From Bradyrhizobium guangdongense (GTDB lineage: Bacteria; Pseudomonadota; Alphaproteobacteria; Rhizobiales; Xanthobacteraceae): a stretch of 64,000 nt of DNA. Below are positions 1 through 64,000 of the stretch, piece by piece. The position numbers were made by a program, and so were the translations under genes. The stretch is from the NCBI RefSeq assembly GCF_004114975.1, contig NZ_CP030051.1, positions 6,758,001-6,822,000 on the forward strand, given 5' to 3'. The notes under the pieces are model-generated. The model saw nothing but the letters and a program-made list of their open reading frames with translations. It did no database searches and was not told the origin of the DNA. Within the stretch, counting starts at the first letter, position 1. Each line of letters opens with the position of its first letter.

Positions 1-507
1 CAAGGTCAGATGATCTTCGCTGAAGACGAACCGTTCGATGTGGTCGGGCAGCGCGTGCTCGGCGGCGAAGCCGAGATCGGCGGCGCCCGCGATGATCGCG
101 GCCGCGATGTCGGTGCTCTCGCGCTCCTCGATGTCGATGGCGATGTCGCGATGCTGGCGCAGAAACCCGGCCAGCGCCTTCGGCAGATGCTCCGACAGGC
201 CGGAGGTGTTGACGAGAAAATGCACGCTGGCGCGCACGCCGCTGGCGAAACCGGCGAGATCGCCGCGCATGGCGTCGATCTGGTGGATGACCAGCCGCGC
301 ATGGTCGAGCAGGCTCTCGCCCGCCGCCGTCAATTCGACGCCGCGGCGCCCGCGCTTGAGCAGCGCGACGCCGAGCGCGTCCTCGAGCCCTCTGATCCGC
401 GCACTGGCGGAGGCCAACGCCAGGTGCGAGCGCTCGGCGCCGCGCGTGATGCTGCGCTGATCGGCGACCGCGATGAAGAGCTGGAGGTCGACGAGGTCGA
501 AACGCAT
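1..507 (-). CDS. LysR-family transcriptional regulator, C-terminus cut by window edge
   Basis: This is the first 169 codons of a LysR-type regulator; the rest lies left of the window. The start is the ATG at 507, preceded on the minus strand by GGAGA. Residues 1-60 form the winged helix-turn-helix (MRFDLVDLQLFIAVADQRS, then the recognition region around SASARIRGLEDALG). The following part begins the periplasmic-binding-like effector domain (HFLVNTSGLSEHLP). LysR proteins bind T-N11-A sites in divergent promoters, and a perfect palindrome lies just upstream, between this gene and the exporter at 597. It therefore probably controls itself and that exporter. The effector molecule cannot be told from the fragment. 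Confidence 0.9.
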   Translation of the reverse strand, partial: MRFDLVDLQLFIAVADQRSITRGAERSHLALASASARIRGLEDALGVALLKRGRRGVELTAAGESLLDHARLVIHQIDAMRGDLAGFASGVRASVHFLVNTSGLSEHLPKALAGFLRQHRDIAIDIEERESTDIAAAIIAGAADLGFAAEHALPDHIERFVFSEDHLTL

Positions 508-519
508 GGCAGGTCTCCT

Positions 520-544
520 CAGCCTTCGTAGCCTACGAAGGCTG
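520..544. promoter_or_regulatory. Perfect palindromic operator between LysR gene and exporter
   Basis: Two 12-base arms around one central base give CAGCCTTCGTAG-C-CTACGAAGGCTG. Its core TCGTAGCCTACGA fits the LysR T-N11-A box. It starts 13 bp upstream of the LysR start and ends about 50 bp before the exporter start, the expected place for an autoregulatory site. A hairpin in the LysR mRNA leader is the alternative reading. Confidence 0.65.
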
Positions 545-596
545 TCTCCGTAACCTCCAGATTGTGCCGGCGCGCGGCTTCGGTCAATGTGCCGGC

Positions 597-1349
597 ATGA
601 TCGACCCGCTCCTCATCCTCATCGCCGCCGTCTTCCTGATCGCCGGATTCGTCAAGGGCGTGGTCGGGCTCGGCCTGCCGACCGTGTCCATGGGCCTGCT
701 CGCAGTGAGCATGGCGCCGAGTCGCGCGATAGCCATCGTGATCGTGCCCGCCATCGTCACCAACATCTGGCAGACCTTCGTCGGCCCGTATCTGCGCGAC
801 ATCCTGAGGCGGCTGTGGCCGCTGATGATCGGCACCGTGATCGGATGCTGGCTCAATGCCGGCGCGCTGACGGGGCCCTATGCCCGCTACGGCACCGTGG
901 TGCTCGGGGTCCTGCTGGTGGTCTACGCCATCATCGGCCTCAGCAAATTCAAATTCCACGTCGCGCCCGAGAACGAGAAATGGGCCGGCGGCGTGGTCGG
1001 AATCATCACCGGCGTGATCTCGGCCTCGACAGGCGTACAGGTGATCCCCTCGATGCCGTTCATGCAAGCGATCGGCATGGAGAAGGACGAGCTGGTGCAG
1101 GCACTCGGCGTGTTCTTCACCACCGCGACGCTGGCGCTCGCCTTCAATCTCACCGCCGGCGGCCTGCTGACCCCGGCCAATGCCGTGCCGGGGGCCGTCG
1201 CCATGGCCATGGCCTTTGCCGGCATGTACATCGGCCAGTCGGTGCGGGCGCGGATGCCGGCGGAAGCGTTTCGCCGCTGGTTCCTGATCGCGATGATTTT
1301 GTTGGGCGTCTATCTCGCCGGCAGTGCGCTGCTGAAGGAATTCGCCTGA
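597..1349 (+). CDS. TauE/SafE family sulfite/anion exporter-like membrane protein
   Basis: The 250-residue protein is almost entirely hydrophobic, with about eight membrane segments, as in the TauE/SafE (DUF81) family that moves sulfite, sulfoacetate or other small organic anions across the inner membrane. The early glycine-rich loop FVKGVVGLGLPTVSMG and the second-half repeat around VVGIITGVISASTG are the two duplicated signatures of the family. I chose the ATG at 597 because the membrane segment begins right after it; an in-frame GTG lies at 564. It is divergent from the LysR gene, which suggests it is that regulator's target. The substrate is unknown. Confidence 0.85.
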   Translation: MIDPLLILIAAVFLIAGFVKGVVGLGLPTVSMGLLAVSMAPSRAIAIVIVPAIVTNIWQTFVGPYLRDILRRLWPLMIGTVIGCWLNAGALTGPYARYGTVVLGVLLVVYAIIGLSKFKFHVAPENEKWAGGVVGIITGVISASTGVQVIPSMPFMQAIGMEKDELVQALGVFFTTATLALAFNLTAGGLLTPANAVPGAVAMAMAFAGMYIGQSVRARMPAEAFRRWFLIAMILLGVYLAGSALLKEFA

Positions 1350-1360
1350 GAGACGATCGT

Positions 1361-1446
1361 GGGGTGGATTAGCCGAAGGCGTAACCCACCTCTGTCTATG
1401 TCCGCGGAGATAAAGGAGGTGGATTACGCTTCGCTAGTCCACCCTA
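1361..1446. repeat. Inverted pair of short palindromic repeats
   Basis: The unit GGTGGATTAGC...GCGTAACCCACC occurs at 1361-1390 and again, inverted, at 1418-1446 (GGTGGATTACGCTTCGCTAG, then TCCACC). Together they can form one long stem after the exporter gene. Repeats of this look are common between genes in Bradyrhizobium. Confidence 0.75.
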
Positions 1447-1482
1447 CGCGCCACAAAGACCCGCCTCATTCGTTCGAATGAG

Positions 1483-2112
1483 CTACCGCGCCTCCAGCAT
1501 GGCGACGCGGATGCCGAGATAGATGAAGAGGCCGCCGAGCGCCCGGTTGACCCAGGCAATCACGCCCTCGGACTGCCGCATCCGGTGGGCCGCCTTGGCC
1601 GCGAACGCCGCCAGCACCAGGCACCACAGCGTGCCCGTACAGATGAAGATCAGGCCCAGCGTGAGGAAAGCGAGCGGCTTGTGCGGCGCATCGGCTGCGA
1701 CGAATTGAGGCAGGAAGGCCAGAAAGAACAGCGCGACCTTGGGATTGAGCGCGTTGGTGAAGACGCCCTGGAGAAAGACCCGCCGCAGCGGGCTCCGCTC
1801 GGCTTCGTCCTTGACCGCCAGCAGCCCCGGCCGCGACCACAGCATCTGAAGGCCGGTCAGGACCAGATAGGCCGCGCCGACCAGTTTCAGGATCGAGAAC
1901 GCGGTGGACGAGGCCATCAAGAGCGCCGAAAGTCCGATCGCCGCGCCTGCGACGTGGAAAAAACAGCCGCAACTGATGCCGAAGGCCGCCGCCGCCCCGC
2001 CGCGCCAGCCCATCTGCATGCTGCGGCCGATCACATAGACCGAATCGGGCCCCGGCGTGATGTTGAGCAGCACGCCCAGGACAAAGAGCCAGATTTCGTG
2101 AATGCCGAGCAT
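1483..2112 (-). CDS. LysE/RhtB family amino acid exporter
   Basis: This 209-residue inner membrane protein belongs to the LysE/RhtB translocators, which export amino acids or homoserine lactones. The first helix ends in the family motif NITPGPDSVYV (TPGPD), followed by a glycine-rich loop and about six hydrophobic segments, the normal length for the family. The start at 2112 (MLGIHEIW) puts the first helix at the N-terminus; an upstream in-frame start would add a proline/glycine stretch unlike the family. It stands alone between a repeat and the cyclase gene. The transported amino acid cannot be predicted. Confidence 0.9.
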   Translation of the reverse strand: MLGIHEIWLFVLGVLLNITPGPDSVYVIGRSMQMGWRGGAAAAFGISCGCFFHVAGAAIGLSALLMASSTAFSILKLVGAAYLVLTGLQMLWSRPGLLAVKDEAERSPLRRVFLQGVFTNALNPKVALFFLAFLPQFVAADAPHKPLAFLTLGLIFICTGTLWCLVLAAFAAKAAHRMRQSEGVIAWVNRALGGLFIYLGIRVAMLEAR

Positions 2113-2339
2113 GAGAAAGGCCTCCGCCGCCCCGCCCGGCGGCCTCAAGGGACCGGCCTTAATGGGTTCGCGTCCGGCCGTCCACCGCCGGGAATGCCCG
2201 GGATTTGCATCAAATTTGCAATACGGATCATACTTCCGCTCGGCCCCGTCTGTTCTATAAAGGCGCCGGGTCTTGAAATCGTGGATTCGCTGCGACTGCC
2301 ACGCGGCGGCTGGCCTCTCGCTTTGGAGCTCCGGGGGAT

Positions 2340-4136
2340 ATGGAAAGACGTCTGGCTGCCATCGTCTGCGCCGATGTCGCCGGCTATTCGCGCATGATGG
2401 GCATTGACGAGGCCGGCACCCACGCCGCCTTCAAGGCCCATCGCAGCGCGATCCATCCGATCATCCTCAACCACGGCGGCCGTGTCGTCAAAAACACCGG
2501 CGACGGCTTCCTGCTGGAATTTCCCTCCATCGTCGGCGCCACCGAGGCCGCGATCGCGATGCAGGTCCTGATGGCGGAACGCAACCACCATCTGCCCGCC
2601 GACCGCGCCATGCAGTTCCGGCTCGGCATCCATATGGGCGACATCATCGCGGACGAGGACGAGGTGTTCGGCGACGACGTCAACATCGCCGTCCGCCTGG
2701 AATCGGTGGCGAGCCCCGGCGGCTTCGCGATCTCGGCCAAGGCGTACAAGGAAGCCAGCAAGCATCTCACCGTGCCGCTGGTCGACGGCGGCAACCATCG
2801 CTTCAAGAATATCAGGGATCCGATCGGGGTCTGGACCTGGTCGCCCGAGGGCGCGCCTCCGCTCGCGCCCGAGCTGAAGGAAGGATCGGCGCTGTCGCAG
2901 CCTTACCGTACCGCGATCGTCGGCGTGCTGCCGTTCGCCAATCTCAGCGACGCCACGGACGAATATTTTTCCGACGGCCTGACCGAGGACCTGATCCACG
3001 CGCTGTCGCTGCAATCCTTCTATCGCGTGCTGAGCCGCAACTCGACCTTCGCCTTCAAGGGCAAGAACGTCAGCACCCGCGTGATCGCGCGCGAGATCGA
3101 CGCCACCTATCTGATCCAGGGCTCGGTGCGGCGCGCCGGCGCCAAGATCCGCGTGACCGCCGAGCTGATCGCGCCGGAGAGCGGCGAGCAGCTCTGGACC
3201 GGCCGCTACGACCGCGACATCGGCGACCTCTTCGCCATGCAGGACGAGATCACGACCAATCTGTCCGCCGCCATCGCCACCGAGATCGTCCGGGCCGAGG
3301 CCTCCGCGCCGGCGCGGCCGACCAACGACATCACGGCCTGGGACCGCTTCCTGAAAGGCCTGTCGCATTATTACCGGCAAACCAAGGAGGATCTCGGCGC
3401 GGCCGTCGGCCTGTTCCGGGAGGCGATCGCGCTCGACCCCAAACTGTCGATCGCACATGCCTATCTCGCCACGATCCAGATCCAGAGCATCCAGTTCGGC
3501 TGGGTCAGGGGCACGCGCGAGATGTGGGCTGAAGCGATGCAGCTTGCCGAAACCAGTGTCCGGCTCGACCCGCGCTCCTCCTTTGCGTTCTCGATCCTGT
3601 CCTGGGCGCACGCGATGGAAGGCCATGACGAGGCGGCGATGGACGCCGCCAAGCGCGCAGTGGCCCTCAACCCCTACGACATGGGGGCACGCGGCGTGCT
3701 CGGCATCTGCCATTTCGTCATCGGCGAGCACCGCCAGGCCATCGAGCTGTTTTCGATGGCCGCCCAGCGCGACAACAGCGACCCGCGCTATCAATGGGCG
3801 GCGCTGACCGCCTTCAGTCACTATCTCGTCCGCCAATATGACGCGACCCTGTCGTGGGCTCGCGAGCAGCTCTACGTCAACCCGAACCACATGCAGGCGC
3901 TGGCGATCCGCGCCGCGGCGCTCGCGCAGCTCGGCCGGACCAACGAGGCGGCCGAGGCGACCGGCGTGCTGATGAGCAATTACCCGACCCTGAATGTCGA
4001 CCGTCATCTGCGGAATTTTCACTGGAAACGGCCGGAGGACATCGCCCACTACCGTGACGGGCTCCTGAAAGCGGGCGTGCCGGCCAGCAAGCTCACGTTG
4101 ATCCAGAGCGACGTCAGGCGTGCCGCCGAATCGTGA
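2340..4136 (+). CDS. Class III adenylate/guanylate cyclase with TolB-like domain and TPR tail
   Basis: The 598-residue protein has three parts. Residues 1-170 are a class III nucleotide cyclase domain with the metal-binding aspartates at D12 (CADVAGYS) and D55 (KNTGDGF), lysine K51 next to it as in adenylate cyclases, and the transition-state pair N115 and R119 (VNIAVRLE). Residues about 195-310 resemble the TolB/FlgO-like amino domain (VLPFANLSDATDEYFSDG). From about 345 to the end are helical TPR repeats. No membrane segment or signal peptide is visible, so it is probably cytosolic. Multi-copy proteins of this build are typical of Bradyrhizobium; what signal they sense is unknown. The neighbours give no hint of a pathway. 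Confidence 0.88.
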   Translation: MERRLAAIVCADVAGYSRMMGIDEAGTHAAFKAHRSAIHPIILNHGGRVVKNTGDGFLLEFPSIVGATEAAIAMQVLMAERNHHLPADRAMQFRLGIHMGDIIADEDEVFGDDVNIAVRLESVASPGGFAISAKAYKEASKHLTVPLVDGGNHRFKNIRDPIGVWTWSPEGAPPLAPELKEGSALSQPYRTAIVGVLPFANLSDATDEYFSDGLTEDLIHALSLQSFYRVLSRNSTFAFKGKNVSTRVIAREIDATYLIQGSVRRAGAKIRVTAELIAPESGEQLWTGRYDRDIGDLFAMQDEITTNLSAAIATEIVRAEASAPARPTNDITAWDRFLKGLSHYYRQTKEDLGAAVGLFREAIALDPKLSIAHAYLATIQIQSIQFGWVRGTREMWAEAMQLAETSVRLDPRSSFAFSILSWAHAMEGHDEAAMDAAKRAVALNPYDMGARGVLGICHFVIGEHRQAIELFSMAAQRDNSDPRYQWAALTAFSHYLVRQYDATLSWAREQLYVNPNHMQALAIRAAALAQLGRTNEAAEATGVLMSNYPTLNVDRHLRNFHWKRPEDIAHYRDGLLKAGVPASKLTLIQSDVRRAAES

Positions 4137-4328
4137 ATCGTGAGGCCAGGCCTGCGCGCGCACCGCGACCTCGCGCCCGGCTTTATTGACACCTGAGTGA
4201 ATTCAGCCACACTTCGTCACACCCAGAAGTAGTATAGTCAGGCTATCGTCCGCTGTCTGTTTGTTAGGACTTTCCGCGCTGTATCGGTGCGGCCGCTTTT
4301 CGCGATTCGTTTGTTTCAGGAATTGCCG

Positions 4329-7133
4329 ATGGATAACTCCCGCAAGACGCCGTTCGATCCGTCAATCGAGGTCTCGCCGAACAATCCCTGCCCGTTCCTG
4401 CGCGGTCTCGTCGGCGAAGGCTTAGTCGACGGCGGCACCGTCCCGCTCCGGACGCTGTCGCAGACCATCGCAAATGCAAGCGGCGAGACCGGGCTGAAGA
4501 AGACCTCGGCCCGCATCCAGGTCCGCGGCGTCGCGCTGATCGCCAACGGCGCCTGTCACATCCTGCAAAGCATCTTCTGGGGCGCACAGCTCGATCGCTT
4601 GCGCGGCGGGCCGCTCGACAAGCTCGGCGCCGGCTCGCGCATCCTCGGCGTCGACGGAAAGGTCAACGAGGACGAATTCTCCCGGCTCGCCGGTTTCGGC
4701 GGCACCTGTGTCGATCCGGACGGCGGCACCGAAATCGGGCTCAACGCCTCGCAAATCCAGACCTTCATGAACGACAACCTCAAGCGCGCCGGCAACCAGG
4801 CGCGCTGGTATTACCCGCTCCTGATGAAGTTCGAATGGCCGATCCTGCTCAGGATCATGGGCAAGGGTCAGGGTGATGATCGCTATCTCAGCGTGGCCGA
4901 GGTGAGGACATTGTTCAACGAGCGCAAATTCCCCGACAGGATCACCCAGCGGATCGTGAGCCAGCCGGTCACCCCGCCCTCGCTGATCTTGCGCGCGGCC
5001 GGCGGGCTCGTTGCCGCGCTGCTGCTATTGGGCATCGTGGCGCTGCGCTTTCCCGATCAATTCCAGCCGATGCTGCCCCATGTCATCGGCCAGTTCGTGG
5101 CCCCGCCATTGCCTAGGCTTGTCGAGCCCCGGGCCGCATACTGGCTCGAGCAGAACTGGGCGCTGGAAGACCGGCACTGGTTTCATCACGCGAGCCAGGG
5201 CACCGCGACCTTCCCGGTGCCCTACAGCTGGTTCATGGCGCTCGAGCAGCCGCGGCTGCATTTCTTCGCCAAGCCCGGGATGCTGCATGACAGCGACCAT
5301 CTCCAGCGCTTCGGCTTCATCCCGAGCCCGCAGACGATCAACACCGATGACGCCACGTTGCGCCGGTTCGGCTACGCGAACGTCTACGACAAGACCAAGC
5401 CGGTGCCGGCGCGGCTGTGGGATCCACCGGTCAACTGGGGCCGCCAGGCCGATAACGTCGACGGCCTGCCGGTCGGCTTTGCGCGCATGACCGGCGTGGC
5501 CGATCCTGCGACCGGCAAGGTCGGCGAGGATCGGATCGGGCTCACCTGCGCCGCCTGCCACACCGGGCAGATCCACTACAAAGGCATCGACATCCGCTTC
5601 GACGGCGGCCCAGCGATGACCGATCTCAGGAAGCTCGAGATCACGACCGGCCTGTCGATCGCCTACACGCTGCTCGTGCCCGGCCGCTTCACGCGCTTCG
5701 CCGACCGTGTGCTCGGCCCCTCCGCCAGCGATGCCGACCGCGATGCGCTGAAGCAGAAGCTGAGTGCGATCGGCACGTTCCTGAAAGACTGGGAAACGAC
5801 CTACGACAAGACCATCGCGGGCAAGACCAGGTTCAACGAGAAGACGAAGCGCGAAGAGCAGCAGCAGGACACCGAGGAAGGATATGGCCGCCTCGACGCG
5901 CTCAACCGCATCGGCAATCAGGTCTTCTCACAGGATATGGCGCTGAGTGGCCTCAGCGGCTTCGAGAAGAATCTGCATGCCAAGGACGCACCGGTCAGCT
6001 TCCCGCCGATCTGGACCATCCCCTGGCTCAAATACGCGCAATATGACGCGTCCATCGAGCAGCCGCTGATCCGCAATGCCGGCGAAGCGCTGGGCGTGAC
6101 CGCGCTGCTCAACCTGTCCGACAACAGCCCTAAGGACACGCTGTTTCGCTCGTCGATGGACATCAAGAATCTGAACTGGATCGAGGACCTGCTGAAGGGA
6201 TCGGCGCCCTTTCCGAAGAAGCAGCTCTCCGGACTGACCTCGCCGAAATGGCCATCGGACATCTTCGGTGACGCCGCGTGGAAAATCGATGGCGAGCGCG
6301 TCAAACGCGGCCGCAAGCTCTATGCGGATATCTGCGTCGAATGCCATCTCGGTCCGGTCAACGATCCCGTGTTCGACAGCGAATTTCCGGACCAGAGCAT
6401 CTGGTCTTCGTCACGGTGGGAAACCATCGGCAACGACAAACTCCTGAACGAGGTCCAGAAAAGCGCCAAAGGCATGGGAACGGACCCGGCTCAGGCCAGC
6501 ATATTGGCGACGCGGACGGTTCAGGTGCCGGGCTTCCTCAAACTCGACCCCACGCAGAACCTCAATACCTGGTGGGGCTGCAATCTGCCCGACGTCTCTT
6601 CGACCGACATGCCGTACGCGCTCGGCCTGATGGTGCTCGTCGACATCGTCAGCCGCAAGGCGATGGACGATGCCAAGATCGATCCGAAGGTTCAGCAGGC
6701 CTGGTGGGGGGCGCGCAAGAACTGCCCCAATTCCGGTCCGCAACCGCCGGACAAGCTGGAGAAGGGGCCCTGGTATCGCGCGCGCCCGCTCAACGGCGTC
6801 TGGGCCACCGCGCCGTACCTGCACAACGGATCGGTACCCTCGCTCTACTGGATGCTGAGCCCCGCGGCGGAGCGTCCCAAATCGTTCTGCATGGGTGGCG
6901 ATCGCGACTATGATCCGAAGCAGGTCGGCTTCGCGGTCACCGACGGCGAGAGCTGCAAGACCGGGCAGTCGCGCTTCTCGACGCTGGCGTCTGACGGCAC
7001 CGAGCTGTACGGCAACAGCAATGCCGGCCACTCGTTCGATGGCACGCCGGGTCCCGGCAAAGACGGCACCATCGGTCGTGTGCTCAAGGAGCAGGAGCGC
7101 TACGATTTGATCGAGTATTTGAAGACGCTGTGA
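4329..7133 (+). CDS. Membrane-anchored di-haem cytochrome c / cytochrome c peroxidase-like protein
   Basis: This 934-residue protein has a cytoplasmic-looking N-terminal region (1-215), one membrane segment at about 218-240, and a large periplasmic part with two c-type haem sites: C407-AAC-H411 and C669-VEC-H673. The second half resembles di-haem cytochrome c peroxidases. The N-terminal region has PCP at 20-22 and an acidic EF-hand-like stretch (GVDGKVNEDEF). The start at 4329 has AGGAA upstream; an earlier in-frame ATG at 4287 is less convincing. Peroxide or another electron acceptor is the likely substrate, but the substrate is not shown by the sequence. It sits alone, with a repeat downstream. 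Confidence 0.8.
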   Translation: MDNSRKTPFDPSIEVSPNNPCPFLRGLVGEGLVDGGTVPLRTLSQTIANASGETGLKKTSARIQVRGVALIANGACHILQSIFWGAQLDRLRGGPLDKLGAGSRILGVDGKVNEDEFSRLAGFGGTCVDPDGGTEIGLNASQIQTFMNDNLKRAGNQARWYYPLLMKFEWPILLRIMGKGQGDDRYLSVAEVRTLFNERKFPDRITQRIVSQPVTPPSLILRAAGGLVAALLLLGIVALRFPDQFQPMLPHVIGQFVAPPLPRLVEPRAAYWLEQNWALEDRHWFHHASQGTATFPVPYSWFMALEQPRLHFFAKPGMLHDSDHLQRFGFIPSPQTINTDDATLRRFGYANVYDKTKPVPARLWDPPVNWGRQADNVDGLPVGFARMTGVADPATGKVGEDRIGLTCAACHTGQIHYKGIDIRFDGGPAMTDLRKLEITTGLSIAYTLLVPGRFTRFADRVLGPSASDADRDALKQKLSAIGTFLKDWETTYDKTIAGKTRFNEKTKREEQQQDTEEGYGRLDALNRIGNQVFSQDMALSGLSGFEKNLHAKDAPVSFPPIWTIPWLKYAQYDASIEQPLIRNAGEALGVTALLNLSDNSPKDTLFRSSMDIKNLNWIEDLLKGSAPFPKKQLSGLTSPKWPSDIFGDAAWKIDGERVKRGRKLYADICVECHLGPVNDPVFDSEFPDQSIWSSSRWETIGNDKLLNEVQKSAKGMGTDPAQASILATRTVQVPGFLKLDPTQNLNTWWGCNLPDVSSTDMPYALGLMVLVDIVSRKAMDDAKIDPKVQQAWWGARKNCPNSGPQPPDKLEKGPWYRARPLNGVWATAPYLHNGSVPSLYWMLSPAAERPKSFCMGGDRDYDPKQVGFAVTDGESCKTGQSRFSTLASDGTELYGNSNAGHSFDGTPGPGKDGTIGRVLKEQERYDLIEYLKTL

Positions 7134-7142
7134 GTTGTCTTC

Positions 7143-7282
7143 GCCTCTCCCCGCCTGCGGGGAGAGGCCGACACGCGAAGCGTGGCGGGTGAGGGGGACT
7201 CTCCACAAGCCCAACTCTCACCGTCCCCGTGGAGACTCTCCCTCACCCCAACCCTCTCCCCGCAAGCGGGGCGAGGGAGCAG
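7143..7282. repeat. Palindromic repeat cluster (CTCTCCCCGC family)
   Basis: Hairpins built on CCTCTCCCCGC/GCGGGGAGAGG lie at 7144-7168 and 7251-7279, with an internal inverted pair (GGGGGACTCTCCAC, later GTGGAGACTCTCCC). The whole block separates two convergent genes. The same family recurs at 22187-22332 and in part at 43715-43740. Confidence 0.8.
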
Positions 7283-7285
7283 ATC

Positions 7286-8233
7286 TCACTTGAACAGCGG
7301 CGTGCCCGGCACGAACGCGTCGAACGCTGCCCAGAACTGGGAGCGGTAGCGGTCCTGCTCCTGCAGGATCTCGTGCTTCGACCCAGCGATCACGAGATGC
7401 GAGCCGGCACGCAAATGATAGGCGAACTCCTCGATCGCGGCAGTGGAAACGACCGTGTCGTTGGAGGCCGCCAGCATCAGGATCGGCTGGCGGATCTCGG
7501 AGGGGTAGTTCATGCCCTTGAACGCGTGCATGGCGCGGAAGGCCGTATCGGCCCAGGCGACGGTCGGTGATGCCAGGCCAAGCGTCGGGTCCTCCTCCAG
7601 GATCGCGGCGTTACGCGCGTAGCGCACGGGATCGCTGGTGAGAGGATTGTTGATGAAGGGCGACAGGCCGGTGAGCTGGTCGCTGCCGCCGGGCACATAA
7701 CCGCCGCCCCGTCCCAGCATCCGCATCGTCTTCAACAGCGCCCGCACCGGAAACGATGTGGCGCGACCGGGCAAATCGATCATCGGCGCGGTCAGCACCA
7801 TACGGTCGAACCAGCGCTTCCGCGCATGCGCCAGCCGCAGCAGCACGGCGCCGCCCATGGAATGGGCCAGCGCGAAGAACGGCGGCGGGCAATCCGGCAG
7901 CACCACCTGCTGCACGAAGGTCTCCACGTCGATCTCGTAATCGGCGAAGTTGCGCACATATCCCTTGCGCGGATCGCGCAGGCGGCGCGCCGAATGGCCC
8001 TGCCCGCGCCAGTCGATCATCGCCACGGCAAAACCGCGGTCGCGCAGATCGCGCACCGTCTCGAAATATTTCTCGATCTGCTCGCTGCGGCCGGTGAAGA
8101 CGCAAACCGTCCCCTTGCGGTTGGCCGGCGGCGCCCAGCGCGCGAACCGCAGCTCGACACCGTCGGGCGTCTTGATGGTGCCGCTGACGACGTCTTCAGG
8201 CACGGGATTGGACGGAATCGAGACCAGCGTCAT
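7286..8233 (-). CDS. Alpha/beta hydrolase, lysophospholipase/monoglyceride-lipase type
   Basis: The 315-residue protein is a serine hydrolase of the alpha/beta fold. The nucleophile elbow is LAHSMGGAVLL, and the strand before it carries GQGHSARRL, as in bacterial lysophospholipase L2 and monoacylglycerol lipases. A later aspartate (ASNDTVVS) and histidine (GSKHEIL) complete a plausible catalytic triad. There is no signal peptide, so it acts in the cytoplasm. The start at 8233 was chosen over an upstream in-frame ATG because the extension reads into the divergent promoter region of the heat shock gene. The true substrate may be a lipid or ester. Confidence 0.85.
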   Translation of the reverse strand: MTLVSIPSNPVPEDVVSGTIKTPDGVELRFARWAPPANRKGTVCVFTGRSEQIEKYFETVRDLRDRGFAVAMIDWRGQGHSARRLRDPRKGYVRNFADYEIDVETFVQQVVLPDCPPPFFALAHSMGGAVLLRLAHARKRWFDRMVLTAPMIDLPGRATSFPVRALLKTMRMLGRGGGYVPGGSDQLTGLSPFINNPLTSDPVRYARNAAILEEDPTLGLASPTVAWADTAFRAMHAFKGMNYPSEIRQPILMLAASNDTVVSTAAIEEFAYHLRAGSHLVIAGSKHEILQEQDRYRSQFWAAFDAFVPGTPLFK

Positions 8234-8319
8234 GATGGGAAGTGCTTGGGCGCCAAGGGCCGTACTCAAGTCCTGAAAATCCAGGGGCGGGAGCGCCGAA
8301 AAGGCGCCGCTACCGCCCT

Positions 8320-8347
8320 CTTGAACGCCGTCTGGACCCACCCATAT
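8320..8347 (+). promoter_or_regulatory. Predicted RpoH (sigma-32) promoter of the small heat shock gene
   Basis: CTTGAA (8320-8325) is followed after 14 bases by ACCCATAT (8340-8347). This matches the sigma-32 pattern CTTGAA-N13..15-CCCCATNT at 13 of 14 positions. Transcription would start near 8355, giving a leader of about 110 bases before the gene at 8467. Confidence 0.65.
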
Positions 8348-8354
8348 CATCTCC

Positions 8355-8466
8355 GTGCAGGCCGCTACCAGTGTTTCGGAACCGGAACATCAGGCTGCAC
8401 ACAGACGTCAGCCCGGCCCGATTGGCGGGCGGGTTACCAAACAGTCGCTCAATGGAGGACTTGACC
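8355..8466 (+). promoter_or_regulatory. ROSE-type RNA thermometer in the heat shock leader
   Basis: The leader ends in the hallmark ROSE hairpin: the anti-Shine-Dalgarno stretch UCGCU (8445-8449, consensus UYGCU) faces AGGA of the ribosome site (8456-8459) with one bulged G (8447), and the stem extends by A8443-U8461 and G8444-C8460. A second stem, CCCG(G)CCCG at 8412-8420 with CGGGCGGG at 8426-8433, lies just upstream. ROSE elements melt on heating and free the ribosome site; they are known in front of Bradyrhizobium small heat shock genes. Confidence 0.75.
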
Positions 8467-8928
8467 ATGCGTACCTACGATCTCACCCCCTTCTATCGTT
8501 CCACCGTCGGCTTCGACCGCCTCTTCAACCTGCTCGACCAGGCAAGTTCGGATGGCAGCCCCGGTTATCCCCCCTACAACATCGAGCGCACCGGCGAGAA
8601 CGCCTATCGCATCACCGTTGCGGTCTCGGGCTTTGCCAAGGATGAGCTTTCCATCGTCGCGAAGGAAAACACGCTGACGATCAAGGGCGAGAAAGTCGCC
8701 AACGAGAACTCGAAATCCGAAGTGCTCTATCGCGGCATCGCCGCCCGCGCCTTCGAGCGCGCCTTCCAGCTTGCCGATTTCGTGCAGGTGAAGGACGCGT
8801 CGCTCGAGAACGGCCTGCTTCATGTCGACCTCGTCCGCGAGATTCCCGAAGCCAAGAAGCCGCGCCAGATCGCGATCAACAGCGGCGCCGCGAAGGCCCA
8901 GGTGATCGAGAACTCGGTCGCCGCCTAA
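8467..8928 (+). CDS. Small heat shock protein, Hsp20/IbpA family
   Basis: The 153-residue chaperone holds unfolding proteins during heat stress. Residues about 35-130 are the alpha-crystallin domain (PPYNIERTGENAYRITVAV...SGF, then ELSIVAKENTLTIKGEK), and the conserved C-terminal strand is ENGLLHVDLVREIPE. The length and sequence resemble the IbpA-like class A Hsp proteins of rhizobia. The ATG at 8467 follows GGAGG by a proper distance. The upstream RpoH promoter and ROSE thermometer predict heat induction at both transcription and translation. A strong terminator follows directly, so it is a single-gene unit, divergent from a hydrolase. Confidence 0.95.
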   Translation: MRTYDLTPFYRSTVGFDRLFNLLDQASSDGSPGYPPYNIERTGENAYRITVAVSGFAKDELSIVAKENTLTIKGEKVANENSKSEVLYRGIAARAFERAFQLADFVQVKDASLENGLLHVDLVREIPEAKKPRQIAINSGAAKAQVIENSVAA

Positions 8929-8956
8929 GCCGCGCACGTCACTTCCAGGTTGCGAA

Positions 8957-8985
8957 AACGCCCCGGTGCCCCGGGGCGTTTTTTT
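8957..8985 (+). terminator. Intrinsic terminator after the heat shock gene
   Basis: An eight-base perfect stem CGCCCCGG/CCGGGGCG (8959-8966 and 8971-8978) with loop TGCC is followed by seven T. It lies 30 bases past the stop codon. Confidence 0.9.
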
Positions 8986-9078
8986 GCATCGCATCACAGG
9001 GTGGTGAGGAGGCGTAACAGCGCCGCCACCCGCTCCGTCCTTGGGACATCGCAGCCAAAACCAGGACGGAGAACAATC

Positions 9079-9849
9079 ATGACTTTCTGGCGCAGCCTTT
9101 TCGTCGCCGCGAGCCTGCTGGCAGCCCCCATCGGCCTTGCCCAGGCACAGACCCCACAGGCCGTGAGGGCCAAGAACGTCGTGCTGGTGCACGGCGCCTG
9201 GGCCGACGGCTCGAGCTGGTCGGAGGTGATCCCGATTCTTCAGGCTGCCGGGCTCAACGTCACCGCCGTGCAGAATCCGCTGGGATCGCTCGCCGAGTCG
9301 GTCGAGGCGACCAAGCGTGTGCTGGCCGAGCAGGAGGGGCCGACGGTGCTGGTCGCGCATTCCTGGGGCGGCACCGTGATCAGCCAGGTCGGCACCGATC
9401 CAAGGGTCACCGGCCTCGTCTATATCGCCGCGCGCGCGCCCGATGCCAATGAGGATTTCATTGCGTTGTCGAAGCAGTTTCCCACCGGTCCCGCGCGCGC
9501 CGGCATCGTCGAGCACGACGGCTACACCAGCCTATCGGAAGACGCCTTCCTGAAATATTTCGCCAACGGCGTCGCGCCGGAACGCGCCAAGGAGCTCTAC
9601 GCGGTCCAATGGCCGACGGCCGCCTCGATCTTCGCCGGCCGCACCACAGAAGCCGCTTGGCGTTCGAAGCCGAGCTGGTACGCGGTGTCGAAGAATGACG
9701 GTACCATCAACCCCGACTTCGAGCGCTTCCTCGCCAAGCGGATGAACGCGACCACGATCGAGCTCGACGCCGGCCACCTCTCGCTGGTGTCGCATCCGAA
9801 AGAGGTGGCGAATCTGATCCTGGAGGCGGCGGGCTATCCGCGCAGCTGA
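9079..9849 (+). CDS. Exported alpha/beta hydrolase
   Basis: This 256-residue protein starts with a cleavable signal peptide (MTFWRSLFVAASLLAAPIG, cleavage near AQAQT) and so is probably periplasmic. The mature part is an alpha/beta hydrolase with oxyanion region LVHGAWADGSSW, nucleophile elbow VAHSWGGT, and a late histidine in DAGHLSLVSHP. This matches the salicylate esterase-like / AB_hydrolase_6 group of small-ester hydrolases. The ATG at 9079 is preceded by GGAGAA; upstream in-frame codons are not needed. It stands alone between two terminators. The substrate is unknown. Confidence 0.85.
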   Translation: MTFWRSLFVAASLLAAPIGLAQAQTPQAVRAKNVVLVHGAWADGSSWSEVIPILQAAGLNVTAVQNPLGSLAESVEATKRVLAEQEGPTVLVAHSWGGTVISQVGTDPRVTGLVYIAARAPDANEDFIALSKQFPTGPARAGIVEHDGYTSLSEDAFLKYFANGVAPERAKELYAVQWPTAASIFAGRTTEAAWRSKPSWYAVSKNDGTINPDFERFLAKRMNATTIELDAGHLSLVSHPKEVANLILEAAGYPRS

Positions 9850-9872
9850 GGCATTGCCTCTGTGGTGCCATA

Positions 9873-9899
9873 GCGCCCGAGCTCTTCGGGCGCTTCTTG
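9873..9899. terminator. Hairpin terminator between convergent genes
   Basis: An eight-base stem GCGCCCGA/TCGGGCGC (9873-9880 and 9886-9893) is followed by TTCTT on the plus strand, 24 bases after the hydrolase stop. The T run is imperfect. Confidence 0.65.
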
Positions 9900-9909
9900 C
9901 ATGCTCAGC

Positions 9910-10653
9910 CTAATCCAGTCCCTGCACGGGCGGCATCTCCTGTGTGGGCAAGATGGGTGGAGTTGATCTGACCTGGCCGACGGTCGGAGCGGCAACCGAC
10001 GGCGCGGCGTCGGCGGGTTTTGCTTGTATGGCGGCGGTCTGCTGCGCGGGCTGGGCTTGCGTCGGCTGTTCGGCGGGCTTCACAGCCGCGACCGGCATCT
10101 CGGCGCGCCGCGGAGCCGCCTTCGGCAGCGGCACGGTCCGGCTGGCGACATGGGGAATCGGCGCCGGCGGGCGCGGCGGGCCGCTGCGAACCATGGTCGG
10201 CGGCGGCAGCGCGGTTTGCGGCTCGTAAGGCGCAACCGCGGGCTCCTCATAGCCGGGGATCATGCCGTAGGCGTCCGCGGCCGGCATGAAGCGGATGATC
10301 CGGCCGTCGCGAGCGTCGATCACGAGCCGGCCATCGTCGCCGCGGCGGTCGATCACCGCGATGGTGTAGACGGCGCCGCGCAGGCGCGGGATGCCGAGCG
10401 GCGAGAAGCCGTTGTCGCGCAGCACCGCGTAGACCTCGGTGGGCGGCAGCAGGGCCGGCGCCGGACCGCGCTCCTCATAACCATAGCCGTAGCGCGGTGG
10501 CGGCGCGGCTTCCGGCGCGACATAGGGCCCGTCGAAATCCGACACCGCAATATAGGCCCCTCCGGAGATACCACTGGCCGGAACTTGTGCCTGGGTAGCG
10601 GTTGCAGCCAGCGCCAGCGTGGCCGCGGCCACACATTCTGTGAAAAACTTCAT
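9910..10653 (-). CDS. Exported proline-rich protein of unknown function with a PepSY-like region
   Basis: The 247-residue protein has a signal peptide (MKFFTECVAAATLALAATA, cleavage after TQA). Residues about 75-130 (TEVYAVLRDNGFSPLGIP, then RLVIDARDGRIIRF) look like a PepSY-type small domain that is frequent in exported proteins of Bradyrhizobium. The rest, about 120 residues, is proline- and alanine-rich and likely disordered. I chose the ATG at 10653 because AGGAG is well spaced before it; the GTG nine bases upstream would lie right on that site. It is convergent with the hydrolase and points away from gltB. The function is not known. Confidence 0.7.
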   Translation of the reverse strand: MKFFTECVAAATLALAATATQAQVPASGISGGAYIAVSDFDGPYVAPEAAPPPRYGYGYEERGPAPALLPPTEVYAVLRDNGFSPLGIPRLRGAVYTIAVIDRRGDDGRLVIDARDGRIIRFMPAADAYGMIPGYEEPAVAPYEPQTALPPPTMVRSGPPRPPAPIPHVASRTVPLPKAAPRRAEMPVAAVKPAEQPTQAQPAQQTAAIQAKPADAAPSVAAPTVGQVRSTPPILPTQEMPPVQGLD

Positions 10654-11143
10654 GGTCGACACGCTCCTGTCAGGCCCCCGAATGATCGGCGCTCTTTCGC
10701 TTCTTCCGGCATGGCGCGCCGTTCGAAGGGCTGATCCGAAGCTTCATCCGGGATTTCGGCGTGCACAGGGCCGGATCGCGGCGCGTTTGCTCCAAAACCG
10801 GGCCGCGCAACTTTCGGAAAGCGATTGATCGACATATCGGGAATCGGGACTTCCGCGCGCTTGTGTGCTAGACAAAAATTTGGCAAGGTGATGGTTAGGA
10901 CAGGAAGACTGTCTCAATTTTGCTCGCGGTTCCGGCATAGGGATTGCAGCGAAAACCTGTGCCTTCCAGCGCCATAAGGCAACAGGCAAAGCCGTTCTCG
11001 GGGACGAAGAGCGCCTTGGCCTGAATTTAAGAAAATGCGGCTCGCAACGGACGAGCGGTGACCCAGAGGCGGGTGCCGCGGAACGCCGAAGGTGCGCCGA
11101 AGATGGCGGTGAGGCAGCTTGCCGCACGGAGAGGATTGGAACA
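10654..11143. other. 490-base divergent intergenic region upstream of gltB
   Basis: No convincing gene is seen here. It must hold the promoters of the exported protein (leftwards) and of glutamate synthase (rightwards). A weak stem GACAG/CTGTC near 10900 followed by TCAATTTTG is the only structure I noted. I searched by eye for a sigma-54 site (TGGC-N-TTGC) and found no good one. Confidence 0.5.
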
Positions 11144-15877
<4,734 letters not shown>

Positions 15878-15890
15878 GGCATCACACCCC

Positions 15891-15949
15891 GTCATTGCGA
15901 GCGCAGCGAAGCACTGGATTGCTTCGTCGCTTCGCTCCTCGCAATGACG
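15891..15949. repeat. Palindromic repeat (GTCATTGCGAGCGCAGCGAAG family)
   Basis: GTCATTGCGAGCGCAGCGAAGC and its near reverse complement (GCTTCGCTCCTCGCAATGAC) bracket GGATTGCTTCGTC. It forms a long hairpin between gltB and gltD. The same family is at 57676-57760. Confidence 0.85.
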
Positions 15950-15990
15950 AGAAGAAACAAAACGACTAAGCGGCAGGGACTTCGGGTTTA

Positions 15991-17442
15991 ATGGGCAAGA
16001 TCACGGGTTTTCTCGAAATCGAACGGCACGACCGCAAGTACACCCCGGTCGCCGAGCGCGTGAAGCATTACAACGAGTTCGTCATTCCGCTCTCCGAGAA
16101 GGAAGTACGGGACCAGGCTGCGCGCTGCATGAATTGCGGCATCCCCTATTGCCACGGCACCGGCTCGGTTGCGCCCGGCACGCCCGGCTGCCCGGTCAAC
16201 AACCAGATCCCCGATTGGAACGACCTGGTCTATCAGGGCAATTGGGAAGAAGCCTCGCGTAACCTGCACTCGACCAACAACTTCCCGGAGTTCACCGGCC
16301 GCATCTGCCCGGCGCCGTGCGAAGCGTCCTGCACGCTCAACATCGACGACAACCCGGTCACCATCAAGACGATCGAATGCGCGATCGTCGACCGCGCCTG
16401 GGACAATGGCTGGCTGAAGCCCGAGGTCGCCGCCCACAAGACCGGCAAGAAGGTCGCCGTGATCGGCTCCGGTCCGGCCGGCATGGCCTGCGCGCAGCAG
16501 CTCGCGCGCGCCGGCCACGACGTGCATGTCTACGAGAAGTACGCCAAGGCCGGCGGCCTGCTGCGTTACGGCATCCCCGACTTCAAGATGGAGAAGGGCG
16601 TCATCGACCGCCGCGTCAAGCAGATGGAAGGCGAAGGCGTCACCTTCCATTACAACAGCCATGTCGGCGCCAGCGGCAATATCGATCCGCGCGAGATGCT
16701 CAACCAGTACGACGCGATCGCGCTGACGGGCGGCGCCGAAGCGCCGCGCGACCTGCCGATCCCCGGCCGCGAGCTCGAGGGCATCCACTACGCGATGGAC
16801 TTCCTGCCGCAGCAGAACCGCCGCGTCTCCAGTGAAGCGCTGAACGGCGTCAAGGATATCCTGGCCGGCGGCAAGCATGTCGTCGTCATCGGCGGCGGCG
16901 ACACCGGATCGGACTGCATCGGCACCTCGCTGCGCCAGGGCGCGCTCTCCGTGACCCAGCTTGAGATCATGCCCGCCCCGCCCGAGCGCGAGAACAAGGG
17001 CCTGACCTGGCCGAACTGGCCGCTGAAGATGCGCACCTCCTCCAGCCAGGCCGAAGGCGCGATCCGCGAATACGCCGTGCTGACGCAGAAGTTTTCCGGC
17101 GAGAACGGCAAGGTCAGGAAGCTGCACTGCGTGCACGTCGACGACAAGTTCAAGCCGATCGCCGGCACCGAGTTCGAGCTGGAGGCCGAGCTCGTCCTGC
17201 TCGCGATGGGTTTTGTGCATCCCGTGCACGAGGGCCTCTTGAAGCAGCTCGCGGTCGAGCTCGACCCGCGCGGCAACGTCAAGGCCAACACGCTGGACTA
17301 CCAGACCTCGCGCCCGAACGTGTTCTCCGCCGGCGACATGCGCCGCGGCCAGTCGCTGGTGGTCTGGGCCATCCGCGAGGGCCGGCTGTGTGCCCGCTCG
17401 ATCGACACGTTCCTGATGGGGAAGACGGATCTGCCGCGCTGA
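15991..17442 (+). CDS. gltD: Glutamate synthase (NADPH) small subunit
   Basis: The 483-residue beta subunit passes electrons from NADPH through FAD and iron-sulfur clusters to the large subunit. The N-terminal cysteine clusters are visible ([13 protein letters not shown], then [13 protein letters not shown]). The FAD fold is at [19 protein letters not shown], the NADPH fold at [13 protein letters not shown], and the C-terminal FAD contact at [18 protein letters not shown]. Length is normal. It follows gltB in the same direction, separated by a repeat hairpin that could adjust the ratio of the two subunits. The AGGGAC stretch upstream is a weak ribosome site. Confidence 0.98.
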
Positions 17443-17459
17443 GCGACATGATGGGACCT

Positions 17460-17488
17460 CACGATAGAGCACTCCTCGCTCTATCGTG
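17460..17488. terminator. Inverted repeat after gltD
   Basis: The arms CACGATAGAGC and GCTCTATCGTG are perfect, with a seven-base loop. No T run follows on either strand, so termination is uncertain; the position 18 bases after the gltD stop fits a 3' end structure. Confidence 0.5.
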
Positions 17489-17502
17489 CGTGGCCCCGAT
17501 CG

Positions 17503-18051
17503 CTACCCGCCGGTGACACCGGCCTGCTTCTTCGCCTCGACCAGGTCATCGGCGTAATACTGCTTCGCGCAATCGCCGTTGTAGGCATTCACCTCGACAT
17601 TGTGGGCGTCGATGTCCGCGTTGAACGCGGACTGCTTGGCCTTTACGTCAGTCAGCATCGCATTGTGCCGGTCAACCAGCGCGTTGAATGAGTTCACCGC
17701 CCTGGAGCTGCTTCGGTTCAGGCTCGCGCGCTGCGCCTCGACGGTCGCCTTCGACTGGTCGTATTCGTCGAGCGACGCTTGCAAGGCGGTTCGGCTCGTC
17801 TCCAGCCGCGCACTATCCTCGTCGAGCTTGGACGCGCGCTTGATGCATTGGGCCAGTTGCGACACGGTCAGGACGTCGGCCGAATAGGTCTTCGCTGACG
17901 ATGAGGACGATGTCCCCGCAGCCACCGCAGCCCTGACGGCTCCCCTCGCAAGCAGGCTTCCGAGGAAGCGCCCGGTGCCGCCAGCTTCGGACGGCGAGGA
18001 GGCGCAAAGCACACAGGCCGCAGCGGCGACAGCGGCAAAATAGGTCGTCAT
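17503..18051 (-). CDS. Exported coiled-coil protein of unknown function
   Basis: This 182-residue protein starts with a signal peptide (MTTYFAAVAAAACVLCASS) followed by a glycine/alanine-rich linker and a serine run. Residues about 70-165 are charged and helical with a heptad-like pattern (KLDEDSARLETSRTALQAS), so they likely form a coiled coil; the region resembles no family I can name. Two cysteines (QLAQCIKR and NGDCAKQ) flank the helical part and could pair. The ATG at 18051 follows GGAGGAG at a good distance. It is convergent with gltD and read alone. The function is unknown. Confidence 0.7.
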   Translation of the reverse strand: MTTYFAAVAAAACVLCASSPSEAGGTGRFLGSLLARGAVRAAVAAGTSSSSSAKTYSADVLTVSQLAQCIKRASKLDEDSARLETSRTALQASLDEYDQSKATVEAQRASLNRSSSRAVNSFNALVDRHNAMLTDVKAKQSAFNADIDAHNVEVNAYNGDCAKQYYADDLVEAKKQAGVTGG

Positions 18052-18246
18052 GAACTCCTCCAACAAAAAGCACGAGAAATGGTGGAAAAAAGCGGTCGTC
18101 GGAATGGAGGCAGCCTAAGAGCTTCCGCGGACCACGTCACGCGGAATCACGCGCTGGCGGCGCGAGCTGGCGAGCCCGTTAAGGCATCGCGGTCGAGTTG
18201 AGGATTCGACGCGGCAAGTGCTGCTCGCACTCGCAAGCTCATCGCC

Positions 18247-19989
18247 CTAGTTCTGCAGCCTCACACCCAGCATCACCACCGTGCCTTGCGAGCTCGAGCC
18301 CGGCTGGTTCGAGTCCAGGATGTCGTGGCGCAGCGTGCCCTTGATCCAGACATTGCGGTTGAGCTTGTAGATCAGGTTGCCTTCGAGCGAGTAGGTTTTG
18401 TCGTTGCGGCCCTGGTTCTGGTAGTCGTAGGTGCCGTAGGTAAACTTGCCGATCGCGGTGAGCCAGCGGCGGAAGTCGTGGTCGACTTCGGCGGCATAGG
18501 TGTGCACCAGCACGCCGGAGGAGCCGGGGATCGTGGTTTCCGCGATCTGCGTGTCGGTGTTGAACTTGACCGTGGTCAGCCCGCTGGCGTTCCAGATCAG
18601 CGAGCCCGAGGTCAGGAAGCCCGAGAGCTGGCTCAGGCGGGGATCGACATAGGTGCGCGCGGAATAGCCGACCGAGATCTCGCCGGTGAGAATGCGCGAG
18701 AATTCAAAGGACGAACCGATCTTGGCGTAGCCGCCGGATGAATCGCGCAAGTAGCCGTTGCGGTCGGCGGCCTGGTCGTGGACGCGGTTGTCGCCCTCGA
18801 TCTCGACGAACGGCTTCAAGCCGGGCTTGAGGTCGTAGGAGAAGCGGCCGACGCCGCCATACTGGTTGAAGTCGCGATCGTTGTTGCTGAAGACCGAGCC
18901 GTCGGTGAGTTTTGAATCGGTATAGGCGGTGCGGTCCACCGTGGCGCCGGCGGCGACCTCGAAGCGATTGAAGGTCTGGTCGAAGCCGACGGTGGTGCCG
19001 TAGCTGGCATAGACTGGATATTTCTGCAGGCCGGCCTGTACGTTCGGGCTGCCCGGATTGTCGGTGGCGAGCCGCAGGCGCAGCTGCGAGGTCAGCTTGA
19101 GGTCGCGATCGACGTCGATACGACCGTCGATATGGCCGGTGAAGTCGGGGCGGTTGATCTCGACCGGCGACGGCGAGGCAAGGCCGTCGATGGTTTCAGG
19201 CATGTTGTTGGTGTAGCCCGAGAACGAGCCGCGCAGATCGGCGACCAGCGCGTGGCGCTCCCAGTCCGAGATCACGAGCAGGTCAGGCGCGACGACATAG
19301 ACCGGGGAGCCGACCGGCTTTTGCAGGCGTGCAGGATTGCTGTCGTAGCCGGCCGAGAGCTCGAGCCCGCCCTTGATCAGAAAGCTGCCGGCGTAATCGC
19401 CGACCGCGCCGAAGGCATCGTCATCGGCCTTGAGGCGGCGGCGCAAGGGCTGGCCGGGCACGGTGCCCGCCATTGCCGGCGGCACCGGCGTCTTGTGCGC
19501 GGTCTCCGATGGCGGCGGTGCGATGCGCGGAGGGCCGAGACTCGTGTCCGGCGTCGCCAGCGGCACCGGCGAGCCGGGACCCGCGGGCTTCCTGGGCTTC
19601 GGCTGGCCCGGATAGAGCTTTGGCTGCTGGCGCTTGCGATTGAGCGAATCGTAACCGGAGCTGCTGGCCCCATTGGCGGGAGACAGCCCATAGGTCGGCA
19701 CCTGGCCGACGCGCGTCGCCGCGGGCGCATCGCTTTTCTTGCGCGGATCGTCGTTGGGGTCCGGCGGCTGCGGCACTGCGTCCGATGGCGCCTGCGGCAC
19801 GCCGGCCGTACGGCGCATCGGTAGCGCATCGGGCGCGACGAAGCCGCCGCGGCTGGGATTGAACAGGTCGGGCGTGAGGCTCTGGGCGGCCGCGGGCGCG
19901 CTTTCCAGCACCGTCAGCAGCAGGCATGGCAAAGCGGCGCGGAAAGCTAACGCGCAGCTGCTCCGGCCCCTGCCTGGAGGCGACCCCAC
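18247..19989 (-). CDS. Outer membrane beta-barrel protein
   Basis: The 580-residue protein has a signal peptide ending near APAAAQS, a long proline-rich disordered stretch (about 40-190), and then a barrel of alternating hydrophobic/polar strands (LELSAGYDSNPARL, ISVGYSARTYVDP, WIKGTLRHDIL). It ends in a hydrophobic strand VVMLGVRLQN, a suitable Bam recognition tail. It fits the 'outer membrane beta-barrel' BBP2-like group that is often linked with surface polysaccharide. The start is a GTG with GGAG ten bases upstream. It is divergent from the KdsD/KpsF gene, which also points to surface sugars, but the link is only by position. Confidence 0.8.
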   Translation of the reverse strand: MGSPPGRGRSSCALAFRAALPCLLLTVLESAPAAAQSLTPDLFNPSRGGFVAPDALPMRRTAGVPQAPSDAVPQPPDPNDDPRKKSDAPAATRVGQVPTYGLSPANGASSSGYDSLNRKRQQPKLYPGQPKPRKPAGPGSPVPLATPDTSLGPPRIAPPPSETAHKTPVPPAMAGTVPGQPLRRRLKADDDAFGAVGDYAGSFLIKGGLELSAGYDSNPARLQKPVGSPVYVVAPDLLVISDWERHALVADLRGSFSGYTNNMPETIDGLASPSPVEINRPDFTGHIDGRIDVDRDLKLTSQLRLRLATDNPGSPNVQAGLQKYPVYASYGTTVGFDQTFNRFEVAAGATVDRTAYTDSKLTDGSVFSNNDRDFNQYGGVGRFSYDLKPGLKPFVEIEGDNRVHDQAADRNGYLRDSSGGYAKIGSSFEFSRILTGEISVGYSARTYVDPRLSQLSGFLTSGSLIWNASGLTTVKFNTDTQIAETTIPGSSGVLVHTYAAEVDHDFRRWLTAIGKFTYGTYDYQNQGRNDKTYSLEGNLIYKLNRNVWIKGTLRHDILDSNQPGSSSQGTVVMLGVRLQN

Positions 19990-20176
19990 GATGGATTAAC
20001 TCCAACGAAATCAGATACTTCCACGATCGCTCTCGCCGACTGGCGGGAACCATCGTTAATGGAGTTAAAACAATTATGGTTAATGACCCGTTGAGGGTGT
20101 TGGCGCCCGCGTCGCCTCGCAGGCCGGAGCGTGCTAAGCAGGCCGGCAACGGGCTGACGCCCCTCCTCCCCTGGAC

Positions 20177-21190
20177 GTGAACATGCCGAGTTCGAAACCG
20201 CTGATGACCCAATCATCCGGCCCCGCCCCTGCCAGCGTCGAATCCGCGCTCCGCACGTTGGAAGCCGAGAGCGGCGGCCTCAACGCGCTCGCGGCCGCCC
20301 TGCGCGGCCCGCTGTGCCAGGCGTTCGCCAGGGCGGTCGACCTGATCCGCAATGCCAAGGGCCGCGTCATCGTCACCGGCCTCGGCAAGTCCGGCCATAT
20401 GGCGCGCAAGATCGCGGCAACCCTCGCCTCGACGGGCACGCCGGCATTCTTCGTTCACACCGCCGAAGCTGGCCATGGCGATCTCGGCATGATCACCACG
20501 GACGACGTCATCATGGCGCTGTCCTGGTCCGGCGAGCAGCCGGAAATGAAGACACTCGTGAACTACTCCGCGCGCTTTGCGATCCCGATGATCGCGGTGA
20601 CGTCGAACGCGGCGTCTTCGCTGGGCCAGGCCGCCGACATCGTCATCGAGCTGCCGAAGGCGCGCGAAGCCTGCCCGCACAATCTGGCACCGACCACCTC
20701 GACCATGATGCAGGTCGCGATCGGCGATGCCATCGCCATCGCGCTGCTCGAAAGCCGCGGCTTCACTGCTCTGGAATTCGCCCATTTCCATCCGGGCGGC
20801 AAGCTGGGCGCGATGCTGAAATTCGTCCGCGACTACATGCGCACCGGCGCCGAGATTCCGGTGAAGCCGCTCGGCACGAAGATGTCGGATGCGGTGGTCG
20901 AGATGTCGGCCAAGGGTCTCGGCTGCGTCTGCATCGTCAATGCTGCGAACGAGGCCGTCGGCATCATCACCGACGGCGATCTTCGCCGCCACATGCGCCC
21001 CGATCTGCTGACGGCGCTGGTTGACGAGATCATGACCAGGAAGCCGAAGACCGTGCCGCCCTCGATGCTCGCGACCGAGATGATCGAGGTGCTGAACACG
21101 CGCAAGATCACGACGCTGGTGGTAACCGAGGCGAACAAGGTGGTCGGCATCGTGCACCTGCACGATCTCTTGCGGGCGGGCGTGGCGTAA
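20177..21190 (+). CDS. kdsD: Arabinose-5-phosphate isomerase, KdsD/KpsF family
   Basis: The 337-residue enzyme turns ribulose 5-phosphate into arabinose 5-phosphate, the first step to Kdo for lipopolysaccharide. Residues about 45-195 are the SIS sugar-isomerase domain (VIVTGLGKSGHMARKIAATL, then EAGHGDLGMI and the SWSGEQPE phosphate loop). HPGGKLG is the typical linker, followed by two CBS domains (about 215-337, ending VVGIVHLHDLLRAG). The GTG at 20177 or the ATG at 20183 may be the start; neither has a strong ribosome site. A palindromic repeat follows at once. In some genomes the same family serves capsule synthesis (KpsF). Confidence 0.93.
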   Translation: MNMPSSKPLMTQSSGPAPASVESALRTLEAESGGLNALAAALRGPLCQAFARAVDLIRNAKGRVIVTGLGKSGHMARKIAATLASTGTPAFFVHTAEAGHGDLGMITTDDVIMALSWSGEQPEMKTLVNYSARFAIPMIAVTSNAASSLGQAADIVIELPKAREACPHNLAPTTSTMMQVAIGDAIAIALLESRGFTALEFAHFHPGGKLGAMLKFVRDYMRTGAEIPVKPLGTKMSDAVVEMSAKGLGCVCIVNAANEAVGIITDGDLRRHMRPDLLTALVDEIMTRKPKTVPPSMLATEMIEVLNTRKITTLVVTEANKVVGIVHLHDLLRAGVA

Positions 21191-21200
21191 GGCATCGCTC

Positions 21201-21240
21201 GTCATTCCGGGCGCGCCACTTGGCGCGAGCCCGGAATGAC
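21201..21240. repeat. Palindromic repeat (GTCATTCCGGG family)
   Basis: GTCATTCCGGGCGCGCCA and TGGCGCGAGCCCGGAATGAC form a 40-base hairpin between convergent genes. Its last base is also the last base of the stop codon of the next gene. Copies lie at 36049-36086 and 43827-43930. Confidence 0.85.
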
Positions 21241-21791
21241 TATTGGGGAAACCGCGCCGCCTTCTCCTCCAGCGGCAGGCGCAGCCCGTTCGCCAGATAC
21301 GACACCGTGCGATAAAAGCCGCACAGCAGCATGATCTCCAGGATTTGCGCCTCGTCGTAATGCGCCGACAGAGCGGCGAACTCGGCGTCGGTGAGGGTCG
21401 CGCGGTGATGGAGCGCGTCCACCGCCGCGATCAGGGCCTCCTCCGCCGGCGACCAGCAGGGCGAGGTCGCATCGCCCGCGACCGTCGCGCGGACCTCGTC
21501 CTTCGTGAGTTTTGCCGGACCGGCGAAGACCGCGACATGGACACCCCATTCGTACTCGCATTGGTTCAGAGCACAGGTGCGATCGATGACGATCTCGCGC
21601 TGGCGCAGTGAGAGCGGGCCCGGATCGAGAAGCCCGGCGGCGCGAAACTTCTCCCACGCGCGCGTGTGGGCGGCCATGACCCGGAACAGCACCAGCGGCG
21701 GGGCACCGCGCATGATGCGGTCGAACTGCGCCTGGATCTCCGGGGGATAAGGCTGATCGAGCGGGGCGATGCGCGGCGTCGGGGATGACAT
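21240..21791 (-). CDS. Carboxymuconolactone decarboxylase family protein
   Basis: The 183-residue protein has the helical AhpD/CMD fold. The signature helix is TCALNQCEYEWGVHV, with the EYE-x-H pattern of the family but a single cysteine before it in place of the CxxC of true AhpD, so peroxidase activity is doubtful. A second region, TLTDAEFAALSAHYDEAQILEIMLLCGFY, matches the C-terminal helices. It is divergent from a HxlR-type regulator across 71 bases holding two operators, so it is probably induced by the compound that regulator senses, such as a quinone or aldehyde. The true reaction is unknown. Confidence 0.85.
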   Translation of the reverse strand: MSSPTPRIAPLDQPYPPEIQAQFDRIMRGAPPLVLFRVMAAHTRAWEKFRAAGLLDPGPLSLRQREIVIDRTCALNQCEYEWGVHVAVFAGPAKLTKDEVRATVAGDATSPCWSPAEEALIAAVDALHHRATLTDAEFAALSAHYDEAQILEIMLLCGFYRTVSYLANGLRLPLEEKAARFPQ

Positions 21792-21804
21792 GAGCGTCCT
21801 CCTT

Positions 21805-21821
21805 GCTACAATTCTCGTAGC
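21805..21821. promoter_or_regulatory. HxlR operator 1 (GCTAC-N7-GTAGC)
   Basis: GCTACAATTCTCGTAGC is a 17-base inverted repeat. It lies 13 bases upstream of the decarboxylase start, and its centre is 22 bases from that of operator 2. Confidence 0.7.
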
Positions 21822-21826
21822 AGCAC

Positions 21827-21843
21827 GCTACATTTTCTGTAGC
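21827..21843. promoter_or_regulatory. HxlR operator 2 (GCTACA-N5-TGTAGC)
   Basis: GCTACATTTTCTGTAGC is a perfect inverted repeat with six-base arms, 19 bases upstream of the regulator start. The spacing of two helical turns from operator 1 would place two dimers on the same face of the DNA. Confidence 0.75.
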
Positions 21844-21862
21844 AAGACGCAAGAGGATCGCG

Positions 21863-22249
21863 ATGGCGAAACAGGCAGGGTCTGGGGATCCCCGCGTGCG
21901 CGGCTCGCGCACCGGGCGGCCGATCATGGCGCTGCTCGAGCTGCTCGGCCGACGCTGGAGCCTGCGAATTTTATGGGAGCTGCGCGAATTGCCCCTCACC
22001 TCGCGCGCGCTGCGCACGGCCTGCGACGAGGCCTCGCCGACAGTGCTGCAGGCCCGGCTGACGGAGCTGCGCGAGGCGGGCTTCGTGGAGCTCGGCGACG
22101 GCGGCGGTTACGGGTTGACCGCGCTCGGGCGGGAGTTGTGCGAGACGTTCATGCCGCTGCACCGGTTTGCGGAGAGGTGGAGGTCTTCTCCCTCGCCCCG
22201 CTTGCGGGGAGAGGGTCGGGGTGAGGGGGAGTCTCCGCGAAGACGGTGA
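21863..22249 (+). CDS. HxlR-family winged-helix regulator with a repeat-derived tail
   Basis: The 128-residue protein is a HxlR-type regulator. Residues 18-105 hold the winged helix (IMALLELLGRRWSLRILWEL, then PTVLQARLTELREAGFVEL and YGLTALG), which in this family usually represses an adjacent gene and responds to reactive electrophiles. Cysteines C54 and C93 are possible sensor residues. The last 20 residues (SPSPRLRGEGRGEG and on) are encoded by a palindromic intergenic repeat, so the native C-terminus has been replaced or extended by the repeat. It faces the decarboxylase gene across two matched operators and probably controls both. Confidence 0.88.
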   Translation: MAKQAGSGDPRVRGSRTGRPIMALLELLGRRWSLRILWELRELPLTSRALRTACDEASPTVLQARLTELREAGFVELGDGGGYGLTALGRELCETFMPLHRFAERWRSSPSPRLRGEGRGEGESPRRR

Positions 22250-22332
22250 CAGTTGGACTCGCGGAGACTCCCCCTCGCCCGATAATCAAGCTGCGCTTGA
22301 CTATCGGCCTCTCCCCGCACGCGGGGAGAGGC
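22187..22332. repeat. Nested palindromic repeat cluster (CTCTCCCCGC family)
   Basis: Outer hairpins CTCGCCCCGCTTGCGGGGAGAG and CCTCTCCCCGCACGCGGGGAGAGG flank a perfect inner inverted repeat: GGGGGAGTCTCCGCGA (22227-22242) and TCGCGGAGACTCCCCC (22259-22274). A third short stem, GATAATCAAGC/GCTTGACTATC, lies between. The left part is translated as the end of the HxlR gene. Confidence 0.85.
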
Positions 22333-22339
22333 GAAGAAG

Positions 22340-22783
22340 TCAAGCCGCCGCGACCGTCAAATTTGCCCCATCCACATGCACCACCTTCACCCGTGTCCCT
22401 GCGGGCGTATCCGGACCCGCCACGCGCCAGACCGTATCGCCGATGCGAACGGTGCCGTTGCCGTCGATGATCGGCTTCTCCAGCGTGAACTCGCGGCCGA
22501 GGAGCGCCTCGGTACGCTTGTTGAGGAAGGGGCTGGCGCCGGCGTCGGGCTTCGGCCGGCCAAGCCGGCGCCAAACAGGGGCGGCTGCGGCGGCGAACAC
22601 CGCGAACATCACCAGCTGGATCTGCCACGAAATGACCGCGGTGAACGAGATCAGGCCGACCAGAAGCGCGGCAAGCCCGAGCCAGAACAGGAACACGCCC
22701 GGCGCGACCACCTCTAGCGCCATCAAGATGAAGCCGAAGATCAGCCAGTTCCAGTTGCCGAGCGATACGAACATGTCCGTCAT
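22340..22783 (-). CDS. NfeD family membrane protein
   Basis: The 147-residue inner membrane protein has three to four hydrophobic helices in residues 8-65 (LIFGFILMALEVVAPGVFLFW) and a C-terminal OB-fold (about 85-147, LLGREFTLEKPI, VRIGDTVWRVAG), the NfeD1b short form. NfeD proteins pair with SPFH/stomatin proteins in membrane quality control, and here the SPFH gene lies 24 bases upstream in the same direction. The ATG at 22783 is used. It ends just before a repeat block. Confidence 0.92.
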   Translation of the reverse strand: MTDMFVSLGNWNWLIFGFILMALEVVAPGVFLFWLGLAALLVGLISFTAVISWQIQLVMFAVFAAAAAPVWRRLGRPKPDAGASPFLNKRTEALLGREFTLEKPIIDGNGTVRIGDTVWRVAGPDTPAGTRVKVVHVDGANLTVAAA

Positions 22784-22807
22784 GACACGACCTCCATGCG
22801 CTATTCC

Positions 22808-23812
22808 CTACCCCTGCCGCGGCGGGACCGCCGGCGGCGGCGAGCCGGTCGGGGGCACCGAACCGGTGCGGCGCGCGGCGGCGGTCGCAGAGGCAGCACT
22901 TTCGCCGAACGTCGCCTTCGCGATTTCGCCGATGCCGGCGAGCGATCCGAGCATGCTGGTCGCTTCCATCGGCAGCATGATGATCTTCTGGTTCGGCGCA
23001 TCCGCGAACTGGCCAAACGCCTTGATGTATTTGTCCGCAATGAAGTAGTTCAGCGCGGCGACATCGCCCTTGGCAATGGCTTCCGACACCGCCTGGGTCG
23101 CCTTGGCCTCGGCTTCAGCGAGACGCTCGCGCGCCTCGGCGTCGCGAAAGGCGGCCTCGCGACGGCCTTCTGCCTGGAGGATCTGGCCCTGCTTGGCACC
23201 CTCGGCCCGCAGGATTTCCGACTGGCGCTGGCCCTCTGCGGCGAGAATGTCGGCGCGCTTGACGCGCTCGGCCTTCATCTGCCGGCCCATGGCCTCGACG
23301 AGGTCGGCCGGCGGCACGATGTCCTTGATCTCGATGCGGTTGACCTTGACGCCCCAGGGCGAGACGGCCGCGTCGACGACACGCAAGAGGCGTTCGTTGA
23401 TCTCGTCGCGATGCGATAGCACTTGGTCGAGATCCATCGATCCCATCACCGAGCGGATGTTGGTCATGGTCAGGACCGTGATCGCTTGGTTGAGGTTCGC
23501 GACCTCGTAGCTCGCCTTCGCGGCGTCGAACACCTGGTAGAAGGCGACGCCATCAACCGTCACGGTGGCGTTGTCCTTGGTGATGACCTCCTGCTCGGGG
23601 ATGTCGATCACCTGCTCCATCATGTTGATCTTGCGCCCGACCCGATCGAAATAGGGCACGATCAGGTTCAGCCCGGGGCTCAGCGTCTGCGTGTATTTGC
23701 CGAACCGCTCGATGGTCCAGTCATAGCCCTGCGGCACCGTCTTCACGCCGGCGATCAGCGTGACGATGACGAGCAATACCAGAACAATCGCGAAAATATC
23801 GAAACCGCTCAT
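22808..23812 (-). CDS. SPFH/Band 7 membrane protein, QmcA/stomatin-like
   Basis: The 334-residue protein has one N-terminal membrane segment (IFAIVLVLLVIVTLIAGV), a Band 7/SPFH domain (about 22-190; VPQGYDWTIERFGKYTQTL, then TVTVDGVAFYQVFDA), and a long charged helix (about 190-270, rich in AEGQRQSEILRAEG) that forms coiled coils in oligomers. The C-terminal tail is alanine/proline-rich. Such proteins form ring-like scaffolds in membrane microdomains and often govern membrane proteases. The start at 23812 follows GGAGGAAAG. The NfeD gene follows, the usual two-gene unit. Confidence 0.93.
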   Translation of the reverse strand: MSGFDIFAIVLVLLVIVTLIAGVKTVPQGYDWTIERFGKYTQTLSPGLNLIVPYFDRVGRKINMMEQVIDIPEQEVITKDNATVTVDGVAFYQVFDAAKASYEVANLNQAITVLTMTNIRSVMGSMDLDQVLSHRDEINERLLRVVDAAVSPWGVKVNRIEIKDIVPPADLVEAMGRQMKAERVKRADILAAEGQRQSEILRAEGAKQGQILQAEGRREAAFRDAEARERLAEAEAKATQAVSEAIAKGDVAALNYFIADKYIKAFGQFADAPNQKIIMLPMEATSMLGSLAGIGEIAKATFGESAASATAAARRTGSVPPTGSPPPAVPPRQG

Positions 23813-24038
23813 CTTTCCTCCAAGGCGGGAAAAGTCTCTTTCCCGCGCTGCCATTGGTCGGGATCAAGACCCTAGCGGTTCAGCAGCCGCTTTTCACGTC
23901 GGTATCGGCGCCATTCTGCACAAGACGCGAGGAGGGGAAATGGTCTCGATTATGTATTTGCGAACGGCTCTTGAAAGCGTGAAGGCGCAGACCTAGCGGC
24001 AAAGACTAAGGGTCATGCTCCTGTCGAAAGCTGAGCTC

Positions 24039-24662
24039 TCAGCCGCCCGCCGCGCGATTCACTTTCCAGGCCAGGACATCGAGCCGATCTGCCCCAAAAA
24101 AGATTTCGCCATCCCAGACGAAAGTGGGCGTCCCGAACACGCCGCTCCCATAAGCCTCCACGGTCCGGCTCGTTAAGGCGTCGCGAACGTTGGGATCATC
24201 TGCCTGCGCGACGATTGCGGGATCACCACCCGCCCGGACGACGGCTTCTCTCAACACCGCCGGGTCGGAAATGTCGCGCTGCTCATGCCACAAACCGTCG
24301 AACACAGCGCTCCGGAAAACCTCCTCGACCCGGCCCGAAAGCAGCGATGCAACGCACAATGCGGGAATCTGATTTGGCCGGTTGGGCCACTTCCAGGATG
24401 GCTTGAAAGGTGCGCCATAGAACGCGGCCATGCGGCGGATGTCCGCCATCAGATAAGCCCGCTTCGGCGGGATGAGCGTATCGATATAGGGCGCCCATGG
24501 CTCTCTGCCGGATTGCAGGTTGAGGATCACGTCGATGAAAATCGGGCGGCCGATCCATTCCACCTTGGTCGCCAAGCCGAGATCGGTATGGCGGACCCTG
24601 TAGTCAGCGAAATAAGCGTACGGTGACCTGAAGTCGTAATAGGTGTCGATTCTTGCTGTCAT
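24039..24662 (-). CDS. 2-hydroxychromene-2-carboxylate isomerase-like protein (DsbA/kappa-GST fold)
   Basis: The 207-residue protein has the thioredoxin-like kappa-GST fold. The N-terminal motif YYDFRSPYAYFADYR holds the serine where glutathione binds, and the C-terminal FGTPTFVWDGEIFFGADRLD is the typical cis-proline and last strand. Members isomerise 2-hydroxychromene-2-carboxylate in naphthalene breakdown or act in glutathione-dependent detoxification. No naphthalene pathway genes surround it, so its substrate here is open. It is read in the same direction as the next two genes, 52 bases after the ABC protein. Confidence 0.88.
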   Translation of the reverse strand: MTARIDTYYDFRSPYAYFADYRVRHTDLGLATKVEWIGRPIFIDVILNLQSGREPWAPYIDTLIPPKRAYLMADIRRMAAFYGAPFKPSWKWPNRPNQIPALCVASLLSGRVEEVFRSAVFDGLWHEQRDISDPAVLREAVVRAGGDPAIVAQADDPNVRDALTSRTVEAYGSGVFGTPTFVWDGEIFFGADRLDVLAWKVNRAAGG

Positions 24663-24714
24663 GGCTCATGATCTCTGAGATCACAGCGTCGTTGCAACTC
24701 CAGAATGCGCCATC

Positions 24715-25683
24715 CTACTCGATGACCTCGTTCGCGATTGCGAGCAGGTTTGGGGAAAGCGTGACACCTAGCGCCTTGGCTGTCTTTAGATTGATGGCCA
24801 GCTCGAACTTGGTGGGGTTCTGGACCGGCAGGTCCGCCGCCCGCGCTCCCTTGAGGATACGATCGATATAGCCGGCGGCACGGCGGAGCTGCTCGGCGCT
24901 ATCAGTGCTGTAGGACATCAACCCGCCTTCATCGACAAAGGCGCGGATGCAGAACACGGCCGGCAAATGCGCCTGCTCGATCGCCGCCAGCAGCGGCGCG
25001 CGGTTCGCGATGGCGAAGAAGTCCGGCAGCACCAGGAAGCCGCCATCCTTGCGCGAGGCCAGCGCGGCGATCGAAGCGACATCATGCACGGGCGCCGGCT
25101 CGACCGTCACATGCAGCGTCCGCGCGGCCTCCTCCACCGTATGCAGCATCAGCGCCGCGAACGGCGCGGTGGCGGGGTTGTAGACGACGAAGACGCGGGA
25201 CACCTTTGGCGTGACCTGCGTCAGCATCTCCAGCCATTTGCCGGCGAGCGGGCCGTCGTAATCTGTGAAGCCTGTGATGTTGCTGCCGGGATGGGCCAGG
25301 TTCTGGACGAAGCCCTGGCTGACGGGATCGGTGACCACGGCAAATACGATCGGGATCGTCGTGGTGCGCCGGCGCAGCTCCTCCACCGAAGGCGTGCCGA
25401 GCGCGAGCAGGATATCGGGCTTGCGCGCGATCAAATCATCGGCAAGCTGCGCGACGCGCGCGCGATCGCCCGCGCCGCTGCGCCAGTCGATTTCGAGATT
25501 GTCTTGATCCTTCCAGCCATGAGCGGCCAGCGCCTCGGCAAGGGCCGTCCGGCCGATCACGTCATCGGCTGATGTGACAGAGAGCACGCCGAGCCGGCGC
25601 GGCGCCGTCGGCTGCTGCGCCAGCACGGAGGGCGGCCATACCGCGAGTATCCCAAGAAGCGCCAGACAGTCGCGGCGGTTCAT
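24715..25683 (-). CDS. ABC transporter substrate-binding protein, COG2984 (ABC_sub_bind) type
   Basis: The 322-residue protein has a signal peptide with an arginine pair (MNRRDCLALLGILAVWPPSVLA). The mature part is a two-lobed periplasmic binding protein of the COG2984 type (RRLGVLSVTSADD, IPIVFAVVTDPVSQGFVQ, GSNITGFTDY, VFVVYNPATAPF). No permease or ATPase gene is adjacent, so it is an orphan; such genes are very numerous in Bradyrhizobium. It starts ten bases after the ferrochelatase stop, so the two may be co-transcribed. The ligand is unknown; relatives bind amino acids or aromatic compounds. Confidence 0.85.
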   Translation of the reverse strand: MNRRDCLALLGILAVWPPSVLAQQPTAPRRLGVLSVTSADDVIGRTALAEALAAHGWKDQDNLEIDWRSGAGDRARVAQLADDLIARKPDILLALGTPSVEELRRRTTTIPIVFAVVTDPVSQGFVQNLAHPGSNITGFTDYDGPLAGKWLEMLTQVTPKVSRVFVVYNPATAPFAALMLHTVEEAARTLHVTVEPAPVHDVASIAALASRKDGGFLVLPDFFAIANRAPLLAAIEQAHLPAVFCIRAFVDEGGLMSYSTDSAEQLRRAAGYIDRILKGARAADLPVQNPTKFELAINLKTAKALGVTLSPNLLAIANEVIE

Positions 25684-25693
25684 GGAGCGCTCC

Positions 25694-26731
25694 TCAGATC
25701 CAGCCCTGAAGCTCGCGCAGCACCAGCGTACGGATCACGTCCATGCCTGGATCGCTGTCGTTGAGACAGGGGATCGCGGAAAATTGCTCGCCGCCATTGT
25801 GCTTGAAGATCTCGGCATTCTCCTGCGCGATCTCCTCCAACGTCTCGAGGCAGTCGGCGGAAAAGCCCGGCGTCACCACCGCGATGCGGCGCACGCCTTC
25901 CTTTGCCAACCGCTCCATGGTCTTGTCGGTATAGGGCTGCAGCCACTCGTCATTGCCGAAGCGCGACTGGAAAGTCAGCAGCAGCTTTGTTTCATCCATG
26001 CCGAGCCGACGGCGCAGCGCCTCTGTCGTGGCGATGCAGTGGCTCTGATAGGGATCGCCCTTCTCGACATAGGATTTCGGCATGCCGTGGAAGGAAGCGA
26101 CGATCAGTTCGGGCTGGAACGGCAGTGTCGCCAGATGCGTCTCGATCGAGACAGCCAGCGCCTCAATGTAGGCCTCGTCCTGATAATAAGGCGGCGTCAC
26201 CCGGAGCGTCGGCTGGTTCCGCAGGCGGGCGAGCACACGGAACACCTCGTCGCAGACGGTCGCCGAGGTCGAGGCGGAATATTGCGGATAGAGCGGAACC
26301 GCCAGGATGCGCTCGCACCCTTTCGCGATCAGCGCATCCATGCCCGCCTTGATCGAAGGATTGCCGTAGCGCATTGCCCAATCCACCACGACATGGGGAC
26401 TATCAGACAGCGCGACGGCGAGCTTGTCGGCTTGCGAGCGCGTGATGGTCTTCAGCGGCGATTCGTTTTTCTCGTTGTTCCATATCTTCTGGTAGTCGAG
26501 CGCCTTGGTGCGCGGGCGGCTGCGCAGGATGATGCCGTTCAGCACCAATTGCCAGATCAGTCCCTGGTCCTCGATGACACGGGCGTCCGACAGGAATTCC
26601 TTGAGATAGACCCGCACGCCTGCGGCATCGGCGGTGTCGGGCGTGCCGAGATTGACCAGCAGCACGCCAACGCGCGGCTGGGCCGGGGGCGTTGCCTGCT
26701 TCGCGGTCTTGAGGGGGGCTAGGGTCGTCAT
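25694..26731 (-). CDS. hemH: Ferrochelatase
   Basis: The 345-residue enzyme inserts ferrous iron into protoporphyrin IX, the last step of haem synthesis. The N-terminal signature is VGVLLVNLGTPDTADAAGV; the catalytic histidine is in IVASFHGMPKSYVEKGDPY; the C-terminal acidic site is in VTPGFSADCLETLEEI. Length is normal. I chose the ATG at 26731; an in-frame TTG at 26767 has no better ribosome site. No clear Irr or RirA box was seen in the 80 bases to the divergent MAPEG gene. The lipid-facing end of the protein makes it peripheral to the inner membrane. Confidence 0.96.
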   Translation of the reverse strand: MTTLAPLKTAKQATPPAQPRVGVLLVNLGTPDTADAAGVRVYLKEFLSDARVIEDQGLIWQLVLNGIILRSRPRTKALDYQKIWNNEKNESPLKTITRSQADKLAVALSDSPHVVVDWAMRYGNPSIKAGMDALIAKGCERILAVPLYPQYSASTSATVCDEVFRVLARLRNQPTLRVTPPYYQDEAYIEALAVSIETHLATLPFQPELIVASFHGMPKSYVEKGDPYQSHCIATTEALRRRLGMDETKLLLTFQSRFGNDEWLQPYTDKTMERLAKEGVRRIAVVTPGFSADCLETLEEIAQENAEIFKHNGGEQFSAIPCLNDSDPGMDVIRTLVLRELQGWI

Positions 26732-26811
26732 AACCAGTTGCGTCGCGCGTTGCTCCGAACTTGTCAAGATGAGCCCGGTTTCGCTAGGGTCCCCCCAGCG
26801 GGGGAGGAACG

Positions 26812-27210
26812 ATGACGCTCGCGGAATGGTGCGTGCTCGGAGCGTTACTGCTCTATCTCGTAACGATCGCCTCGATCAAATGGATCAGGTTTCGCGGCTT
26901 CGACAATTCCCGACCGCGCGATCCCGCCTTCTATCAGGACGCCATCGCGCATCGCGCGCTCGGCGCCCACCAGAACGGGATCGAGACCTTTCCGTTCTTC
27001 GCTTTCGCCGTCCTGCTCGCCGAATTCCGCGACTCCCCGCAGCGCCTGATCGACGAGCTCGCGGTGCTGTTCCTGATCGTGCGGATCGCCTATGTGCTGA
27101 CCTATCTTGGCGACCGCCCGACGCTGCGCTCCATCCTCTGGAGCATCGGCTTTGCGATCAATCTGGTGATTTTCTTCATGCCGATGTTGAAGCGGCTGCT
27201 GCCGGCGTGA
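26812..27210 (+). CDS. MAPEG family membrane protein
   Basis: The 132-residue protein has four hydrophobic helices and the MAPEG signature RALGAHQNGIETFPFF between the first and second. The eukaryotic members are membrane glutathione transferases and peroxidases; bacterial functions are mostly unknown. GGAGGAACG before the ATG is a strong ribosome site. It is divergent from hemH and convergent with the nickel/cobalt exporter gene, so it is a single-gene unit. Confidence 0.92.
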   Translation: MTLAEWCVLGALLLYLVTIASIKWIRFRGFDNSRPRDPAFYQDAIAHRALGAHQNGIETFPFFAFAVLLAEFRDSPQRLIDELAVLFLIVRIAYVLTYLGDRPTLRSILWSIGFAINLVIFFMPMLKRLLPA

Positions 27211-27233
27211 GCTGATAAAATTGTAGGTGGCGC

Positions 27234-28337
27234 CTAAAAACACGTCGTCCGCTCGGCCGCGATATAGCCGAACAACAGGCCCGCTCCGAACAGCAGCACG
27301 AGGGCGGCGGCGCCGAGTTCGAGGCCGCGCATGAACAGCGCGCCGCCGCCATCGCTGGCCCCACTCAGGCGGGCGGCGATGTCCTTGGCGGAAACGGCGA
27401 CGACCGCGATGGCGGCAACCGTGATCGCAGTGCCCAGCCCCATCAGGAAGGTCGCGGCGATGCCGGCCCAGAACAGGCCCTGAGCCAGCGCGAACACCAG
27501 CACCAGGATCGCCCCCGAGCAGGGGCGGATGCCGACGGTCAGGATCGCGGCAAAGCCGCGGCGCCAGCCGCCGGGGCCGGCGAGTTCGCTTGGGATTGGT
27601 CCATGGGAATGGCCGCAATGCTCGTCGTGGACGTGATCATGCCCGTGGTTGTGACGGGCGTGCGCGTGGTCGTGATGATGATGATCGTGCGCATCATGAT
27701 GATGGCTGTGATCATGGAGGTCATGCGGCACGCCCGCGATCGCCGGCACCGGCTGCGTCGCCTGAAGCGCGCGGATGAAGGTTCGGCCCTTGATCCAGAC
27801 CAGGCGCAGGCCGAACAGCGCGATCAGAGCATAGCTCGCGATCTCGATCGCGCCCTCCGCCTTGCACATGGTTCTGGCGGTGGCGTTCAAGATCCAGGCC
27901 GAGATGCCGACGATCAAGATCGCCACCAGCGACTGCATGAGCGCCGAGGCGAACGACAGCACGATGCCGCGCCGGGCCGTCTCGCGGTTGGCGACCAGAT
28001 AAGAGGCGATCACCGCCTTGCCATGCCCGGGCCCGGCCGCATGGAAGATGCCGTAGGCAAACGAGATGAAGAGCAGCGTCCACACCGCCGAGCCGTCGGA
28101 TTTCGCGGCGCGGATGGTAGACGACATCTGGCGATAGAACTCGGACTGCTTTGCCAGCAGCCAGCCGATGATACCGCTGGCCTCGGGCTCGGCGGCCTGC
28201 GCCGGCTTCGGCGCGCCGAACGGGTTTTGCGCGAAGACCTCGTGAAGCACGGCATCGGCTGAGCTCACGACCAGGAGCACGGCTGTGCAAGCAATCAACC
28301 CGCGCACGAGGGGCGACAGATGCGGCTTCAAGGGCAA
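27234..28337 (-). CDS. Nickel/cobalt exporter, NicO/RcnA family
   Basis: The 367-residue inner membrane protein has about six helices. A cytoplasmic or periplasmic loop of about 40 residues is crowded with histidine and aspartate (HDLHDHSHHH and following), the metal-binding loop of RcnA-like efflux pumps. Transport motifs HAAGPGHGKAVIASYLVA and VGIRPCSGAILVLVFALAQG match the NicO family. Its start is a TTG that overlaps the end of the DUF1007 gene by ten bases, so translation is probably coupled. Together with the DUF1007 protein it probably exports or handles nickel or cobalt. Confidence 0.92.
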   Translation of the reverse strand: MPLKPHLSPLVRGLIACTAVLLVVSSADAVLHEVFAQNPFGAPKPAQAAEPEASGIIGWLLAKQSEFYRQMSSTIRAAKSDGSAVWTLLFISFAYGIFHAAGPGHGKAVIASYLVANRETARRGIVLSFASALMQSLVAILIVGISAWILNATARTMCKAEGAIEIASYALIALFGLRLVWIKGRTFIRALQATQPVPAIAGVPHDLHDHSHHHDAHDHHHHDHAHARHNHGHDHVHDEHCGHSHGPIPSELAGPGGWRRGFAAILTVGIRPCSGAILVLVFALAQGLFWAGIAATFLMGLGTAITVAAIAVVAVSAKDIAARLSGASDGGGALFMRGLELGAAALVLLFGAGLLFGYIAAERTTCF

Positions 28338-28960
28338 TCCACCGTGATCTTGTTGGCGAACATCATGCCGAAATTGGCGTTCGGGCCGTCCGTGAAGGTC
28401 TGCTCGTTGAGCTTTTGCGCGGTCGCGGTGCCGTCGCTCGGGCGATCGAGCTTCATCTGGCAGGCCGAGGGCGCGCCGACCAGCTTGACCGGATTGTCCT
28501 TGGCCATCTGGAAATCGATGAAGAAGGAGCGGTCGAACACTTCGAGCACCAGCTGCTTGGGCTTGACCGGGTTCTTCAGCGGCAGGGTGAAATGCAGCGT
28601 CAGCACGGAGTCCTTGTAGTCGAGGAAATAATCGACCGGCTCCTGGAAGCGCTCTTTCTTGCCGTCGGCCTTCGCGAAGGTGAAGTAGGCATATTCCTTC
28701 AGGGACTCGACGTTGGTCTGCGCCAGCGGCACGAGTTCCTCGCGGGTGTAAGCGCCCTTGGTCTTGTTCTCGAGCCCCTGCACCGCATAGGCCGAGAACA
28801 TGTCGTCAAAGGTCCAGGCATGGCGCACGCCGGTGATCGAGCCGTCCTCGGCGTAGAGCAGTTCGCTGGTCGCCGTGATCCAGACATGCGGATGCGCGCG
28901 CGCCACGCCTGACGCGAGCATCATGGCGGCGACGAGCAGGAGTCCCAGCAGGGCGCGCAT
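28328..28960 (-). CDS. DUF1007 family exported protein
   Basis: The 210-residue protein has a signal peptide (MRALLGLLLVAAMMLASGVA) directly followed by a metal-binding-type N-terminus AHPHVWI, a histidine pair that is conserved in DUF1007. The family always accompanies NicO-type nickel/cobalt transporters, as it does here, and is thought to bind the metal in the periplasm. It lies five bases after the M3 peptidase stop and overlaps the transporter start, so the three genes are likely one transcript. Confidence 0.9.
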   Translation of the reverse strand: MRALLGLLLVAAMMLASGVARAHPHVWITATSELLYAEDGSITGVRHAWTFDDMFSAYAVQGLENKTKGAYTREELVPLAQTNVESLKEYAYFTFAKADGKKERFQEPVDYFLDYKDSVLTLHFTLPLKNPVKPKQLVLEVFDRSFFIDFQMAKDNPVKLVGAPSACQMKLDRPSDGTATAQKLNEQTFTDGPNANFGMMFANKITVDCP

Positions 28961-28965
28961 GCCCG

Positions 28966-31047
28966 TCAGGCCGCCTTGGCGTCGTCGAGCAGGCCGCGGC
29001 GGCGCAGCAGCGCGTCGGGCTCGGGCGGACGGCCGCGGAAGGCCTCGTAGGCCGCTTCCGGATCGACCGATCCGCCGCTCGAATAGATGTCGTCGTGCAG
29101 ACGCTTTGCCACGGCGGGATCGAAGATGTCGCCGGCTTCCTCAAACGCGCCGAAAGCGTCGGCATCCATCACCTCCGACCACATGTAGCTGTAATAGCCG
29201 GCCGCATAGTGGTCGCCGGAGAAGATGTGGCCGAACTGGGTCGGCCGATGCCGCATCGAGATTTCCTCGGGCATGCCGATCTTCTCGAGCTCGCGTCTCT
29301 CGAAGGCGCGGACGTCCTGAGCGTTTGCCGCCGGCTGGGAGTGGAACTCGAGGTCGAGCAGCGCCGAGGACACGAACTCGACGGTGGCAAAGCCCTGATT
29401 GAACTTTCGCGCGGCCAGGAAGCGGTTGAGCAGGTCATCCGGCAGCGGCTCGCCGGTCTGGTAATGGCGGGCGAATTGCTGCAGCACCTCGGGCCGCTCC
29501 TGCCAGTGTTCGTAGAGCTGGGAGGGCAGCTCGACAAAGTCGGTGAACACGGAGGTACCCGACAGCGAGGGATAGGTCACGTTGGACAGCATGCCGTGCA
29601 GGCCGTGGCCGAATTCGTGGAACAGGGTGCGGGCATCGTCGGGCGAGAGCAGCGAGGGTTCGCTGCCGGTGCCCTTGGCAAAGTTGCAGACGTTGAGGAT
29701 GAGCGGCGCGATGTCGCCGTCGAGCTTCTGCTGGTCCCGCAGCGAGGTCATCCAGGCGCCGGAGCGTTTTGACGGCCGGGCGTAGTAGTCGCCGTAGAAC
29801 AGCGCCTTGTGCTTGCCGTCGGGGCCCCTCACCTCCCAGACCCGAACGTCGGGGTGCCAGACCGGGACGTCCTTGCGCTCCTCGAAGCTGATGCCGAACA
29901 GGCGGGTGGCACAGTCGAAGGCAGCCGCGATCATGTGGTCGAGCGTCAGATACGGCTTGATCGCAGCATCGTCGAAATTGGCGCGCTGAAGGCGGAGCTT
30001 TTCGGCGTAGTAGCGCCAATCCCAGGGGGCGAGCTTGAAGTTGCCGCCCTCCTCCGTGATCAGCGCCTGCATCTCGTCGCGATCGGCGAGCGCCCGCGCC
30101 CGGGCCGGCTTCCAGACCCGCTCCAGCAGGTCCCGCACCGCGTCCGGCGTCTTGGCCATGGAGTCTTCGAGACGGTAGGCGGCAAAGGTCGGGTAGCCCA
30201 GGAGCTTGGCGCTCTCCTCGCGCAGCTTCAGGATCTCGCCGATCGCCGTGTTGTTGTCGTTGGCATTGCCGTTGTCGCCACGCGCCGTGAAGGCCTTGTA
30301 GACCTTCTCGCGCAGGTCCCGCCTTGCCGAGCTCTTCAGGAACGGCTCGGCCGAGGAGCGTGACAGCGTCACGATGGCCTTGCCTGCCATGTTGCGATCT
30401 TCTGCCGCAGCCTTGGCGGCGGCGATGAAGCTATCCGGCAGGCCCTGACGGTCCGCCTCCCCAAGCTCCAGGAACCAGTCCTGTTCGTCGCCGAGCAGAT
30501 GATGACTAAAGCCGGTCGCGAGCTGCGCCAGCTTCTCGTTGATCTCGGCCATCCGCGTCTTGGCCTCGTCGGAGAGCCCGGCGCCGGCGCGATGAAAGCG
30601 GGTATAGGTGCGCTCCAGCAGGCGGAGCTGCTCCGGGTTGAGACCCAGATTGGCGCGGTTCTCGTGCAGCTGCGCGATGCGGCCAAACAGCACGGCGTTC
30701 ATCATGATCGGATTCCAGTGCCGCGCCATCCGCAAGGAAACTTCCTTGTCGATCTCCAGGATGGCCGGATTGGAATGTGCCGAGACCAGATCGTAGAACA
30801 CCGCCGCGACCTTGTTGAGCAGCTTGCCGGAGCGCTCCAGCGCTGTGATGGTGTTGGCGAAGTCGGGGGCAGCCGGATCATTGGTGATCGCCGCAATCTC
30901 GGCGGAATGGTCGGCAAAGGCCTGTTCGAAGGCGGGCAGGAAGTGCTCCGGCTTGATCTCGTTGAACGGCGGGGTCGCGAACGGCGTCACCCAGGCCTTG
31001 AGCAGCGGATTGGTCTCGGCGTCCGTAGTTTGGCTTGGGTCTGACAT
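28966..31047 (-). CDS. M3 family zinc metallopeptidase, Dcp/oligopeptidase A type
   Basis: The 693-residue cytoplasmic peptidase has the zinc motif HEFGHGLH (in LFHEFGHGLHGML) with the third ligand glutamate in the following helix (about 25-30 residues on). The N-terminus (NPLLKAWVTPFATPPFNEIKPEHF up to its first 20 residues) is closest to peptidyl-dipeptidase Dcp; oligopeptidase A is the alternative. It cuts short peptides, recycling degradation products. The ATG at 31047 (MSDPSQTTD) gives the family length; a longer in-frame reading adds unlike sequence. It heads a likely operon with the DUF1007 and nickel/cobalt exporter genes, an association I cannot explain. Confidence 0.93.
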   Translation of the reverse strand: MSDPSQTTDAETNPLLKAWVTPFATPPFNEIKPEHFLPAFEQAFADHSAEIAAITNDPAAPDFANTITALERSGKLLNKVAAVFYDLVSAHSNPAILEIDKEVSLRMARHWNPIMMNAVLFGRIAQLHENRANLGLNPEQLRLLERTYTRFHRAGAGLSDEAKTRMAEINEKLAQLATGFSHHLLGDEQDWFLELGEADRQGLPDSFIAAAKAAAEDRNMAGKAIVTLSRSSAEPFLKSSARRDLREKVYKAFTARGDNGNANDNNTAIGEILKLREESAKLLGYPTFAAYRLEDSMAKTPDAVRDLLERVWKPARARALADRDEMQALITEEGGNFKLAPWDWRYYAEKLRLQRANFDDAAIKPYLTLDHMIAAAFDCATRLFGISFEERKDVPVWHPDVRVWEVRGPDGKHKALFYGDYYARPSKRSGAWMTSLRDQQKLDGDIAPLILNVCNFAKGTGSEPSLLSPDDARTLFHEFGHGLHGMLSNVTYPSLSGTSVFTDFVELPSQLYEHWQERPEVLQQFARHYQTGEPLPDDLLNRFLAARKFNQGFATVEFVSSALLDLEFHSQPAANAQDVRAFERRELEKIGMPEEISMRHRPTQFGHIFSGDHYAAGYYSYMWSEVMDADAFGAFEEAGDIFDPAVAKRLHDDIYSSGGSVDPEAAYEAFRGRPPEPDALLRRRGLLDDAKAA

Positions 31048-31182
31048 CACAAGTCCCGATTTTCGAGGCAATTTGTTGGGCCAGCTATAGCACGCCATCG
31101 GGCTTTTTTGGGCCATTTGGCCTTGCTCCCGCCCGCCTTTTCGGGGAGATTGCGTCCCTCGAAACACCGGACCCCAACGCCC

Positions 31183-31437
31183 ATGAACGCGCCCTCCTCG
31201 TCCTCCCGTCAGATCGTCTGGCCGACCGTCATCACCGTCGTCAGCGCCGCCATCCTGATCGGCGCCGAGGTGTTCGGCGCAGCGTTTGCCGGCGGCTGGG
31301 CGCTCGCGATTCTGCTCGGGCTCGGCGACCAGGCCGCGCACATCCTGCAGGCCGTGCTGTTCGCACTTGGCGTGCTGGTGATGACGGCCTTCATCCGCGG
31401 AGCTCAACGCGTCGAGCCTTTCTTCAAGCGCCGCTGA
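31183..31437 (+). CDS. Small membrane protein of unknown function
   Basis: The 84-residue protein has two hydrophobic segments (VITVVSAAILIGAEVFGAAF and ILQAVLFALGVLVMTAFI) joined by a short loop, and a basic C-terminus (EPFFKRR). The ATG at 31183 follows CCCAACGCC without a clear ribosome site, so the start is uncertain. It is divergent from the M3 peptidase gene. I do not recognise a family. Its size and composition are consistent with a real, conserved inner membrane protein. Confidence 0.65.
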   Translation: MNAPSSSSRQIVWPTVITVVSAAILIGAEVFGAAFAGGWALAILLGLGDQAAHILQAVLFALGVLVMTAFIRGAQRVEPFFKRR

Positions 31438-31561
31438 CGCATCTTGCGCACAAGCAGCGCGCGCGAGGCTCAAAACTTAACGCCCGTTCATCTTCCGCGT
31501 CGCTCGCGCAACACTGCGCAAGCAGATGTTAGGCAATTCTGTTCGCAGCCTAAAAAAATTC

Positions 31562-31589
31562 TTGCGAAGCAGAGTCAAAACGCTTATGT
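31562..31589 (+). promoter_or_regulatory. Possible sigma-70-type promoter of the decarboxylase leader
   Basis: TTGCGA (31562-31567), a 16-base spacer and TTATGT (31584-31589) make a fair -35/-10 pair. Transcription would start near 31597 and give a leader of about 530 bases before the decarboxylase. Confidence 0.35.
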
Positions 31590-31619
31590 GCGCTCTTGCC
31601 CAATTTCGCACGTGCCTGT

Positions 31620-31905
31620 GGTCGTGTGTCAGTCGGTAGGTATCCGGACAAGAGGCCGGACAGCCGCCAAGGGGTGAAGAAGCCGAGGGGCTCTTCGGAA
31701 GTGCGGAAGTCAAAGGCCGAAGGTCGCCAGACCCAGAGGTCCGAAGACGAAGCAAACCCGGAGCGCCCAGCATCTCTCTCAAAGAGATGCCTTGTCGAAG
31801 GTGACTTCGCTCTTTGCAACCGTGACTGGCAGCCGGAGGCGAACCGGCGCACCCCGCTCTCAACGGGGGACGCGACTTAAAGCAACGACGGATCGGGCTT
31901 TTTTG
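31620..31905 (+). ncRNA. Structured decarboxylase leader, probable speF RNA motif
   Basis: About 290 bases upstream of the ornithine decarboxylase carry a chain of hairpins: TCCGGACAAGAGGCCGGA, CCGAGGGGCTCTTCGG, CATCTCTCTCAAAGAGATG, CCGGAGGCGAACCGG and CCCCGCTCTCAACGGGGG, ending at a six-T stretch near 31900. The speF motif is a known structured RNA in front of ornithine decarboxylase genes of Alphaproteobacteria, and gene and position fit. I matched position and structure, not the covariance model, so the exact ends are approximate. It probably regulates polyamine synthesis in cis. Confidence 0.6.
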
Positions 31906-32123
31906 GTCTCTACCGGCATTCCACCGCCGGCGCGGGCTACTGAAAAGGCTTGTCCTTCATTGCCAGGTGAGCGGGCGGGAAACTCTCCCAACCAATCCAC
32001 GGCAGCACAGTCTGGTTTGAGTTTTTTGGCCTCAGCGCGCCTCCATCGCGCGATGTGGCCGAAGCGCTCTTATCCGACGTCACGTTGATGCGGATCCCGT
32101 CGCTGGGACCGTTGGAGAGTGCC

Positions 32124-33266
32124 ATGACCGAACGTATCCAGGAATTCCTGCGCAACCGCCGCAAGGATGGCCTCGACACAGAGCCGTGCCTCGTCGTCGA
32201 CCTCGAGGTCGTGCGCGACAATTACCATACCTTCGCCAAGGCGCTGCCCGACAGCCGCGTGTTCTACGCCGTCAAGGCGAACCCGGCGCCTGAGGTGCTG
32301 GCGCTGCTGGCCTCCATGGGCTCCTGCTTCGACACCGCGACGGTCGCCGAGATCGAGATGGCGCTGGCCGCCGGCGCGACGCCCGAACGCATCTCCTTCG
32401 GCAACACGATCAAGAAGGAGCGCGACATCGCGCGCGCGTTCGCGCTCGGCATCCGCCTGTTCGCGGTCGACTGCGTCGCCGAGGTCGAGAAGATCGCCCG
32501 CGCCGCTCCCGGCGCGAAGGTGTTCTGCCGCATCCTCTATGACTGCGCCGGCGCCGAATGGCCGCTGTCTCGCAAGTTCGGCTGCGACCCGGAAATGGCC
32601 GTCGAGGTGCTCGACGCCGCCAAGCGTCTTCGCCTCGAGCCGTGCGGCATTTCCTTCCATGTCGGCTCGCAGCAGCGCAAGGTGAAGGCGTGGGACCGTG
32701 CGCTGGCGATGGCCTCGCAGGTGTTCCGCGACTGCGCCGAGCGCGGCATCAACCTGTCCATGGTCAACATGGGCGGCGGCTTCCCGACCAAGTACCTGAA
32801 GGACGTGCCGCCGGTCGTGACCTACGGCCGCTCGATCTTCCGCGCGCTGCGCAAGCACTTCGGCAACCAGATTCCGGAGACGATCATCGAGCCGGGCCGC
32901 GGCATGGTGGGCAACGCCGGCATCATCGAATCCGAGGTCGTGCTCATCTCGAAGAAGAGCGACGAGGACGAGGTGCGCTGGGTTTACCTGGACATCGGCA
33001 AGTTCGGCGGCCTCGCCGAGACGATGGACGAGTCGATCCGTTACGCCATCCGCACCCGTCACGACGGCGCGGACATGACGCCATGCGTGCTGGCAGGTCC
33101 GACCTGCGACAGCGCCGACGTGCTGTACGAGAAGAACCCGTATCCGCTCCCCGTGACGCTCGAGATCGGCGACAAGGTGCTGATCGAAGGCACCGGGGCC
33201 TATACGTCGACCTATTCGTCGGTGGCGTTCAACGGCATTCCGCCGCTGAAGACGTATCACATCTGA
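32124..33266 (+). CDS. Ornithine/lysine decarboxylase, type III PLP fold
   Basis: The 380-residue enzyme makes putrescine (or cadaverine) by removing CO2 from the amino acid. The pyridoxal lysine is K51 (FYAVKANP), the glycine-rich phosphate loop includes EPGRG (256-260), HVGSQ is at 179-183, and the second-subunit catalytic cysteine is C328 in GPTCDSADV. This is the eukaryote-like alanine-racemase-fold family. Its ATG lies after GGAGAG. With the GNAT, RidA and homospermidine synthase genes downstream, it forms a polyamine cluster: the putrescine made here feeds homospermidine synthase. The leader RNA upstream probably controls it. Confidence 0.95.
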   Translation: MTERIQEFLRNRRKDGLDTEPCLVVDLEVVRDNYHTFAKALPDSRVFYAVKANPAPEVLALLASMGSCFDTATVAEIEMALAAGATPERISFGNTIKKERDIARAFALGIRLFAVDCVAEVEKIARAAPGAKVFCRILYDCAGAEWPLSRKFGCDPEMAVEVLDAAKRLRLEPCGISFHVGSQQRKVKAWDRALAMASQVFRDCAERGINLSMVNMGGGFPTKYLKDVPPVVTYGRSIFRALRKHFGNQIPETIIEPGRGMVGNAGIIESEVVLISKKSDEDEVRWVYLDIGKFGGLAETMDESIRYAIRTRHDGADMTPCVLAGPTCDSADVLYEKNPYPLPVTLEIGDKVLIEGTGAYTSTYSSVAFNGIPPLKTYHI

Positions 33267-33297
33267 TCCGCCTCTCTTTCGGGGCTTGACGAACCCG

Positions 33298-33317
33298 GGA
33301 GCCGGCTTGCCGGCTCC
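33298..33317. repeat. Tight hairpin after the decarboxylase
   Basis: GGAGCCGGC-TT-GCCGGCTCC is a perfect nine-base stem 32 bases past the decarboxylase stop, with no T run. It may be a processing or attenuation structure rather than a full terminator. Confidence 0.5.
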
Positions 33318-33397
33318 TCCCTGACATCTCTGATTTCCGACGACGTCTTGGAGTGGCGTGCTGCGCGCACGCCGGTCCAAGCGGGGACTGACGCGCC

Positions 33398-33985
33398 ATG
33401 ACCGCTTTTCGGAAGCCAAAGTTCGCCCTCACCTCGAAAGCCGCTCCGTTCGCAATTCGCAGCGAACGCGCTGCCGACGTCGCGATGCGTGAAACGCTGC
33501 TCGATGCCTGCTTTGGCGAGAACCGCCACGGCCGCACCTGCCAGCGCCTGCGCGACGGACGTGCACCTGCCGCAGGCCTTGCCCTGTCGGCCGTGCGCGA
33601 GGGCAAGCTCGTGGGAACCGTGCGGCTGTGGCACGTCAGCGCCGGAGGCAGGCCCGCCCTGGTCCTCGGACCACTGGCGGTGGACCCTGCCTGCCGCGAG
33701 CTCGGGATCGGCGCCGCGCTGATGCATCAAGCGCTGGCCGCCGCCCGGGCGCGCGGGCACGAAGCCGTCATCCTGCTCGGCGATGCGCCCTATTACGCGC
33801 GCTTCGGCTTCTCCGCCGAGAAGACCGGCGCGCTGGTGCTCCCCGGCCCGTTCGAGCGCGACCGCTTGCTGGCGATCGAATTCCAGGCGGGTGTGCTGGA
33901 TGGAGCGGAAGGGATGATCGTCCCGACCGGCGCGGCCCTCGCCAAACGGAGGTCGGTTCGCGCCCTCCAGGCGCACGCGGCCTAA
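33398..33985 (+). CDS. GNAT-family N-acetyltransferase
   Basis: The 195-residue protein carries the GNAT fold: LGPLAVDPACRELGIGAALM is the acetyl-CoA binding motif A, and DAPYYARFGF is the later motif B seen in YhbS-like members. About 25 extra residues at the start are basic. It lies between the polyamine decarboxylase and RidA in the same direction, so a role in acetylating a polyamine or a reactive intermediate is possible, but YhbS-like proteins are broad and the substrate is not shown. Confidence 0.88.
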   Translation: MTAFRKPKFALTSKAAPFAIRSERAADVAMRETLLDACFGENRHGRTCQRLRDGRAPAAGLALSAVREGKLVGTVRLWHVSAGGRPALVLGPLAVDPACRELGIGAALMHQALAAARARGHEAVILLGDAPYYARFGFSAEKTGALVLPGPFERDRLLAIEFQAGVLDGAEGMIVPTGAALAKRRSVRALQAHAA

Positions 33986-34133
33986 GGGATTGCCGTGATG
34001 GCGACGACCAAGGCCGCGGCGCGCGGCAACGCCGGGCCGCGCCTACGATAAGCCTGTTCCTTTGGGGTTGCGTGAGCCCCGGAAACGCCGTTTAACCCCA
34101 CGAAATTCCCCTTTTCAGTCGAGGCCGAAAGCC

Positions 34134-34523
34134 ATGTCCCGTCGCCTAATTTCCACCGGCTCCCCGCTCGAGAAGACCGTCGGCTACAGCCGCGCCGTGA
34201 TCGACGGCGAGTTCGCCTTCGTGGCGGGAACCACCGGTTATGACTACACCACGATGACGATGCCATCAGATGTCACGAGCCAGTCACGCAACTGCTTCAA
34301 GACCATTGAAGCCGCCCTGAAGGAGGGCGGCTTCGAGATGGCCGATATCGTCCGGGCGACCTACTACGTCACCGACGCCAGTGACATCGATGCCCATTTC
34401 GCCGTCTGCGGCGAGGTGCTGGGTGACATCAGGCCCGCTGCGACCTTGCTGGTCGTCAGCGCCCTCGCCAAGCCCGAGATGAAGGTCGAGATCGAAGTCA
34501 CCGCCAAGCGCCGCAGCATCTAA
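34134..34523 (+). CDS. RidA/YjgF family enamine/imine deaminase-like protein
   Basis: The 129-residue protein fits the RidA fold (AFVAGTTGYDYTTMTMP, then NCFKTIEAALKEGGFEMADIVRATYYVTD). The catalytic arginine region that RidA proper has near the C-terminus (IRPAATLLVVSALAKPEMKVEIE) keeps R in DIRPAAT. Such proteins hydrolyse reactive enamines and imines made by PLP enzymes, which fits the PLP decarboxylase two genes upstream. It ends 64 bases before homospermidine synthase. Confidence 0.9.
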   Translation: MSRRLISTGSPLEKTVGYSRAVIDGEFAFVAGTTGYDYTTMTMPSDVTSQSRNCFKTIEAALKEGGFEMADIVRATYYVTDASDIDAHFAVCGEVLGDIRPAATLLVVSALAKPEMKVEIEVTAKRRSI

Positions 34524-34587
34524 CAAGCGCCGCAGCGCCTGATCCACGTTCATTTTGTCCGACAGCACGTTCCGGAGAAACGATTCC

Positions 34588-36030
34588 ATGAGCCTTCCCT
34601 CGCAGATCTACGCCAAGATCACCGGTCCCATCGTCATGGTCGGCTTCGGCTCCATCGGCAAAGGCACGCTGCCGCTGATCGAGCGGCATCTGGATTACGA
34701 CAAGTCGCGCATCACCGTGCTCGATCCCAAGGACGAGGGCCGCAGGGCGCTTTGCGAGAAGCACAATGTCCGCTTCATCCAGAAGGGCCTGACCAAGGAC
34801 AATTATCGCGAGGTGCTGACCCCGCTGCTTACCGAAGGCGGCGGCCAGGGCTTTTGCGTCAATCTCTCCGTCGACACCGGTTCGACCGACATCATGGAGC
34901 TCTGCAACGAGCTCGGCGCGCTCTATATCGACACCGTCAACGAGCCCTGGCTCGGCTTCTATTTCGATGCATCCAAGGGCCCGGAAGCGCGCTCGAACTA
35001 TGCGCTTCGCGAAGTGACGCTGGCAGCCAAGAAGGCGCGGCCGAAGGGCTCGACGACCGCCGTGTCCTGCTGCGGCGCCAATCCCGGCATGGTCTCCTTC
35101 TTCGTCAAGCAGGCGCTGCTCAACGTCGCGGCCGACCTGAAGCTCAATGCGCCCAGGCCGAAGACCAAGGCCGAATGGGCGGATCTGATGCGGCAGGCCG
35201 GCATCAAGGGCATCCACATCGCCGAACGCGACACCCAGCGCTCGAAGAAGCCGAAGGAGCCCGACGTTTTCGTCAACACCTGGTCGGTGGAAGGCTTCCT
35301 GTCGGAAGGCGTGCAGCCGTCCGAGCTCGGCTGGGGCACGCATGAGAAGTGGATGCCGGAAAATGCGCACACCCACGAAGCCGGCTGCGGCGCCGCGATC
35401 TATCTGATGCAGCCCGGCGCCAACACGCGCGTGCGCACCTGGTGCCCGACCCGCGGCGCGCAATACGGCTTCCTCGTCACGCACAACGAGTCGATCTCGA
35501 TCGCCGATTACTTCACGGTGCGCGACGCATCGGGCAAGGCGGTCTATCGGCCGACCTGCCACTACGCCTATCACCCGGCCGACGATGCCGTGCTGTCGCT
35601 GCACGAGATGTTCGGCCGCGCCGCGAAGATGCAGGAGAAGCACCACATCCTCGACGAGAACGAGATCGTCGACGGTATCGACGAACTCGGCGTGCTCTTG
35701 TTCGGCCATGACAAGAACGCCTATTGGTACGGCTCGCAGCTCTCCATCGAAGAGACCCGCAAGCTCGCGCCCTATCAGAACGCCACCGGCCTGCAGGTGA
35801 CCTCCGCCGTGCTCGGCGGCATGGTGTGGGCGCTGGAAAACCCGAACGAAGGCATCGTCGAAGCCGACGAGATGGATTTCGATCGTCTCTTGGAAATCCA
35901 GTTGCCGTATCTCGGACCGGTGAAGGGCTTCTACACCGACTGGACGCCGCTGACGGATCGCCCGGGACTGTTCCCGGAGGACATCGACACCAGCGACCCC
36001 TGGCAGTTCAGGAACATTCTGGTGCGGTAG
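34588..36030 (+). CDS. hss: Homospermidine synthase
   Basis: The 480-residue NAD-dependent enzyme joins two putrescines into sym-homospermidine, the main polyamine of many rhizobia. The N-terminal dinucleotide fold is IVMVGFGSIGKGTLPL (about 15-30), and the long central domain includes VSCCGANPGMVSFFVKQALL. Length and sequence match the bacterial saccharopine-dehydrogenase-like family. The ATG at 34588 follows GGAGAAACG. Putrescine from the upstream ornithine decarboxylase is its substrate. A terminator follows about 100 bases downstream. Confidence 0.95.
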   Translation: MSLPSQIYAKITGPIVMVGFGSIGKGTLPLIERHLDYDKSRITVLDPKDEGRRALCEKHNVRFIQKGLTKDNYREVLTPLLTEGGGQGFCVNLSVDTGSTDIMELCNELGALYIDTVNEPWLGFYFDASKGPEARSNYALREVTLAAKKARPKGSTTAVSCCGANPGMVSFFVKQALLNVAADLKLNAPRPKTKAEWADLMRQAGIKGIHIAERDTQRSKKPKEPDVFVNTWSVEGFLSEGVQPSELGWGTHEKWMPENAHTHEAGCGAAIYLMQPGANTRVRTWCPTRGAQYGFLVTHNESISIADYFTVRDASGKAVYRPTCHYAYHPADDAVLSLHEMFGRAAKMQEKHHILDENEIVDGIDELGVLLFGHDKNAYWYGSQLSIEETRKLAPYQNATGLQVTSAVLGGMVWALENPNEGIVEADEMDFDRLLEIQLPYLGPVKGFYTDWTPLTDRPGLFPEDIDTSDPWQFRNILVR

Positions 36031-36048
36031 GGCGAGCCCTCTCCGTCC

Positions 36049-36086
36049 GTCATTCCGGGTTCGCGCTTCGCGCGGACCGGAATGAC
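36049..36086. repeat. Palindromic repeat (GTCATTCCGGG family)
   Basis: GTCATTCCGGGTTCGCGC and GCGCGGACCGGAATGAC form a hairpin 19 bases after the homospermidine synthase stop. Confidence 0.85.
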
Positions 36087-36130
36087 AGGCAGCCTCGACA
36101 TCAAAAACTCGAAAACAACCCCATGCACAG

Positions 36131-36158
36131 TAGCCGTGGCCCGGCTATTTCTGTTTTT
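36131..36158 (+). terminator. Intrinsic terminator downstream of homospermidine synthase
   Basis: TAGCCG-TGGCC-CGGCTA is a six-base perfect stem followed by TTTCTGTTTTT. It closes the polyamine gene cluster before the convergent P450 gene. Confidence 0.7.
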
Positions 36159-36278
36159 CCAAAGTTCGCTTGACCCGTCGGGCAAAACAGCGGCAAGATG
36201 GCATGCTCCATCACGCCGAGGCGTCGTCACCGATGGTGCCGGTGGGCGCCAGTCCGAACGCCTTCGTCCCGGCAGCCG

Positions 36279-37463
36279 CTACTGCAGGAGGACCGGCAGA
36301 TTGAGCGGGCCGCGGAAGCCGAACCCGTGCCAGCGAACGCTCGCGGGATCAGGCAAGGTCATGCGGGGGAAGCGCTCGAACAGCATGGGCAGAAGGATGG
36401 CGCCGACCGTCCGCCGCGACAAATGCGCACCCGCGCAGTGATGCGGGCCGTTGCCGAAGGCCTGATGAGGATTGGGCTCGCGCAAGGCGTTGAAGTGCTC
36501 GCCGTCCTCGAAGACCTCCTCGTCCCGGTTCGCGGACGCCTGTATCGTCATCACTGTGTCGCCCTTCGGAATGAAGCAGCCCCGGATCTCGGTGTCTTCC
36601 ATGACGAGCCGCGAGCTCGCCTGGATCGGCGCAACCCAGCGGACGCCTTCCTCGAAAGCGGATCGCCATTGATCGCCTTCCCGGACGGCTTCGAGCTGGT
36701 CCGGGTTCGTCAGCAAGCCGTAGAGGATCGTCAGCAGGGCGTCACGCGGCTCGTTGATACCGCCCCCGATCGCGATCTTGACGTTGGCGATCATCTGGCT
36801 TTCCGGAATCGGATTGGTCGCATTCGCCATGAAGGACAGCGCGGAGGAATCCGGCTCGGCGCGAACGCGTTCGACATTGGCGCGGATACATTCATCCATC
36901 TGCGCATTGGCGAGATCGGTTGCTTCGAAGGGCCCCGGCGTCCAGCCGAAATTGCCGGCGCCGTCGATCAGGGTCTGGGACCATCGCTGCATATCCTGAT
37001 CGCTTGCGTCCGGAACGCCCATGACATGCGCCAGAATCCGCGCGGCGAGCGGTCCCGCGAGCGTGGGGAACAGATCAACCACCTCGCCGCGGGGCAGCCG
37101 TTCGAGATATTCGCCAGCCAGTTTCGCATAGAGCGGCGCCCAGACGGCCTCGATGGTCTTCGGCATCAGAGCCGGCATCATCGCCATCCGTTCGCTCCGG
37201 TGCTCGGCATGGTCCTTGCGCATCAGCGTGTGGGCCAGGAAGGCGCGCTTCATGGGCGTGTTCGGATCGTCGGAGCTGAACAGCGCGGCGTTGTCCTTGA
37301 CGAGCTTGGTGTCAGCAGCCTTGGTGAGGAAGGTGCGGCCGACGGATTTGACGCGGAGCACGGGCGCTTCGCGCCTCAGCCGCCTGTAGATCGGATAGGG
37401 ATCGCGCGTGAGCTCCGCGATCGAAATGGTCTCGCCAAGGGGCGCCAGGCTCGCGGTGGGCAT
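36279..37463 (-). CDS. Cytochrome P450 with an unusual I-helix
   Basis: The 394-residue soluble P450 has the haem-thiolate loop FGNGPHHCAGAHL with C343, and an ExxR helix in FEEGVRW. The I-helix, which normally holds A/G-G-x-D/E-T for oxygen activation, reads GGGINEPRD (233-241) with proline in place of the threonine. Substitutions of this kind occur in a P450 subgroup but alter proton delivery. The ATG at 37463 (MPTASLAPLGET) gives the normal length. No ferredoxin or reductase gene is adjacent, so the redox partner lies elsewhere. The substrate is unknown. Confidence 0.93.
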   Translation of the reverse strand: MPTASLAPLGETISIAELTRDPYPIYRRLRREAPVLRVKSVGRTFLTKAADTKLVKDNAALFSSDDPNTPMKRAFLAHTLMRKDHAEHRSERMAMMPALMPKTIEAVWAPLYAKLAGEYLERLPRGEVVDLFPTLAGPLAARILAHVMGVPDASDQDMQRWSQTLIDGAGNFGWTPGPFEATDLANAQMDECIRANVERVRAEPDSSALSFMANATNPIPESQMIANVKIAIGGGINEPRDALLTILYGLLTNPDQLEAVREGDQWRSAFEEGVRWVAPIQASSRLVMEDTEIRGCFIPKGDTVMTIQASANRDEEVFEDGEHFNALREPNPHQAFGNGPHHCAGAHLSRRTVGAILLPMLFERFPRMTLPDPASVRWHGFGFRGPLNLPVLLQ

Positions 37464-37533
37464 GGGGTGATCCTGTGGGCTGCAGGACGGTTGCCATTGT
37501 TGGATCATACACCGGGGCGCAGCGTGATGCCTG

Positions 37534-37872
37534 CTACTTCTGCTGGATCGGCGGCGCCACCTTCTCGGCCGGGGCGGGCGGCAGGGCAGGCTTGGCCGCG
37601 CCGGCCGCACCCTGCGTTTGCGGATCGGGGCGCGCCGGCTCGGGAGCCGGCGTGGTTGGACGCTCGCCGCCGGGCTTTGCCTCCGCGGGCGTCTTGTCCT
37701 GATCGTTGGACGGGGTGCCCTGGAGCGGCTGTGTCGCCTGTGCCAGCTCCATCCGGCTTTCGGCGCGGATTTGCGCAAGTGACATCACCGACACCACGAC
37801 GCCTGCTGCGAACAGCGAACAGGCGATCATGAGATCTAGCTTCAGGTTTCGGTTGTTGTTCTGGCCGGGCAT
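37534..37872 (-). CDS. Small anchored proline-rich protein
   Basis: The 112-residue protein has one membrane segment (LDLMIACSLFAAGVVVSVMSL) after a short Asn-rich start (MPGQNNNRN), then a proline/alanine-rich, probably periplasmic tail (GGERPTTPAPEPARP). I chose the ATG at 37872 because AAGGCGG lies at a useful distance; the in-frame ATG at 37890 has no ribosome site. I recognise no family. It lies between the P450 and MgtC genes in the same direction. Confidence 0.55.
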   Translation of the reverse strand: MPGQNNNRNLKLDLMIACSLFAAGVVVSVMSLAQIRAESRMELAQATQPLQGTPSNDQDKTPAEAKPGGERPTTPAPEPARPDPQTQGAAGAAKPALPPAPAEKVAPPIQQK

Positions 37873-37973
37873 GTCGATCACCGCCTTCATCAGGGGAATC
37901 AACGAATTGCCCGGGCGGCGGTTCCGAACCCGCCGAAGCGGGAACTCCTCAGTTGGGCGCCAGAAGGCGGCGT

Positions 37974-38690
37974 TCACTCGGTCGTACTGACTTCCCATGT
38001 GGCATGCCGCACGCCCGGCAGGTGCTGCAAATCGGTCGCCACGGCGTTCAGCTCGTTCGGGTCGACCGCGCTGGCCACCAGCTTGGCGACGATCTCCAGC
38101 AGGTCGTCGCCGATCTCGACCACCTCGATATCGGCAACCGCATATTTCGCCGCTTCGAGCTTGTCGACGAGACGGTCGCGCATGTCGGGTAGCGCGTCGG
38201 TCGCGACCGCGAGCTTGAAGTAATAGGTGGCCTCCAGCGCCTTCTCGTCCAGCGGAATGCGGTTGATGGCATTGACGAGCGGGCGCAGCAGGGTATTGCC
38301 GGCGATGACGAAGACGGTGAGCGCAGCTGCCTGCGCGACCATGTCGGCCCCGGCGCAGGAGCCGACGGCTGCCGAGGCCCATAGCGTTGCCGCGGTGTTG
38401 AGGCCGCGCACGTCCATGCCCTGCTTCATGATGACGCCGGCGCCGAGAAAGCCGATGCCGGAGACAACATAGGCGATCACCCTGACAGCACCATCCGCTC
38501 CGTCCAGATGCATCGCAAGATCGACGAAGGCGGCCGCACCGACCGCGACCAGCACGTTGGTGCGCAGGCCTGCGGTGCGTTGGCGATATTGCCGTTCGGC
38601 GCCGATCAGCGTGCCCAGCACAAAGGCCGTGGTCAGGCTGACCAGCGTGTCGGCGAAATCCGCGAGCTGGAAGGTGGTGAGAAATCGCAT
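37974..38690 (-). CDS. MgtC/SapB family membrane protein
   Basis: The 238-residue protein has about four N-terminal membrane helices with the family motifs GTLIGAERQYRQRTAGLRT and GIGFLGAGVIMKQG, followed by a soluble C-terminal ACT-like domain (about 150-238, EVVEIGDDLLEIVAKL). MgtC proteins help growth at low magnesium, in part by limiting the F1Fo ATP synthase. No Mg-sensing leader is evident upstream. It is a single gene, 30 bases from the WD40 gene but with its own start. Confidence 0.93.
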   Translation of the reverse strand: MRFLTTFQLADFADTLVSLTTAFVLGTLIGAERQYRQRTAGLRTNVLVAVGAAAFVDLAMHLDGADGAVRVIAYVVSGIGFLGAGVIMKQGMDVRGLNTAATLWASAAVGSCAGADMVAQAAALTVFVIAGNTLLRPLVNAINRIPLDEKALEATYYFKLAVATDALPDMRDRLVDKLEAAKYAVADIEVVEIGDDLLEIVAKLVASAVDPNELNAVATDLQHLPGVRHATWEVSTTE

Positions 38691-38720
38691 GGTCCCCTAT
38701 ACGGCGGGAACCATGACAGA

Positions 38721-39740
38721 TCAAAGCTCCAGGAGGCCGCCGTCCCCATTTTCGTCCGCGAATGCGAGCAGTGTGCCCTTGGCGTTCCAGGCGATCGCGG
38801 CCACCGGCGGGGTGCCGTTGCGGCGGACCAGGATCTCGGCGCCGTCCTCCAGCCGAACCATCAGCACCGTGCCGTCGCTGTAGCCGGCGGCGAGGATGTC
38901 GTTCTTCGGATGGCAGGCGACCACCGACACGCGCGCCTGCAGCGGCGCGAGCATCGCGGGCTCCTTGCCCATCGGGCCGTCCTTGCTGGCGAACGGCCAG
39001 ATGATGACAGTGTCGGCGCCCGAGGTCGCGAGCCCCTTGCCGCCAGCGCTCCAGGACATCGAGCGGACGCGGCCGGGATAGCCGGTCATGCGCATGTGCC
39101 TGTTGTCGGCGAGCCGCCAGCCATGCAGCGCCGGCTCGTGCATCGCTGTGACCAGGAATTTGTTGTCCGGGCTGAAGGTGACGCCGTGATGCGAGCCGGC
39201 CCAGGGCAGAAACTCGGCCGATCCCTCCATGTTCGGAAACCACAGCGTGGCGCCGTTGTAATGCGCGATCGCGAGCCGCAGACCCTTGGGCGCGAACGCG
39301 AGCCCGCCGACGGTCGAGGGCACCTCGAGCGACTTCTCCTCGTTCTTGCCGCTCTTGACGGTCGCGATCTTGCCGGCCGACCAGGCGAAGGCGCCATCGG
39401 CGTGCAGCGCCACCGCATCGATCCAGCGCCGCTTGGGATCGGTGGCGAGCAGCGTCACCTCGCCCTTGGCGTCGAGCGCGACGACCTTGCCGTTGTCGCC
39501 GCCCATGATGATGCGCTTGCCGTCAGAAGCGGTCGAAAGAATGCCGCCACTGTGCACGGCGACCGTGGTGATCTCACCGGCGATGTCGACGAGCGCGACA
39601 TTCTCCTCGCCGCCGACGAAGGCGGCGCGAGGCCCGAGAAAATGCACCGAGGTCACGGCCATGCCGAGCGTAACCGGCTTGACGCGGTCGGTGACGGAGA
39701 CGATCGAGGCGGAATCGGGGGGCGGCGTGAACTCTTTCAT
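38721..39740 (-). CDS. WD40-repeat beta-propeller protein of the zinc operon
   Basis: The 339-residue protein is built of WD40-like blades (TVIIWPF, KFLVTAMHEPALHGW, ILAAGYSDGTVLMV), about seven, and so should form a beta-propeller. It lacks a signal peptide. Its ATG overlaps the GTPase stop by one base (TGATG), so translation is coupled to that gene, and it is the last gene of the zinc operon. It might bind the GTPase or a client metalloprotein. I know of no assigned function for such a protein in a zinc operon. Confidence 0.88.
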   Translation of the reverse strand: MKEFTPPPDSASIVSVTDRVKPVTLGMAVTSVHFLGPRAAFVGGEENVALVDIAGEITTVAVHSGGILSTASDGKRIIMGGDNGKVVALDAKGEVTLLATDPKRRWIDAVALHADGAFAWSAGKIATVKSGKNEEKSLEVPSTVGGLAFAPKGLRLAIAHYNGATLWFPNMEGSAEFLPWAGSHHGVTFSPDNKFLVTAMHEPALHGWRLADNRHMRMTGYPGRVRSMSWSAGGKGLATSGADTVIIWPFASKDGPMGKEPAMLAPLQARVSVVACHPKNDILAAGYSDGTVLMVRLEDGAEILVRRNGTPPVAAIAWNAKGTLLAFADENGDGGLLEL

Positions 39741-40792
39741 CACGAGACGATGCAGCTCTCGAAGCCCTCGCGAATGGCCTTTTCCGGCAGTTCGCGGCCG
39801 ATGAAGACGAGGCGGCTCTCGCGCTTCTCGCCCTCTTTCCACTTCCGCTGGTGGTTGCCCTCCAGCATCATGTGGACGCCCTGGAAGACGTAGCGGTCGT
39901 CGTCGTCGTGGAAGGCGAGAATGCCCTTGGAGCGCAGGATCTTGCCGCCCTCGACCTGCACCAGGTTCTGCAGCCAGGGCATGAACACGTTGGGATCGAG
40001 CGGCTTGTCGGTCTTGAGCGAGAGCGACTGCATGTCCTCGTCGTGATAGTGCTTCAGGCCGTGGCCGTGGTCATGATCGTGATGATGGTCATGACCATGA
40101 TGGTGGTGATGATCATGGTCGTGGTCGTGATCGTCGGCTTCGAGGAAATCAGGCTCGATATCGAGGATGCGATCGAGATCGAACGCGCCGCGGTCGAGCA
40201 CGTCGGCCAGCGCCACCGAGCAGCGCTCGGTGCGATGCAGCTTGGCATAGGGATTGATGCCGCGGATGCGGGCCTCGACCTCGGCAAGCTCGCCCTTGTT
40301 GACGAGATCCGTCTTGTTCAGAACGATGACGTCGGCAAAGGCGATCTGGTTCTTGGCCTCGGGCGCATCCTTGAGCCGGTCCGACAGCCATTTGGCGTCG
40401 GCAACCGTGACCACCGCATCGAGCCGGGCGTTCTTCTGCACGTCCTCGTCGACGAAGAAGGTCTGGGCGACCGGCGCCGGATCAGCAAGGCCGGTGGTCT
40501 CGACGATGATGGCGTCGAACTTGCCCTTGCGCTTCATCAGCCCGTCCATGATGCGAACGAGGTCGCCGCGCACGGTGCAGCAGATGCAGCCATTGTTCAT
40601 CTCGAACACTTCCTCATCGGCGCCGATGATGAGGTCGTTATCGATGCCGATCTCGCCGAATTCGTTGACGATGACGGCGTATTTCTTGCCGTGATTTTCC
40701 GACAGGATGCGGTTGAGCAGCGTGGTCTTGCCGGCACCGAGATAGCCGGTCAGGACGGTCACGGGAATTTTGGAGGCGGTCGCTTCAGACAT
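39740..40792 (-). CDS. COG0523/CobW family zinc GTPase with His-rich loop
   Basis: The 350-residue metallochaperone GTPase has the P-loop GYLGAGKT (16-23), the metal motif C69-ICC72 (GCICC), and NKTD for guanine. A loop near residues 215-255 is crowded with His and Asp (DHDHDHDHHHHHG, further HDHH). This is the ZigA/YeiR/ZNG1-like class that gives zinc to client enzymes under zinc limitation. GGAG lies before the ATG at 40792. Its place after the zinc ABC transporter and before the WD40 gene, 66 bases from the ABC binding protein gene, supports zinc rather than cobalamin. Confidence 0.93.
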   Translation of the reverse strand: MSEATASKIPVTVLTGYLGAGKTTLLNRILSENHGKKYAVIVNEFGEIGIDNDLIIGADEEVFEMNNGCICCTVRGDLVRIMDGLMKRKGKFDAIIVETTGLADPAPVAQTFFVDEDVQKNARLDAVVTVADAKWLSDRLKDAPEAKNQIAFADVIVLNKTDLVNKGELAEVEARIRGINPYAKLHRTERCSVALADVLDRGAFDLDRILDIEPDFLEADDHDHDHDHHHHHGHDHHHDHDHGHGLKHYHDEDMQSLSLKTDKPLDPNVFMPWLQNLVQVEGGKILRSKGILAFHDDDDRYVFQGVHMMLEGNHQRKWKEGEKRESRLVFIGRELPEKAIREGFESCIVS

Positions 40793-40858
40793 AACAACTC
40801 CGGACATAAGGCTGTCGCGCGACACGGACGGGGTCGCCCCGATGGGGTGGCCCCTGCC

Positions 40859-41722
40859 CTAATGGTCAAGCGCGCTGGTCAGGGCCTTTATATTGTGCCT
40901 GACCATATCAATGTAAGTGGGTGCAGGCCCCTTTTCGCCGGTCAAACCGTCCGAAATCAGGGTCCCGCCGACCTTGGCGCCGGTCTCAGCCGCGATCCGC
41001 CGGATCAGGCGGTCATCGCTGATATTTTCCAGGAACACGGCCGGGATTTTTTGGGCCCTGATCTGGCCGATGATACCAGCGATGTCCCGCGCGCTGGGCT
41101 CTGTTTCCGTGGAGACCCCGAGGGGAGCGATGAACTGGATGCCGTATTCGGCGGCGAAATAGCCGAAGGCGTCATGGGTCGAGATCACCTTGCGCCGCTC
41201 CGGCGGGATCCTGGCCACGGCCTCGCGGACCTCGCGGTCGAGCGTGTCGAGCTTTTCCAGATAGGCCTTGGCCTGGGCACGGAAGAATTCCCCATCTCCA
41301 GGGGCGGCAGCGGCGAGCGCGTTGGCGATATCAGTCACGTAGACCTTGGCATTGGGCACGGATTGCCAGGCATGCGGATCGGCCGCCGAGCCGAGCTGCA
41401 GCGGCGTGATGCCGGCGCTGGCGGTGACCACTTGCGCCTTGCTGCCGGAGGATTGCACCAGACGCGGCAGCCAGCCCTCGAGGCCGAGTCCGTTGACGAT
41501 GACGAGCTTCGCCGCCGCGATACGCTTCGCATCGCCTGGCGGCGGCGTGTAGACATGGACATCGCTGTCGGCGCCGACCAGCGTCGTTACGCTGACCCGC
41601 TCACCACCGACATTGCGGACGAAATCGCCGAGGATCGAGAAGCTCGCGACGACGTCGAGCCGCTCGGCTGCGTGCAGCGGCGAGGCGATCAGCAGCGAAG
41701 CAAGGAGCAGAAGGATGCGCAT
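40859..41722 (-). CDS. znuA: Zinc ABC transporter substrate-binding protein
   Basis: The 287-residue exported protein belongs to the cluster A-I metal-binding family. After a signal peptide (MRILLLLASLLIASPLHA) the metal ligands are H56 (DVHVYTP), H117 (DPHAWQ), H183 (STHDAFGYF) and D258. The third ligand is histidine as in ZnuA, not the glutamate of manganese binders (SEGAFxYF). There is no His-rich loop, which ZnuA of some genera has. The ATG at 41722 is used, since GGAAG is well spaced; a GTG at 41728 lies too near it. It follows the permease gene with overlap. Confidence 0.9.
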   Translation of the reverse strand: MRILLLLASLLIASPLHAAERLDVVASFSILGDFVRNVGGERVSVTTLVGADSDVHVYTPPPGDAKRIAAAKLVIVNGLGLEGWLPRLVQSSGSKAQVVTASAGITPLQLGSAADPHAWQSVPNAKVYVTDIANALAAAAPGDGEFFRAQAKAYLEKLDTLDREVREAVARIPPERRKVISTHDAFGYFAAEYGIQFIAPLGVSTETEPSARDIAGIIGQIRAQKIPAVFLENISDDRLIRRIAAETGAKVGGTLISDGLTGEKGPAPTYIDMVRHNIKALTSALDH

Positions 41723-41724
41723 CG

Positions 41725-42594
41725 TCACGCTTCCAGGTGCCGGCCGGGAAACATCTGGCGAACCAGTCCGCCGACGCTGCCGAACAGGACCGAAACGACA
41801 TAGAGCGCGGCAGCCACGAGGATGATGGCGGGGCCCGAGGGCACGCGGGTCTGGAACGACAGCACGAGGCCGGCATAGCCCGAGACGGCGGCAGCGACGA
41901 CCGCGATGCAGATCATCATCGTCAGGTCGCGCGACCAGAACCGCGCGATGCCGGCCGGCAGGATCATCAAGCCCACCGCCAGCAGCGTGCCGAGCGCCTG
42001 AAACCCGTTGACCAGGTTGACGACCACCAGCGCGAGGAAGGCGAGATGCGCGGGGCCGCCGGCGCGGCTGACGGTCCGCAAGAACAACGGATCGACGCTC
42101 TCGATCACCAGGGGACGATAGATCACCGCGAGCACCAACAGCGTCACCGTCGCGTTGAAGGCGACCACCAGCAACGTCTGGTCGTCCATCGCCAGGATGT
42201 TGCCGAACAGCACGTGCAAGAGGTCGATGTTGGTGCCCTTGATCGAGACGATGCTAACGCCGAGCGCCAGCGAGGCCAGATAGAAGGTCGCGAGCGAGGC
42301 GTCCTCCTTCAGCCCGGTCGAGCGGGCGACCACGCCGGCAAGGATCGCGACCGCGAAGCCGGCGATCAACCCGCCGGCGGTCATCGCGAACAGGTTGAGC
42401 CCGGAGAGCAGGAAGCCGACGGCCGCGCCAGGCAGGATCGCGTGCGCCATGGCGTCGCCGACGAGGCTCATCCGCCGCAGCATCAGGAACACGCCGATCG
42501 GTGCGCCCGCCAGCGACAGCGCGACGATGGCGGCAAGCGCCCGCCGCATGAACTCGAATTCGGTGAACGGGCCGATCAGCGCGTCATAGATCAT
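41725..42594 (-). CDS. znuB: Zinc ABC transporter permease
   Basis: The 289-residue inner membrane protein has eight to nine helices and the ABC-3 (metal ion) permease motifs MSLVGDAMAHAILPGAAVGF and VGLMILPAGIARFW. It forms the channel of the zinc uptake system with the ATPase upstream and the binding protein downstream. Its stop overlaps the following gene's reading frame by a few bases, so translation is coupled. Confidence 0.95.
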   Translation of the reverse strand: MIYDALIGPFTEFEFMRRALAAIVALSLAGAPIGVFLMLRRMSLVGDAMAHAILPGAAVGFLLSGLNLFAMTAGGLIAGFAVAILAGVVARSTGLKEDASLATFYLASLALGVSIVSIKGTNIDLLHVLFGNILAMDDQTLLVVAFNATVTLLVLAVIYRPLVIESVDPLFLRTVSRAGGPAHLAFLALVVVNLVNGFQALGTLLAVGLMILPAGIARFWSRDLTMMICIAVVAAAVSGYAGLVLSFQTRVPSGPAIILVAAALYVVSVLFGSVGGLVRQMFPGRHLEA

Positions 42595-42600
42595 CTGAGA

Positions 42601-43353
<753 letters not shown>

Positions 43354-43355
43354 GC

Positions 43356-43592
43356 TCACCTCATCGCCAGGAAGACGATGCCCCAGAGCACGGCGCAGAC
43401 GGCCAATGCGGCCGCGAGGCGCCCGGCCATGGTCATCCGCAGGATCGACCAGGGCGCGTCCTGGGCCGGATGTGGCGAAGCCGCATCGTGGACATGGGCA
43501 TGGGTATGGTCGTGCCCGTGCGAATGGCCATGGTCGTGGGAATGGCCATGAGCATGGCCGGGATGATGGGTATGGGACGCGGCGGGAACCAT
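43356..43592 (-). CDS. Small His-rich membrane protein, first gene of the zinc operon
   Basis: The 78-residue protein has a His/Asp/Gly-rich N-terminal half (HTHHPGHAHGHSHDHGHSHG, about 17 histidines in 30 residues) and one C-terminal membrane segment (LAAALAVCAVLWGIVFLAM). It starts with the ATG at 43592, 10 bases from the Zur-like palindrome, and ends at the start of the ATPase gene. The make-up suggests a membrane-held zinc sponge or ferry that feeds the ABC uptake system or stores zinc at the membrane. I know of no characterised protein of this exact build. Confidence 0.8.
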   Translation of the reverse strand: MVPAASHTHHPGHAHGHSHDHGHSHGHDHTHAHVHDAASPHPAQDAPWSILRMTMAGRLAAALAVCAVLWGIVFLAMR

Positions 43593-43601
43593 GCCAAAGA
43601 C

Positions 43602-43614
43602 GTTATATTATAAC
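43602..43614. promoter_or_regulatory. Zur-type palindrome at the zinc operon start
   Basis: GTTATA-T-TATAAC is a perfect 13-base palindrome, 10 bases upstream of the first start codon (43592). It matches the alphaproteobacterial Zur box pattern (GTTATA-N-TATAAC). Zinc-loaded Zur bound here would block the promoter, so the six genes downstream should be turned on when zinc is scarce. Confidence 0.75.
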
Positions 43615-43639
43615 ATTACGTCTGTCCACGGCCGGCTCA

Positions 43640-43745
43640 GGGGCGTCTCCGTGTGAGGGAGCGCCCCCTCACCCGACTTGCGCCGGACGATGCTTCGCAT
43701 CGCCGGGGGCAAATCGACCTCTCCCTGCTGGGGAGAGGTGAACCG
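43640..43745. repeat. Palindromic repeat block (mixed CTCTCCC family)
   Basis: Inverted elements around GAGGGAGCGCCCCCTC, GACGATGCTTCGCATCG and CTCTCCCTGCTGGGGAGAG lie between the Zur box and a second repeat block. Nothing coding is seen. Confidence 0.65.
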
Positions 43746-43826
43746 CCCCCTGCCGGCCCACTGCATCAATGAAGTTTCGAAATTCCGCGCGGCAAAAAAG
43801 GCGGCCGCGTGAGCGACCGCCTTGTT

Positions 43827-43930
43827 GTCATTCCGGGGCGCGCGAAGCGCGAGCCCGGAATCCATTTGTCAACGCAGACTGGCGCCCGATGGATTCCGGG
43901 CTCGGCGCTGACGCGCCGCCCCGGAATGAC
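43827..43930. repeat. Paired palindromic repeat (GTCATTCCGGGG family)
   Basis: GTCATTCCGGGGCGCGCGAAG and the near reverse complement (CGCCGCCCCGGAATGAC) flank ATGGATTCCGGGCTCGG, giving a long interrupted stem 11 bases from the superoxide dismutase stop. Confidence 0.8.
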
Positions 43931-43941
43931 CGGGTGAGCGC

Positions 43942-44538
43942 TCAGGCCTTCTCGAACAGGGACTCGACGTATTCCCAGTTCACGAGGTTCTCGACGAACG
44001 CCTTGAGATAGTCGGGACGGCGGTTGCGATAGTCGATGTAGTAGGAGTGCTCCCAGACGTCGCAGCCGAGGATCGGGGTGGCGTCGTGCACCAGCGGATT
44101 CTCGCCGTTGGGGGTCTTGGAGATCTCGAGCTTGCCGTTCTTGACCTGGAGCCAGCACCAGCCGGAGCCGAACTGACCGACGCCGGCCGCCTGGAAATCG
44201 GTCTTGAACTTCTCGAAGCCGCCGAGGTCCTCGTTGATCTTCTTCTCGAGCTTGCCCGGCAGCTTGGTGCCGCCGCCATTGGGCTTCATCCAGCTCCAGA
44301 AATGGATGTGGTTGTAGTGCTGGCCGGCATTGTTGAACACGGCGGGGTTCTTGCCGAACGAGCCCTTGACGATCTCCTCAAGGGACTTGCCTTCCCATTC
44401 GGTGCCCTTGAGCGCGTTGTTGCCGTTGGTGACGTAAGCCTGATGATGCTTGTCGTGATGGAATTCCAGGGTTTCCTTCGACATGAACTGGCCGAGGGCA
44501 TCATAGGCGTAAGGGAGTGGGGGCAGCGTAAAGGTCAT
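43942..44538 (-). CDS. sodB: Superoxide dismutase, Fe/Mn family
   Basis: The 198-residue enzyme turns superoxide into hydrogen peroxide and oxygen. The metal ligands are in FHHDKHHQAYV (H27), AGQHYNHIHFW, and the pair D and H in DVWEHSYYIDY. The hydrophobic core and length match the family. The motif QFGSGWCWL is of the iron type, but rhizobial forms can use iron or manganese, so the metal is not certain. It has no signal peptide. It is read alone, away from the GNAT gene. Confidence 0.96.
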   Translation of the reverse strand: MTFTLPPLPYAYDALGQFMSKETLEFHHDKHHQAYVTNGNNALKGTEWEGKSLEEIVKGSFGKNPAVFNNAGQHYNHIHFWSWMKPNGGGTKLPGKLEKKINEDLGGFEKFKTDFQAAGVGQFGSGWCWLQVKNGKLEISKTPNGENPLVHDATPILGCDVWEHSYYIDYRNRRPDYLKAFVENLVNWEYVESLFEKA

Positions 44539-44774
44539 GGGTTCTTGTCCGCAACTGGTGGGGAACGGGGCTTAACGGTCACCCCTTATAGAAGGTTCCG
44601 GCGCCGCAAAATACCGTCAATTTGCGAAAAGGCGCGATGCGATCGCGTGGATTGATTGCACAAATTCGCCGCAGGCAACCATGTTCACCCTGATGTGCTG
44701 CAAAATATCATTGCCTTTGAAGCGGTTATGGCAGAACGGATGCACCACGCAGCCGGGGCCGCCAGGTAGAAGCC

Positions 44775-45302
44775 ATGAGCATCGAGATCGACATCCTCAA
44801 CGGCGACGCCTCGTGGCGGATCGCTGAGCCGCTCCATCAGGCGGTCTGGGGCCCGGACATGATCGCGGGCAAGCCGTGGGCTCACGTCAAATGGGCCAAT
44901 GCCGATCTGCGCGTGCTGATCGAGACGCCGGAGGATGGCCTCGTCTGCCATGTCGGCATCTATTTTCGCACCATCACCTGGAATGGACAGAAGCTGCATG
45001 TCGGCGGCATCGGCGGCGTCTGCACGCGCGAAGACCGCCGCAATCGCGGCTATGCGACCATGGCGATCGACGCCGCCGTGCACACGATGCGCGCCAACGA
45101 GGCGGTTCGCTTTGCGATCCTGTTCTGCGAGCCGCACAATTTCGCGTTCTACCAGAGCCGCAGCTGGCTGCCCTTCAATGGCGAAGTCTATTGCGAGCAG
45201 CCGGAGGGGCGGATTCGCTTCGATTACATGGCGCCTTACGTCTTCAACGTCGTCCGTGCGCCGACGCTCGGCACCATCGATCTGTGCGGTCTGCCGTGGT
45301 GA
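44775..45302 (+). CDS. GNAT-family N-acetyltransferase
   Basis: The 175-residue protein has a GNAT core: VGGIGGVCTREDRRNRGYATM is the acetyl-CoA site (up to its first 20 residues), with FAILFCEPHNFAFYQSRSWLP after it. The start ATG at 44775 follows GCCAGGTAGAAGCC. Its substrate is not shown. It is convergent with nothing and followed by a DUF2147 protein in the same direction after 135 bases. Confidence 0.85.
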   Translation: MSIEIDILNGDASWRIAEPLHQAVWGPDMIAGKPWAHVKWANADLRVLIETPEDGLVCHVGIYFRTITWNGQKLHVGGIGGVCTREDRRNRGYATMAIDAAVHTMRANEAVRFAILFCEPHNFAFYQSRSWLPFNGEVYCEQPEGRIRFDYMAPYVFNVVRAPTLGTIDLCGLPW

Positions 45303-45437
45303 GCTTCGCGCGCGTCATTGCGCCGGCCACCGAGGCAAATGCACGCAGGCGGATAAGCCTTGGAATGTGATTCTCTTCAGCGTTGCACTATCCTGCTGGG
45401 CTGCTATGGAGGCGCCATCTTTTTCGGGGCTGTCTCC

Positions 45438-45896
45438 ATGTTCAAACGATTCGCCATTTTCAAACGATTCAGCATTGTGTCCGTCCTCCTGGCCGCGCTG
45501 TCCGGCACGACGGCCGCGCATGCGCAGAGCGCTGACGCCAGCGGGACCTGGCTGACCCAGGCTGGCGATGCGCGCGTCAAGATCAGCAAATGCAGCGGCG
45601 GCATCTGCGGCGTCATCGTCTGGTTGAAGCAGCCCTACGACACCGCGACCGGCCAGCCGGCGACCGACAGCAAGAATCCCAATCCCGCGCTCGCCAAGCG
45701 TCCGATGATCGGCTTGCCGCTGTTCTCCGGCATGCAGCCTGCGGGCCCGAACAAATGGTCCGGCCAGATCTACAACGCCGATGACGGCAGCACCTATGCG
45801 AGCAACGTCACGGTGACGGGCGCCGAGACGCTGCGGGTCGAAGGCTGCGTCGGCGCGCTCTGCGGCGGCGAAACCTGGACGCGCGCGAGACACTAA
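45438..45896 (+). CDS. DUF2147 exported protein
   Basis: The 152-residue protein has a signal peptide (FKRFSIVSVLLAALSGTTAA, cleavage after HAQ) and a DUF2147 domain (about 32-150: GTWLTQAGDARVKISKCSGG, then NPNPALAKRPMIGLPLFSG). The cysteines of KCSGGICG and CVGALCGG could form disulfide bonds in the periplasm. The ATG at 45438 gives a normal signal peptide. The last bases overlap the convergent DUF3095 gene by four. The family has no known activity. Confidence 0.85.
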   Translation: MFKRFAIFKRFSIVSVLLAALSGTTAAHAQSADASGTWLTQAGDARVKISKCSGGICGVIVWLKQPYDTATGQPATDSKNPNPALAKRPMIGLPLFSGMQPAGPNKWSGQIYNADDGSTYASNVTVTGAETLRVEGCVGALCGGETWTRARH

Positions 45897-47044
45897 CGCC
45901 CGGCCACCATCGCCTTCAAGGCGGTCGCCGCCGCGGCGTACCCGCCGCGCGCGCCATCGATGAAGTGCACGTGGTCGCTGCGCAGCGCCGAAGGCGTGAA
46001 GCAGGTCATCATCGCGGCATCCTGCCGATAAAGCCCGTAGCGGACGATGCCGTCGCGGGCAGCGCCCGCCAGACGATCGCTCAAGGCGCTCTCGAGCTCC
46101 GGCGTGCAGTCGAGAATCATGCGCAGGCCGTCGTCATACTTGCGGAAGTCGGAGTTCTCGACCACCTGGCGCTTGTAGACTTTTGGCAGGAAGCCTCCGA
46201 CCTTGATGTCGAAGCGCATCAGCAGATAGACGAAGAACGTATAGGCCAGCACACCGGCGCGACGCATGAGCAGCGGACCGTCGCGCCTGGTGCGGGCTTC
46301 GTAATCCAATCCCTGGGGCGGCCATTTCAGCGGCGGCCCCTGCGGCGGCACGGGCCGCCCCGCATCCGGGCTGCGCTCGAGGAGGTGGATGATGTCCTCG
46401 ATGACCTTGCGGAACGCGAGCGGATCGGCGCCGGCGGCCGGCATCACCAGCACCGACAGGATCAGTCCGCGCGAGGCCGGCATCACCTCGAAGCGGCAGG
46501 ACAGGCCCGAGAGATCGGGCTGCGCCCCCGACGGCGCCTCGGCAACGGCGAATTCGCCGCGCTTCATTGCGGCATCGGCGTAGGCGAGCCCGCCGCCGGA
46601 GAACATCGCATAGGACAGATTGGCCGATGGGCCGAAGCGCGCGACGCGCACGTCCTGCCCCTGCGCACGGATGGCGCTGACAGGCACCAGCGCCACGCGC
46701 ATTTTCAGATCGAGATCCTCCCGCACCCATGTCGCAGTCGCGGCAAGCGCTTCGCGGGCAGCGTCGAGATCGCCAGGCGCGACCGCAAAGCTCGCGCCGT
46801 CGCCGCCGAACACGAAGGGAAATTCGCGTCCCTCCAGCGCATTCGTCACCGCCGCGATGACGGCGGCGCCGGCCATGTTCACCGCCTTGTAGCGCTGCGC
46901 CGCGATCGCCTTGGTGGAATCGACGATGTCGGCGACGCCGATGGACCAATCATCAGGCAGCGGTGAATAGAGCACCGGATCCATCAGGCTGGTGAAGCCG
47001 CGGAAGACGGGGATGCTGCCGTAGAAGGAATCGTCTGGTGTCAT
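45893..47044 (-). CDS. DUF3095 protein with cyclase-like domain
   Basis: The 383-residue protein is of the DUF3095 family. The first 170 residues recall a nucleotidyl cyclase (VADIVDSTKAIAAQRYKAVN, then FVFGGDGASFAV) with the two aspartates in place, and the second part is unlike any family I know. A basic/hydrophobic stretch MRRAGVLAYTFFVYLLMRFD may lie against the membrane. The ATG at 47044 (MTPDDSFYGS) is used because the upstream in-frame codons read like non-coding sequence. Whether it makes a cyclic nucleotide is untested. Confidence 0.85.
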   Translation of the reverse strand: MTPDDSFYGSIPVFRGFTSLMDPVLYSPLPDDWSIGVADIVDSTKAIAAQRYKAVNMAGAAVIAAVTNALEGREFPFVFGGDGASFAVAPGDLDAAREALAATATWVREDLDLKMRVALVPVSAIRAQGQDVRVARFGPSANLSYAMFSGGGLAYADAAMKRGEFAVAEAPSGAQPDLSGLSCRFEVMPASRGLILSVLVMPAAGADPLAFRKVIEDIIHLLERSPDAGRPVPPQGPPLKWPPQGLDYEARTRRDGPLLMRRAGVLAYTFFVYLLMRFDIKVGGFLPKVYKRQVVENSDFRKYDDGLRMILDCTPELESALSDRLAGAARDGIVRYGLYRQDAAMMTCFTPSALRSDHVHFIDGARGGYAAAATALKAMVAGR

Positions 47045-47276
47045 CGGGTGGTGCCGGACGGCTCGAACCGCGTTTGAGCGAGATACGGGGCAGGACCGGT
47101 CCGGGTTCGCCGGCTGCCATGCCCCTTTCGAAGTTCCGATCATTGGCTGAAACGGAGCCGGACAACAAGGTCGCGCCGCGCCGCAATGCCGCAGCTCGTC
47201 ATTGATCGGCATCAAACAGCCGGCTGCCGATTGCGCTTACGGTTCACTATCTGAAATATTGCTTGGGATCATCGGC

Positions 47277-47648
47277 GTGTCTGACATCGGCAAGAGGGAC
47301 CCGACCGCTCCCGTACGCCGGCGTACGGGGCTTGACGCGATCAGCGCGGTGAAGATGCCGGAAGGACTGACGGCGACGGTCGATGCCTGGGCCGAGGCCC
47401 ACCAGCTGTCACGATCAGATGCGATCTGCAAGCTGGTCGAGCTCGGCCTGAAAATCGCTCCCGCGCCTGCACACACGACGGTCTCGGACGCCGCCAGAAT
47501 CGAAGAGATCGCGGCGCATCAGATCGACCTGCTGCTCGATCCGGCCCTGCCCGCGGAGGAACGCGAACGACGGATCCGCCGCCTCACCGAAGGGCCGCCG
47601 GAATTCTCGCACGAGCGGATCGACCTGCCGAAGCCGCCCCGGACTTGA
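47277..47648 (+). CDS. Small protein with a ribbon-helix-helix-like domain
   Basis: The 123-residue protein has a CopG-like ribbon-helix-helix stretch (VKMPEGLTATVDAWAEAHQL, SRSDAICKLVELGLK) near residues 25-65 and a charged helical C-terminus (EERERRIRRLTEGPPEF). Such domains bind DNA as dimers, often as autoregulating antitoxins, but no toxin gene is adjacent. I chose the GTG at 47277; an internal ATG at 47355 is the alternative. Its targets are unknown. Confidence 0.7.
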   Translation: MSDIGKRDPTAPVRRRTGLDAISAVKMPEGLTATVDAWAEAHQLSRSDAICKLVELGLKIAPAPAHTTVSDAARIEEIAAHQIDLLLDPALPAEERERRIRRLTEGPPEFSHERIDLPKPPRT

Positions 47649-47660
47649 ACGCCGATATCG

Positions 47661-47870
47661 CTAATGCAGCTTTTCGTCCTGGCGCTTGCGCAGCATCGCC
47701 ATCGGCACGTCGTGACAGCCCACCAGCCGGACGAATTGCTGCGGATACATTTCGTGGCCGTGATCACCGGAGTTCTGATGCGACATCGGCCGGCAGTTGA
47801 CGTCGCCGGACCTTGTGGGGGACTGGCCCGTGCGGCCCTGGTTTGAAGCGGTCATGCTTGAACTGGCCAT
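47661..47870 (-). CDS. Small soluble protein of unknown function
   Basis: The 69-residue protein has an Asn/Ser/Thr-rich start (MASSSMTASNQGRTGQ) and a middle with Cys, His and Asp (NCRPMSHQNSGDHGHEMY, then RLVGCHDVPM) that could bind a metal. GGGAG lies before the ATG at 47870. No family comes to mind. It is convergent with the RHH gene, 12 bases away. Confidence 0.5.
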   Translation of the reverse strand: MASSSMTASNQGRTGQSPTRSGDVNCRPMSHQNSGDHGHEMYPQQFVRLVGCHDVPMAMLRKRQDEKLH

Positions 47871-47996
47871 GGACTGCTCCCTCTCGATTAGGGCAGATCG
47901 ATTGACGTAACCCAACCGATTGCGGGACATGCTACGACCAAATCCGGTGGAATGCCATTGAGCCGGATCAACTTAATCGCAGCGGTCGAGTTCCGC

Positions 47997-48719
47997 TTAG
48001 GCCGTATTCCCCGCGTCGACCGTGAACACGGTGCCGGTGATGTTGCGGCCGCCCTCGCCGAGCAGATATTCCACCATGCGCGCGACGTCGTCGGTCTCCG
48101 GCAGACGGCGCAGCGCGCTGCGACCGGCGATGCGCTTGCGCCCCTCCTCGGAGAGAGTGTTCGTCAGCTCGGTGTCGATGAAACCAGGCGCGATCGCGTT
48201 CACGGTGATGCCGAGCTTGCCGACCTCGCGCGCGAGCGAACGGGTGAAGCCGGTCGCGGCCGCCTTCGTCGCGCCGTAGACGGACAGCCCGTTATAGCCG
48301 GTGGTCGCAATGATGGAGGAGATGTTGATGATGCGGCCGGCGCCGTCCGCCATCATCTGCCGCGCCACATATTTGGTGAGGATGATCGGCGACAGCACGT
48401 TGAGCTGCACCAGTGCCTCGATCTCCGAATTGTGCATGGTCGCGAGCAGGCCTTCGGTGCCGAGGCCTGCATTGTTGACGAGGCCGTAGATCGGCCCGAA
48501 CTCGTCGCGCACGAGCTTCGCGAAAGCCGGGATCGCGTCGATCACGGCGAGATCGCAGGCGCGGAAATGCAGGCGTCCGTCGGAGACGGCAATCGCCGCC
48601 TTGAGCTCCTCGCTCTCGCGCCGGGCCGCGGCAATCACGTTGAAGCCGGCGCCCGCGAGGCGCCTGCCGATCGCAAGGCCAATACCGCGGCTGCCGCCGG
48701 TGACGAGAACATTATGCAT
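47997..48719 (-). CDS. SDR-family oxidoreductase, FabG-like
   Basis: The 240-residue protein has the short-chain dehydrogenase signature: cofactor loop TGGSRGIG (7-14), NNAG in GLVNNAGLG, and catalytic Ser, Tyr and Lys in NISSIIATTGYNGLSVYGAT then KAA. It is close to 3-oxoacyl-ACP reductases. Its start overlaps the end of the AMP ligase gene by eight bases (48712-48719), so it is translated with it. It probably reduces an acyl group carried by the acyl carrier protein two genes upstream. Confidence 0.92.
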   Translation of the reverse strand: MHNVLVTGGSRGIGLAIGRRLAGAGFNVIAAARRESEELKAAIAVSDGRLHFRACDLAVIDAIPAFAKLVRDEFGPIYGLVNNAGLGTEGLLATMHNSEIEALVQLNVLSPIILTKYVARQMMADGAGRIINISSIIATTGYNGLSVYGATKAAATGFTRSLAREVGKLGITVNAIAPGFIDTELTNTLSEEGRKRIAGRSALRRLPETDDVARMVEYLLGEGGRNITGTVFTVDAGNTA

Positions 48720-50094
48720 CGGTGCGCGCCAATTTGCCGGCCGGGGTGACGTCGAGCGCCTCGACGAAGCGGATCACCGCCGGCACCTTGTGAGAGGCGA
48801 GCTGGGCGCGGCACTGCTCCAGGATCTGGTCGCGGATCTCCTTCGCGCGCGCCTGGTCGGTGCCGTCGGCGAGAACGACGTCGGCGACGACGATGCCGCC
48901 GGTGATCGGACTGCGCCGCGATTTCGCTCGCGACATCCGCACATCAGGATGACGGTTGATCGCCGCCTCGATCTCTTCAGGGTGGACCTTCAGCCCGCCG
49001 ATATTGATGATGCCGCCGCGACGGCCGACGAAATAGTAGCGGTCACCGCGCAATTCGACGATATCGCCGCTGTCGACGAAGCCATCGTCATCGGCGAGCG
49101 CAGCCGCGTTACGGCCGATATAGGCATGCGCGGTGCGCGTCGAGCGAATCCGCAGCGAGCCGTCGACGACCTTCATCTCGACCCCATTGCGGTTGCCGAG
49201 ATAGTCGGCCGGAAAACCCTCCAGCCCGTCATTGACCGCGAAGCCGACACCGGCCTCGGTCGAGGCATAGGCATGGCCGACGGAGGAATTTGGGAATGCC
49301 GCCTTCAGGCCGTCGAGCACCGCCTGGTCGGCGATCTCGCCGGAGAGACGGACATAGCGCGGGGCAAACCGCGCGGCCGATCCGCTCATCAACAGCTTGC
49401 GCCAGTGCGAGGGCGTACCGGAGATGTGGGAGACACCGCGCGCGTTCAGCCGCGCGACGTGATCGGCAAGGGCCTCATGCGGGTCCGACAGCACCATGGA
49501 GCCGCCGGAGAGGATGGCACGGAGGAAGATCTGCAAGCCGCCATAGCGCCTGATGTCATAGAACGTGGCCCAGACCGGCGCAGGGCCCTTCGATGGGCCT
49601 TCGGCGACGATGGCGCCGGTGAGCGCCTCCAGCGTATGGCCGACGATCTTGGGCACGCCCGACGTGCCCGAGGTGAGCATCAGCCATTCGGTCGCGCGTT
49701 CGGTCCTGGCGGGCGCGGTGGCCTGAAGCGGCAATTGCGCGGTGACGACCAGCGACATGCCGGTCCCAGACCAACGATCGGGCTCGTCGGTGACGACGGC
49801 ATCGATCCCGGCATCCGCGATCAGCGCGTCCAGATGCGCGGGATTGAGGTCCGGCGGGCACAGCAGCATGCGACGGACAATGCCGTCGAGCTCGATCATG
49901 GCGAGGCCAGACCTGAGCTGGTCGGATAGCTTGAGCAGGACGGCCCGACCGGACAGCTCGCGCAGGCGGCCGCCAAGCACGGTCTGCGACAGGATGTCGG
50001 TGAGCGACAGGACATCGTACGCATCCGACAGCGTTCGGCCCTTCAGCTCCGCGCCGAGATGGTCGCGGAGCGCAAAGATTTCACGCGGGGACAT
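48712..50094 (-). CDS. AMP-dependent acyl/aryl ligase, short form
   Basis: The 460-residue enzyme belongs to the adenylate-forming superfamily: phosphate loop TSGTSGVPK (141-149), A5-like YASTEAGVGF, A7/A8 DSGDIVELRGDRYYFVGRRG, and the C-terminal catalytic lysine K454 (TPAGKLA). It is shorter than typical acyl-CoA synthetases, since the N-terminal domain is reduced. Its ATG at 50094 overlaps the acyl carrier protein gene by 14 bases, so it most likely loads an acid on that carrier. The substrate is not visible. Confidence 0.9.
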   Translation of the reverse strand: MSPREIFALRDHLGAELKGRTLSDAYDVLSLTDILSQTVLGGRLRELSGRAVLLKLSDQLRSGLAMIELDGIVRRMLLCPPDLNPAHLDALIADAGIDAVVTDEPDRWSGTGMSLVVTAQLPLQATAPARTERATEWLMLTSGTSGVPKIVGHTLEALTGAIVAEGPSKGPAPVWATFYDIRRYGGLQIFLRAILSGGSMVLSDPHEALADHVARLNARGVSHISGTPSHWRKLLMSGSAARFAPRYVRLSGEIADQAVLDGLKAAFPNSSVGHAYASTEAGVGFAVNDGLEGFPADYLGNRNGVEMKVVDGSLRIRSTRTAHAYIGRNAAALADDDGFVDSGDIVELRGDRYYFVGRRGGIINIGGLKVHPEEIEAAINRHPDVRMSRAKSRRSPITGGIVVADVVLADGTDQARAKEIRDQILEQCRAQLASHKVPAVIRFVEALDVTPAGKLARTDA

Positions 50095-50326
50095 TTTCGT
50101 AGGCCCGCACGAAATCGCCCACGGTGGCGGGGAACGCTGCGTCCTCGGAAATGGTAAACGGGTCGACGCCGGTCTCGTCCTCGAGACGCGCGACCAGGAT
50201 CGCGAAGGCGAGCGAATCGAAGCCCGTCTCGTGCAGCGACAGATCATCCGAGAGTGCGGGAAGCGTGACGTGCTGCTCTTTGGCGATCTGCTTGATCGCT
50301 TCGATGACCTTTGACCGTACCGACAT
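50081..50326 (-). CDS. Acyl carrier protein
   Basis: The 81-residue protein has the phosphopantetheine site S38 in GFDSLAFAI and helices of a normal acyl carrier protein. It is distinct in sequence from the fatty acid synthase carrier and lies in a cluster with the ligase and SDR genes. A palindrome CAAACGTTTG lies 27 bases upstream of the start. Confidence 0.92.
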   Translation of the reverse strand: MSVRSKVIEAIKQIAKEQHVTLPALSDDLSLHETGFDSLAFAILVARLEDETGVDPFTISEDAAFPATVGDFVRAYENVPA

Positions 50327-50352
50327 GGCTGTTCGCCTCTTGTTTAGTTAAT

Positions 50353-50362
50353 CAAACGTTTG
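50353..50362. promoter_or_regulatory. CAAACGTTTG palindrome upstream of the acyl carrier gene
   Basis: A perfect ten-base palindrome lies in the region TTAATCAAACGTTTGTCTTG, 27 bases before the acyl carrier start. It resembles a TetR-type operator such as PsrA/FadR sites but no regulator gene is adjacent, so the binder is open. Confidence 0.4.
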
Positions 50363-50477
50363 TCTTGCGGCGGCTCTGAGATGACCGCCTCCCATGGCCG
50401 TCTGTTTACCCGACAGAAGTAAATGGCCTCTTGGACAATTCAGATAAAATTGGACCTATCTGCCGATTTTGCTGCGG

Positions 50478-52292
50478 CTACAGCCTGATCGTGCCGTCCG
50501 CGATCCGCGCGAATGTCCCGGAATCGAGTGCGGCATAGGCCCCCGATTTCGGCTCCAGCATGAACAGCGGATCCGTCACCACGGCCGGGTCAAAACCTTC
50601 CCGCGCGAGCTCGCCCTTCTTCTGCTTGAACGTCTCGGTCGCATCCAGCTCGCGCGAGATGCGGATGAAGATCGGATGGGCATAGGCCGGCAGGCGTCGC
50701 GCGAGATGCGCGGGCAGCCCCGCGATCTCGAACCCTTCGTTGACGACGATGGCACTCATGCCGGCGCGGCCATCAGTGCCGGGGACGCTGACACCATAGG
50801 TGGTGGCATCGACCACACCGGTGAAATCGCGCACGGCGTCGTTGACCTCCGACGTCGCGACGTTCTCGCCCTTCCAGCGGAACGTATCGCCGATGCGATC
50901 GACGAAATGGAAGAAGCCCTTGTCGTCGAGCTGCATCAGATCGCCGGTGCGGAACCAGGCATCGCCCTTGGCGAAGACATCGCGCAGGATCTTCCTCTCC
51001 GTCTCGCCGGCGTCGGTATAGCCCTCGAAGCGGCCGCCGCCCTCGTCCGCCCTGCCGATGCGGCCGATGGCCTCACCCGCCTCGCCGCGGGCGCAGGGGA
51101 TGCAAAAACCCTCGTCATTGCGCAGCGGCGCGCCGCTGTCGGGATCGAGCTTGACGAGGCCCGCAGGAAAGCGATGCGCAAGCAGCGGCGGGACGCGGCC
51201 GATCGCGCCTGGCTGGCCCTCGACGTTGAACAGCGAGAAATTGCCTTCGGTCGCGGCATAGAATTCGAGGATGCGGGGAATGGCGAAGCGCGCCTGAAAG
51301 TCTTTCCAGATGTCGCCGCGCAGACCGTTGCCGCACGCGAGCCGCAGCTGGTGGCGGTTCTCGTATTCCGACGGCGGCGCCTTGAGCAGATAGCGGCATA
51401 GCTCGCCGATATACTGGAACAGCGTGCAATCGTGGCGCACGATGTCGGACCAGAAGTTCGAGGCCGAGAATTTTCCCGCGATCACCACCGCGCCGCCGGC
51501 GGCCAGCATGCTGCACGGGGCAACGACGCCGCCGACCGAGTGGAACAGCGGCAGGCAATCATACAGCCGATCCTGCGGCGTCGCGCCGGTAAGGCCGGCG
51601 AACCAGAACCCCCAGTTCAGGATGCGGCGATGGCTGATGCTGGCAGCCTTGGGCAGGCCGGTCGTACCCGAGGTATAGATCAGCAGCGCGCGATCATCGA
51701 TGGTGACGTCGCCATGCTCGTCCGGCGACAGCGGTCCGTCATCAAGCGCGGCCAATGCAACATCGATTGCGCGCTCGCTGCGGGCATCGCCATGAGTCCA
51801 GACCTTGGCTTCCGTCTTCAGATGCGGCCTTGCGCTCTCCAGCGTCGCCGCGAGCTCATGCGCAACGATGATATGCGAGGGCTTGGCGACGTCGAGACAA
51901 TGCGCGAGAGATTTGCCGACGAGCTTGGTATTGATCAACGCCACCACGCCGCCGATGCGGCTGATGCCGAGCCAGGCTGCGACATAGTCCAGGCCGTTCG
52001 GCATGATCAGGCCGACGGTATCGCCTTTGGCGAGGCCGACCGAGCGCGCCCAGCGCGCATAGCGGCGGATGCGCTTCGACAAGCCCTCGTAGTCGAGTGT
52101 TGCGTCATCCATCACCAGCGCGAGGCGGTCGGGCTGGCGTCGTGCCCAATCCTCGATCACGTCGGCGAACAGACGGCCCGGCAGCGTCTCGATCCGCGCG
52201 GTCAATTCGATCGCCTTCAGCCAGATTTTCGAGGCCGAGGGTGCGCGCGCGGCTTGGGGTTGCTCGATGACGCCGATGGTCATGCGGTTCAT
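50478..52292 (-). CDS. Long/very-long-chain fatty acyl-CoA synthetase (FATP-like)
   Basis: The 604-residue ligase activates fatty acids to acyl-CoA. The AMP-binding site is LLIYTSGTTGLPKAASISHRR (first 20 residues), the A5 motif YAATEGNFSLFN, and the VLACS/FATP region DRIGDTFRWKGENVATSEV. This is the type that uses fatty acids and bile-acid-like acids. An N-terminal region of about 40 residues precedes it without a signal peptide. It lies upstream of the acyl carrier gene with 151 bases between, and may supply acyl-CoA to the same pathway or be separate. Confidence 0.9.
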   Translation of the reverse strand: MNRMTIGVIEQPQAARAPSASKIWLKAIELTARIETLPGRLFADVIEDWARRQPDRLALVMDDATLDYEGLSKRIRRYARWARSVGLAKGDTVGLIMPNGLDYVAAWLGISRIGGVVALINTKLVGKSLAHCLDVAKPSHIIVAHELAATLESARPHLKTEAKVWTHGDARSERAIDVALAALDDGPLSPDEHGDVTIDDRALLIYTSGTTGLPKAASISHRRILNWGFWFAGLTGATPQDRLYDCLPLFHSVGGVVAPCSMLAAGGAVVIAGKFSASNFWSDIVRHDCTLFQYIGELCRYLLKAPPSEYENRHQLRLACGNGLRGDIWKDFQARFAIPRILEFYAATEGNFSLFNVEGQPGAIGRVPPLLAHRFPAGLVKLDPDSGAPLRNDEGFCIPCARGEAGEAIGRIGRADEGGGRFEGYTDAGETERKILRDVFAKGDAWFRTGDLMQLDDKGFFHFVDRIGDTFRWKGENVATSEVNDAVRDFTGVVDATTYGVSVPGTDGRAGMSAIVVNEGFEIAGLPAHLARRLPAYAHPIFIRISRELDATETFKQKKGELAREGFDPAVVTDPLFMLEPKSGAYAALDSGTFARIADGTIRL

Positions 52293-52516
52293 TCTTTCGG
52301 ACGGTATCTGCTTGTGCCGGCAGCTTAGCCCGCACGCCCTGCCCAGGTGTTAAGAGACAAGGTAAAAGCCGATCAGCGCGCGATTAACTCTAGTCATCCT
52401 TTACCAAGTCGATGGGAACGGCGTGCGGCCAAGCGTAATTCTTGCGATAGCAATTCCAGTCATTCGGGCGCGCTATGCGGCCCTCTCGCCTCGCGCGAAA
52501 TGAACTGGAGGCCACG

Positions 52517-53497
52517 ATGATTACCAGGCGACATTTCCTTCAGACCGCAGCATGTGCCGCGGCGGCGCTCGCAGCGCCTCGCGCCTTTGCGATCGGCAAC
52601 CCGTCCTATCCGTCGCGCAGCGTGAAATGGGTGGTGCCGTATGCGCCCGGTGGGGCCACCGACCTGCTGTCGCGGTTGATCTGCCAGCGCCTGTCCGAAC
52701 GACTCGGGCAGACCTTCGTGGTCGAGAACAAGCCCGGCGCCGGCAGCAATATCGGCACGCAGGCGGTCATTACGTCCGCGCCGGACGGCTACACGCTGCT
52801 GCTGACCTCGACCGCAAATGCGATCAACGCCTCGTTCGATCCGGCGCTGCCCTATGACTTTGCCAAGGGCATCGCGCCGGTCGCCGGCGTCGCGCGGATT
52901 CCGCTGGTGCTGGTCGTCAACAACGATCTGCCGGTGAAGAGCGTCGCCGACTTCATCGCCTACGCCAAGTCCAATCCCGGCAAGATGTCGATCGCCTCTT
53001 CCGGCATCGGCACCTCGCTGCATCTCTCCGGCGAGCTGTTCAAATCGATGGCGGGCGTGCAGTTCACCCATGTGCCGTATCGCGGCTCTGCGCCGGGCCT
53101 CACCGACGTGATGAGCGGCCAGATCCAGGGCATGTTCGACAACGTCACTTCGTCCTTCGAGCTGGTGCGCGCCGGCAAGCTGCGCGCGCTCGGCATCACC
53201 ACGCGCGAGCGCTCGGAGATCCTGCCTGATGTGCCGCCGATCGCGGACACGCTGCCCGGCTACGAGACATCCTCGTTCTACGGGGTCGGTGCGCCCTACG
53301 ATACGCCGCGCGAGATCATCGATCTCCTCAATCGCGAGGTCGACACGGCCTTGTCAGATCCCGGGATCAAGGCGCGCATCGCAGAGCTCGGAGCGATCCC
53401 GCTGCACGGCAATGCCGGCGAGTTCGGCGGCATGCTCACTGCCGAAACCGAGCGCTGGCGCAAAGTGGTCGAGCTGTCCGGAATCAAGAAGGAATAG
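52517..53497 (+). CDS. Tripartite tricarboxylate transporter substrate-binding protein (TctC family)
   Basis: The 326-residue protein has a twin-arginine-type signal (MITRRHFLQTAACAAAALAA, ending AFAIG). The mature part has the TctC/Bug folds (VKWVVPYAPGGATDLLSRLI, NKPGAGSNIGTQAV, HLSGELFKSMAGVQFTHVPY). It lacks neighbouring TctA/TctB membrane genes, so it is an orphan binding protein, which is common in beta- and alphaproteobacteria. The ATG at 52517 follows GGAGGCC. The ligand is unknown, likely a carboxylic or amino acid. Confidence 0.88.
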   Translation: MITRRHFLQTAACAAAALAAPRAFAIGNPSYPSRSVKWVVPYAPGGATDLLSRLICQRLSERLGQTFVVENKPGAGSNIGTQAVITSAPDGYTLLLTSTANAINASFDPALPYDFAKGIAPVAGVARIPLVLVVNNDLPVKSVADFIAYAKSNPGKMSIASSGIGTSLHLSGELFKSMAGVQFTHVPYRGSAPGLTDVMSGQIQGMFDNVTSSFELVRAGKLRALGITTRERSEILPDVPPIADTLPGYETSSFYGVGAPYDTPREIIDLLNREVDTALSDPGIKARIAELGAIPLHGNAGEFGGMLTAETERWRKVVELSGIKKE

Positions 53498-53515
53498 CTT
53501 GCGGCCATCTCGGCA

Positions 53516-53794
53516 TTAGCGGCTTCGCCGATGGCGGGGGCGCGGTGGCGGCAGGTTGACCGGGTAATAAGGATTGAGGTCGCAGGTTGCGGCCTGACCG
53601 TCAGCCGTCGCACGGCACTGCGGCAGCGATGTGAAGGAGCAGTCATACCACTCCCCGCCGCCGCCGCTCGCGCCGGTATAGACGTGCATGCAAACGGGAT
53701 AGCTTGGGTCAAATGTCTGGGCCTGCGACGGAGCGGCTGCAAGCCATGCACCGGCCGTCACGATCAGGCCGAAGGTCAAGCGCGTGATCTTCAT
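53516..53794 (-). CDS. DUF3551 exported protein
   Basis: The 92-residue protein has a signal peptide (MKITRLTFGLIVTAGAWLAA) and a DUF3551 domain with paired cysteines (YPVCMHVYTG, YDCSFTSLPQCRATADGQ, ATCDLNPYY), likely forming disulfides in the periplasm. The family is common and repeated in Bradyrhizobium; its function is unknown. It lies next to a paralog at 53816, probably from duplication. The ATG at 53794 gives a normal signal. Confidence 0.85.
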   Translation of the reverse strand: MKITRLTFGLIVTAGAWLAAAPSQAQTFDPSYPVCMHVYTGASGGGGEWYDCSFTSLPQCRATADGQAATCDLNPYYPVNLPPPRPRHRRSR

Positions 53795-53815
53795 TGAAAC
53801 TCGCATCGTAGACCG

Positions 53816-54094
53816 TCAGTGCACTTTCTTGTGACGTTTGGCCGGCACGGGCGGCTGATCGAAAGCATAGTAGGGATTGAGATCGCAGCTCGCGGCGCGG
53901 CCCGAAGCGGTGGCGCGGCACTGCGGCAGCGAGGTGAAGGAGCAGTCGAAATAATCGCCGCCACCGCCGGTGAAACCGCCGGGCGTGTAGACATGCATGC
54001 AGACCGGATAGCGCGGATCATAAGTCTGCGCGCCGGCATCTGCCGCGACGAACAGCGTGGCAATCGCGGTAAGGGTCAGGAGAGACAAACGCAT
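53816..54094 (-). CDS. DUF3551 exported protein, paralog
   Basis: The 92-residue protein has a signal peptide (MRLSLLTLTAIATLFVAADA) and a DUF3551 domain (YPVCMHVYTPGGFTGGGGDY, FDCSFTSLPQCRATASG, ASCDLNPYY). It shares most of its length with the neighbour at 53516. The C-terminus is basic (RHKKVH). An inverted repeat TGCCAT-N6-ATGGCA lies 39 bases upstream and may be an operator. Confidence 0.85.
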   Translation of the reverse strand: MRLSLLTLTAIATLFVAADAGAQTYDPRYPVCMHVYTPGGFTGGGGDYFDCSFTSLPQCRATASGRAASCDLNPYYAFDQPPVPAKRHKKVH

Positions 54095-54520
54095 CGGACA
54101 TATCCTCGAATCGGTAGCAGCAGCACGCGTTATGCCATTTCGATATGGCACAACAGCGCGGAAGAAGCGATCGTTCCTATTAATACCTCTCCCGCTTGTG
54201 ACGCGCAGCAAAAACGATGGGACACAACGCCGTAACGATCTGAAACGGCGAAGACGCACTGGACCCGGCCTGCATTGAACGCATATCTCGCGACACCCAT
54301 CGTTCGACCAAGGTCGCAAGCGATGGGCGCACGAAACCGTTCGCTGGACCGGGCGAACGGATTAGTCTTCGGACCACAGCGCCGGCCCCGGACCGATGAT
54401 GTTCCGGAGCAATCAACAAACAATATGGGCTGAAGGAAACGCACATTCGCCGCTCGGGCTCTTGAGCGCGGCTCCGCCGTTGGTGGAGGAAGATGCGTCG
54501 GCGGCCTGTGGTCTCAGGGC
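54095..54520. other. Intergenic region upstream of RND permease
   Basis: About 425 bases hold no gene I can support on either strand. An inverted repeat TGCCAT-TTCGAT-ATGGCA lies at 54133-54150. The remainder has no visible hairpin with a T run. An adaptor gene that usually precedes an RND permease is absent here. Confidence 0.5.
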
Positions 54521-57500
54521 ATGCAAGAGAGCATCTCGTCTCCGTTCATCCGCTATCCGATCGGCACCTCGCTGCTGATGGCCGGCATCCTGTTCGTAGG
54601 TCTCGTCGCCTATCCTCTGCTGCCGGTTGCACCGCTGCCGCAGGTCGACTTTCCGACCATCCAGATCTCCGCCTCGCTTCCCGGCGGCAGCCCCGAAACC
54701 ATGGCGTCCTCCGTGGCGCAGCCGCTCGAGCGCCAGCTCGCACAGATCCCCGGCATCACGCAGATGACCTCGACGAGCTCGCTCGGCTCGGCCTCGATCA
54801 CCCTCCAGTTCGATCTGAACCGCCTGATCGACGCGGCCGCCAACGACGTGCAGGCTGCGATCAACGCCGCCAGCGGGCAACTGCCGAAGAACCTGCCGTC
54901 TCCGCCGACTTACCGGAAGGTCAATCCGGCGGACTCGCCGATCATGATCCTGTCGGCGACCTCCGATACGCTGCCGCTGACCACCGTCAGCGACCGCACC
55001 GACGCCCAGCTCGCACAGCAGATCAGCCAGATCCCCGGCGTCGCCCAGGTGTTCGTCGGCGGACAGCAGAAGCCTTCGGTGCGCATCCAGGTCGATCCGA
55101 CCAAGCTGGTCGCCAAGGGTCTGTCGCTGGAGGACGTACGCAGCCAGATCGCGATCGCGACCACGGACAGCCCGAAGGGCAGTATCGACGGCGCGAAGCG
55201 CGCCTATACCGTCTACGCCAACGACCAGCTGCTCGAGGCGAGCCAGTGGCAGGACGTCATCGTGGCCTATCGCGGCGGCGCACCTTTGCGGGTTCGCGAC
55301 ATCGGCAAAGCCGTGTCGGGACCGGAGGATTTGAAGACCGCGGCCTGGGCCGACGGCAAGCGCGGCGTGTTCCTGGTCATCTTCAAGCAACCCGGCGCCA
55401 ACGTCATCGAGACGGTCGACCGCATCAAGCAGAAGCTGCCGCGGCTGATTGCGGCGATCCCGCCGGCGATCAACATCAAGATCATCAGCGACCGCACCAT
55501 CACCATCCGCGCGGCGGTCGATGACGTTCAGATCACGCTCATGATCACCATTGCGCTGGTGGTGATGGTGATCTTCGTCTTCCTGCGCAGCTTCTGGGCC
55601 ACGATCATCCCGAGCATCACGGTGCCGCTGGCGTTGCTCGGGGCCTGCTCGCTAATGTGGGTGTTCGGCTACTCCCTGGACAATCTGTCGCTGATGGCGC
55701 TGACCATCGCGGTCGGCTTCGTGGTCGACGACGCCATCGTGATGCTGGAGAACATCACGCGCTATGTCGAACGGGGCGAAAACCCTGTCACCGCCGCCTA
55801 CAAGGGCGCGGCCGAGATCGGCTTCACCATCGTCTCCATCAGCATCTCGCTCGTCGCCGTGCTGATTCCCCTGCTGCTGATGGGCGGCATCATCGGCCGG
55901 CTGTTCCGTGAATTTGCCGTGACACTGTCGATGGCGATCTTCGTCTCGCTCGTGGTGTCGCTGAGCCTGACGCCGATGATGGCCTCGCGTTTCCTGCGCT
56001 CCGACCACGAAGTCCGCCACGGCCGCTTCTACCAATGGAGCGAACGGTTGTTCGAGCGCCTGCTTGGCGACTATGAGCGCGGGCTCGACCTCGCGCTTCG
56101 GCATAGTCTCGTCACGCTCTTCATCTTCTTCGCCACCGTTGCACTGTCGGCACTGTTGTTCATCCTGATCCCAAAAGGTTTCTTCCCGCAACAGGACAAC
56201 GGCTTTCTCACCGCCGTGTCGGAGATGCCCCAGGACATCTCCTTCGCCGAGATGAAGCGACGGCAGGAGGAGCTCAATGCGATCGTACAAGCTGATCCTG
56301 CCGTTGATTCCATCGCGATGTTCATCGGCGGCGGCGGGACGGCGCTGAACTCCGGACGCATGTACGTCACGCTGAAGCCGATCGGGGAGCGCGACGCCAA
56401 TGCGCAACAGATCATCGCGCGGCTACGGCCAAAGCTCGCCCAGGTCGAGGGCGCACGTCTCTACATGCAGGCTTCGCAGGACGTGCGGCTCGGCGGCCGC
56501 GCGACCCGCACCCAGTTCGAGTTCACGCTTCAGGACGCCAATCTTTCCGAGCTGGACACCTGGGCGCCGAGGATCCTGACGGAGATGAAAGGCCTGCCGG
56601 AGCTTCGCGACGTCGCCACGGACCAGCAGACCGAGGGCACGACGCTGCAGCTCACGATCAATCGCGACACGGCCGCACGCTACGGTATCCAGCCGCAGCT
56701 GATCGACGATACGCTCTATGATGCCTTCGGCCAGCGCCAGGTGGCGCAATACTTCACGCAGACCAACAGCTATCACGTGGTGCTCGAGATCACGCCGGCA
56801 TTGCAAGGCAAGCTCGAGACGCTCGACAAGCTCTATGTCAAATCGCCGCTGACGGGCGACGAGGTCCCGCTCTCTGTGATCTGCAGCTGGAATAACGAGC
56901 CTGTCAGGCCGCTGGCGATCGCGCACCAGAGCCAGTTCCCGGCGGTGACGATCAGCTTCAACCTCGCCGAGGGCATCGCGCTCGGGCAGGCAACCGCCGC
57001 CGTGATGCGCGCGGCCGGCGAGATGGGCGCGCCACCAACGCTGTCTATGAGCTTCCAGGGGACCGCGCAGGCGTTCCAGCAGTCGCTCGGCACCGTGCCG
57101 ATGCTGATCCTCGCCGCCCTCGTCGTGGTCTATCTGGTGCTGGGTGTGCTTTACGAAAGCTACATCCACCCGCTGACCATCCTGTCCACGCTGCCGTCGG
57201 CCGGCGTCGGCGCGATTGCGATCCTGATGATCTCCGGCTTCGATTTCAGCCTGATCGCCCTGATCGGGGTCATCCTCCTGATCGGCATCGTCAAGAAGAA
57301 CGGCATCATGATGGTGGATTTCGCCATCGCGGCCGAACGCGAGCAGCGTCTGACGCCGGAGCAATCGATCCGCCAGGCCGCGCTGCTGCGCTTCCGCCCC
57401 ATCATGATGACGACGATGGCGGCCCTGCTCGGCGGCGTGCCGCTGATGCTCGGGCACGGCACCGGCGCAGAGATCCGCCAGCCGCTCGGCTACGCCATGG

Positions 57501-57655
57501 TCGGCGGACTTGTCGTGAGCCAGGCGCTGACCTTGTTCACGACGCCGGTCGTCTATCTCTACCTCGACCGCTTCTCCAACGCGCTGTCACGATGGATGGA
57601 ACGGAAGCCGGAGGTGGAGGAAGAGCGCGAAGAGCAGAAGGATGCGGCGGAGTAA
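54521..57655 (+). CDS. Efflux RND transporter permease
   Basis: The 1,044-residue inner membrane pump belongs to the HAE-RND family (MdtB/MdtC/AcrB-like), with two similar halves each carrying a large periplasmic loop. The first helix is followed by PLLPVAPLPQVDFPTIQISA; TM4 has VGFVVDDAIVMLENI with the conserved DD proton-relay residues, and TM11 carries the PIMMTTMAALLGG motif. It would expel drugs or other toxins. No membrane fusion protein or outer membrane channel gene lies beside it, so it must work with unlinked partners. No good ribosome site is seen before the ATG. Confidence 0.95.
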   Translation: MQESISSPFIRYPIGTSLLMAGILFVGLVAYPLLPVAPLPQVDFPTIQISASLPGGSPETMASSVAQPLERQLAQIPGITQMTSTSSLGSASITLQFDLNRLIDAAANDVQAAINAASGQLPKNLPSPPTYRKVNPADSPIMILSATSDTLPLTTVSDRTDAQLAQQISQIPGVAQVFVGGQQKPSVRIQVDPTKLVAKGLSLEDVRSQIAIATTDSPKGSIDGAKRAYTVYANDQLLEASQWQDVIVAYRGGAPLRVRDIGKAVSGPEDLKTAAWADGKRGVFLVIFKQPGANVIETVDRIKQKLPRLIAAIPPAINIKIISDRTITIRAAVDDVQITLMITIALVVMVIFVFLRSFWATIIPSITVPLALLGACSLMWVFGYSLDNLSLMALTIAVGFVVDDAIVMLENITRYVERGENPVTAAYKGAAEIGFTIVSISISLVAVLIPLLLMGGIIGRLFREFAVTLSMAIFVSLVVSLSLTPMMASRFLRSDHEVRHGRFYQWSERLFERLLGDYERGLDLALRHSLVTLFIFFATVALSALLFILIPKGFFPQQDNGFLTAVSEMPQDISFAEMKRRQEELNAIVQADPAVDSIAMFIGGGGTALNSGRMYVTLKPIGERDANAQQIIARLRPKLAQVEGARLYMQASQDVRLGGRATRTQFEFTLQDANLSELDTWAPRILTEMKGLPELRDVATDQQTEGTTLQLTINRDTAARYGIQPQLIDDTLYDAFGQRQVAQYFTQTNSYHVVLEITPALQGKLETLDKLYVKSPLTGDEVPLSVICSWNNEPVRPLAIAHQSQFPAVTISFNLAEGIALGQATAAVMRAAGEMGAPPTLSMSFQGTAQAFQQSLGTVPMLILAALVVVYLVLGVLYESYIHPLTILSTLPSAGVGAIAILMISGFDFSLIALIGVILLIGIVKKNGIMMVDFAIAAEREQRLTPEQSIRQAALLRFRPIMMTTMAALLGGVPLMLGHGTGAEIRQPLGYAMVGGLVVSQALTLFTTPVVYLYLDRFSNALSRWMERKPEVEEEREEQKDAAE

Positions 57656-57675
57656 CGGCGCGGGCCCCGGACGCC

Positions 57676-57760
57676 GTCATTGCGAGCGCAGCGAAGCAAT
57701 CCAGGACTGTCTCCGTGGAGATCGTCTGGATTGCTTCGTCGCTGCGCTCCTCGCAATGAC
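57676..57760. repeat. Palindromic repeat (GTCATTGCGAGCGCAGCGAAG family)
   Basis: GTCATTGCGAGCGCAGCGAAGC and the reverse arm (GCTGCGCTCCTCGCAATGAC) flank AATCCAGGAC...GTCTGGATT. It separates the convergent RND and HtpG genes. Confidence 0.85.
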
Positions 57761-57775
57761 GTTGGGGAGGCAAAC

Positions 57776-59650
57776 TCAACCCAGCCCCTGCAGCACCAGC
57801 CGGTTCAGCCTCGCCGCAAACGCAGCCGGATCCTCCGGCAGCTCGCCGTCCAGGATCTGCGCCTGTTCGAGAAGCAGCAGGCTGAGATCGTCCACCGTCT
57901 TCGAGCCGGCCTGGGCCCTGGTGATTGCCGTGACCATGGGGTGGCGCAAATTGATCTCCAGGATCGGCTTGGTGCGCATGCCGCGGTTCTGCTGCGCCAG
58001 AATGCGCTCGAGCTCGCGGCTCGGCCCCTGGCTGTCGGCGACGAGGCAGGAGGCGGAGCTGGTGAGCCGGGTCGAAGCCTTGACGTCGCTGACGCGCTCA
58101 CCGAGCGCCGCCTTGATCACCGCAATGGTCGCAGCCTCGTCCGCCGCCGGCTCGTCCTTCTTCGCCTCGTCCTTCTCGTCGATGCGCGGTATCAGGTCGA
58201 GATTGAGATCGCCCTGGCTCAGCGATTTCAGCGGCTTGCCCTCGAACTCCGTCGGCATCGAGGTCCAGAACGCATCGACCGGGTCGGACAGCAGCAGCAC
58301 CTCGATGCCACGCGCGGTCGCTGCTTCCAGCCGCGGGCTGGACTTCAGCCGCTCGATGCTGTCACCGACGAGATAATAGATCTCGGTCTGGTTCGGCTTG
58401 AAATCGGCGACGACGTCCTTGAGCGCGCGCTTCTCACCTGATGTGGTGGTGAAGCGCGACAGCGCAAGCAGCTTCTCGCGGCGCTCGAAATCCTCGTAGA
58501 TGCCCTCTTTCAGCACCGCGCCGAAGGCGTCCCAGATCTTGGCGAAGTTCTCCGCGTCCTTCTCGGCGAGGCTTTCTAGCTCGTTGACGACGCGGGTCGC
58601 CACGGCTTTGCGGATCTGCGCCAGTTGCGGATTGTTCTGGAGCATCTCGCGCGAGATGTTGAGCGGGAGGTCCTCGCTGTCGACGACGCCGCGGACGAAG
58701 CGGAGATAGCCCGGCAGCAGGTCGGCATCATCGGTGATGAAGACGCGGCGGACATAGAGCTTGACGCGGCCCTTGCGGTTGGGCTCGAAAAGGTCGAACG
58801 GCTTGGTCGACGGCGCGAACAGCAGCACCGCGTAGGAGTAGCGCCCCTCGGCGCGATAGTGCAGCGTCATCGCGGGATCGTCGAAGGCGGACGCGATCTG
58901 CTGGTAGGCCTTCTTGTAGTCCTCTGCCGTCAATTCGGATTTCGGGCGCTGCCACAGCGCGCTCGCCGAATTGATCTGGCGCGGCTCGCCCTCTTCCGGC
59001 ACGAGTTCGATGGGAAAGAGGATGTTGTCGGAATAGGCACCGACAATGCGCTCGATCTCGAAGGCTTCGAGATACTTTTTCGCATCCTCCTTCAGGTGCA
59101 GCACGATCTCGGTGCCGCGTGCCACGCGCGCCGCTTCCTCATCACTGGCGCGGGCAATCTCGAAACCGGAGCCGCCTGACGAGGTCCAGGTCCAGACGTC
59201 GCTCTCACCGGCACGGCGGCTGATCACGACGATCTTCTCGGCGACCATGAAGGCGGAATAGAAGCCAACGCCGAACTGGCCGATCAGGCCGAGGCCGTCC
59301 TTGGCCTCCTTCAGCTTCGATACGAAAGCCTTGGTGCCGGAGCGAGCGATGGTGCCGAGATGATCAATCAGCTCCTGCCGCTCCATGCCGATGCCGTTGT
59401 CGGCGATGGTCAACGTTCCCGCCGTCTTGTTCGGGATGATGCGGATCTTGAGCGCTTCGCCCCCGCCCATCAGGGCCGGATTGGCGATCGCCTCATAGCG
59501 CAGCTTGTCGCAGGCATCCGAGGCGTTGGAGACGAGTTCGCGCAGGAAGATATCGGTCTCCGAATAGACCGAGTGCACCATCAGGTGCAGCAGCTCGGAA
59601 ACCTCGGCCTGAAAAGGCTGCGTATGCGTAACCGTATCGGACGTCGTCAT
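57776..59650 (-). CDS. htpG: Chaperone protein HtpG (Hsp90)
   Basis: The 624-residue Hsp90 chaperone helps fold and mature client proteins with ATP. The ATP-binding N-domain has the signature [21 protein letters not shown] (first 20 residues), then [11 protein letters not shown] and [14 protein letters not shown]. The middle domain ([21 protein letters not shown], first 20 residues) and the C-terminal dimer domain follow. Length is normal. No heat shock promoter is identified in the 122 bases upstream; the upstream gene is transcribed the same way but a hairpin lies between. Confidence 0.97.
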
Positions 59651-59724
59651 GCGTTTACCCGGTCAATCGGAAATGGAGAAAGCCGGGATATAGCGCGATG
59701 GGATCGGGGATCAAGTGGACGCGC

Positions 59725-59754
59725 AAAATCGCCCTCCCGAAAGGGGAGCGATTT
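59725..59754 (-). terminator. Possible minus-strand terminator between hypothetical gene and htpG
   Basis: AAATCGCCCTCCC and GGGGAGCGATTT pair around GAAA (59726-59754) with a small bulge. On the minus strand the stem is followed by TTTTGCG. It fits the end of the hypothetical gene at 59773. Confidence 0.45.
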
Positions 59755-59772
59755 GCATCGGAGACGACTAGA

Positions 59773-60204
59773 TCAGGTCACGCAGCGGCCGGGCTGAAGC
59801 AGTTTTGCGACCTCGGTCAGGGAGCTGACCATCGGCTCGCACGCAATCGTCGGCCTGCGGCCCGGCTTCAGGATCGTGGGGGCCGGCTTCGCATTGCCGG
59901 TCTCGACGGCCGCGGGGAGGCGCAGCAGCACCGACGTATCCGGCAGGTCGTTCAGCCGCATCGAGACGGTGCGGGTAGGCGCCGGAGCCGGCTTCGGATC
60001 GGCCAGGCGGTCGGCCTTGCTGGTCCGGTTGACATTGTGGCTCGCGACGTTGCGATCTGAGGTTTGGCCCGACCGGTCGGCCAGCGCCTGCCAGCGGTCG
60101 GCCAGATCATGGCCGGAGGCCAGTTGCACGGCACCAACCTGGACGGCGCCAAGCGTCGCAGCGATGGCGACGGCGCCCAAAAATACCTTTTGAATCTGTG
60201 GCAT
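59773..60204 (-). CDS. Exported protein of unknown function
   Basis: The 143-residue protein has a signal peptide or N-terminal anchor (VFLGAVAIAATLGAVQVGAV) and a Pro/Arg-rich soluble part with RTVSMRLNDLPDTSVLLRLP and two C-terminal cysteines (TIACEPMV, PGRCVT) that may pair. The ATG at 60204 is chosen; a longer in-frame start is less likely. It resembles small Bradyrhizobium exported proteins but I name no family. It lies before htpG in the same direction. Confidence 0.6.
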   Translation of the reverse strand: MPQIQKVFLGAVAIAATLGAVQVGAVQLASGHDLADRWQALADRSGQTSDRNVASHNVNRTSKADRLADPKPAPAPTRTVSMRLNDLPDTSVLLRLPAAVETGNAKPAPTILKPGRRPTIACEPMVSSLTEVAKLLQPGRCVT

Positions 60205-60289
60205 GGCTGTCGGTCCCTCGCCCCATGGCGATCCCGGGAACAACGCGAGCGGAGAACCGGAGTTTCCCGAACGTTAAGATCACTTAACC

Positions 60290-60445
60290 GTGTGCAGAAA
60301 ATGCACCGCCTCGGAAAAATTTTGCAACCGCCTGGAACGACTCCCGCGCCCGGGAGTCATCTCGGCAGCCGGCTATTCCCCCCTGCCCCATAAGCCGGCG
60401 ACGTAGGGCGCGACTGTGGTGATGCCAGTCGCGCCTTACTTTTTT
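60290..60445 (+). ncRNA. Candidate trans-acting small RNA ending in an orphan terminator
   Basis: On the plus strand of a gap between two leftward genes lie three hairpins: GACTCCC-GCGCCC-GGGAGTC (60340-60359), CCGGCT/AGCCGG with a C-rich loop (60369-60398, loop ATTCCCCCCTGCCCCATA) and a strong terminator at 60407-60446. No plus-strand gene ends here, so a separate short transcript is suggested. A C-rich loop is what anti-Shine-Dalgarno small RNAs of rhizobia expose. The start is only a guess (TTAAGAT near 60283 may be its -10). Confidence 0.4.
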
Positions 60446-60446
60446 C
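60407..60446 (+). terminator. Orphan intrinsic terminator on the plus strand
   Basis: GGCGCGACTG and CAGTCGCGCC form a perfect ten-base stem with loop TGGTGATGC, followed by TTACTTTTTTC. On the minus strand no T run follows, so it works rightwards, although no coding gene is read into it. Confidence 0.75.
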
Positions 60447-60475
60447 TATTTCCGAAATTGAACGATCCTTTCGGC

Positions 60476-61507
60476 TCAGGAGCTGCCGAGAAGCTCGCGG
60501 ACGCGGTTCCGCGCCCACTCGGGATCGATGTCGGACCGAGTTCGTGCGACGCGCATCCGCTCCGCCGCATCGATGTCGCTCAGAAGGCTGTTCGACATCG
60601 GTCTCGCAACGCCGGCAATGCTCTCCATCTCGGCCATGTCGCCGTTACAGTGAAGCGCCAAGTCACAACCGGCCGCGAGGGCCTGCATCACGCGCGCGCT
60701 CACGTGGCCGGTCAACGCGTTCATGGACAGATCGTCCGTAATCAGGATGCCCTTGAATCCGATGCGTTGCCGGATGACGTCCTTGATGACGGAGGCCGAC
60801 AGGGTTGCGGGGCGATCCGGATCGACGCTTCGAACGAGCGCATGGGCCGTCATGCCCCACGGGATGGACGCGAGCGCCTTGAACGGCACAAAATCCGTCG
60901 CATCGAGCTGATCAAGACCTTCTGCAATCACCGGCAGCGCCAGGTGGCTGTCCACCATGGCGCGGCCGTATCCAGGCAAATGCTTGATCACGGGAAGAAC
61001 GTTGGCGTCGAGCAGGCCCTCGCAGACGGCGCGCCCCATCTCGCTCACCAGAAGCGGATCCGGTCCATAGGCGCGACTTCCGATCATTTCGTGCGCACCG
61101 GGGATAGGGACGTCGATCGTCGGCGCGCAGTTCACCGAGATTCCGACCGCATTCAGGTCGAGACCGATCAGCATGCTGTTCAGCCGGACCGCCTCGAGCG
61201 CCGCAGCACGGTCGGCCCGCGCCGCATCGCCGAATGCACGCGCGGCCGGATAGGCCGGCCAGTGCGGCGGCTTGAGGCGGGAAACCCGCCCTCCCTCCTG
61301 ATCGATCAGCACCGGCGCATCGGCACGGCCAATCGAATTGCGCAGATCGTCAACCAGGGTTCTTACCTGATCCGGAGCGAGGCAATTACGCCCGAACAGA
61401 ATAAAGCCGAGTGGATTGACTTCCCGGAAGAAGCGGACCTCGGCGTCGCTGAGCACTGGGCCGGCGCAGCCGAACACGACCGGCAAAGGGTTATTCGTCA
61501 TCGTCAA
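60476..61507 (-). CDS. Glycoside hydrolase family 3, NagZ-like N-acetylhexosaminidase
   Basis: The 343-residue enzyme resembles NagZ, which removes N-acetylglucosamine from muropeptides in cell wall recycling. The motifs are IDQEGGRVSRL, KHLPGYGRAMVDSHLALP (175-192) and the nucleophile in LITDDLSM (D258). The acid/base dyad D186-S-H188 is kept. The usual PGHG is PGYG here, at Y180. There is no signal peptide, so it is cytoplasmic. It is alone, with a possible small RNA downstream. A second NagZ copy elsewhere would be the standard enzyme. Confidence 0.88.
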   Translation of the reverse strand: MTMTNNPLPVVFGCAGPVLSDAEVRFFREVNPLGFILFGRNCLAPDQVRTLVDDLRNSIGRADAPVLIDQEGGRVSRLKPPHWPAYPAARAFGDAARADRAAALEAVRLNSMLIGLDLNAVGISVNCAPTIDVPIPGAHEMIGSRAYGPDPLLVSEMGRAVCEGLLDANVLPVIKHLPGYGRAMVDSHLALPVIAEGLDQLDATDFVPFKALASIPWGMTAHALVRSVDPDRPATLSASVIKDVIRQRIGFKGILITDDLSMNALTGHVSARVMQALAAGCDLALHCNGDMAEMESIAGVARPMSNSLLSDIDAAERMRVARTRSDIDPEWARNRVRELLGSS

Positions 61508-61582
61508 TCCTCCCGGCGCGTTTTGACTGCAGCACGCGATCTGATGCCCTCGATCAAGTCGCGCCTTGCTTTTTGCTGGTAC

Positions 61583-62179
61583 TCACTTCGGCCCCCGCAG
61601 CCACTCCGCTCCCTCGCGGTAGAGCTTCTCGACTTCGGCGCCGATCAGGCCGGGCATGTCGCGCTTGACCTTGTAGCCGATCAGCTGCTGCATATAGGCG
61701 AGATGGCGGTAGCCCTCGGGCAGCGCGGCCAGCGCCGTCTGGTCGAGGCGCAGCGTGGCGGCGGGATCGACGGGGTCGATCCGGTCCTTCTCGTAGATCG
61801 GCTGGCGGCGGACGATGCCCCATTGGCCCTTTCGCTTCTCCAGGAAATCGTAAAAGCGGCCGGTGCAGACGACGTCGCAGAGCACGTCGTGCACCGGGGC
61901 TCGCTGCGAGATCGTCATCTTCGTTTGCGCGATGGCCCGCTCGCCGGAGAGATCGATGCTGGTGCCGCCGAGGAAATGCAGGATGCGCACGCCCCTGGCA
62001 AACCCTTCCTGGCTGACGCGCATGAAATCCCGCGCGGGCCCCTGAAACCAGGTGGCGGACATCCAGCCCTCTTCATGCCAGACGGTGGCAAAGCGCTCCC
62101 AATCGCCGGCATCGCGCCACACCGCCCAGTTCTCGACGAGGTCGCGGATGGCGAGGCGATCGAGAAGTTGCTGGTCCAT
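61583..62179 (-). CDS. NTF2-like/SnoaL-type protein
   Basis: The 198-residue protein has the cone-shaped NTF2 fold of ring-hydroxylating beta subunits and SnoaL-like cyclases (LAIRDLVENWAVWRDAGDWE, then FATVWHEEGWMSATWFQG). The residue set that binds the ligand is not conserved enough to predict a reaction. The ATG at 62179 gives a well-fitting start. It is alone, about 75 bases after the NagZ-like gene in the same direction. Confidence 0.85.
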   Translation of the reverse strand: MDQQLLDRLAIRDLVENWAVWRDAGDWERFATVWHEEGWMSATWFQGPARDFMRVSQEGFARGVRILHFLGGTSIDLSGERAIAQTKMTISQRAPVHDVLCDVVCTGRFYDFLEKRKGQWGIVRRQPIYEKDRIDPVDPAATLRLDQTALAALPEGYRHLAYMQQLIGYKVKRDMPGLIGAEVEKLYREGAEWLRGPK

Positions 62180-62247
62180 GGGCACGTCTCCAAGTTCTGG
62201 TGATGCGCGAGGTATGGGCGTCGAACGCGATACCCGTCAAGCGGGCA

Positions 62248-62281
62248 CAAAAAATCCGGCGTGCCTTGCAGCACGCCGGAT
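62248..62281 (-). terminator. Terminator of the phyR transcript
   Basis: On the minus strand ATCCGGCGTGC and GCACGCCGGAT form a perfect 11-base stem with a six-base loop, followed by six T. It lies 35 bases beyond the phyR stop. Confidence 0.9.
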
Positions 62282-62315
62282 CAGATCGTCATCGCCGAAT
62301 GGCGGGGCGTTGCCT

Positions 62316-63122
62316 CTACGCCGCGGGCGCCTTTGGCGCGCGGTTGCGCGAGTTGCGCTGGAAGAATAGCGCCTGGCTCGCCACCGCTGACACCATCGCG
62401 GGCTGGAACGGTTTTGAGATCAGGAAGGCCGGCTCCGGACGCTCGCCGGTCAGGAAGCGCTCCGGGTAGGCCGTGATGAATACCACCGGCACCTCGAAGG
62501 TGCGGAGCAGCTCGTTGACGGCATCGAGCCCGGACGAGCCGTCGGCGAGCTGGATGTCGGCGAGGATCAGGCCCGGCCGCTTGTTCTTGGCCAGCGCCAC
62601 CGCATCGGCATGGGTGCGCGCGACGCCGACGACATTGTGGCCAAGATTCTTCACCAGGCTCTCGAGGTCCATGGCGATGAAGGTCTCATCCTCGATGATC
62701 AGGACGTCGGTGGCGATCTCGGCCGCCATCTCTCGGCCAGCGGCGTCGGCCAGCCGCCGCGTCTCGGCGACGTCGGTCGCGAGAATATAGGCGACTTCCT
62801 CTTCCGAAAATCCCTCGAGCGAGAGCAGCAGGAAGGCCTGCCGCGGCAGCGGCGTGATGTTGGACAGCCGCCGCTCCGGCGGCATCGGCAGCGTCGCCAC
62901 CTCGGCGTCGTCATTGACCGAGACCGAATTCCAGATTTGAGTGAACAGCCGGAACAGGCCGGCACGTGGGCCATGGGTCTCGTCGAGCACGCTGGGATCC
63001 CCCAGCATGGCCTCCAACATGGCTGCGACGTAGGCGTCGCCGGAGGCCTGGCTGCCCGTCAGGGCGCGCGCATACCGGCGCAGCAAGGGCAAGTGTTCAG
63101 CAACGAGCTGTGAACGGGACAT
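62316..63122 (-). CDS. phyR: General stress response regulator PhyR
   Basis: The 268-residue regulator has an N-terminal sigma-like domain (1-135, with LPRQAFLLLSLEGFSEEEVAYI as the sigma-4 part, first 20 residues) and a C-terminal receiver domain (137-268). The receiver has E144 and D145, phospho-acceptor D189 (LILADIQLAD), and K237 (SKPF). When phosphorylated, PhyR binds the anti-sigma factor NepR and frees EcfG, the general stress sigma factor of Alphaproteobacteria. The start at 63122 follows GGAGTGGGG. It is divergent from nepR-ecfG, the classic layout. Its kinase is not in the window. Confidence 0.97.
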   Translation of the reverse strand: MSRSQLVAEHLPLLRRYARALTGSQASGDAYVAAMLEAMLGDPSVLDETHGPRAGLFRLFTQIWNSVSVNDDAEVATLPMPPERRLSNITPLPRQAFLLLSLEGFSEEEVAYILATDVAETRRLADAAGREMAAEIATDVLIIEDETFIAMDLESLVKNLGHNVVGVARTHADAVALAKNKRPGLILADIQLADGSSGLDAVNELLRTFEVPVVFITAYPERFLTGERPEPAFLISKPFQPAMVSAVASQALFFQRNSRNRAPKAPAA

Positions 63123-63201
63123 CCCCACTCCATTCATCATCGGGCCAACCTTGAGGACTAGGCGATACGAGGGGTGGCCCGGGTTCCCCTGCTGGGCTGT
63201 C

Positions 63202-63226
63202 TACGCCTCAGGACAAGAAAAGTTCC
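63202..63226 (-). promoter_or_regulatory. EcfG-type promoter for phyR
   Basis: On the minus strand GGAAC (63226-63222) is followed by 16 bases and CGTA (63205-63202). The EcfG consensus is GGAAC-N16..17-CGTT, so only the last base differs. It would drive phyR from its own regulon. Confidence 0.6.
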
Positions 63227-63244
63227 GCCAAGCGCGGAACTTTT
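63218..63244. promoter_or_regulatory. 27-base perfect palindrome with back-to-back GGAAC motifs
   Basis: AAAAGTTCCGC-CAAGC-GCGGAACTTTT has 11-base arms. Each arm holds the EcfG -35 sequence GGAAC on the opposite strand, pointing to phyR and to nepR. The -10 on the nepR side is weak (AATT after 16 bases). Confidence 0.6.
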
Positions 63245-63342
63245 TATCGAACCTGGAATTGTGCCTATCCAGGGAACGGCTCCCGGTTGAGAAAATTTCT
63301 CTATTTTGCAGTCACTTAACTCGGGGAAACGTGGAACAGGTC

Positions 63343-63576
63343 ATGAAAGATCTCAAGTCTCAAGCCAGCAAAAGCACGACCCCCGGCAAAGGCGGGCTCA
63401 CGCCGGAGATCCAATCCCGGATTGGGCACCAACTGCGCGCCATGTATGACGACGTCGTACGGCAGGGGGTTCCGGACCGGTTCGCGGAGCTTATCAAGAA
63501 GCTCGATGCGCCGGGAGGCGGATCTCCAAATGAGAATGGGGCTGGGGGCTCCAACGACAACCATGGGAGGGATTAA
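63343..63576 (+). CDS. nepR: Anti-sigma factor NepR
   Basis: The 77-residue protein holds the EcfG sigma factor until PhyR takes it away. The core region GGLTPEIQSRIGHQLRAMYDDVV, first 20 residues, then RQGVPDRFAELIKKLDA, is the two-helix NepR domain. A GTG twelve bases upstream (63331) is an alternative start with a closer ribosome site. Its stop overlaps the EcfG start (TAATG), so the two proteins are made in step. It lies in the divergent stress locus with phyR. Confidence 0.95.
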   Translation: MKDLKSQASKSTTPGKGGLTPEIQSRIGHQLRAMYDDVVRQGVPDRFAELIKKLDAPGGGSPNENGAGGSNDNHGRD

Positions 63577-64000
63577 TGCCTCTCACGAACTCCCTGCGTG
63601 ACGATATCCTCGCGGCCGTGCCGAGCCTGCGCGCCTTTGCGATCTCGCTCAGCGGCAATGCGGATCGCGCCGACGATTTGGTGCAAGAGACGCTGCTGCG
63701 CGCCCTCGCCAACATCGACTCGTTCCAGCCCGGCTCCAACCTGCCGGCATGGCTGTTCACGATCCTGCGCAACCTGTTCCGTTCCGACTATCGCAAGCGG
63801 CGGCGCGAGGTCGAGGATGCCGAGGGCAATTATGCCAAGACGTTGAAGACACAGCCTTCGCAGAACGCCCATCTCGAGTTCGAGGAATTTCGGACCGCGC
63901 TCGACAAGCTTCCGCAGGACCAGCGCGAGGCCTTGATCCTGGTCGGCGCCTCCGGCTTCTCCTATGAGGACGCGGCCTCGATCTGCGGCTGTGCGGTCGG
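63576..64000 (+). CDS. ecfG: Extracytoplasmic function sigma factor EcfG, cut by window edge
   Basis: The first 141 codons are visible and run into the right end. Region 2 has NADRADDLVQETLLRALANI, and region 4 begins with LDKLPQDQREALILVGASGF. EcfG (also called SigEcfG or RpoE2) drives the general stress regulon in Alphaproteobacteria. Its ATG at 63576 overlaps the nepR stop. The promoter consensus it reads is GGAAC-N16..17-CGTT. Confidence 0.96.
   Translation, partial: MPLTNSLRDDILAAVPSLRAFAISLSGNADRADDLVQETLLRALANIDSFQPGSNLPAWLFTILRNLFRSDYRKRRREVEDAEGNYAKTLKTQPSQNAHLEFEEFRTALDKLPQDQREALILVGASGFSYEDAASICGCAV

Follow-up and report, generated by a model that had tools for sequence, protein, structure and literature searches.

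The window is a 64,000-nucleotide stretch of the Bradyrhizobium chromosome. At 38721..43614, the ORF translations give six tightly packed genes that are all co-directional on the minus strand (Table 1). The six-gene run and the Zur-type box ahead of it had been described in the initial annotation, and both are recovered, in the order described, by the ORFs, Pfam, and the pattern scan. The stop codon of the first gene lies 2 nt ahead of the ATG of the ATPase gene, which also has an alternative GTG start at 43359. The stop codon of the GTPase gene overlaps the start of the WD40 gene in a TGATG. An MgtC-like gene begins 30 nt past the WD40 stop codon; it was found at only 5 of 80 WD40 loci and was rejected as a seventh operon gene.

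Table 1. Genes and operator of the zinc operon, with positions in the window.
Feature	Position	Strand	Basis or remark
Small single-helix membrane protein with His-rich N-terminal tail, 78 aa	43356..43592	-	First gene
AztA/ZniC-type zinc ABC transporter ATPase	42601..43353	-	Pfam ABC_tran; best NCBIfam match AztA
AztB/ZniB-type permease	41725..42594	-	Pfam ABC-3; best NCBIfam match AztB
AztC/ZniA-type periplasmic zinc-binding protein	40859..41728	-	Pfam ZnuA; best NCBIfam match AztC
COG0523 GTPase with GCxCC motif and internal His-rich loop	39740..40792	-	Pfam cobW and CobW_C
WD40 propeller protein, partner gene of the GTPase	38721..39740	-	Pfam WD40
Zur-type palindromic operator ATGTTATAATATAACGT (minus-strand reading)	43600..43616	.	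Pattern scan of genome

The three transporter genes had been annotated as znuC, znuB, and znuA. They do encode a zinc ABC importer, but the classical Znu identity does not hold, as NCBIfam ranks the Azt families nearest. The best-ranked matches are AztA (214.4 bits, cut-off 220), AztB (254.2, cut-off 280), and AztC (302.2, cut-off 350), all below their cut-offs. The scores for ZnuA (65.7, cut-off 268), ZnuB (83.2, cut-off 284), and ZnuC (95.7, cut-off 306) are all far below. The subunits thus pass the family cut-offs of neither AztABCD nor classical ZnuABC, and the importer is better named AztABC/ZniCBA-like than znuCBA. The closest named relatives of the ATPase, permease, and binding protein are those of the AztABCD system of Paracoccus denitrificans, which, in the available excerpts of PMC5387054, responds to zinc and carries a Zur motif at aztA. 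Rhizobium leguminosarum ZniCBA (available text of PMC12183173) and Agrobacterium tumefaciens TroCBA (as described in excerpts of citing papers) are likewise Zur-controlled three-gene zinc importers. The near relatives L013–L019 of the binding protein contain no His-rich loop.

The palindrome ATGTTATAATATAACGT lies 7 nt upstream of the start codon of the small gene. In the genome (8.44 Mb, two contigs), sites matching RTGTTATANTATAACRY with at most one mismatch occur twice in 8.4 Mb, and the reversed control pattern has no match. A longer operator pattern, allowing at most three mismatches, also gives two genome sites, with one match for its control. The second genome site is upstream of a 144-residue ORF and, by eye, a TonB-dependent receptor-like gene. 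Palindromes scoring at least 12 of 17 are present within 700 nt upstream of 65 of 79 related operons, compared with 20 of 395 control stretches of equal length. A Zur-like Fur protein is encoded in the genome (PRK11639, 117.7 bits, under its cut-off of 167). With a Zur-type operator at its promoter, the operon is a candidate member of the Zur regulon. We infer that it is a Zur-controlled zinc-starvation operon, presumably repressed by Zur. The operator contains a TATAAT-like -10 element, and a consensus promoter scan finds no sigma-70-like site.

The GTPase matches both cobW (PF02492, 203.7 bits) and CobW_C (PF07683, 95.8 bits). The three Cys of GCxCC are invariant across 64 aligned GTPase sequences, and the protein belongs to COG0523 (G3E) by its two domains and CxCC. 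A His-rich stretch is present in 51 of 63 relatives. Among PDB proteins at E ≤0.01, YjiA is the only one matched. The WD40 protein has the repeats and the predicted fold of a propeller (pLDDT 94.6), and no signal peptide is seen by eye. Of 40 relatives, one weakly matches NCBIfam ScyD/ScyE.

A COG0523 gene is directly upstream of the WD40 gene in 62 of 80 loci. Among 249 genomes, 92 contain both the GTPase and the WD40 protein, one contains the WD40 protein only, and five contain the GTPase only; the two co-occur also where they are not adjacent. The WD40 gene is therefore kept beside COG0523 in other genomes, as had been expected. It had also been presented as an unusual last gene. The gene pairing is real, but it is not new: according to the available portion of Haas 2009 (PMC2770081), COG0523 genes of subfamily 5 cluster with genes for WD40 proteins, with znuABC, and with Zur sites. 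The near-perfect co-occurrence count is what is added here. By its gene-context signature, the GTPase resembles subfamily 5, and the same portion of that paper makes no mention of a small membrane protein.

The WD40 protein also invites comparison with AztD, a periplasmic beta-propeller zinc chaperone that is associated with zinc importers and, in many cases, with CobW-family genes (available excerpts of PMC6689063). Both are propellers tied to zinc importers. AztD is periplasmic, and a signal-like segment opens each of the four AztD sequences that were compared, whereas none is seen by eye in the WD40 protein. The WD40 protein was rejected as an AztD: its best match to these four sequences is not significant (E-value 0.093), and it has no NCBIfam AztD match. 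It is the sole propeller among the six genes, and the operon contains no AztD gene of the kind that defines AztABCD. AztD is not among the 50 Foldseek-ranked chains listed for the WD40 structure, which excludes nothing.

The first gene had been singled out as an unusual His-rich membrane peptide. To follow it, the fetched operons were screened for small ORFs in which a His-rich segment is followed by a membrane helix, giving 41 positive loci, and a helix profile was built from 40 of these and the window peptide. The profile also detects the helix in operons whose small protein contains few or no His. Among operons of the order whose permease is ≥54% identical, 80 are evaluable, and in 76 of them the helix immediately precedes the ATPase gene (76 of 81 before L038, whose locus came without upstream sequence, is left out). 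Of these 76, 36 played no part in building the profile. All 76 helix ORFs are on the same strand as the ATPase gene, and their ends range from 6 nt within the ATPase match to 123 nt ahead of it. Elsewhere in the 160 fetched loci, there are no profile matches with E <0.02. The four order operons without the helix are L146, L147, L149, and L152. Where permeases are 45–50% identical, one of ten operons passes and three more have weak, sub-threshold matches. At 27–33% identity, with no ATPase gene directly upstream of the permease, the helix is found in none of 11 loci.

Within the genus, 59 of 60 genomes have a profile match, the sole exception being 89% complete, and the ATPase gene is next after the helix in all 30 fetched loci. 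In the class (289 genomes), an adjacent upstream match at E ≤0.01 is present at 51 of 78 permease places (E ≤1e-50); at most 24 candidates were scored per genome in this search, and its misses are not absences. By hand comparison of the 64 profile-match rows, 51 are adjacent upstream and 13 are otherwise, some of them at contig breaks. The 27 class loci without an adjacent match were fetched. In nine, a match at E ≤0.01 lies immediately ahead of the ATPase gene, and in ten, that position is taken by what is, by eye, a short ORF containing a single hydrophobic segment (L211, L217, L218, L219, L221, L224, L226, L228, L229, and L232). In L236, a match is about 1 kb upstream of the ATPase gene. 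The remaining seven have no clear small helix ORF (L213, L214, L230, L231, L233, L234, and L235, the last ambiguous). In L213 and L214, the ATPase gene was not recognised.

In the phylum, matches at E ≤0.001 are present in 53 of 299 genomes, of which 25 lie outside the class. The helix precedes the ATPase gene in 29 of 29 checked loci, all among the stronger matches: 19 from the order, largely seen already, three from elsewhere in the class, and seven from outside it. Among named loci, an uneven sample made up of the best 80 of 587 matches and mostly from Bradyrhizobium, the helix is present in 77 of the 78 that extend far enough upstream; L305 is without it. Named loci with the helix include Rhodopseudomonas, Nitrobacter, Afipia, Microvirga, Methylobacterium, and Ancylobacter.

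In Pfam and NCBIfam, any given family matches at most one of 45 small-protein members, and then only at E >0.01. The window peptide was rejected as ZrgA (PF10986, 8.7 bits against a cut-off of 27.4, a weak match across the His-rich stretch) and as DmeF or LpqS, for which the weak matches are far under the cut-offs. No mention of the small protein was found in the literature searched; the Agrobacterium TroCBA paper and a 2021 COG0523 review lie outside its coverage. The available text on R. leguminosarum ZniCBA (PMC12183173) names three genes and does not mention a small protein. It reports 153 bp between the Zur motif and the first annotated gene, which leaves space for a short ORF like that of Neorhizobium L178. 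Among the six genes of the operon, the first is the novel element.

An Arg and a Trp are invariant in 45 of 45 aligned helices, and one Ser is nearly invariant. Across 30 distinct tails from the genus, pN/pS is 0.31 in frame and 1.68 and 1.76 in the shifted frames. The lower in-frame value indicates that the protein product, and not the DNA, is conserved; judged from these substitutions, the small protein is under purifying selection. The ORF is first in the operon, runs up to the start of the ATPase gene, and contains many His codons in this genome, as it would if it were a leader that regulates the genes behind it by translation through those codons. Such a role, which we consider highly improbable, is opposed by the selection seen on the helix at the amino-acid level, by the invariant Arg and Trp, and by the many members without His.

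The count of Lys and Arg is higher before the helix than after it in 74 of 76 small proteins, equal in two, and lower in none. This bias predicts that the N-terminal tail is cytoplasmic. It argues against another explanation, in which the small protein acts in the periplasm as a substitute for AztD, its His-rich tail capturing zinc and feeding the binding protein. Such a role has a precedent in AztD itself, a periplasmic zinc chaperone (PMC6689063, in excerpt), and it draws on the distribution of the two genes. AztD is beside the transporter in three of the four order operons without the small protein (L146, L147, and L149); in the fourth, L152, it was not found within the fetched stretch. Only one order operon, L145, was found to contain both. 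Among eight plasmid loci, hand-picked from 43 records, the four with AztD have no small protein, and the four without AztD have it. The helix profile is unmatched upstream of aztA in the four AztABCD loci examined from other organisms (two Paracoccus species, Sinorhizobium numidicum, and Klebsiella). At the class level, exclusivity is uninformative, since AztD was found in just one of 289 genomes of the class draw.

The same loci may be read differently, as the AztD-type loci may merely be a separate transporter clade. In L146 and L147, about 50 nt separate the palindrome from the ATPase gene, too few for the small gene to fit. The absence of His from the tail in 35 of 76 small proteins also speaks against zinc capture in the periplasm. 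Nor does the tail compensate for an absent His loop of the binding protein: in the 66 of 76 operons compared, there is no trade-off between them (26/13/19/8, Fisher p 0.79), which likewise speaks against a stand-in for AztD. A periplasmic role is accordingly quite unlikely in our judgement. The small protein is rarely beside AztD, and the two may be alternatives, or the transporter clades may simply differ.

The His-rich tail is less constant than the helix. At least five His within 40 residues are present in 41 of 76 small proteins and absent from 35 (L116 was scored negative by hand, as its His precede the likely start). The membrane peptide thus stands as described, but its His-richness is the less telling feature; it is the helix, rather than His, that makes the first gene more interesting. 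The genome contains the GTPase in 40 of 41 cases with the tail and in 16 of 35 without it, a contrast that lies mostly between families. The tail is present in 30 of 30 order operons with the GTPase inside and in 11 of 46 others, where 'others' includes any GTPase farther away, many loci having been fetched only 2.5 kb past the permease. In five loci of other draws (L316, L346, L348, Skermanella L176, and Gemmobacter L179), the operon includes the GTPase and a small protein that is poor in His or free of it, so the GTPase does not require the tail. The link between tail and GTPase could reflect shared ancestry. The His tail is a variable add-on that tends to accompany the GTPase, and the helix is the conserved part.

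This variability bears on how far the small protein takes part in zinc transfer. It could be a helix for permease assembly or stability only, with the His tail a passive zinc buffer and no hand-over to the GTPase. Retention of the helix where the tail is short or free of His (35 of 76), and in the 20 of 76 operons from genomes without the GTPase, fits this reading. The 30 of 30 order operons that combine the GTPase with a His tail do not, although the five loci above lack that combination. We regard an assembly helix alone as a credible but less than even prospect. The suggestion in the initial annotation that the unusual proteins could ferry zinc from the uptake system to clients is partly supported: it fits the predicted cytoplasmic tail and the link to GTPase-containing operons, but the His-rich part is variable and missing from 35 of 76 relatives.

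The small protein is most likely an accessory subunit of the importer, and a relay of zinc from it to the GTPase is possible. Under zinc starvation, the AztABC/ZniCBA-type importer operon would be expressed under Zur control. The helix of the small protein would pack on the permease, with the invariant Arg at the inner face and the invariant Trp in the membrane, and its tail would extend from the inner face beside the zinc exit. Where it is His-rich, as here, the tail would buffer zinc at the exit and may pass it to the GTPase, which itself carries a His-rich loop and a GCxCC site. The cytoplasmic GTPase and WD40 pair would then distribute the imported zinc, with the WD40 propeller contacting the GTPase as a docking partner for clients.

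Taken as a whole, this explanation, a Zur-controlled AztABC/ZniCBA-type importer with an accessory single-pass subunit and a zinc-distributing GTPase/WD40 pair, is in our estimation probable by a modest measure. Counting against it are the helix-less operons L146, L147, L149, L152, and L305, the incomplete coverage of the class, and the GTPase operons with a His-poor small protein. A stronger form would make the small protein a nearly universal and so far undescribed subunit of one proteobacterial importer type; in lineages with GTPase-carrying operons, its cytoplasmic His tail would channel zinc straight from the permease to a COG0523 chaperone with a dedicated WD40 partner. This form is speculative and on balance rather unlikely.

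If true, it would represent a direct hand-over of zinc from importer to chaperone. Whether this importer type has a fourth membrane component, missed owing to its tiny gene, can now be tested, as can how COG0523 GTPases obtain zinc. If the small protein is present and needed in R. leguminosarum ZniCBA, the description of that system, as given in the available text, would be incomplete. For a family with mostly unknown clients, the near-perfect co-occurrence of the GTPase with the WD40 protein supplies a specific partner that can be tested.

In the six-gene operon, the transcript may be nearly leaderless, because the Zur operator, which has a TATAAT-like -10 inside it, is only 7 nt from the start codon, and no ribosome-binding site is seen by eye. 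Past the WD40 gene, an MgtC/SapB-like gene could be co-transcribed with the operon. This gene was found downstream of WD40 in only five of the 80 WD40 loci.

Genome-wide, the sole other strong Zur-type site is at locus L010. It is followed 3' by an ORF of 144 residues and by one that is TonB-receptor-like, as judged by eye. These two ORFs are a candidate outer-membrane zinc uptake pair.

Zur-type sites and the gene downstream of the operon
Feature	Position	Strand	Remark
Zur operator with TATAAT-like -10 inside, plus start codon	window 43590-43616		7 nt 5' of start codon
MgtC/SapB-like gene	window 37974-38690	-	start 30 nt past WD40 stop codon
Second strong Zur-type site and downstream ORFs	L010 1500-3023; genome C1 near 6010966		

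The AztABC-type operon at L152 contains neither the small protein nor the chaperone AztD within the fetched stretch. The match to its binding protein is interrupted by a gap, which suggests a long insert. One genome of the order (G226) contains two AztABC-type operons (L121 and L172), and each of the two encodes a separate small helix protein that lacks the His tail. In a class-level operon (L211), a short ORF with a His-rich tail and a helix is missed by the helix profile, and the small-protein family may therefore be wider than the profile shows.
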